From: Malus domestica
Taxonomy: Eukaryota > Streptophyta > Magnoliopsida > Rosales > Rosaceae
Reading direction: 5' to 3'
DNA: 64,000 nt
Assembly: GCF_042453785.1 (NCBI RefSeq)
Contig: NC_091661.1
Location: 30,495,501 to 30,559,500, forward strand
The notes under the pieces are model-generated. The model was not told the DNA's origin, did not search any database, and was given only the letters and a program-made list of their open reading frames with translations. Within the stretch, counting starts at the first letter, position 1. Each line of letters begins with the position of its first letter. Below are positions 1 to 64,000 of the stretch, piece after piece. A program made the position numbers and the translations under genes.

Positions 1-830
1 CATCGGAGAGAGCCCCAGGTCATCACTTATCCTTCGCAGCATGCTGACTACGTAGTGATTTGTACTGGTCGAGTTACTCTTATAAAACTTAAGCAACCAA
101 CACAACTTCTGGATGATGCTGTGGCTTGCAAAAGCAGAAATCAAAGTTGACACCTTAAAATCAACTTCATCAGTTGCAGCTACCTGCTCATCAGCAGAAG
201 AATCGCCTGTGCTATAACCAAGATCACCATTGGCATAGTCAGAATCTCTGCGATCGATCCGTGCCAGGCTGTCTTCAATTTTTTCTGTCTCCAACAAAGA
301 TATTTTGCATTCATCAGGCTGATCAGGGATAATGGTGTCTTCTTTCCCATCAGAAATTGTGTTTAGGCTTCTGTTCTCCGTCACACACACTCACATCTGT
401 TGATTGCTCTTCATTGGAGATTGCCAATCTCTATTTGAATGGTAGCATGTTCTCCTAAGAGTTTATTTTCTGTTTCCTTCTCAATCGGTGTTTTCTTCTT
501 CCTCACTTTCCTAGATTTTTTAGAAACCTTAATCATAAAAGGAAATTGGTTTTAGTAGTGACTCTTTTTGTTTTTCCAAATTGTTTTAAGTAGAGAGACA
601 ATAATATTTGCCCCCTTTCCCCCTTCCAAAATTATGAATGCTACATACCCTCAAAGTTCCCTCTGCTTGAAGGTTTATGAGGAATCTGCTGGCAACAACT
701 TAAGCACCAAATCTAGCATGCGAATCTGGTTAGTCAATAACCTGCATAGAGCTTTTTAGATATGGCAACTTAGTATGTGTCCTTCTAATGGGCCCCTAAA
801 GTGCAATTGGTCCCTTTAAAAACTATGTCC
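1..830 (-). pseudogene. TIMELESS fragment, copy 1 (truncated at window edge)
   Basis: Bases 1-540 match 37810-38345 of the complete TIMELESS gene and 27172-27705 of the second copy almost base for base, and encode the same acidic, lysine-rich central region. Small insertions near 385-450, relative to the other copies, shift the frame. At about 680-690 the sequence jumps from one TIMELESS exon to another (from the position equivalent to 38475 to that of 39055), so an exon and most of an intron are deleted. Homology ends near 825, after a stretch matching 39215-39270. The left end of the copy lies outside the window. It is a broken gene fragment and no product is expected. Confidence 0.85.
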
Positions 831-1125
831 TTCTAATGGGCCAGCTGGGCTTGGGTTCCAAGGCCCAAAGGCCTAGGTCCGTTGGTTTTGGGTTTTTAAA
901 TAAATAAATAAAGAAAGAAAAGGGTTGGGTTTGGGATTCAACAAGTTTGGGCTCGGGGTTTCACGGGCCTAAGGTCCGATTCTAATTGGCCCAAAGGCCT
1001 AAATGACAAGGGCTTGTATTCGGCTGCCCTAAGGTTTGGGCTCGGATGCAGCGGCCCAAAGGCCCTGGTTTGCTTGTTTTCGCCGGGGATGGAAGCCGGA
1101 CAACACGAAGGAGAAAGCCATCCAG
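831..1125. other. Repeat-like spacer rich in GGCCCAAAGGCC
   Basis: This stretch has repeated GGCCCAAAGGCC-type words and an AAATAAATAAATAAAG run. The same wording occurs inside the solo LTR near 24190-24300, so this is probably decayed retroelement UTR sequence. No gene is visible. Confidence 0.4.
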
Positions 1126-2560
1126 TCAGGAAGGACGGACAAAGTTTTGGAGTTCTTTGGAACGAATGGGAATGATTTGTTGCCAAGGGGCGAGGATTGG
1201 ACTGCATGGTTTGGTGGGTTTGTCTTTTCGTCTTTCTATTTTGGTATGATGAAGCTACTGTCTTTCGTTGATTTACCTTTTTCATATGTAAAGAAACCAA
1301 ACTCTGATCCTGAGTTTCGTATATACTTTTCAAAGGAATGGTACGAGGCCTTGCGTTTATCTGTGAGGAATTTCTTTAGTGAGATCTTCAATGGTACTCA
1401 TATCCTTCAAAATTGTTTTTTATTTACATTTTTGTATATGTTGCGTCCAACTCCATAGACTTTTGATGTTATCAGAATTTCATAGCTACCATACGAAAAC
1501 CAGTTTTGTTTGTACCAACCATGCTCTAATTTATTTTGAGTTTGTATATTTCAAGTGAAAACGAGGTTAGTTTTGCATTGGCTTTCAGAATCTTGGTTCC
1601 AGCAGGAAGCCATTTCCGCAAGAATTGATGGGGAAGGCATGGTTGTGTGTGTGCAGTTTGTGGGGTTACCCGGTCAGGAATGGGTTACTGAGGTAGGTAT
1701 GGAAGAGTTTTGACTTCTCTGTTTCCTCCCTTGATTCAACAGGTAATGCACTGTTTCCTCCCTTGATCCTATTATGCTTTTGCTGCTGTATTTTGAGTTT
1801 GAAGAAAATGCCCTTAACTAAACCACGCATGCCAGCCCTTTTGAAAATCAGTTCAGAGAAGACTACTGTCAACCGTCTGAAAAAAGACATCAAGCTACTC
1901 AATCTCAAGCTGTCAGAACTTCAGGCTTTGTTGGAGGAAAAAGATGGTGAATTATGCCAGTTAAGAAGGTAAAGTTTTTCATTGTTTCAGCCCTTTAGAG
2001 TTGAGAGTGCCACGTTTTATATGTTGTATATACTTGGTGCTGGGGTTCGTCAGTATTTTGAGACTATCATGTTTTTCTCTCTTCCTTATTCCTTTATTTC
2101 ATTTTTGAAAATCAGTAATTGTTCATCAGTAGCCTATGCAAGCACTGAACGAACCAGGAGTTCATCAAGTGTAGTGCATGAGCAAAATCGTCTTATATCT
2201 AAAGATACTCAGGAAACTTGCCCTCCTGATACTTTTCAAATAGGGGAAGCAGAGGTGGATCCAGATTGGGTTGTTGCTGGAAACATGAGAAGTAGACCAG
2301 AATTTAGCACATCTAAGTCGGATCCTAATTTAAGTTCTCAATCAAGTCCTCGCGTGATAGTATTCAGCAGTTCGAGGATGGCACCTATAATGGTAGGCAA
2401 CTTCTATGTCTGAATTATTTTTCCTTCGTGTGGTGGGGATGGTTCAGTAGCTGTTATGGAGATTATCTGTTAAGTAACTATGGAATATGACTGCAGAAAA
2501 TGGCAGGGAAAGCCATGTACAAGACTTCCCTGAAGTTAAGGTTAAGGTTGACTTCCAGGT
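1126..2560 (+). pseudogene. Exon-like islands of an unrecognised coiled-coil protein gene
   Basis: Several open stretches bounded by AG/GT-like splice signals lie in order. Island 1 (about 1126-1392) reads DWTAWFGGFVFSSFYFGM and looks membrane-associated. Island 2 (about 1589-1692) reads ARIDGEGMVVCVQFVGLPG. Island 3 (about 1810-1969) is a clear heptad coiled coil (KLSELQALLEEKDGELCQLR). Island 4 (about 2117-2393) is Ser-rich and contains EAEVDPDWVVAGNM. Island 5 is a short basic piece near 2498-2558. No start codon in good context and no complete gene is seen, and the family is not recognised with any certainty. The protein-like composition and splice-like borders suggest a real gene that was copied or moved here incompletely. 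Confidence 0.45.
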
Positions 2561-4519
2561 AAATTTCTTCTAAGGCATGATTGGATCTTGATGCTATTCA
2601 ATTCGTTGTGCTTTTGTAGTTTTCTTGCTCCCTTTTTTCTGGTACTTTTCTTCAGCTTCAGTTGTTTATGTTTTATTGGAGACTCCATAACTTTCAGATC
2701 ATCGTTGCTTTTAGGAGACATTTTTGGGCCACACAAGTCCAATAACCAGGTTGATCTCTCACTCTTTTCTCCATACGTGTGTCTGAGTGGCTTCGTTGTG
2801 TATAGCATTTCCTGATTCTCGTGTTTCGAAGATCCAGGTGATGCACTGATCTTTTGCCTTTGGAAGTGGCACTGTAGAAATGAATAGTGTTTCGATAATT
2901 ACGTTTTTGCCCATCACTGATTACAATCCAATGTGGGCATGGTTTATTCTGAAGGGCAGTTTTGTCCTCTCCAATTTGGGCGAGATGGGGGGGTCAGCGG
3001 GCAGCTATCATTTGGTCCCTTTCGATTAGGGTTTCGGGGAGGGCCTGCGAGAGACAGGGGGGGGGAGAGAGAGAGAGAGTCTGTAGGGTTTCGAATGGGT
3101 TGGGTGGGTTAGAGACTTTCATTTCCTGCTTTCTAAAGCTGCAGTGGGACTCGGTGAGCCCATGCCGTCGGGAGAGTGAGAGCGAGCGAGCAGAGAGAGA
3201 AGAGAGACAGGGAGGGAGAGAGATAGGGATTTGGTGAGAGGAAGGCATGCGGCTTGCAGGCAGACAGAGTCACAGGGGGTGTACGATTGGAGGGAGAGGG
3301 AGAGGGCGCGAAAGAGAGAGTGGGAGAGGGAGGAGTAAGGATCGCTCGCTGAGGGTTTCACAGTTGGGAGGCCATGCTGATGGAGATGGAGATAGAGATA
3401 GGAGAGGGAGAGGGAGAGAGGGAGACGGAGACAGAGAGCGACAGAGAGAGAAGGAAAGGGAAGAGTGGGGATCTCAGCGCCATTGCTGCAGATCCTTGAT
3501 CTTCTTCGATCCCATCTCCGTGTTCTTCTCAGCCTCTCACAGTCGCAGCATCACTCGCCCACTCACTCACTCACTTACTCACTACAGGTACACCTCTTAA
3601 ACTTTCGCTCACTCTCTCTCCACTGAAATTTGAAGGTGATTTTCCAACCCTAAATTGATATATTTCATACCTTTATTTTATCTTGATTTATCTGGAATTG
3701 ATAGCTGTTGAGGTAATTATTAATCCATACTTCCGATTGTAATTTTTCTTTTTTCTGTGTTCAGTAAGTTTGATCAAATGGGTTTCTTTGGACTTGCATA
3801 AGTTGTGTATAATATCGCTTCAATCATTTATTGGCTTCCTTTTGTATTATTGAGTCTTGGGTTTTGCTGGAAATTGTATAAATTTTGACCAATTGCATAA
3901 ATTATTGAGCTTTTGTTTGGTATTTTTATGGCTACTGTGCTAATTAGTTCATACCCAAAAAGGAGCAGATAATTAACTGCTCTAATCACTAATTCCCCAC
4001 TCTAAGAACTTGAGACCTTGGACTGATATTTATTTCTGAGATTTATTATTTATTTTTGTATAAAATATTTAAAGGTGTTAAACTTATAGTGTAATTATAA
4101 AGTATGGGTCTTTGATTCCATATAAATTGCTGTTTATATTTGTGAATTCAAGAGGGGAGCATTTACATGTGGAGGCAACAAGGAGGGGTGGCTTTGAGAA
4201 GGTTGGGCTATTTATTTTATCTGTAGTTCTTCATTTCACTAAATTAAATATGAATTATTAATTTTTCAATTTTTAAAATGAAAGATAAAAGAAAATCATA
4301 TGTACTTAATTATATATATGTGTGTGTATAGATAGTTTCAGAGAAGAAATGGAGGGAAGTGGGAGGTGTTTTCATGTTCTCCCCAACACAACAAGTGCTT
4401 CATTTGTGCTAAGGAAACACTACTCAACCCTTCTCTGCCTTTACGAGCAGGTTCCTTCTCTCTCTCTGTATTTCTTTGGTGCTTACGTACATTAGTTCTA
4501 ATGAATGTCTTTTCATTAG
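2561..4519. other. Non-coding stretch with GA-rich leader-like tract
   Basis: Bases 2780-2866 match 28713-28766 plus 30331-30356 of the second TIMELESS-RLP block, so this piece is part of the duplicated unit. About 2990-3480 is a strongly purine-rich (GAGAGA) tract ending in a CTCACTCACTCA run with a possible splice donor near 3588. It resembles a transcribed plant 5' leader. The open frames in it are low-complexity and not credible proteins. The rest is AT-rich with no gene seen. Confidence 0.4.
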
Positions 4520-4636
4520 GCTGATGCTGATGGCAACGGAACCGACCATGATGAGTTCATCGCAGCAACAATGCACTCGAACTGGATGGATAAACATCTC
4601 TACACTACCTTCCAACACTTCGATAAAAGGAGAGAT
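4520..4636 (+). pseudogene. Calcium-dependent protein kinase EF-hand exon fragment
   Basis: Preceded by a TTCATTAG acceptor and followed by GTGAGA, this 117-base island reads [19 protein letters not shown] followed by [14 protein letters not shown]. That matches the EF-hand region of plant CDPKs (family pattern [19 protein letters not shown], then EHLYxAFxxFDKD). The loop lacks one residue after NGT, and no kinase exons lie nearby. It is an isolated exon copy, not a gene. Confidence 0.6.
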
Positions 4637-5373
4637 GTGAGATTTTTGAAACCGTTTTCATTTGGGTAAACTTAGTTTTCATTTTTTGTGGTGTCTATAG
4701 GGAGATTAGTTTTCTGTCAATTTTTTATTGAGATGTTTTTTTGGCAATCTGTAGTTTTGGATTTGTTTATGTTTCGTGCTTTTGTGTAACTGAACTAGGG
4801 TTTATTAAACTCAATCACTTCCTTTTATCCTCCTGCTTTGTTACGATACAACTCATGACGGTTTGTTTCTTTGATTGTTAATTTCAGAAGAGCAACTTTT
4901 TATGGGACAATGTGCCCTTTTTTTCTTAGATAAACAGGCTTTTCACTATCTTGCATGCTTTGGCAACAAGGATTAATAAAACTGCACGTCTATTATAGAG
5001 AGAGAGATAAATGTAGGGAGAAGTTGGAATTGGAGAGAGTGAGGGTGAGGGAGGGATGACGTTGCTTTCCAAAGATTTGTTTGGAATTGTTTCTCCAGTT
5101 CTTTGTATTTGTTTGGGATTGTTTCTTTTTTACTGAATTATTTTGGTCCCTGCCGCTAAAATCTGATTCCTGCTATTAATTGCTGCTGAAATATGACTTT
5201 TGTTATCAATTTTTGACCTTTCATATTTATGCTGCTTTGGGATTCCATTCGAATCAAATAATGTAGTTAATCTTGATATGAATTCTCTCTGCAACAATAT
5301 TAGGGACTTTAGTTTAAATTATCACTAATTTGTTCTTGATTTGGCATTGAATCTTGGTTAATTTGGACTGCAG
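4637..5373. other. AT-rich non-coding spacer
   Basis: No credible coding frame or structured repeat is seen here. The base composition is intron-like (T-rich). Confidence 0.5.
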
Positions 5374-5430
5374 GTGGTTCTGATATAAAGGAGAAGCTGC
5401 AAGAGCTTATGATCTTGCTGCACTTAAGTA
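5374..5430 (+). pseudogene. AP2-domain micro-exon fragment
   Basis: After a GGACTGCAG acceptor, one frame gives GGSDIKE and the shifted frame gives EAARAYDLAALKY. The latter is the signature of the AP2/AINTEGUMENTA class (family pattern GGYDxEEKAARAYDLAALKYW). The two halves lie in different frames, and no other AP2 exons are seen. It is a dead exon copy. Confidence 0.55.
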
Positions 5431-8400
5431 CAACCGTTCTTTAACTCATATAAACTTTCCGGTAGGGTTCAAACTGTTAAGAGTTTTATGATTTTGTAAA
5501 AGCTTTAAGTAGCAGAAGCTTGGTCTATTTGCAGTTGCATTATTACACTATACAAAGCTAGCAGCAGCTTAACCCCATTCACAAATGCATATTTACTTTG
5601 TCCTTGGCGTCTACGCTTATTGCTGTCACTTCTCCTTTGTACTCTTTCTCCTTTTTGATGAAATTACGGTCTGCCCTCAATCTCCAACTTTCTTTTGCAG
5701 TTACACCCCTGTGCTCTCATAGAGGGAAGCTCATGGCTCACAGTGTCGCTTGGGCCAATCTCGGCCTCACTCACCCTTCTGACATCGATGCCCCAAAGGT
5801 ATATTTCTCTCATCGCTTTCGGAATCTAGTATATATGTGTGTGTGTATATTTGCCAATGGAAATTTGTAATTTTGATTGTTCTCTGGTGTTGGTTTTGTG
5901 AAAAATGTTGAATGTGAATGATCATTGTCTAAGGGGAACATTATAATCCAAAGCTGTAACTTGAGTTTTGGAGTTAAACTCGAAAAAGCTTTAGTACTAA
6001 ATATTATCGTGTATGAATGTGATTATAATCTAAAGCTGTAACTTGAGGTTTTGGAATGAAACTCAAAAGAGCTTTAATACTAGATATTATTGTGTATGAA
6101 TGTGATACTTGATCTTACTATACACTGCAAATAAGTGATAAGAGATGGTGAGCCCGTTTTAAGTGTCATTTGTCTTCAGAAACTCAAATTTTGACTCTTT
6201 TGTATATATTGGTGGAAATGCAGAAATGGGTGCTCTTTGCCGCTGTCCTTATTTTATGTATTCAGTTGCATAGAGTCGACATGACATGCACAACGATGGT
6301 CAGATTGCCACCCTTGGTGGTATTATCTTTACAACACATTCAAATTGAGGATTTAGAAAATCTAATAATAAAACTCAAATATATGTTCCATGCTTTTTGT
6401 TTTCATTTTGGGTGAAAAGGTTGGAGCTTTGGATTGAGGTTTACCTTTAACCTATAATTTTGTGCGCAGGACATCATCTTGGGAGTCTTTAACATAATTA
6501 TTCTTCTATTTCATGGATTCGAAATGTGTTTAGTATCTCATTTAATTGATGTACCTTTGCTCATTTAACTCAAATTTAATACGATTTGCTCCTCCAATTT
6601 CTCTGAATTGCTAATGGAATTATTTTCTTTGAAAATTTTAGGAACTCTGGTTGTGGGAGGAAGAAGCCAGTTCCTTACTATTTTTAGGTAAACTTATATG
6701 TGCCCTGATTGCATGTTCAAAGTCTAATTAGTTATATAAATTTTTTATTTATCTTTGCTAAGCTTTCGTACATGGATTTTAAATATGTGATTGAAATATG
6801 GATCATATTTTTGAAACTCTTTATCTCATTGTTTTTTGAGTAATTTTTTGGAAGTGAGGTTGAATACCAATTGGTGGTCTCTGTCTGAGATTTAGTTCTT
6901 TTTAAACACTCCTCATAGGCCATTATGATTGATAGTTTAATACGATAGCAGAAATGCAAATTTGTGCTCCTTTAGTTTATGTCTATTAAGTCGCTTTTGG
7001 AATTAACAATTACCATGCATCCAATTCTAGGACTTTATATTTACATGTAGGGAGTCGGGTTTTTTGATACAGAATGTAAGTGACCCCACTTCACGTACTC
7101 TGAAAGTATCTAAGCTTGGTAATGAATTTGACGGGCATGTCTGATGCCTTCTCAAACATGAATAGCCTGTGGGGTTTAAGATTGATATCAATTCCAAATT
7201 ATGGAATTGATATCAAAGGCAAATTGTAAAATTGATATCAAAGCCAATAGTAAGTTTTTGGGGGCTTCTTGGTATGATAGTTATGTCTGTTCTGTGTTTG
7301 TTTTCTTTCCGTCTGTTCTTAGAGCGTACTCCTTATCCTTTGATATGTAATTTGTGTTGGCTTAAATGAAAGGTTTGTCTCTTCTCAAAAATGATGAATC
7401 CGACATGTTACTTTGTGGTCTTCTGATTGCTCTTCTATTTAATATCTTTTAAATCCCACTGTGTGTTCAAAGTGCTGGATGGGTTGTGCTTTTACCAACC
7501 CTAATAAAATTTTGTTTGAATCATGCTGTCTGATAACTCTGTTTTTCTTTTTTTCCTGTTTGTGGTTTTTAGTCTTTGTCATTTAATTGGTGTAGCTTTG
7601 CTAGGATCTCTGTTCCGGCAGTGTGTGATTAGTGCTAATGGAATTTCAGCACTGTTTCTGAACTATTGTTCGAATTGTTGTATCTAAGTATGCATTATAC
7701 ATTCAATTGAGCCAATGAAGCATGTGTGCCAACGAATTTTGAAGAGTTCGGCTTGGTTTTCTCTCTTTGGTCTTTAATATTTAAGTGTGAGGCACCTGAT
7801 TGTTGACTAATTGAGTCCCTTCTCTAAGTTTTTTAGTAGATACTGTGTAATTTGCTTTTATGAGCACTTCTTTATGCTGTCAAGTTCCCAAAATGTACAA
7901 GGAGATATCAAGTTTAACAAGTCACGAACTGTGATCAATCCAAATGCAGTGAAATTAGGGATTTTACACTTAAAAACTCAGTTAGCTTTAGACCATAGGA
8001 TTAGCATTTTGCACCTGTGAGTATCATTGACCTGCTCATTTAATTTTTTTGGATAAGAAATAAACTGTCATTGAAGGGAGAAGAAAGTGTACAAAATAAT
8101 GTTTCTGTAAGCTTGCACTCATATGCCTAATATTTTAATTTCTTTTCTTGGCATTACCTGTTGAAATGGCTGCCTACACTACAAGACACATATTATGTGT
8201 GAACTACATGTTTTTTCTGTTTCTTAAGGAAATATAACTTTTTTGGAAACCATATCTTTCTAATCAAAGACGTTCAGTTTCTTGCCACTCATTGTACAAT
8301 GTGTTTATATGCCAGCTCACTTGAATGTGTATAAAAGCAAAACTGTTTTATCTTATTGATCTCATTCACTCATGTATCCCTCTAATTGTTCATAATTGTG

Positions 8401-8479
8401 TTGAATTTATTCAACTTAAATGTGTTTTATTCATCCGATTACGCCTAAAACAGCTGGTTCCCGTAACAGGGTGTAATTT
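5431..8479. other. T-rich stretch with two further exon-like islands
   Basis: Islands at about 5700-5799 (after TTTTGCAG, before GTATAT) and 6222-6321 (after AATGCAG, before a GT) have exon-like borders, but I recognise no protein in any frame. A duplicated motif (ATCTAAAGCTGTAACTTGAG) occurs at 5945-6080. The rest, to 8480, is AT-rich and shows nothing I can name. The duplicated block at 28700-30400 lacks this DNA, so it was either inserted here or lost there. Confidence 0.35.
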
Positions 8480-9178
8480 CTAGTTGAATCTAAAAGAACG
8501 AAAGTTGAGCCACTCGAAATTTATTGAAACTTATATGATCGTTGTCGGAACCATATTACACACGGCTAGGACGCAACTTGGATAGGAATATCTGACTCCG
8601 AGCCAAAACATTCCAAAATATTTCGACCAATTAGAATCTGAAATTCCGAATCCGAAAAAGAAAAAAAATCATATGGGAAGATCCGATCCGATTGAAAATC
8701 AAGGACGCACAGCATGACAGAGCAATCTATTATACATAATTCCCTTTAGACAAACAAGATAGTTGATGACAATTTATATCACCTTGCATCAGAATAAAAG
8801 AAAAAGAAGAAAACACTTCCGATATTACATTGAATCTAAAAGAACGAAAGTTGAGCCACTTGAAATTTAAATTTTAGAGTACGCTTCTGCCCCAACGAGA
8901 GCTACGGTATTACTTCTCGTCGACTTTTTTTTATTGATGATCCTTGTGGTTCCATATCTACAAAGTCAACAAAAAGTATCTTAAAATTAAAGGTAAATAA
9001 ATAAAAAGCTTAAAAATAATGTTTCGGTAATCTTCTACCGAAATATCTCATTTAACTCAGAAAATACAAACGAATTTAACGGGTGGAGTTCGGAAGTACA
9101 TAACAAATTAGGAGAGTAGGGCTTTACCGTTTACCTTTGAAATCTCCCCTGCAGCTTTGCCTTCACATGCAACGATCT
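8480..9178. other. 3' flank of RLP A, part of the duplicated block
   Basis: From about 8536 this region aligns with 30390-31020 downstream of RLP B, including the shared words CACACGGCTAGG and AACGAAAGTTGAGCCACT. The latter word occurs twice here (near 8497 and 8840). No coding potential is seen. It is probably 3' UTR plus intergenic sequence. Confidence 0.7.
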
Positions 9179-12070
9179 TCACATAATCCGAGCTTTTATA
9201 TCATCAAAGAACCGGAAATAGGCATACCTCCAAGACGTCTTAAGAACTAAAGTACCACAAACACTCCAGAATCCTATGATAAATCCAAGCGCCAAGCTAA
9301 CATAAAATCCAAAGCTTATGAGACCATCATCATCTTGTTTGGTCTTCTCACTTCCACTGCCATTAGGGACTGCAGGATCTTCCGTTGTTACAGCTCCCGG
9401 GCATTCTGGTGTGAGCGGTTGCCCGCAAAGTCCAAGATTTCCCGTGAATTGAGAAGCATTAAAACTTTGAAGTTGAGTACTTAGGGGAATTCTTCCTGAT
9501 AAGTTGTTGTATGACAAGTCCAAGACACTAAGATAATGTAAGCTCGAAAAACTCGGAGGAATGCTACCAGATATCTGGTTTCGTGACAAATCAAGCGATT
9601 CTAACATCTCCAGCTGACCAAAGTTGTTAGGAAGCACCCCAGTAAAATTGTTGCTTGACAGGTTCAGAGAAATCAACTTCAACAAGCTTGTTACACTTTC
9701 TGGAATGTCTCCGCTTAATTTGTTGCTCGAAATGTCAATGCTTCTCAAAAGCTTAAGATTTTCGCCAAACTCAATCAATATTCCTTTCCAAACCAGTTGC
9801 ACAAACCCAAATACAGAGTCGTCCTCCACCTCGGGGGACATCGAAGACAAAGCTGTTATGTTAGGGAGGCAATGGGGCAAGGCTCCGGATAGATTGTTCT
9901 TGGAGAAGTCCAAAACATGAAGCGCAGGAAGACTGCATAGACTTAAAGGTATGTTTCCATAAAACTCATTCGACTTTAATCGAAGAACCAGCAACTTTGT
10001 TAGGCTCGGGCCTATCCATGTCGGTATCTTTCCAGATAGCTTATTGTCACCGAGGTCAAGAACTCTTAATTCTGTACAGTTCTCCAAAGAAGGCAATTCT
10101 CCCGAAAGTTTGTTATCCTGTAAGCGTAACAATACAACATCTTTTAAGTAGCCTAATGAGCTTGGAATTTTCCCGGAGAGAATATTCTTAGCCATGTTCA
10201 AGACGAACAAACTTCGAAACTGCATCCAACAAGTAGGAAGTTCGCCGGATAGCTGATTGTCGGAAAGGTCTAGATTAAACAAGTTTGGAGCTTCTGTTTT
10301 GCAAAAGGAAGATAAGGGTCCCGAAAACATGTTTTGGGAGAGACGCAGGATGGCTACACTTGAAGGAAACGGCGGAAGTGGGCCGTCCAAGAGATTAGAT
10401 GACAAGTCAAAAGAAAAGAAGGTGCGGTTTTTTGTTGACAGAATTGGCAACTTTCCATGGATTTGGTTCATTGATAGGTTTAACTCGACGAAGCTGGTAG
10501 ACAGATCCCAAAACTTATCAGGTATAGAATCCGAAATCTCAGCATCAGCCATGTAAAGTGAAGTAAGTTTTTTCTGAGTTTGAATCCATTTCGGAAAAGC
10601 AGGGCCAACCTTGCAAGAGGACAATCCTAGAGTTTTGATTTGGAAAGGCGGATTCCAATCCAAGCTAAAGTTGAAAGACAAAGGATTATGGGAAAATTCC
10701 AAAAAGTTTAAACGGGAGAGATTGGAGAAGTGCACTTCAGTTATGACACCATTTAAAGAATTCCAAGAAAGATCCAAATCTTCGAGGTTGGAAAGTTGGC
10801 CGATGCTCTCAGGTAGAGATCCGTTGAGTTGATTTTGGGAGACATATAACTGCCTTAACAACGAAAGACCTGTAAAATCAGGCAGTGATCCGGTGAACTG
10901 GTTTCTTAATAGGCTCAAGGATCTTAGCTGAGAGAGTGGCTGAAAACTTTTTGGAAGAGATCCACTTACGTTGGTGCCATCAATGTACAATACTTTCAAG
11001 GATGAAAATCTTGTAAGGTTGTCAGGACAAGAACCCGAAAACGGGTTCCCACTTAAACACAAGAACTCGAGGGTGTCTTGAGCACAAGACAAGTTTTCGA
11101 CAGAGTCTTCAAGTCTGTCGGAAAGTGTGTTTCCCTCTAAATTCAACGACTCTAAGCTGCATAGGTTTCGAAATGATTTTGGTATCCCTCCTTCAAGTTT
11201 GTTATACAAGAGATCAAGAGACACGAGAGAAACCATGTTAGCAAAAACATCTGGGAAGGGACCTTGCAACTGATCACCAACTAAACCAATGTGAACAAGG
11301 TTGGTGCTGACATTGGCCATCCAATAAAATATTGAAAGATCAAGAATATTATCTGACAGTTCAAGGACTTGAAGAGAGTTTGAAGAATTGACAAAAGAAA
11401 GCGAACTCAGTTCAACATTGGGAAGATTACACGAAGATAACTGAAGCTCAACAAGTGAAGGGAGTTTGCTTATAGATTCTGGCCAATTTACAACCTCGGA
11501 AAAATTAAGACGCGACATATTCAAGTACCTCAAAGAAGAAAGATGAGATAACCACTCGAGATTTTCGAATGTGACATAGTTCCGTGCAAGATCAAGAGTA
11601 TACAAACTAGAGAGATTTCCGAGTTGGGGAGGAATTGGTCCGCTAAGTTTAGCACCTGCTAGTTTGAGTTGTTCCAATCGACTCAAGGAACCGATGAACT
11701 TGGGAATTTCTCCTTGGAAATTATTGAAACTGAGGTCCAAGTAAGTTAGATATGGCAATTCAAGTAGAGGAGTAATCACACCACTTAGAGGAGTTCCAAC
11801 ATTAGAAATATCAGAATAATTGTAATAGAGATCTAGTGTGACGACATGACCTGTTTCGTTGTTGCAAGCGATTCCTCTCCAGTCGCAACAATCTTTGCCG
11901 GTTTCCCAAGAGGCAAGAACGTTGGACTCGTCGATGAGGCCCTGTTTGAACTGAAGCAGAGCGGTTTTTTCTGCTTGTAAGCACCTGATGTTGGAACTGA
12001 TTCCAGCACCCAGACAGCATTTGGCAGATGTAAGAGCGAACAAGACAGAATATATGATTGTGAGCAACAT
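9179..12070 (-). CDS. LRR receptor-like protein (RLP A), HcrVf/EIX-like
   Basis: This intact single-exon frame of 963 residues has the full layout of a plant receptor-like protein. Residues 1-22 are a hydrophobic signal peptide. Residues 30-75 form an LRRNT_2 cap (CLQAEKTALLQFKQGL, DCCDWRGIACNNETG). About 25-30 extracellular LRRs follow (LxLSxNxLxGxIP type). Then come a C-terminal cap with LCGQPLTPEC, an acidic linker (KTKQDDDG), one membrane helix (FYVSLALGFIIGFWSVCGTL) and a short basic cytoplasmic tail ending DDIKARIM. There is no kinase domain, so such proteins signal through partner kinases (family knowledge: SOBIR1/BAK1). The start is supported by the signal peptide and a TATA box about 62 bases upstream. 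The protein is very similar to RLP B at 31023-33917. A defence role is likely; the ligand is unknown. Confidence 0.92.
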   Translation of the reverse strand: MLLTIIYSVLFALTSAKCCLGAGISSNIRCLQAEKTALLQFKQGLIDESNVLASWETGKDCCDWRGIACNNETGHVVTLDLYYNYSDISNVGTPLSGVITPLLELPYLTYLDLSFNNFQGEIPKFIGSLSRLEQLKLAGAKLSGPIPPQLGNLSSLYTLDLARNYVTFENLEWLSHLSSLRYLNMSRLNFSEVVNWPESISKLPSLVELQLSSCNLPNVELSSLSFVNSSNSLQVLELSDNILDLSIFYWMANVSTNLVHIGLVGDQLQGPFPDVFANMVSLVSLDLLYNKLEGGIPKSFRNLCSLESLNLEGNTLSDRLEDSVENLSCAQDTLEFLCLSGNPFSGSCPDNLTRFSSLKVLYIDGTNVSGSLPKSFQPLSQLRSLSLLRNQFTGSLPDFTGLSLLRQLYVSQNQLNGSLPESIGQLSNLEDLDLSWNSLNGVITEVHFSNLSRLNFLEFSHNPLSFNFSLDWNPPFQIKTLGLSSCKVGPAFPKWIQTQKKLTSLYMADAEISDSIPDKFWDLSTSFVELNLSMNQIHGKLPILSTKNRTFFSFDLSSNLLDGPLPPFPSSVAILRLSQNMFSGPLSSFCKTEAPNLFNLDLSDNQLSGELPTCWMQFRSLFVLNMAKNILSGKIPSSLGYLKDVVLLRLQDNKLSGELPSLENCTELRVLDLGDNKLSGKIPTWIGPSLTKLLVLRLKSNEFYGNIPLSLCSLPALHVLDFSKNNLSGALPHCLPNITALSSMSPEVEDDSVFGFVQLVWKGILIEFGENLKLLRSIDISSNKLSGDIPESVTSLLKLISLNLSSNNFTGVLPNNFGQLEMLESLDLSRNQISGSIPPSFSSLHYLSVLDLSYNNLSGRIPLSTQLQSFNASQFTGNLGLCGQPLTPECPGAVTTEDPAVPNGSGSEKTKQDDDGLISFGFYVSLALGFIIGFWSVCGTLVLKTSWRYAYFRFFDDIKARIM

Positions 12071-12131
12071 GGTATGTGAAATTGTGAATTGAATTGTATG
12101 TAGATTTGGGAGCGAAAAGCAAGAGATGTTG

Positions 12132-12138
12132 CTTTATA
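12132..12138 (-). promoter_or_regulatory. TATA box of RLP A
   Basis: TATAAAG on the minus strand lies about 62 bases upstream of the RLP A start codon. It is conserved at the same distance in RLP B and in the 5' stub at 12655-12860. Confidence 0.6.
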
Positions 12139-12224
12139 GACTGATCCTTTTTTGTCGTTCTGTGGACGTTGACAAAAACCATGCAGAGGAGGAAAAGTGG
12201 TAGAGAAAAGGAGGGAAAGAGGTA

Positions 12225-12390
12225 AAGAAAGAGAAATGAGGATGAGGATCCTGTCTAGATCCTCACATACCATTTGTTCATTGAACATCGTGTAGTCAGA
12301 AATCATTAAAAATTATTTGCGTTTAATTTTAAATAAAATATTTAAAATAATTTATGGTTGCACGATGTACGATAAAAGCCTCCTCATCCG
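12225..12390. repeat. MITE-like palindromic repeat (copy a)
   Basis: This is an AT-rich element with the shared core GTTTAATTTTAAATAAA and the arm word GCACGATGTACGA. Related copies lie at 13555-13690, 13800-13925 (inverted), 34095-34235 and 42527-42726. The arms pair as inverted repeats in the best copy (42527-42726). Confidence 0.55.
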
Positions 12391-12654
12391 AGAAAAAGAG
12401 GGAAATGTTGTAAACATTGGTGGATGAATGAATGCCCACACAGTAATGTGGACTTGGGAAAAAAATGATGATTGCATTTGTGTGATACTTTCAAAAAGTG
12501 TGTGCTATGCTTTTCAAGATGTAATTATTATATTTGTTTGGAGTTGTTCTATAAATAGAGCACTCCGTATGCTATCAAAACACACTGCAAAAAAAAATAT
12601 TAATAACATCAGTATCTCTTCCTCTCTATTTTATTCTATCAAAACAAGACAGAT

Positions 12655-12860
12655 TATATGATTGTGAGCCACATGGTATGTGAAATGGTGAATTGAATTG
12701 TATGTGGATTTGGGAGTGAAAAGCAAGAGATGTTGTTTTATAGATTGATCCTTTGTTGTCGTTAAGATGCAGTCGTAGAAAAACAAAGCAAAGATGAGGA
12801 AAAGTAGTAGAGAAAAAGAGATTTTGGGGGGGGGGGGGGGGGGGGAGTGCTAAAGAAAAA
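12655..12860 (-). pseudogene. 5' stub of a third RLP gene (leader and first codons only)
   Basis: Bases 12655-12765 match 12058-12165, the start-codon and TATA region of RLP A, at about 90% identity. They include the equivalent ATG, which now reads M-W-L-T-I-I and then a stop. No LRR coding sequence follows. The stub shows that the array once held another RLP, or that the promoter region alone was duplicated. A 20-base G tract lies at 12826-12845. Confidence 0.7.
12826..12845. repeat. Poly-G tract of 20 bases
   Basis: This is an uninterrupted run of G, following ATTTT. It is unusual for AT-rich plant DNA, and its length is liable to assembly or slippage error. Confidence 0.9.
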
Positions 12861-12874
12861 GAGGATAAGAGTAA

Positions 12875-13458
12875 GACCATATCTAATTCTTGAGTTAAAA
12901 CTTAAAATTTTTAACCTAAAAAATTGAGGTTTTAACTCCAAAATTTTGACCCAACATTATTAAAGAATGAATTTAACGTATTTTTTTTTCTTAAAGTAAC
13001 TTTTTTTTTAAACAAATTATGTAGATTATCTTAATTTAATTTTATGAACATTTTAACTTGAAAATATTTTGATTCCAATAAATATTAAAAAATTACTAAA
13101 CCAACACCATGAAGCTTATGGAATACTATGAAAGAATATGAAACACATAAAAGAATTTTTTTTTTTAAATTATTTTAGTTGTTGGATTTAAATTTGGACT
13201 GTTATATATTTTTTACTGTTGGATTTAATCATATTAGATTTTAATTATTGGATTCAATGAATTCATAAAACATAAAACTACAAAAACAAGACACATATAT
13301 GGTGGGCCAGCCCACTAACCCAAGGGAAATCCTGGGCTAAATCTGCCCCCAAAATGAGTTTTTGGTTAAAACTCATATTTGGCCCAAGGGTTGAAGCAAG
13401 TTGGGGTAGGTTTAGAATCTAAAATTTGAGTTTTACTCCCAAGGGTTGGAGTAGGTCC
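12875..13458. mobile_element. PIF/Harbinger-like non-autonomous DNA element (degenerate)
   Basis: The left end is GACCATATCTAATTCTTGAG. The right end, read inversely, is GGACCTACTCCAACCCTTGG, and is followed inward by AAACTCAAATTTTAG-like sequence. The ends and AT-rich body resemble the better-preserved element at 48138-48829, which has a TAA target duplication. No transposase is present. Confidence 0.5.
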
Positions 13459-14860
13459 ATGTGGAAAGGAGGAAAAAGGTCAAAAGGAGGAAAAGAAGTA
13501 GAGAAAATGAGGGAAAGTGGTAGAGAAAAGAGGATGAGGTTGCTCTTCGAATCCTCTTTATGATCCTCATATCTCATCCATTTATCGAACATTGTGTGAC
13601 CAGAAATCATTATGTATTGTTTGTGTTTAATTTTAAATAAAAAATTCAAAATAATTTTTGGTCGCACGATGTACGATGAACGGATAAGATGTAGGATCCT
13701 CACAAAAAGGAACCGGATGAGATCCAAATGGGATCCAAATATGAGAAAAGGGGAATAAGATCTTATCTGAATCCCTTTTGTGGAGATCTCGAGAATCACT
13801 TCATCATATCCTTTTATCTATCATCCTGCAACGATAAATCATTTTAAATTTTTTTATTTAAAATTAAACACAAACAATACCTGACAAAAACTGATCACAC
13901 GATGTACGACAAACAAATATAATGAAATGATTCCCAAGAAGGTGGGAAAGTGGTAGGGAAAGAAGAAACGAAAAGGTGGAAAGGAGGTAAAGTGGTCGAG
14001 AAAATGAGGGACAATGGCAAAGAAAAGGTGGAAAAGGGGTTGGAAGAAGAAAAGAAAGGTGGTGGGGGCATGGATTGTTCGATTTTCTTTCCTCTTTTTC
14101 CCCTCATCTTTCCTCCATTTCTATTTGAATGGTCACAATTAACCAAGTTAACATCCTATATTAATTTTTTATAGAAAGACAAAGATAAAATAGAGAATAT
14201 GAGAGAATGTGAGGGAAAGGAATGGAAAGAGGAAGAGAGAGAATCCGAATCCACTCCGAGGATGTAGGCACATTTTGCTGAACCTCGTAAATATTATATT
14301 CTATTTACATTTTCTTACCATTGATTATATTTCGTATAGCTTACGTAAAATCTTTTCCAATACAGACCATTATAATAAGATGAACTAGAGAATTGCATGA
14401 AATTGCACTTGGAATATTAGGCGGCTGGGACTAGTACACCATAATCAATTAATAATTGAACATTCACGCCGAAAAACAAAGGGATGAACATTGGTATATA
14501 ATGTGATAGAATTGCTCCAAAATCTTCATCAGTTGTCCAACTTCTACAATCCGGAAATCGATAATCGGGGGCAATTGTGGGACCACCATTTGTAGGATGA
14601 TGCCCCACGCGGCATCTAAGGTCCAACCGTCCGGAGGTGACCTTCCCTGCCCACAGGAGTCCCTTACACAATGTACACACACAGATCACTAATCCAAATT
14701 CTACTGCATGTTTAAGAAAAAAGATGATTTCACCACTTCAGTACTCAGCACCAAGAAACTTGATCGCTACAACGGATAATGGTATAACAATTCCAGCAGA
14801 GTCAGAAACCACACCGTCCTTCGATACTCCAGCACGGTGAAACCTAATCGTGCTGCAATC
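13459..14860. other. Intergenic region with MITE remnants and TIMELESS 3' flank
   Basis: Copies of the palindromic repeat lie at about 13555-13690 and, inverted, at 13800-13925. Between and beyond them are purine-rich tracts (GGAAAGGAGG type). From about 14270 to 14860 the sequence aligns with 34430-35076 and is the 3' flank of the duplicated TIMELESS gene. No gene is seen. Confidence 0.55.
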
Positions 14861-15606
14861 TCAGTCATCATCTTCATCATCAAGTACCATCCTTGACCTC
14901 CTTCTGCTTACACCACTCACTGGCAATGTACCTACTTTATCCTCCGAATCTGCCAGATCAGTGTCCATTTCCTGATGTAGCAAATCCTCCAAAGTTTTCA
15001 CAGGTCCAACATCTAATGGATTACCACTGCTGGTGCCTGTGACTTCAGCTTGTTCTGTGCCATTCAGACTAGCACGTTTCGCAGCAGCACCTTCGTCAAC
15101 TTCATTTTCCAAAACAGTGCCGCTTTCTGTTCCCTGAATCGAGATGGCTTCGGAGTTTTGATCTATGGACTTGGAAAGGGATCGCCTAGTTTTCCTATAT
15201 CCAAAAGAACAATTTTTTTACTAGAAAAATGGCTACCTTACATACACAATCAGAATCCAATGACTACAATTATTCGAATTCTTCTTTTTCGTTTTTTTCT
15301 CAGGGGGAGGTTTGAGGATGGGAGAGAGGGAAGAGATTTACTTGAGAACAGAGCTTAGGATTTCATCATCAGAATCATCTTCCAACGCTTCTCGTCCCGC
15401 AGTCTGTTCTGGCAACTCCTTCCTACTATCCTCTTTGCCCCCACAAAGTTTAAACAAAATGTTGTCAAACATAGGTATTTACACATCTATGTATACATGC
15501 GTGTGTAAAGATGGAACCAACATGAATTTGGAATGTACAAATACACATTCCTACCACTTAATTCGGAATATGGAAACCGAACTGAATAATGAATTTAATA
15601 ATCTTA

Positions 15607-15984
15607 TGTTGGTACCACACATATTGGGCCTCAGACCTTGACACATTGGGTCTGAACATTTGGGCCTCATTACCCAGCCCATAATTATGTAAAAGAAGGA
15701 GCCCCTTATTCTATAAAAGGGAACTCTTCCCCCTCACAAATGAGACTCGGTGAACCCAACAGAGGGCAATACCCTCACAAACACAACAACACTTTCTTCC
15801 TCAGGGGGACTCCCCTTGAGCTTGTAATCCATACATACAGTTACAGAGAAATACAATCAACATCAATGTGGACGTAGCCCAAACATTGGGATGAACCACG
15901 ATACATCTTTGTGTTCTTGGGCGTTTGCATGATTCACGGTAGGATTTACGTTGTTCCAAGACCTTCCGGTTTTGTGCATCAACA
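15607..15984 (+). repeat. 5' LTR of element A
   Basis: TG...CA bounded, with a TATA-like TTCTATAAAAGGG near 15708-15722. It matches 18620-18997 without gaps. Confidence 0.92.
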
Positions 15985-16266
15985 TTTGGTGCCGTCTATG
16001 CAAAACGACACGAAAAGCTATGTCGGTTATCTTTCATTTTTTCATCTCCGTCGTGAATCTGCAAAAACCCAAGAACCAAAGCTTTCCTAGAAAACCCACG
16101 GAGCCACTTCTCTCTCACTCAGTCTTTCTCTAAAACACACAACACAACACCCTCTCTCTCTCTCTAAAAAAAGCATGGTGTTCGGAGTGGCACTGAGAAA
16201 ATTATTGGGTTTCTAGAGAAATATATATAAACAGATATACATACATATATATATATATATAAGCAG

Positions 16267-16590
16267 ATGAGTACATGTGTTTCGGTTCATAAGGACGCAG
16301 TTTCCGTCTTGAAGCTCCGACTCTCATTCGGGTCCAAAACCGACAACAAGCTCGTCATCCCACCATTCCCAGTCAAGGAGGATAAATTCTCTTCCAATGG
16401 TGACCGTCCGATTGTCGATCTTCCTCTTATATCTCAATGGTCGCCCTCTCACGCCACCACCAATGCCACCTCGCAGCTGATCGCCACCAGGACCAAGGCA
16501 GCAGACAAGAACAGCGTCGGCCGAGCCGTATTTTTGCTGATATGTCAGACGGGGGAGAAGATTGATGAGATTCTGCTGCTTGATTGGTGA
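16267..16590 (+). other. Open stretch inside element A, unrecognised
   Basis: A 107-codon open frame beginning MSTCVSVHKDAVSVLKLRL sits in the interior of element A, just after an AT microsatellite. It has ordinary protein-like composition but no family I recognise. It may be a second captured host fragment or chance. It is not gag-like. Confidence 0.25.
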
Positions 16591-16866
16591 GCGGGAGGAC
16601 TGGCTAGGTGGCTAGCCGAACCCATCAAGAACAGTTCTCGAAACCTTCATCTTCCTCATCGTCCCTCTGTAAAGATCCTCCAAACTGCACACTGAAGCTC
16701 CGGCTTCTGAGCTTCTGAAACCGTCCTGATACGGCTGCAAGAGCATAGCAGGATTGTCTTTCCCGACTCATTGTTCATTGGTTTAACTGAAACATACGTG
16801 AAACCTCACAAAATGGGGTCTTAAAGAATGGCGTCAAGTGGTCGTTAGCTCGCGTCGGAGATCATG

Positions 16867-17020
16867 ATGTGTGCCCTGCCGCCCTCATTTTGTCTCCAAC
16901 GAAAGAGCTGGCTGGTCAGATTCATGAGGAAGCTAATAAGTTTGGTTATCAGAGTGAGGTGAAGATAGTTGTTGCTTATGGTGGAGCTTCAATTTCTCAG
17001 CAGGAAATGTGTCGTCTCCG
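16867..17020 (+). pseudogene. Captured DEAD-box RNA helicase fragment
   Basis: The frame reads ALILSPTKELAGQIHEEANK, then KIVVAYGGASISQQ. This is the Ia and GG motif region of the DED1-like DEAD-box helicases of plants (family pattern LILSPTRELxxQIHxEAxKF, then VVAYGGAxIxQQ). Only about 50 residues are present and no ATP-binding or DEAD motif is found. The fragment lies inside LTR element A in the element's orientation, so it was probably copied from a host transcript. Confidence 0.75.
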
Positions 17021-17680
17021 ACAACAATCCATCGGAGAAGATAAGCACTTCATCTTCTACAAATTATTTCTGTTTATTTAAATATCTTATTATTATTTTA
17101 TATTATTTATTACATATTTGCCGGTGAAGATGCCTATTACATATTTTATATTATTTCTGTTGGATAAGCACTCCATCTCCTACATGATTGCTGGCACTTC
17201 ACGTACAAATTATTTCTGTTTATTTAAATTTCTTATTATTATTTAATATTATTTATTACATGATTGCTGACACTTCACGAAACCTTTCACTATTGCTAAA
17301 TGGAGTAATAAAGTTGAAAGTTGAGCTTATCTCCACGGATTGAGTATCTTTACTTAAAGTGAATATATCCCAACTTTTTCTTTAAATCTTCCCCACAAAC
17401 AACATGATGATACCTTTACTTTTTTTTTTTTAAATTTTATTTGCTGAAAGTGGATGTCAGTTGGCAGTCGAAAATATACAGCGAGTCCGCATGGTGTCTT
17501 TATATCACACACACTAGGAACAGCATTACAAGCTACATACTAGCTATTCACACGCTGCTTAATTCTGTTATAATATCATTAGTCTTTGTATCTTATTAAT
17601 GGTTTATCACATGACTATTTCCCATAACATGCGACAAGTCTGACCAAATTGGATGTCAACAACTTGAATAAAAATATATA

Positions 17681-17713
<33 letters not shown>

Positions 17714-18619
17714 TATATATTATTTATCACCTAGTGACACATATTTAACCCAAGTACATGTGCAATATTTATTCATGGCCTAGAATATTATGACTGCCTT
17801 TAAACTATGTCACTTGTAGAATATGTGATTTACCACACGACTGAATACATTATTTATTTATAGAAGGCACATAGTACAATATTTTGCCTTGACAAACTTT
17901 GTCAATTTGATTTATTCATTATACGGTCATACTTATACTGTCATTTATTGTTAGGAATTATTAAGCAACTAGATCCACTTATCAACATTGTTGCTGATTA
18001 AAGAAGTCTACCAACTTATAGATTGATGAGCCACGTGCTCATGGTGATCTCTTGTCTAACCGGACATCCACTTGCTCGGACATTCGCTTATTGGGACACC
18101 TATGTGCCTGGTCCCAAGTTGATGACCCTACAGATAGCCCCAACTTGATGACCCTACATATAGTCCTGACTCAAAGACCTAACTTGCGGACCCGATCCGC
18201 GGATCCGACACATAGACCCAATATGCAAACCCGACAAGCGGACCCGAGTCATGTCGAGAATCAACTCATACTGAGTGCATGTCGACATAAAATAGATACT
18301 TGCAATGAGGAATACCATGAGTTGAGCCGCCTCGCAACGAGCATAACCTCTAGCCGAGCTGCCTAGCAACAAGCATCGCCTCTAGCCGAGCAAACACCTC
18401 GCCGCAAGCATGGCCTCTAGCCGAGCAGCCTCACAACGAGCATAGCCTCCAGCCGAGCAGTCTCATAATGTGTGATACCTCTAGTCAAGTATTGCTTTAT
18501 GTTGAGCATTGCCTTAGGTTGAGTAGTGGTTCAAGACATCTAGCCACTTCGGCTCATACATGGATTGATTTGAAGTCTCCAGCCAAAAGACTCTCTTGAT
18601 TGAAGACTTGGGAGACTAC

Positions 18620-18997
18620 TGTTGGTACCACACATATTGGGCCTCAGACCTTGACACATTGAGCCTCAACATTTGGGCCTCATTACCCAGCCCATAATTA
18701 TGTAAAAGGAGGAGCCCTTTATTCTATAAAATGGGATTCTCCCCCCTCACAAATGAGACTCGGTGAACCCAACAGAGGGCAATACCCTCACAAACATAAC
18801 AACACTCTCTTCCTCAAGGGGACTCCCTTTGAGCTTGTAATCCATACATACAGTTACAGAGAAATACAATCAACATCAGTGTGGACGTAGTCCAAACATT
18901 GGGGTGAACCACAATACATCTTTGTGTTCTTGGGTGTTTACATGATTCACGGTCAAATTTACGTTGTTCCAAGACCTTCCAATTTTGTGCATCAACA
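18620..18997 (+). repeat. 3' LTR of element A
   Basis: It mirrors the 5' LTR and ends CATCAACA, followed by the CCTTA target duplication. Confidence 0.92.
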
Positions 18998-19176
18998 CCT
19001 TATATTGTAAGGTTTACGTAAAGATATTGGAGTCTAACATATGGAGTAAAAACGCCAAAACAGTGAAAACTAAGATGGACATACTAATCATTGACATTTA
19101 CCTTTTCATTAATGAAAATAGTGTTTCATCATCAGAGTCGTGCATTTTGTTTGCATTAGAGTCACTATGATCCTCA

Positions 19177-19686
19177 TGTTGGAGCTTAAAAAGACTTCAC
19201 TACTTTGGAGATGTTTATCTCACAAAGAAGAATATAATGCAGCGGAATTGATAGGCAAGAGAAAGAAAGAATACTCAAAGTATTACATAAGATTTTTATT
19301 CACTCACAAACTTAGTGCAAGAGGAAACACTTAAACACTCTTAGAAGCTATGTTGCTTATTCTCACTTCTCACTTGGCACTCTCACTTCTCACTACTTGC
19401 TCTATTGGTTGTTACAAATGGTGTGGATGCCTTCTCCTTTTATAGGCATGGATGGAACCTTGGAGAAGCATGGAAGCATCATGTTAGAGATATCTAGATA
19501 ATTCCACTACCTTCCTAAGCTAGAATTATCTACACTAATCTTGTATGTTGGTGGAATCCTCACCATTTTTCTAAACTCTTCCACCAACTTGAACTTTGCT
19601 AGAATTCTCTAGCATGTGCACGGATCTTTCTTTGTGCATGGGTTGGATCCATTATCTTTAGGCCAAGATAAGATTACAATTCAACA
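19177..19686 (+). mobile_element. Solo LTR (about 510 bases) in TIMELESS copy 2
   Basis: It begins TGTTGGAGC and ends TTCAACA, with exact CCTCA duplications on both sides (19172-19176 and 19687-19691). The complete TIMELESS copy shows the empty site at 35972-35980. A CTTTTATAGGC TATA-like word lies near 19437. No interior or second LTR is present, so it was left by LTR-LTR recombination. It is Copia-like by terminus only. Confidence 0.88.
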
Positions 19687-20778
19687 CCTCATACTTCAGC
19701 ATGCCACCTGAAGGCCTATTCTTCCGAGGAATATGCAAACCAAGCTGCTTAAGCTTACGAGAAACTTGAGGAGCTGTGAATTTCCCATCTCCATCCATCA
19801 CATTTGCAATCATATGGCTGCACTTCTTATGGTCTTTAAATCTGGGAAGATAAAAGAAAGCAAATTTTTCTTTAAAACAATATAATAGTAAACTTCCATT
19901 ATCTACTTTTCTTTGGTAGTCCTTCAGCATTTATCAAGTGAGAAGATGTCAAATCTCATATTTCCACCAAGCCACCAAGTAATACTCACTGCTCGTACAA
20001 AGCTCTGATATTAGCTTCCTGATCTTCACTGAGGGCACGAACCCATTTTCTTGCTCGCCTATAAAAATATCAAGGTCAAATTAATTAACAGCTGAGCAGT
20101 GAAGCAACAGAAACAAAACCAGCATGCATTACGATTTGCCATGAAATGAATGGCTAATTGACAAAACACTCCCAAAGGCTGGCTTTTTTATTCAGAATGA
20201 GTGTTAACTGCTTCCTCTACTCTTCCATCTCCATCAATTTGACTAGGCCCAGTGGAAACAGATTCCTGAGCTTTCCGAATTCTTTTCCTTCGTGCAACTT
20301 TCAGCCCTAGCTGTTTAAGCTTGTTAGAAATTTGAGCTGATGAAACTTTACCACCACGATCAAGAGCTTCCGAAATAAGATGACTACAATTCTGGTCATC
20401 CTTGAATCTAGATTGGCCATATTTGTTAGGAAAGATTTCAGTAAACCTGGATGAAAAAAGTAGGTTACACTGCTAAAACAATATTGGCACAACTCAAATT
20501 ATGAACAAACGTCATGGCCAATGCTTTTTATAATATTATGTTTCGGCTGATATCAGGTGTACTATACTGAGATAAAGGCTTAAGAAAGAAGAAAGATCTT
20601 AGATCAAGGAACCATACTTCTCATACAGTTCCTTAATTTTCATCTCCAGTCAGCTCCAATAACAAGTCGCTTGTTTTTTTCTAGAAACCCTCTCAGTTTC
20701 ATTCTCTATGGATATTCTCTCACTGCAACAGTCGAATGCATCAAGGTCTCATTAAGATGACAATTTATAAACAATATT

Positions 20779-21117
20779 TGTTTGTACCATACTTAGAGCC
20801 TCCGTATTTAGATCTCATATAAATACTCGGGAGATTCAAATGTAATTATGTAATAAATGAAGGGGCAAATATGTAAAAAGGGGATGAACCCTTATTCTAT
20901 AAAAGGGCCTCCTCACCCTCACAATGCTCAAGCTCATCCTCACATACAAAGCTCTATCTCCCTCACAATCCTCTCACAAACAGAGAAATACGATATTAGT
21001 GTGGACGTAGCCCAAACATTGGGGTGAACCACGATACATCTTGTGTTTTTTACTTTCTTGCAGATTCACGGTCGGATTTAGGTTGTTCCAAGACCCCTCC
21101 GGTTTTGTGTATCAACA
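20779..21117 (+). repeat. 5' LTR of element B
   Basis: It contains the TATA-like CCTTATTCTATAAAAGGGCC and is flanked on the left by ATATT. Confidence 0.92.
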
Positions 21118-21337
21118 TTTGGTGCCGTCTGTGGGAAACGATACAAAAAGTTGTGTCGGTTCTCTTTCATTTTTTCATCTCCACCGTGAATTTGCAAGAC
21201 CCACACAGAAACACAAATTTTGCACACTCCATTACTCTACTATGCACACCCATTTGATTCAACCATTTCTTCCATCCGTAACAACTTCCTCCGATCATTC
21301 GATCTTTCTAGATATCCAGAGATAGAGAGAGAAAAAG

Positions 21338-21607
21338 ATGGAGTCCGACATCCCACTCATCGAAATCGCAGGAGAAGATGACTCGCTGCTTCAATTGACC
21401 CATGGTGACGTCGTTTCAAGCAGCAACACCAGCAAAATCTCCAAAGACGACGCCTTTTTCTTCTGCTCGCCTCTTCAAACCCGCAGATCCAAGCCATTCG
21501 AAGGTGTGGTGGTGAGTGAGAATTCCAAAACGTTGAGTTCTACGCTTTGTAGAGAGAGTGTGAATTTAAATAAAAAGAATACATATGCAAATAAATTAGA
21601 AAAGTAA
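21338..21607 (+). other. Open stretch in element B, unrecognised
   Basis: An 89-codon frame starts MESDIPLIEIAGEDDSLLQL and contains DDAFFFCSPLQTRR. The composition looks like the N-terminus of a host protein rather than gag. It lies just downstream of the 5' LTR in sense orientation and may be another captured piece. The family is not recognised. Confidence 0.3.
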
Positions 21608-21615
21608 ATTTGGAG

Positions 21616-22178
21616 TTATAAATTGAGCTTAATGTCACCCAAATCAAGCTCTGCCGCAATCTCCTCCAGCTGCTTCTTCACGCTCAAGTCAATATGATTC
21701 GACCCCGACTGCCCGTACCTCACCGTGAACCCCGCCACCAGGCTCGGATAAATTTCCGTCTTGATCCTCACATTCTTCACCCCCGTCAGCTTCTGTACCT
21801 ACTTCACTATCTGCGCCAAGTGCTGCGACTCCAGCTTCACCACCAAGCTCACGATCGCCAGCTCCGCGTCCATTATCTTGTCGTACACCACCTCGAACTC
21901 CTTCACGATGTCCTTTATTAGGTCGATCCACTTCGCGTCGACCAGGATGTTGAGGAAGTTGATTGTGTGCGGCTGTAGCACCAACGACTTGGCGATGTCG
22001 TCCAACACTTACCGCTTCTTCTTCAAGCCGATTGTGGGGTTGATGAAGTCGAACACCGACGCTCACCGAAGAACTTCTCGATCTTTTCCACGTTGTCGAT
22101 GGTGGCTTCGAGGGTGTTGTTGGAGTTCGCCACGTCGGCTAGCGCAGAGGTGTAGCTGGTGGCGGCAGAGGCGTTCAT
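21616..22178 (-). pseudogene. Captured chloroplast ATP synthase delta chain (atpD) copy
   Basis: Minus-strand frames read SAATSYTSALADV, NNTLEATIDNVEKIEKFFG, then PHTINFLNILVDAKWIDLIK, VKLESQHLAQIVK, NVRIKTEIYPSLVAGFTVRY and KKQLEEIAAELDLGDIKL before a stop. This is most of the mature delta (OSCP-like) subunit of plastid F1Fo ATP synthase, lacking the transit peptide. It lies antisense within LTR element B, has no introns and is broken at several points. It is a gene copy carried by the retroelement, not a working subunit. Confidence 0.85.
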
Positions 22179-22722
22179 ATGGGCGCCGAGACAAAGACAG
22201 AGAGAAAGGCAGTGGAAATAGAATAGAAAAAGAAAAAGATCATGATGTTACTAAAGAATATTTCAGACAAAGAAAAAGGGAAGAAATGGGCAGAGAATGA
22301 GCGGGGAGATCAAGAAAAACAAAAGATACCTTGCAAAGCAACATGGGTGGACAGAGAATGAATGAGGAGATCAAGAAAAGCAGAAAGAAAAGCAGAAAGT
22401 AAAAGCAGAAAGCAAAAGAAAATAAAAAGAAGCAGACATAATTGATGTGGTGATGGCATGCAGAAAATGGAATTATGGGTATGACCCATTGAGCAGAGGG
22501 TCGGATTTATTTTTGAATGATGTAATTTATTTTTCTTATCTTTCGGAGACATCTGTATAACCTCATCAGAGGGTAATAAAAAAAATAAAAATAAACGGCA
22601 AGCCCAAAATAATGGGCTAGAATGTTATATGAAGGGCGAAGACCCATATGCCGAAAAGAGCCAGGCCCTCTATTATCACAAACCAGGTGATCAAAAGTAC
22701 GTCCAGTACTCCAAAATTATAC
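22179..22722. other. A-rich spacer within element B
   Basis: It holds repeated GAAAAGCAGAAAG-type purine words at about 22360-22430 followed by AT-rich sequence. No gene is seen. Confidence 0.5.
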
Positions 22723-22924
22723 ATGAGCATCACTCATGTCAATCATACATAAACATTCATGAGCATCACTCATGTCAATCATACATAAACATTCATGAGC
22801 ATCATTCATGTCAACATTCATGAGCACCACTCATGTCAACATTCATGAGCATCACTCATGTCAACATCCATGAGCATCACTCATGTCAATCAACATAAAC
22901 ATTCATGAGCATCACTCATGTCAA
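22723..22924. repeat. Minisatellite of seven hairpin-forming units
   Basis: Seven copies of the core CATGAGCATCACTCATGTCA are separated by short spacers (variants of TCATACATAAACATT). Each core is itself an inverted repeat, CATGAG-CATCA-CTCATG. The array sits in the interior of LTR element B. Confidence 0.9.
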
Positions 22925-23040
22925 TCAGTTTCAAAAGCTTCATTTACAGAGCTTCAGCTTCAAAAGCTTCATTTACAAAAGCTCCAACTTCAAAGCTTCA
23001 CTTGCAAAGCTTCACCTACAAAGCTTCAGTGCAGGGTATA
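22925..23040. repeat. Short tandem CTTCA-AAGCTTCA repeats
   Basis: Imperfect repeats of AAAGCTTCA(N)TTTACA-like units, about 14-20 bases each, directly follow the hairpin minisatellite. Confidence 0.6.
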
Positions 23041-23204
23041 CAAATACCACCTCTGAACTACCGCCACTTTAGCCCATACATGGTTTCAATTTAAAGTCTC
23101 CAGCCAACAGGCTCCATTGACTAAAGACTTGAGGGACTACACTATGTACCATATATTGGGCTTCCACAACTGGGCCTCATGAAAAATACTTGGGGGACTC
23201 TAGC

Positions 23205-23538
23205 CCATCATTTATGTATTGAGGAGCAAGCCCTTATTCTATAAAAGGGACTCCCTCACTTTCATTAGAGAGCACCCATTATTCATGTACTGAGGAGCGA
23301 GCCCTTATTTTATAAAATGGACTCCCTTACCTTCATTAGAGAGCATCGCTGCTAGCTGAGCAACCGACTCGCCGCGAGCATCACTCCTAACCTATCACTT
23401 ATGTATTGAGGAACGAGCCCTTATTCTATAAAAAGGACTCTCTCACCATCATTAGAAAGCATCGCCGCCAGCTGAGCAACTGCCTCGCCGCGAGCATCAC
23501 TCCTAACCCATCACTTATGTATTGAGGAGTGAACCCTT
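23205..23538 (+). repeat. Tandem LTR-promoter-like modules
   Basis: Four partial copies of a module reading TATGTATTGAGGAGCGAGCC, then CTTATTCTATAAAAGGGACT, then CCCTCACC, start near 23213, 23282, 23398 and 23516. The last is cut by the solo LTR at 23539 and resumes at 25751, and another follows at 25815. The core matches the TATA region of this element's own LTRs. Confidence 0.75.
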
Positions 23539-23690
23539 TGTTACAACCACCCCCAAATAATTGTGGTATTTGTTATTTCCACCCCCAACTACCACGTGGC
23601 ATTCATCTAACTCATCTCATTTTTCTCTCTTTCTGGCCCCCCGAGACTTCTCTCTTCTTCGTCTCTCTACCCGGTATCTTTTTCCCGTAG

Positions 23691-23731
<41 letters not shown>

Positions 23732-25750
23732 CCCCTCTCATCCTCCCGCAAGCCTCACCCCTTCACCATCCTCGTACCTGCACCACCTTCACCATCATCA
23801 ACTCGCCATCTCTCATTCTCTATCGTCGTTGCGGAACACGGAGAAAACCTGAGAAGCTCTCCGGCGGGATCCTTCCTTCTTCCTCCGGTTAGGTAAGGTT
23901 GGACTCCCTTTTAATCTGCCATGGATGATGTTGAATGTTGTGTGATGAATTTTACATGGTTTTTTCAAGGTTTTAAGGACAGGAACATCGCGATGGAAGC
24001 TCACCCATTTTCTGGCGAACCTGTGCATTTCGAGGGCATTTCCGGTCACTTCCGACCGAGTCACAGTTTTTGGAAGGTAGCAACCTCTTTCTCTCTCCTT
24101 GATTAATATTGTTGGTGCACAAAACCGCAGCTCCAACCTTCTTCTTCCTCGGCAACCAGGCCATCCGGCCTTCCCTTTTCCTCCCCCTCGGGCCTTAGCC
24201 ATTTGGGCTAGCCCATTTGGTTTTTCTTTTAGTTATTTTTTTTAAAGCCCAAAGGCTTTGGGCCAGTTTCTTTTAAAGGGCTTAAAGCCCTGTCTTTGTT
24301 TGTGAGGCCTTAAGGCTTTGTGGTGTGTGTGTGTATGTAGCCTGTGTGTGTGTGTGTGTGTGAGTTAGCGTGTGTGTGTGTGTGTACATATGCATGTCAT
24401 GCATGTGTGTGTGTGTTTGTGGTGTGTATATGTTTGGGCTTAAGCCCAAACCCCTTTCCTTCACCCTAAAGCCTTTTTAACCCAAAAACCCTAGGTTCCT
24501 AAAATTTTTTAAACCCTAAACCCATCCAATCCCAAATTCCTTATTTTATTTAGTTCAAGCCCAATCTTTTAGAAAATCCTTTTTATTTATTTATTACCAT
24601 TTTTGTGCTTAGGTAAAGTTGCTAGTGGAGAAATTTTTAATCCTTATTCGCGCGACTCTTCTACTAAGGAATATTTGTGAGTGGACCCCTTCTAAAATTT
24701 CATGATTTTATAATTTAATTGCATAAATGATTAGCATGCCTACGAATTTATGATTCGATTTATGTTAAGCTTGTTTACTGAATTTATTGAATTTGTCTCA
24801 TGTTTTTGGTGAGGAAATAAATGTTAGCCTATTTTGAGCTATATTTTAATATATCGTATTTTCTATAAAAATCATGATCTGGTAGACTATCTGATGGATG
24901 ACGATAAGATGCTAGAACATGTTTTAGAAACCTATTTTTATAGTATAGACGATGGATGACTTTATACTATGAAGTGGTTATTTCTAAGAGGCGTAACTAT
25001 TTGTGCGTACCTAGAGGACACTATGCCGCCTAGGGCGAGGATCTGGTGTTGGCATTTAGGTTGGGAGTTGGTAATCCCTAGCTACGAGCTAAGGGACATG
25101 GAGCAGGCATTGGGCCGGGAGTTGGTAATCTTTGGCTATGGGCACAAAGACCATGGAGCAGGTATTAGGCCGGGAGATATATTTATTCGGTGATCTTTCT
25201 AGCAGCACACCATGCTTACGAGACGATCTACGATACGTTTATTGTTTTGATTTCCGCGATGTTATTCCGTGATATGACTTTTGAGATATTTTTGGCATGC
25301 TAGGATTTTTATTAAATCCATCACTTATTATGCTAGTAGTTTTCATTATATATAAATTGTGGGGGTTAGTACATTGATAACTGTTTTATTATTATTATAT
25401 ATATATATATATGAACTTGGTCCACTCACCTTTGTTTTGCGCCCCCATTCAGGACTTAGGATCAAGGCACCTAATCCCGGTGTCAAGACATTTCCGCAGC
25501 AGCATCTTTGAATCCTCTCGATGTATGACCCACTTTTTTATTCATTCAATTTTATCTTAATTCTAATTAGTGATTAGGTTTAGTTGTATGCTCTAAACAC
25601 GTTCCTAAATTTTTAATTCATTGTATTTTAAATTTCTAACTCTTATTTATTTCTTATTCTTAGCTTTTGTATCAATTAATGGCTTTCGTCACCCTCGGGT
25701 GTCGGCCATCACGTGTGGTATTCGGGGAATATCAGGGTCGGGGCATGTCA
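23539..25750 (+). mobile_element. Solo LTR of a long-LTR (Gypsy-like) element nested in element B
   Basis: The ends are TGTTACAACC and GGGTCGGGGCATGTCA. The flanks are CCCTT (23534-23538) and TCCTT (25751-25755), a one-mismatch 5-base duplication that splits a repeat module of element B. It contains a CT microsatellite (23691-23732), a TG microsatellite (24320-24420) and GGAGTTGGTAATC repeats at 25055-25170. No coding interior is found. The family is suggested only by the GGTCGGGGC terminus. Confidence 0.78.
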
Positions 25751-26082
25751 TCCTTATTCTATAAAGGGGACTCCCTCACCATTATTAGAGAGAGAGCATC
25801 ACTCCTAACCCACCACTTATGTATTGAGGAGCGAACCCTTATTTTATAAAAGGGACTCCCTCACCTTCAACGCCACAAGCCGAGCTAACCAAGGCAACAT
25901 AAGCCACAAGCCGAGCAGCCTCGCAACATGTGCTACTTCTAGTTGAGCATCATTTTAGATTGAGCACCGCCTCATATCGAGTATTCAGTTCTAGACGACA
26001 TCTAGTTACTTCGGCCCACACATGGACTGAATTTCAAGTCTCCAGCCAAAAGACTCTCTTGACTGAAGACTTAGGGGACTAC

Positions 26083-26421
26083 TGTTTGTACCATACTTAG
26101 GGCCTCCGTATTTAGATCTCGTATAAATACTTGGAGGACTCAAATGTAATTATGTAATAAATGAAAGGGTAAATATGTAAAAAGGGGATGAGCCCTTATT
26201 CTATAAAAGGGCCTCCTCACCCTCACAATCCTCAAGCTCATTCTCACATACAAAGCTCTCTCTCCCTCACAATCTTCTCACAAACAGAGAAATACGATAT
26301 CAGTGTGGACGTAGTCCAAACATTGGGGTGAACCACGATACATCTTGTGTTCTTTACTTTCTTGCAAATTCACGGTCGGATTTAGGTTGTTCCAAGACCC
26401 CTCCGGTTTTGTGCACCAACA
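26083..26421 (+). repeat. 3' LTR of element B
   Basis: It mirrors 20779-21117, is preceded by a purine-rich GACTTAGGGGACTAC tract and is followed by the ATATT duplication. Confidence 0.92.
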
Positions 26422-29172
26422 ATATTAATCAAGTTGCAAGTATAAAGGACGTACTTGTCATAATTAGCTTGCCCATCAGTCTCATTATCTGAAATATATG
26501 CAGTACCTCCCTCCGCTTTGCCAGAATTTTCTCCATCACTGTAAGAAAAAAGAAGGCATATTCGTTAGCTCCTCTTGCAGTATCTCATCCATTCAGAAAA
26601 TTCCGTACTTTTTTTTGTCCCTTTGGTAAACTTGTTTCGCAAAATTCATTCATATATCACAATTTCCCGCTTAATAGAGGCATCAGAAACATGTCTCACT
26701 TCTCATATCCAAGGTCATGAGAGAGCACGACATCAGCTTCATCTTCACCAAGTGCATCTGCTATACTTCTACTTGTCCATCCTTTGTCCAGTGATTGATC
26801 AATTTCATCGTCCCCTAAACTGTTTGCCCAGTTTCTAGTTTCTTTCTTCAAATGGCCAAGCTCTTGCAATAAATACTCAGCATTAATGTAATGGCATTCT
26901 TTGCGAGTTTTCCAGAAGAGAACTTCCACAAAAAGTAGGGGTTGATATTTCATTTTTTTTAAGTATTTTTCTGACCAAACTTTTCAAAAAATCGACAATA
27001 TTTTCATACGCCTTGCATGGACATGACTTCTGCTCAGCTAGAATGTCATAGAATGTAGTGAGGAGTGACAACTGCAAAAGTTTTTCCATGAAAACTTTAG
27101 ATGAGAAATGAACTTGAAATGGCTGCTTAAAATTATATAAAGTTGATACATAAAGTTTCACCTGATACAACATCGGAGAGAGCCCCAGGTCATCACTTAT
27201 CCTTCGCAGCATGCTGACTATGTAGTGATTGGTACTCGTCGAGTTACTCTTATAAAACTTAAGCAACCAACACAACTTCTGGATGATGCTGTGGCTTGCA
27301 AAAGCAGAAATCAAAGTTGACACCTTAAAATCAACTTCATCAGTTGCAGCTACCTGCTCATCAGCAGAAGAATCGCCTGTGCTATAACCAAGATCACCTT
27401 TAGCATAATCAGAATCTCTGCGATCGATCTGTGCCAGACTGTCTTCAATTTTTTCTGTCTCCAACAAAGATATTTTGCATTCATCAGGCTGATCAGGGAT
27501 AATGGTGTCTTCTTTCCCATTGGAAATTGTGTTTAGGCTTCTGTTCTCCGTCACACTCACTTCTGTTGATTGCTCTTCATTGGAGATGCCAATCTCGTTT
27601 TGAATGGTACCATGCTCTTCTAAGAGTTTATTTTCTGTTTCCTTCTCAATAGGTGTTTTCTTCTTCCTCACTTTCCTAGATTTTTTGGAAACCTTAGTCA
27701 TAAAATGAAATTGGTTTTAGTAGTGAATTTTTTTTTTTTTCCAAATGGTTTTAGTAGAGAGACAATAATATTTTCCCCCTTTCCCCCATCCAAAATTATG
27801 AATGCTACATACCCTCAAAGTTCCGCCTTCTTGAAGGTTTTCCATGAGCCGTAAAACTTTATAAACCATCTCTATCAAATCTGCAAGATCACTGACAAAG
27901 AAAACTTGTGAATATGAAATAAAGGCATTCAAACAAGAGAAAAAATGTAATTAATTTTGGAATAACTTGCTTTTGATCAAAGACAAATGGATATTAAATC
28001 TCTTTTTCTTGGTACGTGTTAGAACAGTAGTATGTTAAGGGCAGGTGTTTCTTGATGGTCAGGGAAAAGTCCTACCCTGTAGAATGCTGAAAGAAAAAAA
28101 ATCCTCTAATCTTTCGTTAAAACTCTCTGATACTGACACAACTACGAAAGAGAACCTCTCAACAGGATTTCAAGTGAAAAATCATATTTGGAAATTTAAA
28201 AAAAGTGTGCATGTGGATACAAAAAGGAAAAAAAAAAGACCTTCTGGGTTGTTTGTGAGTGTCAAATGATTTGAGTAAATTTATGAGGAAGTGAGTCATC
28301 CCCTCATCAGTCTGATCATAAAATAATTTGTAGAGAAGTATGCGAGCTGTCGGAGGCTCCTTGGAATCTGCTGGCAATATCTTAAGCACCAAATCTAGCA
28401 TGCGAATCTGGAAGAAAAATAAATTAGTTAAGAAGCATGTTGCAAGGGCATGATTAAAATACAGCTTTTGAGATATGGCAACTTAAAATATGTCCTTCTA
28501 ATGGGCCCCTAAAGTGCAATTGGTCCCTTTAAAAACTATGTACTTTTTTTCATCATTCGTTACACCAATGTCCCTTGCATGGAAAGTAACTTAAGCCACA
28601 GAGAAGTGTTCTTGGAAAGTAATGAAATAATTACCATATTTTTCATGAGAGAACCAGCTGCAGACAAAAACTTGTAGTCATGTGTTTCCTTCAAGCTATC
28701 ATATGCATAACGCTATCATATGTATAGCGTTTCCTGATTGTCGTGTTTTGAAGATCTAGGTGATGCTTTTGTTAGATTGTGAGTATGAAGCATGTTTGAG
28801 GATTAGCTATAATATTGGATGAATTATTGTATGGAAAAGTCTTGGTATGGTGTTCGGATAAATCCTATTTCTTGTAGGATTATAAGTGCTTTTAGTGTTC
28901 TTTTGGGAAAAGGATTTGGATTCTGCACTGATTGATCTTGTGCACTTATTGTGTGAAAAGGTTTTGTTTTAGAGTTCCACTTTCATTCTAATAGGAGAAT
29001 GAGTTGGATTAACGCTATATATAACCTCAATCACTGCTCTTGCAAAGATTACGGCTCATCTTGTACTGAATACCTATTATTCAGAGAGCTCTCTAGTTTT
29101 GCTAAAGAGGAGAAGATTGCTTGGTTGTGAAGTTGCTATGGCTTCTTCGAGTTCAAGTTCTGTAGGTATGTT

Positions 29173-29867
29173 CAGAGGCGGAGCCACAGTGGGGTCAATG
29201 GGGTCGCACGACCCCTTGGAAGCCATGGAAATAACCTTAGAGGTCCCTTGGAGCTGCTGGTTCGACCCCTTGGAGCTGCTGGTGCGACCTCTTGGAGCTG
29301 CACACCACTTGTTCGACGGAATGTTTGAAAGAAGAAAGAAGGCAGCCTTGTTGCAGGTTGAAGAAGAAGGAGCTTGGAGCTGCACACCACTTGTTCGACG
29401 AAATGTTTGAAAGAAGAAAGAAGGCAGCCTTGCTGCAGGTTGAAGAAGAAGGAGCCCGCGCGGGCTTTTTTTTTTTTAAAACGAACCTGGGCAAAACGAC
29501 GTCGTTTTGGCCCAGGGAATTGTGAAATTGTGAATTCATGCACCCTAAATAATTTTTTTTTTTGTTGGTGCACACATTATTCTTTTTTTTTAAATTCTTT
29601 TTGAGTATTCTCCTTTTTTTTTCATTTTAACACCAATTATTTTGTTAAAAATTATTAAAAATATTTATTATTGTTCCATGCACAGATTAATCCGACACTG
29701 CATCAAACGCCCGACTAATTTAGTCAGTACTATCCGACGACTATTTATCTTATCCGACTGAAATAGTCAGTACAGTCCGAAGTACCAAACGAGGCTAAAA
29801 AAAAATTTCGCGCTACGCGCACTATCCTTATTGACCCCTCAAACATTATTTCCTGGATCCGCCACTG
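29173..29867. mobile_element. Non-autonomous hAT-like DNA transposon
   Basis: An exact 8-base target duplication, GGTATGTT, lies at 29165-29172 and 29868-29875. The inverted ends are CAGAGGCGGAGCCA and, read inversely, CAGTGGCGGATCCA. The 695-base body has a tandem 80-base repeat (around 29298-29455, word GAAAGAAGAAAGAAGGCAGC) and a palindrome around AAAACGACGTCGTTTT. It also holds the arm of another element at 29692-29794. There is no transposase. Confidence 0.9.
29692..29794 (-). repeat. Terminal arm of the 53625-54664 element family
   Basis: Read inversely, this matches 53625-53730 at about 90% (GCCTCGTTTGG, ACTGTACTGACTATTTC, AAATTAGTCGGGCGTTTG). It lies inside the hAT element, so one element carries the arm of another. 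Confidence 0.8.
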
Positions 29868-30028
29868 GGTATGTTTTCCACTGGTTTTATATTCGAGTTT
29901 ATAGTTTTGTCATTCAGTTTGATTGTTGGAGTATTGGTGATTTACTGACAGTGGCATATCAATGATCTGTGATATAGTTCTTACAGCTTTGTGTTAACAC
30001 AATTTTTTGTTTCATTAACTTGGTTCAG

Positions 30029-30163
30029 GTCCGGGGTAATGCGAATGGGTTGAGAACTCTCCCACACAGTGCTGCCTTAACTACTGTAGATTGGCACCCG
30101 ACGTTACCCATCTTCTTAACAGGATCAGCTGATAACTCTATCCGATTAACATCTTTGTCATAA
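30029..30163 (+). pseudogene. Terminal exon of a WD40-repeat protein (fragment)
   Basis: After a T-rich tract and a TTGGTTCAG acceptor, 44 codons read VRGNANGLRTLPHSAALTT, VDWHPTLPIFLTGSADNSIR, then LTSLS and a stop. The DWHP..IFLTGSADNSIR pattern is a WD40 blade. No other blades are nearby, so this is an isolated 3' exon copy carried into the TIMELESS-RLP junction. The parent gene is not identified. Confidence 0.6.
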
Positions 30164-30389
30164 ACGTTTCTGACTCTATCTCCATGTTCTCAGTGTGCCT
30201 GACGTTGAATGAAGTTCACTCAGTGTGTTTGAACTGGTTTCGTTCTGGCTTTCATCCGAGCAATGTGTCTTGTATTCGTATGCAGGTGTAAATCACGGAA
30301 CAGATTTCATAGAGCATAGCAATTCTTTGATGCACTGATCTTTTGCCTTTGGGGCTGGGAAATACCCTGTTTTATTCAACTTCATATGA

Positions 30390-31022
30390 TTCTTGTCGGA
30401 ACTATATTACACACGGCTAGGGCGCAACTTGGATAGGAGAATATCTGATTTCGATCCAGAACATTCCAAAATATTTTGACCAATTAGAATCTGAAATTCC
30501 GAATCCAAAAAATCCGAAAAAAAATCATATAGGCAGATCGGGTCCGACTGAAAATCAGTCCACACAGCATGACAGAGCAATCTATTATACACAAGCATCA
30601 TAGTTGATGACATTTTATATCACATTGCATCAGGAAAAGACAAAAAAAAAAACACACTTCTGATATTACATTGAATCTAAAAGAACGAAAGTTGAGCCAC
30701 TCGAAATTTAAGTTTTGGAATACACTTTTGCCCCAACGAGAGTTATGATATTACTCGTCATCGACTTTTTTTTTTTCCTGATGATCCTTGTGGTTCCATA
30801 TCTACAAAGTCAACAAAAAATATCTTAAAATTAAAGGTAAACAAATAAAAAGCTTAAAAATAATGTTTCGGCAGTCTTCTACCGAAATATCTCATTTAAC
30901 TTGGAAAATACAAACTAATTTAAAGGGTGGAGTTCGGAAGTATATAACGAATTAGGAGAGTAGAGCTTTACCGTTTACCTTTGAAATCTCCCCTGCAGCT
31001 TTGCCTTCACAGGCAACGTTCT
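30390..31022. other. 3' flank of RLP B
   Basis: It aligns with 8536-9178 downstream of RLP A and is non-coding. Confidence 0.7.
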
Positions 31023-33917
31023 TCACATAATCCGAGCTTTTATATCATCAATGAATCGGAAATAGGCGTATCTCCAAGACGTCTTGAGGACTAAAGTACC
31101 ACAAACACTCCAGAATCCTATGATAAATCCAAGCGCCAAGCTAACATAAAATCCCAAGCTTATGAGACCATCACTATCTTGTTTGTTCTTGTCACTTCCA
31201 CTGCCATTAGGGACTGAAGGATCTTCAGTTGTTACATCTCTCGGGCATTCTGGTGTGAGCGGTTGCCCGCAAAGTCCAAGATTTCCCGTAAATTGAGAAG
31301 CATTAAAACTTTGAAGTTGAGTACTTAGCGGAATTCTTCCTGATAAGTTGTTGTATGACAAGTCCAAGACACCAAGAAAATGTAAGCTCGAAAAACTCGG
31401 AGGGATGCTACCAGATATCTGGTTTCGGGACAAATCAAGCGATTCTAACATCTCCAGCTGACCAAAGTTGTTAGGAAGCACCCCAGTAAAATTGTTGCTT
31501 GACAGGTTCAGAGAAATCAACCTCAACAAGCTTGTTACACTTTCTGGAATATCTCCACTCAAGTTGTTGCTCGAAATGTCAATGCTTCTCAAAAGCTTAA
31601 GATTTTCGCCAAACTCAATCAATATTCCTTTCCAAACCAGTTGCACAAACCCAACTTCAGAGTTGTCCTTCACCTCGGGGGACATCGAAGAATAGGCTGT
31701 TATGTTAGGGAGGCAATGGGGCAAGGCTCCGGATAGATTGTTCTTGGAGAAGTCCAAAACATGAAGCGCAGGAAGACTGCATAGACTTAAAGGTATGCTT
31801 CCATAAAACTCATTCGACTTTAAGCGAAGAACCAGCAACTTTGTTAGGCTCGGGCCTATCCATGTCGGTATCTTTCCAGATAGCTTATTGGCACCGAGGT
31901 CAACAACTCTTAATTCTGTACAGTTCTCCAAAGAAGGCAATTCTCCGGAAAGTTTGTTATCCTGTAAGCGTAACAATACAACATATTTTAAGTAGCCTAA
32001 TGAGCTTGGAATTTTCCCGGACAGATTGTTCTTAGCCATGTTCAAGAAGAACAAACGTCGAAACTGCATCCAACAACTAGGAAGTTCGCCGGATAACTGA
32101 TTGTCGGAAAGGTCTAGATCATACAAGTCTGGAGCTTCTGTTTCACAAAAGTAAGATAAGGGTCCTGAAAACATGTTTTGGGAGAGACGCAGGATGGTTA
32201 CACTTGATGGAAATGGCGGAAGTGGGCCGTCCAAGAGATTAGATGACAAGTCAAAATAACGGAAGGTGCAGTTTTTTGTTGACAGATTTGGCAACTTTCC
32301 AGGGATTTGGTTCATTGATAGGTTTAACTCGAGGAAGCTGGAAGACAGATCCCAAAACTTATCAGGTATAGAATCCGAAATCTCAGCATCAGCCATGTAA
32401 AGTGAAGTAAGTTTTTTCTGAGTTTGAATCCATTTCGGAAAAGCAGGGCCAACCTTGCAAGAGGACAATCCTAGAATTTTGATTTGGAAAGGCGGATTCC
32501 AATCCGAGCTAAAGTTAAAAGACAAAGGATTATGAGAAAAATCCAAAGAGTTTAAACGGGAGAGATTGGAAAAGTGCACTTCAGTTATGACACCATTTAA
32601 AGAATTCCAAGAAAGATCTAAATCTTCGAGGCTGGAAAGTTGGCCGATACTCTCAGGAAGAGATCCGCTGAGTTGATTTTGGGAGATATATAACTGCCTT
32701 AACAACGAAAGACCTGTAAAATCAGGCAGTGATCCGGTGAACTGGTTTTGAACTAGGCTCAAGGATCTTAGCTGGGAGAGTGGCTGAAAACTTTTTGGAA
32801 GAGATCCCCTTACGTTGGTGCCATCAATGTACAACTCTTTCAAGGATGAAAATCTTGTAAGGTTGTCAGGATATGAACCCGAAAACGGGTTCCCACTTAA
32901 AGACAAGGACTCGAGGGTGTCTTGAGCACAAGACAAGTTTTCGACAGAGTCTTCAAGTCTGTCGGAAAGTGTACTTCCCTCTAAATTCAAGAACTCTAAG
33001 CTGCAAAGGTTTCGAAAGGATTTTGGTATCCCACCTTCAAGTTTGTTATATGAGAGATCAAGAGAGACGAGAGAAACCATATTTGCGAAAACATCTGGGA
33101 AGGGACCTGGAATATGATCACCAACTAAACCAATGTGAACAAGGTTGGTGCTGACATTGGCCATCCAATAAAATATCGAAAGATCAAGAATATTATATGA
33201 GAGTTCAAGGACTTCAAGAGAGTTTGAAGAATTGACAAAAGAAAACGAACTCAGTTCGACATTGGGAAGATTACACCAAGATAACTGAAGCTCAACAAGT
33301 GAAGGGAGTTTGCTTATAGATTCTGGCCAATTTACAACCTTGGAAAAATTAAGACGCGACATATTCAAGTACCTCAAGGAAGAAAGATGAGATAACCACT
33401 CAAGATTTTCAAATGTGACATGGTTCCGTGCAAGATCAAGAGTATACAAACTAGAGAGATTTCCAAGTTGGGGAGGAATTGGTCCGCTAAGATTAGCACC
33501 TGCTAGTTTGAGTTGTTCCAATCGACTCAAGGAACCGATGAACTTGGGAATTTGTCCTTGGAAATGATTGAAACTGAGGTCCAAGTAAGTTAGATATGGC
33601 AACTCAAGTAGAGAAGGAGCAATCACACCACTTAGAGGAGTTTTAACACCATATATATCAAAAGAACTGTGATAGAGATCTAGGGTGACGACATGACCTG
33701 TTTCGTTATTGCAAGCGATTCCTCTCCACTCGCAACAATCTTTGCCGGTTTCCCAAGAGGCAAGAACGTTGGACTGGTCGATGAGGCCCTGTTTGAACTG
33801 AAGCAGAGCGGTTTTTTCTGCTTGTAAGCACCTGATGTTGGAACTGATTCCAGCACCCAGACAGCATTTGGCAGATGTAAGAGCGAACAAGACAGAATAT
33901 ATGATTGTGAGCAACAT
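31023..33917 (-). CDS. LRR receptor-like protein (RLP B), HcrVf/EIX-like
   Basis: This is an intact single-exon frame of 964 residues, a near twin of RLP A. The signal peptide begins MLLTIIYSVLFALTSAKCCL, followed by the LRRNT_2 cap (DCCEWRGIACNNETG), about 25-30 LRRs, the LCGQPLTPEC cap, one membrane helix and a short basic tail. There is no kinase. Differences from RLP A cluster at LRR surface positions and in the stretch after residue 80 (YHSSFDIYGVKTPLSGVIAP against YYNYSDISNVGTPLSGVITP, one residue longer). That pattern fits divergence of recognition surfaces after duplication. A TATA box lies at the same distance as in RLP A. A membrane immune-type receptor is likely; specificity is unknown. 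Confidence 0.92.
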   Translation of the reverse strand: MLLTIIYSVLFALTSAKCCLGAGISSNIRCLQAEKTALLQFKQGLIDQSNVLASWETGKDCCEWRGIACNNETGHVVTLDLYHSSFDIYGVKTPLSGVIAPSLLELPYLTYLDLSFNHFQGQIPKFIGSLSRLEQLKLAGANLSGPIPPQLGNLSSLYTLDLARNHVTFENLEWLSHLSSLRYLNMSRLNFSKVVNWPESISKLPSLVELQLSWCNLPNVELSSFSFVNSSNSLEVLELSYNILDLSIFYWMANVSTNLVHIGLVGDHIPGPFPDVFANMVSLVSLDLSYNKLEGGIPKSFRNLCSLEFLNLEGSTLSDRLEDSVENLSCAQDTLESLSLSGNPFSGSYPDNLTRFSSLKELYIDGTNVRGSLPKSFQPLSQLRSLSLVQNQFTGSLPDFTGLSLLRQLYISQNQLSGSLPESIGQLSSLEDLDLSWNSLNGVITEVHFSNLSRLNSLDFSHNPLSFNFSSDWNPPFQIKILGLSSCKVGPAFPKWIQTQKKLTSLYMADAEISDSIPDKFWDLSSSFLELNLSMNQIPGKLPNLSTKNCTFRYFDLSSNLLDGPLPPFPSSVTILRLSQNMFSGPLSYFCETEAPDLYDLDLSDNQLSGELPSCWMQFRRLFFLNMAKNNLSGKIPSSLGYLKYVVLLRLQDNKLSGELPSLENCTELRVVDLGANKLSGKIPTWIGPSLTKLLVLRLKSNEFYGSIPLSLCSLPALHVLDFSKNNLSGALPHCLPNITAYSSMSPEVKDNSEVGFVQLVWKGILIEFGENLKLLRSIDISSNNLSGDIPESVTSLLRLISLNLSSNNFTGVLPNNFGQLEMLESLDLSRNQISGSIPPSFSSLHFLGVLDLSYNNLSGRIPLSTQLQSFNASQFTGNLGLCGQPLTPECPRDVTTEDPSVPNGSGSDKNKQDSDGLISLGFYVSLALGFIIGFWSVCGTLVLKTSWRYAYFRFIDDIKARIM

Positions 33918-33978
33918 GGTACGTGAAATGGTGAATGGAATTGTATGTGGATTTGGGAGCGAAAAGCAAGAGATGTTG

Positions 33979-33985
33979 CTTTATA
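33979..33985 (-). promoter_or_regulatory. TATA box of RLP B
   Basis: TATAAAG on the minus strand about 62 bases upstream of the start, in the same context as in RLP A. Confidence 0.6.
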
Positions 33986-34094
33986 GATCGATCCTTCGTT
34001 GTCGTTCTGTGGACGTTGAGAAAAACAAATCAAAGAGGAGGAAAAGTGGTAGAGAAAAGGAGGGAAAGAGGTAAAGAAAGAGAAATGGGGATGA

Positions 34095-34235
34095 GGATCC
34101 CCCTCCGGATCCTAGTATACCATCCGTTCATGGAAAATCATGCAGCTAGAAATCATTAGATATTGTTCGTGTTTAATTTTAAATAAATAATTTTAAATAA
34201 TTTATGACCGCACGATATACGAAAAAATCCTTCAC
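34095..34235. repeat. MITE-like palindromic repeat (copy d)
   Basis: It carries GTTTAATTTTAAATAAAT with flanking CACGATATACGA, equivalent to copy a upstream of RLP A. It was therefore present before the block duplicated. Confidence 0.55.
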
Positions 34236-34616
34236 GTCCGAGAAAATGATGGAAAATGGTAGAGAAAAATTGGAAAAGGAGATTGGAATAAAAAAGTACG
34301 GTGGTGGGGGCATGGACTGGAGAAAGACTTCATACGTGAAGGAAGGGAAAGCAAGAAGAAAGAATGGTGGTGGAGCATGGATTGGAGAAAGACTTAATAC
34401 GTGAAGGAAGGGAAAGGAAGAAGAAAATATGGCTACTCCGAGGACATAGGCAAATTTGACTGAACCTCGTAAATATTGTATCCTATTTACATTTTCTTAC
34501 CGTTGATTATATTTCGTGTAGCCTGCGCAAAATCTATTCCAATACAGACCATTAGAATAAGATGAACTAGAGAATTACATGAAATTGCACTTGGAATATT
34601 AAGCGACTTGGAACTA

Positions 34617-34763
34617 GTAAAGATCGTACCCAGTGCACAAGGCTCCCGCTTTAAGCAGGGTCTGAGAGAGGTGAATATCGGGTAGCCTTACCCCCATTTA
34701 TGAAGAGGCTGCTCCCAAGTCTTGAACCCGAGACCTACCGCTCATGGGCGAAGGTACTTGCCA
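34617..34763 (-). mobile_element. Au SINE, truncated
   Basis: It runs from GATCGTACCCAGTGCACAAG to GGCGAAGGTACTTGCCATC and matches the full-length Au SINE at 45765-45920, but lacks the tRNA-side end. The duplicate block (14436-14547) has about 110 bases of other sequence in place of it. Insertion and a local deletion therefore both occurred in this copy after the duplication. Confidence 0.85.
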
Positions 34764-35076
34764 TCCGGAAATCGATAGTCGGGGGCATTTGTGGGACCAC
34801 CATTTGTAGAATGATGCCCCACGCGGCCTCTAAGGTCCAACCGTCCGGAGGTGACCTTCCCTGCCCACAGGAGTCCCTTACACAATGTACACACACAGAT
34901 CACTAATCCAAATTCTACTGCATGTTTAAGAAAAAGGATGATTTCACCACTTCGGTACTCAGCACCAAGGAACCTGATCATGCTACAACGGATAATGGTA
35001 TAACAATTCCAGCAGAGTCAGAAACCACACCGTCCTTCGAAACTCCAGCACGGTGAAACCTGATCGTGCTACAATC

Positions 35077-38000
35077 TCAGTCATCATCTTCATCATCAAG
35101 TACCATCCTTGACCTCCTTCTGCTTACACCACTCACTGGCAATGTACCTACTTCATCCTCCGAATCTGCCAGATCAGTGTCCATTTCCTGATGTAGCAAA
35201 TCCTCCAAAGTTTTCACAGGTCCAACATCTAATGGATTACCACTGCTGGTGCCTGTGACTTCAGCTTGTTCTGTGCCATTCAGACTAGCACGTTTCGCAG
35301 CAGCACCTTCGTCAACTTCATTTTCCAAAACAGTGCCGCTTTCTGTTCCCTGAATCGAGATGGCTTCGGAGTTTTGATCTATGGACTTGGAAAGGGATCG
35401 CCTAGTTTTCCTATATCCAAAAGAACAATTTTTTTATTAGAAAAATGGCTACCTTACATACACAATCAGAATCCAACGACTATAGTTATTCGAATTCTTC
35501 TTTTTTCGTTTTTTTCTCAGGGGGAGGTTTGAGGATGGAGAGAGGGAAGAGATTTACTTAAGAACAGAGCTTAGGATTTCATCATCACAATCATCTTCCA
35601 ACGCTTCTCGTCCAATAGTCTGTTCTAGCAACTCGTCGCTATTATCCTTCTTGCCCCTAGAAGTTCAAACAAAAAGTTGTCAGACATAGGTATTTACACA
35701 TCTATGTATGCATGCGAGTGTAAAGATGGAACCAAATACACATTCCTACAAGTTAATTCGGAATATGGAAACCGAACTGAATAATGAATTTAATAACCTT
35801 ATATTGTAAGGTTTACGTAAAGATATTGGAGTCTGACATATGCAGTAAAAACGCCAAAACAGTGAAAACTAAGATGGACATACTAATCATTGACATTTAC
35901 CTTTTCATTAATGAAAATAGTGTTTCATCATCAGAGTCGTGCATTTTGTTTGCATTAGAGTCACTATGATCCTCATCCTTCAGCATGCCACCTGAAGGCC
36001 TCTTCTTCCGAGGAATATGCAAACCAAGCTGCTTAAGCTTACGAGAAACTTGAGGAGCTGTGAATTTCCCATCTCCATCCATCGCATTTGCAATCATATG
36101 GCTGCATTTCTTATGGTCTTTAAATCTGGGAAGATCGAAGAAAGCAAATTTTTCTTTAAAACAATATAATAGTAAACTTCCATTATCTACTTTTCTTTGG
36201 TAATCCTCCAGCATTTATCAAGTGAGAAGATGTCAAATCTCATATTTCCACCAAGCCACCAAGTAATACTCACTGCTCGTATAAAGCTCTGATATTAGCT
36301 TCCTGATCTTCACTGAGGGCACGGACCCTTTTTCTTGCTCGCCTATAAAAATATCAAGGTCAAATTAATTAACAGCTGAGCAGTGAAGCAACACAAACAA
36401 AACCAGCATGCATTACGATTTGCCATGAAATGAATGGCTAATTGACAAAACACTCACAAAGGCTGGCTTTTTGATTCAGAATGAGTTTTAACTGCTTCCT
36501 CTACTCTTCCATCTCCATCAATTTGACTAGGCCCAGTGGAAACAGATTCCTGAGCTTTCCGAATTCTTTTCCTTCGTGCAACTTTCAGCCCTAGCTGTTT
36601 AAGCTTGTTAGAAATTTGAGCTGATGAAACTTTACCATCACGATCAAGAGCTTCCGCAATAAGATGACTACAATTCTGGTCATCCTTGAATCTAGATTGG
36701 CCATATTTGTTAGGAAAGATTTCAGTAAAGCTGGATGAAAAAAGTAGGTTACACTGCTAAAACAATATTGGCACAACTCAAATTATGAACACACATCATG
36801 GCCAATGCTTTTTATATTATTATGTTTCGGCTGATATCAGGTGTACTATGCCGGGTTAAAGGCTCAAGAAAGAAGAAAGATCTTAGATCAAGGAACCATA
36901 CTTCTCATACAGATCCTTAATTTTCATCTCCAGTTCAGCTCCAATAACAAGTCGCTTGTTTTTTCTAGAAACCCTCTCAGTTTCATTCTCTATGGACTTT
37001 CCCTCACTGCAACAGTCGAATGCATCAAGGTCTCATTAAGATGACAATTTATAAAAAAATATTAATCATCAAGTTGTAAGTATAAAGGACGTACTTGTCA
37101 TAATTAGCTTGCCCATCAGTCTCATTATCTGAAATATATGCAGTACCTCCCTCCGCTTTGCCAGAATTTTCTCCATCACTGTAAGAAAAAAGAAGGCATA
37201 TTCGTTAGCTCCTCTTGCAGTATCTCATCCATTCAGAAAATTTCGTACTTTTTTTTGTCCCTTTGGTAGACTTGTTTCGCAAAATTTATTCATATATCAC
37301 AATTTCCCGCTTAATAGAGGCATCAGAAACATGTCTTACTTCTCATATCCAAGGTCATGAGATAGCACGACATCAGCTTCATCTTCACCAAGTGCATCTG
37401 CTATGCTTCTACTTGTCCATCCTTTGTCCAGTGATGGACCAATTTCATCGTCCCCTAAACTGTTTGCCCAGTTTCTAGTTTCTTTCTTCAAATGGCCAAG
37501 CTCTTGCAATAAATACTCAGCATTAATGTAATGGCATTCTTTGCGAGTTTTCCAGAAGAGAACTTCCACAAAAAGTAGGGGTTGATTTTTCATTTTTTTA
37601 AGCATTTTTCTGACCAAACTTTTCAAAAAATCGACAATATTTTCATACGCCTTGCATGGACATGACTTCTGCTCAGCTAGAATGTCATAGAATGTAGTGA
37701 GGAGTGACAACTGCAAAAGTTTTTCCATGAAAACTTTAGATGAGAAATGAACTTGAAATGGCTGCTTAAAATTATATAAAGTTGATACGTAAAGTTTCAC
37801 CTGATACAACATCGGAGAGAGCCCCAGGTCATCACTTATCCTTCGCAGCATGCTGACTATGTAGTGATTGGTACTGGTCGAGTTACCCTTATAAAACTTA
37901 AGCAACCAACACAACTTCTGGATGATGCTGTGGCTTGCAAAAGCAGAAATCAAAGTTGACACCTTAAAATCAACTTCATCAGTTGCAGCTACCTGCTCAT

Positions 38001-41000
38001 CAGCAGAAGAATCGCCTGTGCTATAACCAAGATCACCTTTGGCATAGTCAGAATCTCTGCGATCGATCTGTGCCAGACTGTCTTCAATTTTTTCTGTCTC
38101 CAACAAAGATATTTTGCATTCATCAGGCTGATCAGGGATAATGGTGTCTTCTTTCCCATTGGAAATTGTGTTTAGGCTTCTGTTCTCCGTCACACTGACT
38201 TCTGTTGATTGCTCTTCATTGGAGATGCCAATCTCTTTTTGAATGGTACCATGCTCTTCTAAGAGTTTATTTTCTGTTTCCTTCTCAATAGGTGTTTTCT
38301 TCTTCCTCACTTTCCTAGATTTTTTAGAAACCTTAATCATAAAAGGAAATTGGTTTTAGTAGTGAATTTTTTTTTTCCAAATGGTTTTAGCAGAGAGACA
38401 ATAATATTTTCCCCCTTTCCCCCATCCAAAATTATGAATGCTACATACCCTCAAAGTTCCGCCTGCTTGAAGGTTTTCCATGAGCCGTAAAACTTTATAA
38501 ACCATCTCTATCAAATCTGCAAGATCACTGACAAAGAAAACTTGTGAATATGAAATAAAGGCCCTCAAACAAGAGAAAAAAAATGTAATTAATTTTGGAA
38601 TAACTTGCTTTTGATCAAAGACAAATGGATATTAAATCTCTTTTTCCTGGTACGTGTTTGAACAGTAGTAGGTTAAAGGCAGGTGTTTCTTGATGGTCAG
38701 GGAAAAGTCCTACCCTGTAGAATGCTGAATCATCTCCCTTTCTTAAAGATTGCATATCTAAAATTGGATGCCCAACAACAAAGAAAAAAATCCTCTAATC
38801 TTTCGTTAAAACTCTCTGATACTGACACAACTACTAAAGAGAACCTCTCAACAGGATTTCAAGTGAAAAATCATATTTGGAAATTTAAAAAAAGTGTGCA
38901 TGTGGATACAAAAAGGAAAAAAAAAAGACCTTCTGGGTTGTTTGTGAGTGTCAAATGATTTGAGTAAATTTATGAGGAAGTGCGTCATCCCCTCATCAGT
39001 CTGATCATAAAATAATTTGTAGAGAAGTATGCGAGCTGTTTGAGGCTCCTTGGAATCTGCTGGCAATAACTTAAGCACCAAATCCAGCATGCAAATCTGG
39101 AAGAAAAATAAATTAGTTAAGAAGCATGTTGCAAGGGCATAATTAAAATACAGTTCTTATCCCAACTTCACATATCAATAACTTGCATAGAGCTTTTGAG
39201 ATATGGCAACTTAAAAATATGTCCTTCTAATGGGCCACTAAAGTGCAATTGGTCCCTTTAAAAACTATGTATTTTTTTTCCATCATTCGTTACACCAATG
39301 ACCCTTGCATGGAAAGTAACTTAGGCCACAGAGAAGTGTTATTGGAAAGTAATGAAATAATTACCATATTTTTCATAAGAGAACCAGCTGCAGACAAAAA
39401 CTTGTAGTCATGTGTTTCCTTCAAGCTATCATATGCATAACGCCACTTTGAAATGACTAGTTGAAACATAGATTCGTTCACTGATGCTGCAATGGGTCCG
39501 CAAACATCACCTTTGAAGAATGTGCTATCAGCATCTTTATCAGTGGGAGCTTCAGTTGGATCTGCTTCTGTGCCCATGCTAGGCTGGTAAATCATAGAAG
39601 ATCCAGGTAAAACAATTAAAATTCTCCAACAAGAAATGTGACTTGAGTTATGTGGTGAAATGACCCAAAATGACAACCACTGTGCATAATGGACTCATTA
39701 TATCAGAAGTACAATCTAAACCCTTTAGAATGGATAATGGAGAAAGACCCAGTTGCATTGATTAAATTGCAGGTTGGGATAGATTGAGATGAGAAATATT
39801 GGTCCTTCTCCGTGCAAAAAGGTTAGTTTCTAAATTCTGAAAAATGAGTCCTGTTTGCAGAAAGGTTTCATTTTGCAAAAAGTAATTACCATGTCCATTT
39901 AGGAAACAACTAAACATGGTTATCCAACATAGCCTGTCTCACCTTAGAAATTGAAGACTTGTGATACTGGAAAGAAATAGCAAACTGAGCAACTTGAAAG
40001 AAGACAACAACATCACTCTTCTGAATTGAGGGGTGTTCCTTTTCAATATTCTCACGAATTGACTGCATCAGAACTGATAGACACGGACTACTTTGTAATT
40101 GTGCAATAAGACCATAATGGAACATCAAGAAAAAAAAGTGAACTAACATAAAAGAGGAACGAAAAAATGACATACCATTGTAACCCCCTGATAAAAACTG
40201 GTTTACAAAATCATGGAGCAATTCTAAAATTTTATCCTTTGTTGAAGGCAATGTCCCATGATCCCAAGCAATTTTTTTTACTGGACCCCGGGGATTATGT
40301 GGTTTAAGCATGGTTTTACAAGAGGTAGAAGTAGGCCTTCCCTTCAAAACTGCCACAGAACCATCCTGCCGAGGAAAGCCCATTATCATTAGAGAAGAAC
40401 TTATAAAAAGTTAAAAACCTCACTTGCATGAGGCCATAGTGAAACTCCCTACCATGGTGAGCTGGGTAAATGTTCCACTAAATTGTGAATGGCGACTCAT
40501 GTTACGTAGTCTAGAAAGTCTTTTTTTCTCTTCTTCTTCTTCCTCCATTATGGACTTGAGACTATTTAAGGAACCAGCGGTGTTTCCATCCACCTAAAAA
40601 ATACAAGTAATCAAATAGACTATAAGAAAACGGCTATCAACCACTGCATCAGTAATGTAAGTAGTAAGATTAAATCATTGAGCAAATAATTCAAAGCTCA
40701 TAAGTTCAGAATATAAAGCAACAAAAGGAAAGAAATTTCATTGGCTAAAACTTGTACTTTTTGTGGCTCTATCTATGTCTCATATTAAAGCTTCTTGTCA
40801 AGGTTTTCATTTAATTTCTCCCATTGTCTTATTTAAAATGCTCGCTAGCTCTGAACAAACGTCATTTTCCTTACAAAGAATTCAGAAAGAGATGAAGAGA
40901 AACCAACCTTAAGACCTTTTGAATATGCGTTTGCGATCAACTCTGGTTCTTGACCCATGAATATGTAATGGAAAATTTCCAATAAAAGCAAGTTATCGTG

Positions 41001-42258
41001 ACAGAGGTAGCTACGGGAATCACCAATATGCTGGGTTATGACTAAAACTATGTCCATCACGTTCTCATGAAACAAAAGTTCTAGAAATCTATCTCTGAGT
41101 GATACAAATTGACTGGCCATTCCTCCAGCCTTCTGCTGCTGTGAAATTTCTTGAACAGCTAAGATGTTTCGGAATAAAGTAAGTACCAACTGCACCAATT
41201 TCCAGTCATCCTCCGTGAATGCATCACTGTCAAAAAGCGATGAAGAATATGTAATTTTCAAGCAACCAATGATGCAGAAGATGAAGCATATGTAATCTTC
41301 TCTCACCGTTCCAAATTTTCCAGTGGGCTTTCCAGAAGCGATACTATAACTGCAACAGTATCACTAGATGTAATCGAAGACTTCAACTTCCACAGAAACT
41401 CTATCTGCTGCAAAACATCATTCGACGAAGGCTCAACTGGCATAGTTAGGAACACCAGAACCTTCACTGCAAATTCAAAAAAATAATTAAAGTCATCCCT
41501 TTGGAATACGCTTTCATAAACATGTAATGAAGAGAGAAAAACGATTTTACCTGCATTCAAAACCAAGTTGGTATCAGCTTGGCAGTGTTCAATGATAGGT
41601 ACCAAATGCTGATCTACAATATTCCATTTACAGACTTGCTTAAAAACATCCCGATTCTGCGGGTCATCACGCCTCAAAAACCTTAGCAAATCTTTCAGAT
41701 TATCTGTCAATAACAAAGAAAAACAAATTTCATATCTGCCACCTGACTGGAAAAAATAACATTCCCAATCGACATCGTTTTCATCTAATCAATCGAGACC
41801 ATACGATTCCTCGTGCATTCAAGCCAAATCCAAATAATTAAGAAGAAAAAATACCCATTGAACGTTTGGAATTAACAAAGAAAATTTTCGAATTTAAAAA
41901 ATTAAACGGAAGAAAAATGATGCAATTTAGCCCGGTGGAATTTTACCTTCAAAATTAACCCATTTCCAACCATCAACAGTAAGTGAAATAAATAATTCCC
42001 CCCAAATCTGCCCTAGTTTCGCAATCTACTCCAACCAAAATTGCTACAAAGTCAATTTAACTAGGAAATTTTGCAATCCAAACTAAAATTATCTTCCATT
42101 TCCGGCATTTTCTCGGCATCCAAACGGAGATTTCTCGAAGACATAGATGACGTACCTAAGCAGTACTTGCCCTTCGAGTAGCCGATCCGGTTGCCATTGT
42201 CATCTTCTTCTGCAATCCCCAGATCGCAGCATATTACCGATAAGCCTTCCAAGTCCAT
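35077..42258 (-). CDS. TIM: TIMELESS homologue (replication fork protection), multi-exon
   Basis: The start MDLEGLSVICCDLGIAEEDD lies at 42258. Exon 1 is 42156-42258, exon 2 41551-41703 and exon 3 41307-41466, all with GT-AG borders that keep frame. Exons continue to a stop at 35077 after RRRSRMVLDDEDDD. The N-terminal TIMELESS domain is clear (DNLKDLLRFLRRDDPQNRDV, VKVLVFLTMPVEPSSNDVLQ). A lysine-rich, acidic central exon (37336-38340) follows. Two tandem repeats of the type RFKDxxxCSHxIAxAxDxDGKxxxxQxSxKLKQLGL are encoded around 36000-36720. In eukaryotes TIMELESS-TIPIN couples helicase and polymerase at stalled forks in the nucleus. The promoter carries E2F sites. This is the only complete copy of three here. 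Middle exon borders are approximate. Confidence 0.88.
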
Positions 42259-42334
42259 CTTCCGTGAAACGGTGCCGTTTTCAAACGAGGGTTCGAGAGT
42301 TTGGGACTTCTGGAGGAGATGAGGAGTGGAGGAA

Positions 42335-42342
42335 TTTGGCGC
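42335..42342 (+). promoter_or_regulatory. E2F-type site upstream of TIMELESS
   Basis: TTTGGCGC, a perfect match to the E2F consensus TTTSSCGC, lies 77 bases upstream of the TIMELESS start codon. It fits S-phase expression of a replication-fork gene. Confidence 0.6.
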
Positions 42343-42409
42343 GAGAGCAATCAGATCTCCGAGAAAGGGTTTATTTTGAGGGTTTTGGTGGCGCCAATTT
42401 CAACGTGAT

Positions 42410-42417
42410 TTTCCCGC
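42410..42417 (+). promoter_or_regulatory. Second E2F-type site upstream of TIMELESS
   Basis: TTTCCCGC, again a perfect TTTSSCGC match, lies about 150 bases upstream of the start codon. A near match (ATTGGCGC, inverse strand) lies between the two sites. Confidence 0.6.
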
Positions 42418-42526
42418 GCTCCTCAGGCGTGGCCAAGGTTTTTATTAGCTGATGTGGCCATTTAGGTGTACAGGTGTCAGCTGATGTGGCAATCGTTTAT
42501 AGGTTGGAATCGTATGTAGGTGAGGA

Positions 42527-42726
42527 GAGAGCATCCTCGCCGGATCCTCCAATCATATCCGTTCATTGTACATCTTGCGATCAGTTTTTATCAGGTACCG
42601 TTTATATTCAATTTTAAATAATAAAAAATTACAATGATTTTTGACTCCACGATGAACGGATGTAATTGGAGAATCCTAATTATCCTCATAAAGAGGATCT
42701 GGAGAGGATCCGGAGAGGATCCCCAT
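42527..42726. repeat. Palindromic MITE (best copy)
   Basis: Inverted arms ATCCGTTCATTGTACATC and GATGAACGGAT flank an AT-rich centre with TTCAATTTTAAATAATAAAA. GAGGATCC-like words occur at both outer ends. Other copies lie near the RLP genes. It sits in the TIMELESS-pyruvate kinase promoter interval. Confidence 0.65.
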
Positions 42727-42764
42727 GGATAGGTGAAAACCTTTGATTTTTAAAAATTATTTTT

Positions 42765-43050
42765 CTAATAATGATGAGTAGCACAATTACCTATAAGCAT
42801 ATGTAAAGTATCTTTTTTCTTCGATGTGTGATTCAAACTGTCAATACTCTCCCTCACGTGTGGCCGTTGGGTGACGTGGAGCACGTGTAGTCATTGGACT
42901 TCACGTGTAAGACAACTTGCTCTGATACCATGAAGAAAGTTAAAATTTCATCATAAAATCAATTGGTAATATAAGAAGCAACCAAATTATTTATAAGCAC
43001 ATATAAAATCTCTCATTTTCTCAATATGAGATTCAAACTCTCATTAGTCA
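42765..43050 (-). mobile_element. Degenerate TRIM-like element
   Basis: Two diverged direct repeats (about 42770-42850 and 42955-43045; shared words ATAAGCA, CTCATTTTCTC/TTTTTTCTTC and GAGATTCAAACTCTCA/GTGATTCAAACTGTCA) flank a spacer. The spacer contains TTGCTCTGATACCATG, the inverse of an initiator-Met tRNA primer site. It matches the layout of the intact TRIM at 51834-52190. It is old and decayed. Confidence 0.5.
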
Positions 43051-43691
43051 TGTTGAAAATTACATAGACCGATAAATAATTGTGCGTGGATTTAAATTTG
43101 TCACGTAGTGCTATTAATTTAGGAAAAGTCATACAAAATAATTTCTCAAAATAAGAACTTATAGATAACAAATTCACCACATATGGCATTCATGTCCATT
43201 AGTGTTAAGTCATGTGAAGAAAAAAATATATTACTACATTAGAACGCCAATGTAACAGTGAATCGAAATATCACAATAACGGTAAATTCAGTTATGCGAG
43301 TTGCTCAACTGGCAAATCAGCCCAGCAGCCCGCATATGTGGAAGCAGCACTGTTTGTCCGGAACAGGCCCAAAATAATCTCGTGACCCGCCCGTTCCCCT
43401 TTCGAGACAAACTCCACTTGGAACGAAGGAAGTTGAGCAACTTCTACTTCGCCGCTACTTCCTTCGTTACAACCAAAGCCCTGCCAAACTCTGTCTCTCT
43501 GTCTCTTTCTCTCTCTCTCTCTCTGGCGCCTCAAAACCTCCGCCAAAAGTAGCGGCGACTTCCACAACCTCCCCCACGTCCTTTTAAATCCATCGGCCAG
43601 TCACTTCACCTCACCATTGTCCTCTCAGAACCTCGGCCAAAAACCCGAATCTCTCCCTCTCTATCTTCTCTCTCTCTCCTCTCTCTCCTAA
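43051..43691. promoter_or_regulatory. Pyruvate kinase promoter and 5' leader
   Basis: About 640 bases upstream of the pyruvate kinase start. CT microsatellites at 43492-43524 and 43646-43690 are typical of plant transcribed leaders. TTTTAAATCC near 43582 is a weak TATA candidate. No other gene is seen. Confidence 0.4.
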
Positions 43692-46600
43692 ATGGTGCAG
43701 GTGGTGGCTATGCGGGCGATTCAGAGCTCGATCCTCTCTCCCACCTCTGAATCCGCATACCGCCGCCCCGCCTTCAAGCTGAAGCCGCCAACGAGCTTTG
43801 CGTACAAAGTTATGGCCTTTGAGGAGAAGCAGAGGGGATGGAGCTGGAGACTGTTTGGGAACAGGAGGTCTGAGATCACTGCGAAGCGTCCCCTTCAGAC
43901 GGAGGTCGCTCCCGTCTCACCCGAAGACTCACCCAAGGTTCGTGCCACTGCTCAAATCTTCCTTGTTCTTTGTTTGGACCTTGATGCGTTTAGCAATGCG
44001 GTCTAGTGGTATTCCTCCTTAGAGTAATTCCGAGGTCTCAGGTTCGATTCGCTTGGATGGAAAGTTGGATACTTTATTACGGGCTTAGCTGAAATCCCCT
44101 ACCTTTGCGTAAAAAAAATATAATCTGTTTGATTGCCGAGAAATTGTAGAAAATCATGAGAAAAAAGGAAACTTTTTGTTTTTGGATGTTGAATTGATAA
44201 TACATAGGCTGATTGATAATGTTTAGGGCTGTTTGGAAATGCTTTTATAGAAAGCACTTATGCTTATAATCGCTTTTATTACAATCACTTTGAAATTTTC
44301 ATTTAAAGTTCCGAGTGCTTTTAGAATGTATGTTTAGATTTGTTTAGTTTGTGTTGCTAATCAGATAGAGGAGCAGTGGAAGGCAATTCAGCAACTTGAT
44401 GACCCAGCAGTGGGTATGTGGTCCAAGCCTGTTGTAAAACGTAAGACAAAGATTGTTTGCACAATTGGTCCTTCCACCAACACACGCGAAATGATCTGGA
44501 AGTTGGCCGAGGCTGGAATGAATGTTGCTCGTATGAATATGTCTCATGGAGACCACGCGTCTCATCAGAAAGTTATAGACTTGGTTAAAGAATATAATGA
44601 GCAACATAAGGACAATGTCATCGCAATCATGCTTGATACCAAGGCAAGGCTCCCCTTATTGTTTGTTGTTATTCCTTCGATATCAAGTCATTACGTTAAA
44701 TTGCTTATTTTTTACTATTCGGATTATATCTAGGTCGTTCCATTGATGAAAGGTTGTTCTGTATCAGGGTCCTGAGGTTAGGAGCGGTGACTTGCCGCAG
44801 CCAATCAATTTGGAAAGCGGGCAGGAATTTACCTTTACAATCAAAAGAGGGGTTGGCACATCAGATTGTGTTAGCGTGAACTATGATGATTTTGTTAACG
44901 ATGTAGCACCGGGAGACATGCTTCTGGTTGATGGTATGTTGAATTTTACTTTTCTTTTGGTTAAAAATTGAAATTATGTTTATATGCACTCTGAATCTTG
45001 ATTTGCGCTGTAGGTGGTATGATGTCATTCCTGGTGAAGTCCAAGACAGAAGAATCAGTGAATTGTGAAGTTGTTGATGGAGGAGAGCTTAAGTCTAGGC
45101 GACATTTGAATGTGCGAGGGAAAAGTGCAACATTGCCTTCTATCACTGGTTGGACTCCTAAATTGTCGATTACATCCTTTACATTCTATTAAAGATGTTT
45201 TTCCTTTATTTCTTTATGATCGGTTTTCCTAATCAATATAGTTTTCTGAACTTATTTATTGCAGAGAAAGATTGGGAAGATATTAAATTTGGAGTGGACA
45301 ATAAAGTTGACTTTTACGCTGTTTCATTTGTCAAAGATGCGCAAGTTGTTCATGAATTGAAGAATTATCTGCAAAGTAACTGTCCAAATACTTTTATCAT
45401 ATATACAGAAAATACATCCGAATTCCACACTTTTGTTTAATGCTTTTAAAGAATTGTATCTAATATATTTGATGTTGCAGGTAACAATGCAGATATACAT
45501 GTTATCGTAAAAATAGAAAGTGCAGACTCTATCCCGAATTTGCATTCCATTATCACAGCATCCGATGGGGTAATTTCTTGAATCAATGAATGGAAACTTG
45601 ATACTCAATAAATCTTTCTCCTGGTTATTTGCATCTTAAAAACACATTTGAAATTTATCAATAAGTTTCAGCAATCTCTTCTTTTAAATTTTTAATATAC
45701 GATAATTTAGGAAATGATATGTTGAACTTTTTTTAGCACGGTTTAATATATTAGTCTTAATAAAGGTCGTACCCAGTGCACAAGGCTCCCGCTTTACGCA
45801 GGGTCTGGGAGAGGTGAATGTCGGCTAGCCTTACCCCCATTTATGGAGAGGCTGCTCCCAAGTCTCGAACCCGAGACCTACCGCTCATGGGCGAAGGCAC
45901 TTGCCATCGCACCAAGTGCGACCTCTAATATATTAGTCTTAATGTTTAATATAAAAATAACTCAAACGTCCAACGCCAATCTCTTCTTTTAATATGTAAA
46001 TAATACATTTTGAACTTACCTGATAGTACTGACACACAATTATCTGATTTTAGGCAATGGTTGCAAGAGGAGATCTTGGTGCGGAGCTCCCTGTTGAAGA
46101 AGTTCCGCTTTTGCAGGTACTTAACAACAAACACATTGCAATTGAATCCACTTAACAAGATTGATACATTAAGTTGAGTTCATTGAGTACGTTCTGAACT
46201 CTCTTTTATTTCAAAATGTAGGAAGAGATTATCAGGATATGCCGTAGCATGGGAAAGGCTGTTATTGTGGCAACAAATATGCTGGAAAGCATGATTGTTC
46301 ACCCAACACCAACCAGAGCTGAGGTATCCGACATTGCCATTGCTGTTAGAGAGGGTTCTGATGGAATTATGCTTTCTGGAGAAACTGCTCATGGAAAGTA
46401 AGTTGTTGTGGCTATCGGAATTATACGGTTGGAACCAGTTTTGGACTATACTAACATTTAGACCGTAGCATAATGTGATAAAGAGATTTCATATCCATGT
46501 AGGTTTCCTTTGAAGGCAGTGAAAGTTATGCACACTGTCGCACTTCGGACTGAGGCGACCATCTTGGGTAGCGCAGTGCCAGCCAATCTTGGTAAAGCTT

Positions 46601-47388
46601 TCAAGGTTAGGGAACATATACTTATTCATTCAGTTTCAGTAGCCAGCGTCTAGCATCTTATTCATTCAGGTTCAACTGACTCTGAAGTCTTTATTCCTGC
46701 AGAACCACATGAGTGAGATGTTTGCTTACCATGCAACCATGATGTCCAATACTCTTGGTACCTCAATCGTTGTCTTTACCAGAACTGGTTTCATGGCTAT
46801 TCTATTGAGCCATTACCGACCTACCGGCACCATATTTGCCTTCACGAATGAGTGAGTTTTCATGTTACCTTCCACAAAGGCATTAGTTAAAATTTGTATC
46901 TGTATCAGATAAAATATGCTCTGCAAGTTCCACTCATTAGCAAGTACTCTGATTGTCATGCAGTAAGAGCATACAACGGAGATTGGCTTTGTATCAAGGC
47001 GTATGTCCCATATACATGGAGTTCACAGAAGATTCTGAAACAAGCTTTAGCAATGCCTTGACTGTGCTGAAGGTGATTTTCTGCTGCATATTTCATAAAT
47101 TCATGGCGACGTAGAGTAATTTAAATTAAAGGGTCATCCTTGAATCAATCTTGGCAGGATCAATATTTTCGTTTCTTTTAACTTTTTCATAGGATATTAT
47201 TGGTTCTGATTTGGACTAACGTAGCCACCTATTCAACCATGCCAGCACTGATGATGCATTTTCCGGTGTTTTGTTTACAGGAGCAAGGACTGGTAAAGGC
47301 AGGAGAAGAGGTCGCACTCGTTCAAAGTGGCAGGCAACCCATTTGGCGGCTTCAGTCCACTCACAACATTCAAGTGCGCAAAGTTTAG
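43692..47388 (+). CDS. PKP2: Plastidic pyruvate kinase beta subunit, 12 exons
   Basis: Converts phosphoenolpyruvate and ADP to pyruvate and ATP in the plastid stroma, feeding fatty-acid synthesis (family knowledge). Exons: 43692-43937, 44365-44643, 44768-44933, 45014-45148, 45265-45375, 45481-45569, 46054-46116, 46222-46397, 46503-46605, 46703-46851, 46964-47072 and 47281-47388. They sum to 1734 bases, 577 residues, close to the roughly 579 expected for the beta subunit. Residues 1-60 look like a transit peptide. Key motifs are [49 protein letters not shown] and [11 protein letters not shown]. Intron 2 begins GC (AAG-GCAAGG). Two SINEs lie in introns. It is head to head with TIMELESS, as in Arabidopsis. 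Exon 1 starts [13 protein letters not shown]; a second Met at residue 7 is possible. Confidence 0.95.
43990..44119 (+). mobile_element. tRNA-derived SINE in pyruvate kinase intron 1
   Basis: It has a GCGGTCTAGTGGTATTCC A-box-like start, a GAGGTCTCAGGTTCGATTC B-box and a 3' A-rich end (GCGTAAAAAAAATA). Target duplications are not clear. Confidence 0.7.
44220..44340. repeat. MITE-like AAGCACTT palindromic repeat
   Basis: It has inverted words such as AGAAAGCACTTATGC and GAGTGCTTTTAGAATG. Similar sequence lies upstream of each chitinase (50700-50900, 56040-56230, 58640-58815, 62640-62830). It lies in intron 1. Confidence 0.4.
45765..45926 (-). mobile_element. Full-length Au SINE in pyruvate kinase intron 6
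   Basis: The minus-strand element runs from GAGGTCGCACTTGGTGCGA to CTTGTGCACTGGGTACGACC, with A and B boxes (GGTTCGAGAC). An exact 18-base target duplication, taatatattagtcttaat, flanks it on both sides. The clean duplication marks a recent insertion. Confidence 0.95.
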
Positions 47389-48134
47389 GTGCAACGGAGA
47401 TGGAAAGGCCGCCCTCGTAACATAGATTTCTTCGTCTACACTACCATAGTTTCAAATGATAGCTTTTGTGTTGTACTTCCAGCAGAATTGTCGTGATAGT
47501 TTCTTGCATTGGTTGATTTTTCTTCTATTGCATACTTTTGTGATCCTATACGCTTCTTTTTTGTATTCCGATTTTCCCCCTTTTAATTAATTGTGGTGTA
47601 TGTTTTAGAACAGTAAGTTGTTAAAGCATAAATTTGGCAGTTGGAATGAAACGTCTAACTTTTTACTCAAACTGTCTAAATTTTTTTAATAGTTTGATTG
47701 GGGAAACAGGACGACCTTCTAATATCCGCCGTTACCGTTTGTCGCATAGCCGTTGAACGCTGGCCACGGTGTATCACATCGGCGGGACCGGTGTGGGAGT
47801 ATGGTGGAAATTCCGTTTTCCTTACGATTAGTATCTTCCTCATAATTTACAATCAATTCATTCAATATTTCTTTTTTTAGATGACAAATTCCAACATTTA
47901 AATTATGTATCAGATAATACCCTACCCTATTCATCTGGAAATCTTGGTTCAAATCCTTCGCTATTAGGTGAAAGATCCCTCTTCTTTACATTTATTAGAA
48001 CTCTTTCTTCACGAGTATTATAATTGGAATAGTCTTATTAATCCAAAAAAATTTATTGTTTCAAAAAGTAATCCACGATTATTCTTGCTCCTACATAATT
48101 CTCATGTTCCTGTGCTTTTGTGAAAGATGTTTAG
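47389..48134. other. Pyruvate kinase 3' UTR and spacer
   Basis: The first 250 bases recur behind the copied exon sets at 51769 and 59719 (words GTTGTACTTCCAG, TGTATGTTTTAGAACAGTAAG), so this is the true downstream flank. The rest is AT-rich with no gene. Confidence 0.6.
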
Positions 48135-48137
48135 TAA

Positions 48138-48829
48138 GACTATCTCCAACCCTGACCTAAAAGCTAAAATTTACCATTTTCCCCCTCCAAATCCACTCCA
48201 ACCCATGACTTAAAATAAACCTAAAACCTAAAACCCAAATGGATGTCAAATTCCGGCCCAATTTTAGGCCACAAAGCAAAATGGGCCCCACCAACTGAGA
48301 GTAAAACCAGGGCTGTGTTGCCCACTTCCCAACCTCCACCCGCCAACGCACCACACGCGCTTGGCAGATTGTTGAAAGCAAACAGCCCCATGTGGGGTTG
48401 TTCCCTGCTGTCAGAAAGCAAAAGCAGCCCAACGGCTACTTTTGGTGATCCAACGGTTGTGTTTAAATGGGCTGTTGGTTAATCCAACGGTCCAGGTTCA
48501 AATTATTATTATTTTTGTTTTATATTTATATATTTATTGAATCCAACGGTTTAAATCGAATATAATCAAATCTAACGGTAACAAAAAAGATCTAACGGAA
48601 TTTAAATATTTTTAGGTTAAAATGTTCATATAATTAATTTAGGATAGTCTACATAATTTTTTTTTTTTAAAGTTAATTTTAAAAAAAAATTAGCCTTAAT
48701 TCATTTTTTGATAATCTGGGGCTAAAATTTTAGGCCAAAAGGGTTGGAGTAGAAAAGCTGTTTCTAGGCTAAAACCTAAATTTTGTGGGCTAAATATTTT
48801 TAGGTTTTAAGTCAGGATTGGAGATGGTC
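48138..48829. mobile_element. PIF/Harbinger-like non-autonomous DNA element
   Basis: The inverted ends are GACTATCTCCAACCCTGAC and GACCATCTCCAATCCTGAC. They are flanked by TAA target duplications (48135-48137 and 48830-48832). The body is 692 bases without a transposase. A related decayed copy is at 12875-13458. Confidence 0.85.
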
Positions 48830-48832
48830 TAA

Positions 48833-49585
48833 GTAGAGTGATTCTACCGATATTTGAAATAAAATTTGTGCTTTTGTGAAAGATGTTCTGTAAGTAGCGT
48901 GATTCTGCAAATGTTTGACATAAAATTTGTCGATATTTTCGTCGAAATATTCGAAAAATCAAGAACCTGCGAGATATAATGAGTATCGACAATAATTATT
49001 GATCCATTACGTAAATTTTGTCATAATCCATTGCAGATTTGGAACTTTTGAAAAAAATTTCCTCTGGTTTTGACTAAATCAAAATGAGTTGATGTACACA
49101 TACCTTCCATAATTTTCATCGAAGACAACTAACATCGACATTTTCATAAATTTGCGTAATGGTATTATCACATGTACTAATATTTTAAACACGGTCTATA
49201 GATGTTTTGGGCTTGAACTAGTCTCTATGGAATGAGGTAGATTTTTTTTTTAGTACATCGATATTTTTACATTAAGAGAGGAGGGAGTTCGGCAAAGTCA
49301 CATAATGAGCAACCTAATTTGGTATCGAATTCGCCATCCACGATATTCGAACCTAAGACCTCTCATTACCAAGTGAAGAAGAATATCATCAGACCGTAGT
49401 ATTGAGTGGCTAGGCAGATTTTTTTGTTTATTAACGAAGTTCGAAAGTGAAACAAAAATTGTTGATAAGGACTTCATAAACAAGCTATTGGAAGCCTTAT
49501 GTTTTATGCGTCTAGATTGCATTATTGGTTACTTATTTAGCAGCATATATTTGGTGTGGACAAGCAAGCTAGGCATAGAACTTAA
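48833..49585. other. Intergenic spacer
   Basis: It is AT-rich. Words such as GATATTTTCGTCGAAATAT recur at 63595-63620. No gene is seen. Confidence 0.5.
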
Positions 49586-51190
<1,605 letters not shown>

Positions 51191-51768
51191 AACCACATGA
51201 GTGAGATGTTTGCTTACCATGCAACCATGATGTCCAATACTCTTGGTACCTCAATCGTTGTCTTTACCAAAACTGGTTTTATGGCTTATTCTATTGATCC
51301 ATTACCGACCTACGTATACCGTGACCATATTTGCCTTTACGAATGAATGAGTTTTCATGTTACCTCTCACAAAGGCATTAGTTAAAATTTTAACTGTATC
51401 AGTTATATAGTACGCTGTGCAAGTTCTATTCATTAGCAAGTACTTTGATTGTCATGCAGTAAGAGCATACAACGGAGATTGGCTTTGTATCAAGGCGTAT
51501 GTCCCATATACATGGAGTTCCCAGAAGATTCTGAAACAAGCTTTAGCAATGCCTTGACTGTGCTGAAGGTGTTTTGCTGCATATTTCCTAAATTTATGGC
51601 GACGTATGCTATTCAACCATGTCAGCACTGATGGTGCATTTTCTGGTGTTTTGTTTACAGGAGCAAGGATTGGTAAAGGCAGGAGAAGAGGTCGCACTCG
51701 TTCAAAGTGGCAGGCAACCCATTTGGCGGCTCCAACCCACTCACAACATTCAAGTGCGAAAGTTTAGG
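51191..51768 (+). pseudogene. Pyruvate kinase 3' exons 10-12, copied fragment 1
   Basis: Exon 10 begins after TTCCTGCAG at 51191, exon 11 at 51460 after CATGCAG and exon 12 at 51661. Each matches the complete gene (46703-47388) at about 95%. Exon 10 has a small insertion near 51313 (PTYVYRDH) and exon 12 lacks one base just before the stop. No earlier exons exist, so no enzyme can be made. The intron lengths are kept, so the copy is genomic rather than retro-derived. Confidence 0.93.
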
Positions 51769-51833
51769 TGCAACGTAGATGGAAAACTCGTAGCTTTTGT
51801 GTTGTACTTCCAGTTGAATGTCGTGATAGTTTC

Positions 51834-52190
51834 TGATGAAATTGGGTTCCACCATAAAACCAATTGGCAATATGGGGAGTAGCCAAAGATCATATAAGCA
51901 CATAGTAAACCTTGTCCCTCATCAATGTGGGACAACTCTCAACATACCCCCGCACGTGTGACGGAATTTCAATCCTACACGTGGACAACAACTGGATGAC
52001 GTAGAGTGCGTGTGGCCGTTGGGCTTCACACGTGGACAACCTTGCTCTGATACTATGATGAAATTGGAGTTCCACCATAAAACCAATTAGCAATATGAGG
52101 AGTAGCCCAAGATCATATAAACATATAATAAACCTTGTCCCTCACCAATGTGTGACAACTCTCAACTCCAATGTGGGACAACTCTCAACA
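51834..52190 (-). mobile_element. TRIM-type miniature LTR retroelement
   Basis: Read on the minus strand, it starts TGTTGAGAGTTGTCCCACAT and ends CAATTTCATCA. The LTRs are 52056-52190 (135 bases) and 51834-51944 (111 bases). The interior begins TAGTATCAGAGCAAGG, the initiator-Met primer site. Exact GTTTC target duplications lie at 51829-51833 and 52191-52195. The longer LTR has a small internal duplication of ACAACTCTCAACTCC-like sequence. The copies of this flank at 47500 and 59830 lack it, so it arrived after the amplification. Confidence 0.93.
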
Positions 52191-52195
52191 GTTTC

Positions 52196-52890
52196 TTGCT
52201 TTGGTTGTTTAATTTTACTTCTGTTGCACACTTTTGTGGTCCTATCTGCTTCTTTTTGTATCCCTCTTTCCCCCTAATTAGTTTGGGTGTATGTTTTAGA
52301 ACAGTAAGTTGTTTCAGTATAAATTTGGCAGTTTGAATGAAATGTCTTAACTTTTTACTCAAACTGTCTAATTTTTTTTAATTGTTTGATTGAGGAGACA
52401 GATTGTCACCTTATAATATCCGCAGCATATACCGTTTGTCGCGTGGCCGTTGAACATTGACTAGGTTAGGATTAAGATTGAGAGAGTCTGGTGCTTTTGT
52501 GAATGTTATTTTATAGATAGCGTGATTATACAGATGGCAAAGCGCTTGAACTGGACTCGACAGAATGAGGTATTTATTAACTAAGGTCAAAAGTCAAGCA
52601 AAAATTGTTGATAGGGACTTCATAAACAAAATTAAACAACATTCGTTTGTATAATTATCAAACCGACAATATCTTAGGGTGCTATCCACACATTCTTTTT
52701 TATCTTTTGCACACTCCTCTCAATTTTTAACTGCTAAATCAAATGAATTGAAGAATATCAAATAACAAAAATTAACAGAGAATGTGTGAAAGATAAAACT
52801 GAGTGTATAGATAGCATCACCCTATCTTATTAAGATAATGACATCCTATTTATTTGATATAATCTTTTAGGGACTAACCAAAACATTGAG
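52196..52890. other. Copied pyruvate kinase downstream flank and spacer
   Basis: It aligns with 59840-60545. It is AT-rich, with no gene. Confidence 0.6.
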
Positions 52891-53075
52891 TTGCAAAAGT
52901 CAAACTCTTCCGATGATGGAAGAACTAAATCCACTTTTATCATCACAAAACTTAACATCACACCACCATACTTCGACGACTTCTTTATCACCAGTAGAAT
53001 TTCCGAATTCAGCGAAGCAGCCGGAATATACCCACTTACGGCCGCTCAGGAGCCGCCGGCAACCCCAAAAACATC
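52891..53075 (-). pseudogene. Chitinase 3' relic 1
   Basis: The minus strand preserves the C-terminal part of a class III chitinase gene (equivalent to FLGLPAAPE to the stop) with frame breaks. It aligns with the better-preserved relic at 60551-60733. It is older than the three full chitinases, judging by divergence. Confidence 0.7.
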
Positions 53076-53621
53076 TTTCTCATACAATGATGTCACTTGG
53101 CGTCTTAACAAGGTGGGAGACTTTGGGAGGACTTTATTGGGTATTTCCAAGTACTCGGTACTCTATGTATTTTAACCATTAGATCTTTGTTTAGAAATAT
53201 AAAAATCAAAATCTAACGGTTAAAACATCCAATGTACCAGTAGTACTGCTCAAATTTTTTTGAGACATTGAATGCAATCCCTCCAAAAAATTAATAGGTT
53301 ATACAGTAGTACCACTTCAACCGTGATACTTTCATTCAAAGGCTAGTTTTATACTAATATGTGATGCTTTCATTCCATATTTGAGAGGGCCTTTGAATAA
53401 GTATAAAGCTAGCCTTTACAATATGAGCTAGCTAGCCTCCATACACACAGTGCCTGCCAATCATGTAAAACCATAGACAATGATACAAGACAATTTATTT
53501 GGACCTATAATTTCTTTTCATAACTACATCACATCGCCCTTTATGTAAAACTATATTTTATTCAATTTCAAAAATTAGTACATGCAATAACATGTTTTAT
53601 CATAAAAAATACGATAAATTT
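53076..53621. other. Intergenic spacer downstream of chitinase 2
   Basis: It aligns with 60750-61270. Nothing coding is seen. Confidence 0.5.
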
Positions 53622-53624
53622 CAG

Positions 53625-54664
53625 GCCTCGTTTGGCAGCTCAGACTGTACTGACTATTTCTGTCGGATAGGATAAATAGTCATCGGATAGTACTGACTAA
53701 ATTAGTCGGGCGTTTGGTGCAGTATCGGACTAATGACTGTATTATTTATACTGTGTTTGGTATTATACCGGATAGAAGGAATCAAACTTAAAATAAAATT
53801 AAAAAAAAAATTAAAATCATCTCTCTTGTTCCATATCTCTCCGCCGCACCCCCCCAAACTCCCTCCCTTTCTATCCCTTCCTCTTCTTCCCCGTCTGCTC
53901 CCCTGAACTAAACCCCACCACAAAGGCAGCAACAAGAAACCCATCTTTCAAATTCTCATCGTTTTTTTCCCAATCCTTATTTTTTTTTAGCTACAAATCA
54001 ACCCAGCAAAAAAACACACCACAAACCAAGAAAATTCACACAAAGGACTTTGTTTTCTATTAGTCCTAAAAAACAATTGGAAGGAAATTCACGGAGGACA
54101 CCTTTTTTTCAACAAACCAAGAACACTCATCGGAGAGAAAAATGGGGCTGACTGTGATTTTGGGCATTAGGTTGGGGAAAAGCATTGACAAAATTCGATT
54201 TGGAGGAGGGGAAGAGCTGAGTGACGCCTCCAGTTGGCGAATTCCTCAGCTTCCATCCGCCCCTTTCTATATATCCCTGTGGAATATGTTGTTTCGCTAC
54301 TGGTCTCCTTTTGTCTCTCTCTCACTCTCTTCTTTGTTCCTCTGTGTGCTTTCCGTCGGACGAGACGGGAAATTAGTCGGCGAATGACTGCAGAGGAGTG
54401 GCGCCCGGGGTGGAGAACTCGTCGAGGAACTACTCGAAGGCCCACTTTGAGAAGTCGTTAACGGCGGCTTTGTGAAGTTGGAGAGGACAGCGCCCTGACT
54501 AATTATCCCGAGCTTTTGGGCTGTTTTAATAGTACGTTGTCAACCGTATAAAATTTGATGGGCCGGATAATTAAGCGGGTGCTTATTTAGTACGAGAGTG
54601 CACCAAACAACAGCTCCTGTATTACTTATCCTATCCGATGCTTTATACGGCGTGCCAAACGAGG
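53625..54664. mobile_element. Non-autonomous DNA element with GCCTCGTTTGG inverted ends
   Basis: The left end is GCCTCGTTTGGCAGC and the right end, read inversely, is ACCTCGTTTGGCACGCC. Both subterminal regions contain GGATAGGATAA. The equivalent region beside chitinase 3 (61265-61280) is an empty site, so the insertion is about 1.04 kb and post-dates that duplication. The target duplication appears to be 2-3 bases (CAG/GAG). The interior has an 81-codon open frame at 54142-54387, possibly captured sequence, but no transposase. Confidence 0.72.
54142..54387 (+). other. Open frame inside the 1.04 kb DNA element
   Basis: It begins MGLTVILGIRLGKSIDKIRF and ends in a hydrophobic Ser/Leu stretch. 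I recognise no family. It could be a captured exon or chance. Confidence 0.2.
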
Positions 54665-54905
54665 TGAGCGTGTATTAGAAATACGGGATGGTAAATCACA
54701 TATTATTATATAAGTGAAAAAAAGTTTTATTTTTTTAAGTGTGCCTCCACTTATATAATATATTGTACTACCCAAATTCTGAATAAGTAAAAGATCTCTC
54801 CGAAAAATACATATGCATGTTTTATTCAAAAGGTAAGGAATGATGCGTCATCATCCCTAATACACTTTATTATAGTAGTAGCATCAATTGAGGCAGAGAA
54901 GTTAA

Positions 54906-57364
<2,459 letters not shown>

Positions 57365-57953
57365 TCACTGCTCATCATCCTGGAACAATGCTTTCGAAAC
57401 AGAGCCGCACGGCTGGCTACTGTATTCTCGGTAATCTTCATCGTCATCACAGCTGCGTTGCGAGCATGAACGTTTGATTCCTGTCATTGGGGTTTCACAG
57501 ACTCTGTCATCGCATGAACCTCTATGATCCTTCCTTTTAAACAGCTTTCGAAGCGGATTTGACTTTGGTTTCAATGGTTTCAGCCGTTTGGGGGCCCAAA
57601 CTCTCTGCAGATCGGGCATCCATCTTGTGGATGAAGCGAATCTCCAAGCCCTCTCTCTCCTCTCTTGAGCTTCAAGTAACTTGCGAGCATGGTCGTCCTA
57701 TTGTTTGATCTCTTCGACGCTTGGTCTTCCAATATCAGTTTTCAGCGGACGAAGAGACTCACCTTCTGCTTGTAATGAGTCCCAGATTCTATAACTTCCA
57801 TCCACTTCGACACTCTTCGGTTTTTCTTTACAGGATCGATTGCTATCCTCACTGTTGAGTAAACTATTAGGGAGTTCTTCCTCATCAGCAAACAGTAACA
57901 AATCCATTTTCGTATAGATTTTGTGAACCACATCTTCAAGTGTCTCACAGTAC
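57365..57953 (-). pseudogene. Terminal exons of an unrecognised basic/acidic nuclear-type protein
   Basis: After a TTTTTCAG acceptor at 57954 the frame reads YCETLEDVVHKIYTKMDLLL and continues through EEIKQ, an in-frame TAG (57698-57700), then DDHARKLLEAQERRERARRF, RWMPDLQRVWAPKRLKPLKP and a C-terminal KALFQDDEQ stop. Apart from that stop the frame is open for about 190 codons, so the stop is recent, or a sequencing error. Charge-rich composition suggests a nuclear or nucleic-acid-associated protein, but no family is recognised. No 5' exons lie upstream. Confidence 0.5.
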
Positions 57954-59141
57954 CTGAAAAATGTCCAAATTCAGGCTCTTGACAATTTGACAAAGCATTT
58001 CATTGAAAAGGTTCAATCCTTACTACCATTATAATTTATAATGTGTTGTATGGTTTACCTCGTAATGGTGCTAAGTTATTTCTACAGTTTTGGGGCATTT
58101 TTTTTGCAGTTTCGGTGCAATTTTGATGCAGTTCTTTTTTTTTGCAATTTTGCTGCATTGTTGTTGCTGTTTTTGCTGCATGTTCATTGATTAATAAAAA
58201 GGTCGTACCCAGTGCACAAGGCTCCCTTGATTAATATATGAGAAAAATAAGACTGTCATATGCTTAAATAGGTGTATATTTTAAATTATACATTTTTTTT
58301 TCAAAAATCGAACCGAAACTGTTTGAAACCGTACCGCACCAAACCAAACGGTTTGGTTTCATTTCAGTTTTGGCTTCAAAACTGCACCGAACCGCACCGC
58401 AAAAAAATTTGGTTTCGGTTGCGGTTTCACTCGAAACCGCACCGAAGCGCACCGCGCCCACCCCTACAGGGGACTTGTCGATGAAGGTTTAGGGGAAGAG
58501 AAGTATGACAGACGTGTCTTGCGGGTACAAAATGGGTGCCAGTCTTCTGCATGCATGGAACCGCGTGAACCAAGTTAGGGCCTGTTTAGTCCAAGTTTCA
58601 CTTGACAACTTAGAAATTTGTCAATTAAGTTAGGTCGTGTTGGAAATTCTTTTTTCAAAAACCACTCATAAGTGCTTTTAATATTTTTCGTAAGAATGCA
58701 AGCGTTTTTAGAAAACACACTCAAGGTGCTTAGCGTGTGCTTTTTTTTAGAAAGCACTTTTAAGTGTTTTTTCAACCTAAAAACACTTGTTTTAAAGACA
58801 CTTCCAACAAACACATAATTAATGGAAAATTACTTCCAGAGAGAAATATAGCATGCTATTTGAGAGATTCCAAAACTAAAAGCTAAATAGTTATTAAGCG
58901 TGACCTTAACCAAGGTGAAATAAAATATCAAATTTGACAAACAATCTGATGAACGTCATAGCTATATGTATAGTCAGTAGATGAGATAATCATGAAACAA
59001 AACGTGGAGAATCAACACAGCCTTATCATGGCCAAAATTTGTCTGTGTGCCAGAACCACGGCCTAGTACACTAAAAGTGTCATAATAGAATTGGTTGGAA
59101 ATTCATTCGGTTACAACTGACTCTGAAGTCTTTATTTCTGC
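57954..59141. other. Spacer with Au SINE tail and copied chitinase upstream region
   Basis: A T-rich region (58080-58190) is followed by AAAGGTCGTACCCAGTGCAC at 58199-58228, a 30-base Au SINE tail. Next comes a stretch of AAACCGAACCGCACC-like repeats at 58305-58460. From 58465 it matches the upstream region of chitinase 1 (50545-51130), starting about 90 bases before where a coding region would be. A chitinase gene has apparently been lost at this point. Confidence 0.6.
58199..58228 (-). mobile_element. Au SINE 3' tail fragment
   Basis: Thirty bases are identical to the tail of the Au SINE at 45765. The rest of the element is missing. Confidence 0.7.
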
Positions 59142-59718
59142 ACAACCACATAGTGAGATGTTTGCTTACCATGCAACCATGATGTCCAATACTCTTGGTA
59201 CCTCAATCGTTGTCTTTACCAAAACTGGTTTTATGGCTATTCTATTGAGCCATTACCGACCTACCGGGATCATATTTGCCTTCACGAATGAGTGAGTTTT
59301 CAATTTACCTGTCACAAAGGCATTTAGTTAAAATTTGTAACTGTATCAGTCAAAATATGCTGTGAAAGTTCTATTCATTAGCAAGTACTTTGATTGCCAT
59401 GCAGTAAGAGCATACAACGGAGATTGGCTTTGTATCAAGGCGTATGTCCAATATATACATGGAGTTCACAGAAGATTCTGAAACAAGCTTTAGCAATGCC
59501 TTGACTGTGCTGAAGGTGATGTTTTGCTGCAGATTTCCTAAATTTATGGCGACGTATGCTATTCAACCATGCCAGCACTGATGGTTCATTTTCTGTTGTT
59601 CTGTTTGCAGGAGCAAGGATTGGTAAAGGCAGGAGAAGAGGTCGCACTCGTTCAAAGTGGCAGGCAACCCATTTGGCGGCTCCAATCCACTCACAAAATT
59701 CAAGTGCGCAAAATTTAG
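59142..59718 (+). pseudogene. Pyruvate kinase 3' exons 10-12, copied fragment 2
   Basis: It aligns with 46703-47388 and with fragment 1. The exon 10 acceptor is changed from CTGCAG to CTGCAC and two bases are missing in HMSEM. Exon 11 starts at about 59405 after CATGCAG and exon 12 at 59611. The stop of exon 12 is kept (59716-59718). There are no upstream exons. It is a genomic copy with introns, co-amplified with the chitinase genes. Confidence 0.93.
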
Positions 59719-60550
59719 GTGCAACGGAGATGGAATAATCGCCCTCGTAACATAGATTTCTTCGTCTACACTACAAAAGTTTCAAATGATAGCTTTTGTG
59801 TTGTACTTCCAGCGGAATTGTCGTGATACTTTCTTCCTTTGGTTGTTTTTTTTCTTCTGTTGCACACTTTTGTGATCCTATCAATGTGCTTCTTTTTGTT
59901 TCCGATTTCCCCCTAGTTAATTTTGGCGTATGTTTTAGAACTGTAAGTTGTTAAAGTATAAATTTGGCAGTTTGAATGCAAACTGTCTAAATTTTTTTAA
60001 TAGTTCGATTGAGGAAACAGATCGTCACACTCACATTCTAATATCCGCCGCTTACCGTTTGTCGTGTGGCCGTTTAACACTGACTAAGGTAGATCTCACA
60101 TCAGATCAGCACGGGACTAGGTTCCGTGCTCTTGTGAAAGTTATTCTACGTACGACGTGATTCTACACATGGTTTGTGGTTTGGGCTTGAACCGGTCTCT
60201 ACGAAATGAGGCAGATTTTTTGTTTATTAACAAAGGTCAAAAGTCAAACAAAAATTGTTGATACAGACTATCTTAAACAAAATTAAACAACATTCGCTTG
60301 AATAATTATCAAATTGACAATGTCTCATAGGTGATGCTGTCCATACACTCTTTTTATTTTTCACTCACTCCTCCCAATTTTTAACCGTCAGATCGAATAA
60401 ATTAAAGATGATCAAAAGACAAAAATTAACTGAAGATATGTGAAAGAAAAAACAAAATGTATATATAGCATCACCTATCTTATTAGGATAATGACATCCG
60501 ATTTATTTGATATAATCTTTTAGGGAAACCAAAACGTTGAGTTACAAAAG
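59719..60550. other. Copied pyruvate kinase downstream flank
   Basis: It aligns with 47389-47640 and with 52196-52890 and lacks the TRIM found in the latter. No gene is seen. Confidence 0.6.
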
Positions 60551-63711
<3,161 letters not shown>

Positions 63712-64000
63712 TGTAACAACTCGTCCCAAGATTTACTGTATATAAATGGTATTTTTGTATTTTCATCAAGTTTGGGAATTTATCTTCCTTTTAAAATTTG
63801 TTTTTGGTCTTAAATGGTGATCCAAGGGGACCCACTCCCCTGATTTTGTCCCCGAGCCCTCTTCTCTCTTTCTTCCTCTCCTCTTCCCTTTCCCCTTTCC
63901 CGTATACTTCTATTCCTCTCTTCTCTATGATCACACTCACACCCAGCTGCACTCCCTGCTCGAGGAAGACGCAATCACCATCTAAACCACGTCCCTTTCC
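63712..64000 (+). mobile_element. Possible LTR start, cut by the window edge
   Basis: TGTAACAACTCGTCCC followed by a CT-rich leader-like tract (63850-63930) resembles the start of the solo LTR at 23539 (TGTTACAACCACCCCC, then CT-rich). The other end is outside the window. Confidence 0.35.

Follow-up and report, generated by a model that had tools for sequence, protein, structure and literature searches.

Results

Structure of elements A and B

The window (the whole stretch of 64,000 nucleotides of Malus domestica contig NC_091661.1 that was analysed) contains two related elements on the forward strand, A and B, and the LTR pairs and flanks found at 15607-18997 and 20779-26421 confirmed the limits given in the earlier sequence-only reading. 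Element A (15607-18997) is a non-autonomous LTR retroelement that carries pieces of host genes, recognised by its LTR pair, its TG..CA ends and its flanks. The 5' LTR (15607-15984, 378 bp) and the 3' LTR (18620-18997) had 93.7% identity over 378 bp, and the flanking repeat TCTTA/CCTTA matched at 4/5 bases. The putative primer-binding site (15987-16004), assigned from sequence reading and leader alignment, is a mutated version of the common family form TGGCGCCGTCTGTGGGAA. It lies in a leader of about 95 nt (approximate limits 15985-16080), which was present in 24/24 cargo-type members and 0/9 gag members of the alignment, and cargo started after this same leader in all 24 aligned members.

The cargo of A consists of pieces from five host loci, including two spliced DEAD-box exons. 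Piece 1 (16152-16470, sense; parent C17:867 kb, related copy on C9) begins in the alignment within a CT tract upstream of the parent's start codon. Piece 2 (16464-16603, antisense by reading; parent C2:7011 kb) contains 78 nt upstream of the ATG and 66 nt of coding sequence, and its protein resembles by eye the N terminus of an aleurain-type protease, with no match in Pfam and PDB searches. Piece 3 (16616-16692, antisense; parent C13:5401 kb) is DnaJ-like, since the parent frame matched DnaJ B13 in PDB (1.3e-04); the Pfam search gave no match. Piece 4 (16685-16813) came from C2:11567 kb. DEAD-box exon a (16812-16919, sense; parent C15:13558 kb, related copy on C2) is fused to exon b (16920-17014, sense) with the GT..AG intron gone, and a Pfam DEAD domain was found here (PF00270, 4.1e-07). 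The DEAD-box piece noted in the sequence-only reading was therefore real, but it was not the single cargo of A. The 3' block (17015-18619) is partly common to other members, including L010, L021, L022, L023 and L028.

Element B (20779-26421), identified by its LTR pair and the target duplication ATATT (ATATT/ATATT, 5/5 matching), is a relative of A in which the 5' half of the LTR is different. Its 5' LTR (20779-21117, 339 bp) and 3' LTR (26083-26421) were 94.4% identical over 339 bp, and its putative primer-binding site TGGTGCCGTCTGTGGGAA (21120-21137) was assigned as in A. Host piece 1 of B is in sense orientation and consists of exon 1 (21209-21500, ATG at 21339; parent C3:9473 kb, related copy on C11) and exon 2 (21501-21608), before which the intron was exactly removed. 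A GTGAGT near 21512 was rejected as a splice donor, as the position falls inside exon 2. In both elements the open stretch after the 5' LTR, noticed before, turned out to be another host-gene piece. The atpD piece (ATP synthase delta; 21600-22190) is antisense and includes the stop codon and 16 nt; PF00213 was matched on the minus strand (1.4e-07 and 7.9e-08), and the parents are at C10:5654 kb (93%) and C5:6749 kb (89%). The antisense identity proposed earlier was thus correct, but the lack of an intron, also noted then, was rejected as evidence because the parent is contiguous, also without an intron, over the captured part.

The repeat-rich 3' block of B, common to other members, is divided into two parts (22667-23538 and 25752-26082), the second ending at the purine-rich tract before the 3' LTR. 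Between them lies a 2,212-bp sequence (23539-25750) with TG..CA ends and flanks CCCTT/TCCTT (4/5 matching); L013, L017 and other members are contiguous across its empty site. It is a separate insertion, later than element B, and probably represents a solo LTR of another family.

The ends of A and B are shared as had been claimed: the 3' part of the LTR, primer site and leader matched over 232 bp at 85%, and the 3' interior over 211 bp at 79%. The centres differ, the cargo regions having no similarity except short repeat-like matches. Scanning five frames of A and B gave no gag or pol match, in agreement with the earlier view, and the open frames had at most 182 codons.

Members of the family

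The genome searched comprised 651 Mb. Of the 20 loci fetched around the best matches to LTR-A, 11 were compared with A and B, giving thirteen two-LTR members. The proposed gene-transducing family with fixed ends and a swapped middle was borne out across these members, which are part of the family: the ends were common and the middles different, except that L013 and L017 have the same middle and A, L010 and L022 share its 3' part. The members ranged from 3.1 to 7.6 kb. Swapping proceeds piecewise, and LTR types were exchanged as well. Features of LTR retrotransposons were represented: direct LTR pairs with TG..CA ends in the 13 members, target duplications in most of them, a putative primer site after the 5' LTR and a purine-rich tract before the 3' LTR. 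Perfect 5-bp target duplications flanked 7/13 members and 4/5 matches 2/13, while none was found in 4/13; among the latter, L009 and L023 lack a duplication, and the test was unsound for L018 and L027 because an LTR end was trimmed in both. A and B did not fit an autonomous Ty3/gypsy element, as gag was found in related loci only. From sequence comparison, the family appears to keep only ends that look cis-acting: the LTR, primer site, ~95-nt leader, repeat-rich 3' block and purine-rich tract.

The primer-site word occurred 3,533 times in the genome (control 0). Among 19 sites sampled, 11 had the cargo-family leader and 8 had gag-like sequence with another leader; assigning all 3,533 sites to the cargo family was rejected on account of these eight; the LTRs of five of the eight were fetched and were unlike those of A and B. 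The gag group carries gag (PF03732, 6.8e-12) and reverse transcriptase (PF00078, 4.4e-30) domains, and the best PDB match of the latter was Ty3 reverse transcriptase (6.4e-35). All five gag-group members tested, out of 8 sampled, had an LTR body unlike A or B. The link to a helper therefore depends on three features: the LTR tail, the primer site and copies joining gag to an A-type LTR, seen in L019 and at four other places over the full or nearly full query.

Origin and assembly of the cargo

A genome search with eight elements (A, B, L010, L018, L023, L027, L028, L048) showed that each of them matches at least two separate host-gene-like places. Parent DNA was read for 16 pieces of seven elements. 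The parents contributing to a given element were spread over different contigs, and a second contig often carried a related copy of a parent. The comparison with parent genes revealed exact removal of seven GT..AG introns in four elements (one in A, one in B, three in L010 and two in L027). CCDC22 in L018 was rejected as a further case, as its join is a 7-bp TCCATCA repeat that misfits GT..AG. Nine of the 16 pieces inspected reach the parent's start codon region. The antisense pieces are A pieces 2 and 3, B atpD and the DUF4220 piece of L028. CT tracts were concentrated near the leader/cargo border, occurring in 10/24 and 7/24 members in the first two 150-nt bins and in 0-2/24 per later bin.

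Capture resembling that of maize Bs1 was found in 9/13 two-LTR members and 6/11 sampled cargo-type sites. The other 5/11 sites contained no recognisable host domain, the frames scanned with Pfam (one each in L045 and L053, two each in L047, L054 and L057) giving no match. By eye, the cargo of L009 was named P450-like and that of L013/L017 SGS3-like; two frames of L009 and a single frame of L017 had no Pfam match. L070 was rejected as SAM synthetase, the Pfam match being DUF1645, and L065 as a host parent, because its first bases match the element leader, making it another element. The middle of L021 contains a hAT-type transposase, which is at most a candidate for capture.

Microhomology was measured exactly at three joins. 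GCCACC (6 bp) and CTGCACA (7 bp) were shared at two joins of A; the join of piece 4 and DEAD overlapped by only ~2 bp and differed by one base within a run of G, which, like the 12 unexplained bases separating pieces 2 and 3, counts against template switching. Together with the exact removal of introns, the microhomology at the two joins indicated that capture passed through an RNA stage, template switching being the likeliest mechanism. Related chimeras were also found. L072 and L073 contain COMT, piece 4 and DEAD; A has a shorter piece 4 and DEAD, with pieces 1-3 upstream; L010 retains COMT, a 4-exon gene replacing piece 4 and most of DEAD; and L072 combines a B-type LTR with an interior also found in A-type elements. 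Judged from their sequences, these elements form a series of stepwise cargo replacement and LTR exchange. The mosaic of L048 has a second copy (97%) at C1:24813592.

Discussion

Our results are best explained, with a probability of about 0.87, by A and B belonging to a large non-autonomous LTR family with constant ends, the middle of which is host mRNA captured during copying by proteins supplied in trans. This reading builds on ends that stay fixed while the middles vary, on mosaics of spliced pieces from several genes, on the microhomology found at two of the joins, and on the related chimera series and the second copy of one mosaic. The element RNA would be packaged, possibly through the leader, and copied by proteins acting in trans, the helper probably being the Ty3-type gag-pol relatives with the same LTR tail and primer site. 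Reverse transcriptase, within the particle, may quit the element RNA in mid-copy, copy one or more spliced host mRNAs packaged alongside it and come back to the leader; the chimera would then integrate, might move again and could be overwritten in later rounds. Counting against this reading, the antisense pieces need a second switching route, the LTR bodies of the gag-group members tested differ from A and B, 4/13 members gave no target duplication, and 5/11 sampled cargo-type sites gave no host domain.

Capture at the DNA level, in which double-strand breaks or gaps at integrated elements are filled with host DNA or cDNA, is very improbable. Break repair can take up spliced cDNA, as described for mouse zygotes (PMC4516963), and the 12-bp filler in A is compatible with it, but the chimeras occur in further copies (the L048 copy, L013/L017 and the L072/L073/A series), and cargo follows one and the same leader in 24/24 members. 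Slightly less credible still are successive independent insertions of processed pseudogenes, LINE-type or other, into ordinary copies of one element. The pieces are spliced and B truly holds one later insertion (23539-25750), which matches the refuting outcome named earlier, later arrival with its own duplications; at the cargo joins inspected, in a non-systematic look, neither poly(A) nor such duplications were seen. The 9/16 pieces reaching the start codon region contrast with LINE copies, which tend to be 5'-truncated; moreover, 6-7 bases are common at two A joins and the 13 members have no common undisturbed middle. Read-through transduction, with a transcript extended past the element into neighbouring genes and then re-integrated, is the process under which the review PMC13317346 largely places plant LTR gene capture, but it is equally hard to credit here, as the cargo lies between leader and 3' block rather than past an LTR, one element's parents are on different contigs, and sense and antisense pieces are combined.

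Isolated examples, Bs1 among them, are the best-known cases of host-gene capture by LTR elements in plants; Bs1 is not known to have a complete gag-pol. Bs1 of maize, compared here by its description, is an LTR element with exon-only pieces of three host genes (PMC13317346; PMC4717578). Similarly, 8/8 elements searched matched at least two separate host-gene-like places, and introns were gone in A, B, L010 and L027; in contrast to the one set of three genes described for Bs1, the sets vary between members, and pieces are replaced in series and occur in both orientations. Soybean GmaRetroS15, a gene-carrying TRIM, is described as a three-gene mosaic of intronless exons and one 5' UTR piece with 5-bp duplications (PMC4717578), and the A/B family shares the mosaic, the intronless exons, the inclusion of 5' UTR sequence and the 5-bp duplications. 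However, the gene-carrying TRIMs reported there are 30 elements in 7/289 subfamilies, of 1,172-1,449 bp, whereas the A/B family has host cargo in 9/13 two-LTR members and measures 3.1-7.6 kb against 1.2-1.4 kb. A TRIM is defined as a small element with a very short interior (PMC4668562), a loose limit because families with 1,641-2,042-bp interiors are also called TRIMs (PMC5659011). The family does not correspond to LARDs, described as having a large conserved non-coding interior, usually >4 kb (PMC4668562), since its middle is not conserved between members, or to Pack-MULEs, described as DNA transposons capturing exons and introns (PMC4717578), since it has LTRs, 5-bp duplications and removed introns.

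The review PMC5408686 describes, under the name LTR-mediated retroposition, the kind of switching proposed here, in which microsimilarity guides the exchange between element RNA and cellular mRNA inside the particle. Its cases are individual retrocopies; A and B represent a single non-autonomous family whose copies contain several captures each. A genome-scale survey across many elements (PMC3726574) also dealt with gene capture by LTR elements; its main text contains neither "intron" nor "template switch". A figure of 1,343 is reported for sorghum in PMC13317346. In contrast to that survey, the A/B elements form a single family whose ends stay constant and whose middle can be replaced.

A further reading, which we regard as possible though rather doubtful, is that the family works as a standing exon-shuffling device in which one capture point is preferred. 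Reverse transcriptase would copy toward mRNA 5' ends, leave the template at the cap or close to it, in many cases within a CT tract, and re-enter just after the fixed ~95-nt leader, with sense pieces arising in first-strand and antisense pieces in second-strand synthesis. Cargo would then favour promoter-proximal exons and start codons, and many chimeric N termini would be generated.

With the same two ends around a middle of spliced host scraps, the family can act as a natural gene shuffler. Given its constant ends, replaceable middle and thousands of primer sites, part of which belong to relatives with gag, the number of natural chimeras that it contains could be large. The family would allow the frequency, place and direction of reverse transcriptase switching onto host mRNA to be measured, and would show whether mRNA 5' ends are favoured and how many annotated apple and pear genes are mosaics.

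Results

Sequence comparison confirmed that A (15607-18997) and B (20779-26421) are LTR elements. The genome searched comprised 651,096,769 bases in 19 contigs, with the window at C1:30495501-30559500, and related gene copies paired between contigs C3/C11, C5/C10, C9/C17, and C13/C16, which we take to be apple homoeologues. The LTR of A yielded 1,927 first-look candidates and that of B 3,278, with 40 scored in each case. Twenty loci around matches to the A LTR, chosen by similarity to it, were compared, and one B-type locus (L072) was added later. Two LTRs were found in 11 of the 20, giving, with A and B, 13 elements that ranged from 3.1 to 7.6 kb. At the 5' end, approximately 440-475 bases were common with A in all of them except B, which shared with A the 3' part of the LTR, the primer site, and the leader (approximately 95 nt). 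A 3' part of varying length was common to all 13, and between the ends the coverage by other members dropped to zero over long stretches, bearing out the sequence-only reading of fixed ends around a variable middle; the exceptions were L013 and L017, with a common middle, and A, L010, and L022, with a common 3' part of the middle. Read by eye, L011 and L015 look like A-type solo LTRs with flanking repeats that are 5-bp or 4/5. At L009 (C12:8661500-8670500), a primer-site-like TTTGGCGC directly followed the 3' LTR, as in an LTR-interior-LTR-interior array.

A had been read as carrying a DEAD-box helicase piece. The DEAD exons are present but not alone, since genome search tiled 16152-17014 with five host sources: piece 1 (16152-16470, parent gene on C17), piece 2 (16464-16603, C2), piece 3 (16616-16692, C13), piece 4 (16685-16813, C2, 4.6 Mb from the parent of piece 2), and the DEAD-box exons (16812-16919 and 16920-17014, C15). 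Joins in A had exact shared bases (GCCACC and CTGCACA), piece 4 and the DEAD exons overlapped by about two bases, and pieces 2 and 3 were separated by 12 bases without an explained source. Comparison with the parent DNA for missing introns showed that the DEAD exons abut precisely where a GT..AG intron is exactly absent. In B, piece 1 consisted of exons 1 and 2 of a C3 gene, joined precisely where the parent DNA has an intron, and started approximately 120-130 bases upstream of the parent's ATG. Piece 2 was antisense atpD that includes the stop codon and continues 16 bases past it; its orientation was as first read, but its intronless state was uninformative, because the parents on C10 and C5 match the captured part without a break, and the atpD copy alone is therefore no proof of an RNA route. 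B also contained a 2,212-bp TG..CA insertion (23539-25750) with flanks CCCTT/TCCTT, whose empty site was contiguous in L013, L017, L018, and others, and which is probably a solo LTR from a different family.

Host origin was shown by genome search or Pfam in 9 of the 13 elements (A, B, L010, L012, L018, L022, L023, L027, and L028) and by eye reading only in L009, L013, and L017. L010 contained the 5' end of a methyltransferase (PF08100, 2.2e-13) and four exons from a gene on C15, joined by the precise loss of three introns. L018, L023, L027, and L028 each matched several separate genome places, with Pfam matches among them to CCDC22_N, S-AdoMet_synt_N, zf-FLZ, Inhibitor_I29, MAP70, and F-box-like. 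Pfam also identified an F-box in L012, DUF599 in L022, and Alliinase_C in L024, where one LTR was detected. The middle of L021 (C7:25746500-25756400) held a hAT-type transposase with BED zinc finger and hAT dimerisation frames, and thus a DNA transposon inserted in, or carried by, the element. Among the part of the genome matches inspected, some were other family members rather than parents, such as L065.

The position of 16 pieces on host mRNAs was judged from the parent DNA, with start codons taken from open frames, not annotation. The mRNA-5' boundary lay 5' of the parent's likely start codon in nine (A pieces 1 and 2, the latter antisense; B piece 1; the L010 methyltransferase; L023 FLZ; the first L028 piece; L018 CCDC22; and the L069 and MAP70 pieces of L027), was internal in five (A DEAD, A piece 3, B atpD, L018 DUF1645, and L028 DUF4220), and was ambiguous in two (A piece 4 and the L010 four-exon gene). 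In five of the nine upstream-boundary pieces, the alignment started in a CT tract, a common feature of plant 5' UTRs. Of 24 members, 10 contained CTCTCTCT or TCTCTCTC in the first 150-base bin after the LTR and 7 in the second, and the count per later bin was 0 to 2, an apparent clustering noticed post hoc.

Related chimeras formed a series. L072 and L073 each carried the methyltransferase, piece 4, and the DEAD exons. A had a shorter piece 4, with DEAD after it and other pieces upstream; L010 kept the methyltransferase followed by another gene, and L022 kept only the end of DEAD. The LTR types recombine too, since in L072 a B-type LTR (88.9% to B) flanks an interior common with A-type elements.

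Allowing up to one mismatch, the primer-site word occurred 3,533 times in the genome (1,775 + 1,758; backward control 0), leaving A uncounted because its primer site is mutated. Nineteen of the 3,533, spread down a list of 100 places, all on C1, were sampled. Gag-like sequence was present in eight; alignment placed the cargo-family leader in all 11 sites without gag, and this cargo-type share (11/19) is rough, coming from a small sample of one chromosome. Five of these 11 held a host Pfam domain (RING, linker histone, DnaJ, ADH_zinc_N, or DUF1635), and L048 matched at least five separate genome places and galactose oxidase (4.2e-07); the frames tried in the remaining five gave no match. L048 has a second copy at C1:24813592 (97% identity across 1,299 bases), and the genome therefore contains at least one mosaic in two copies.

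The helper is likely a gag-pol relative, because gag and reverse transcriptase occur in the gag group (relatives sharing the primer site, with another leader), LTR tail and primer site are common, and L019-type joins link LTR to gag. L041 of this group contained Retrotrans_gag (6.8e-12), and the adjoining L071 contained RVT_1 (4.4e-30), with Ty3 reverse transcriptase as its best match among solved structures (6.4e-35). For five of the eight gag-group members, the LTRs had no match over 100 bp to eight LTRs of the A/B/L019 set; common to them are the primer site and a tail that ends in CATCAACA. In L019, an A-type LTR (92.4% to A) was joined to gag interrupted by stops; this LTR-gag query matched four further places over (nearly) its whole length, and another from base 77 onward. 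Where gag-bearing copies matched the L019 LTR, the starting points clustered around query positions 242-264, 342-347, and 367; the first cluster is close to the onset of A/B LTR similarity (237), as if LTR 3' parts were exchanged as a module. Five of the eight sampled gag-bearing copies (L041, L042, L043, L050, and L056, on C1) were approximately 99% alike over 1.7 kb, which suggests that the gag group was recently active.

Discussion

According to PMC7264820, retrotransposon-transduced sequences are mostly in the sense direction, whereas at least four pieces of the A/B family appear antisense when read. TRIM and LARD families in pear were counted in the survey PMC4668562, whose main text contained neither "captur" nor "gene fragment". 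The A/B family, with LTR ends TG..CA, also differs from the Rosaceae families with TG..TT and AA..CA ends described in PMC5659011. No published account of the family was found by title or abstract start among the matches listed, with most subscription journals outside them, which hints only weakly at novelty. The sequence-only reading was right in substance: this is gene capture by a non-autonomous LTR family, resembling that of Bs1, and in the members examined capture was unusually frequent, repeated, and mosaic.
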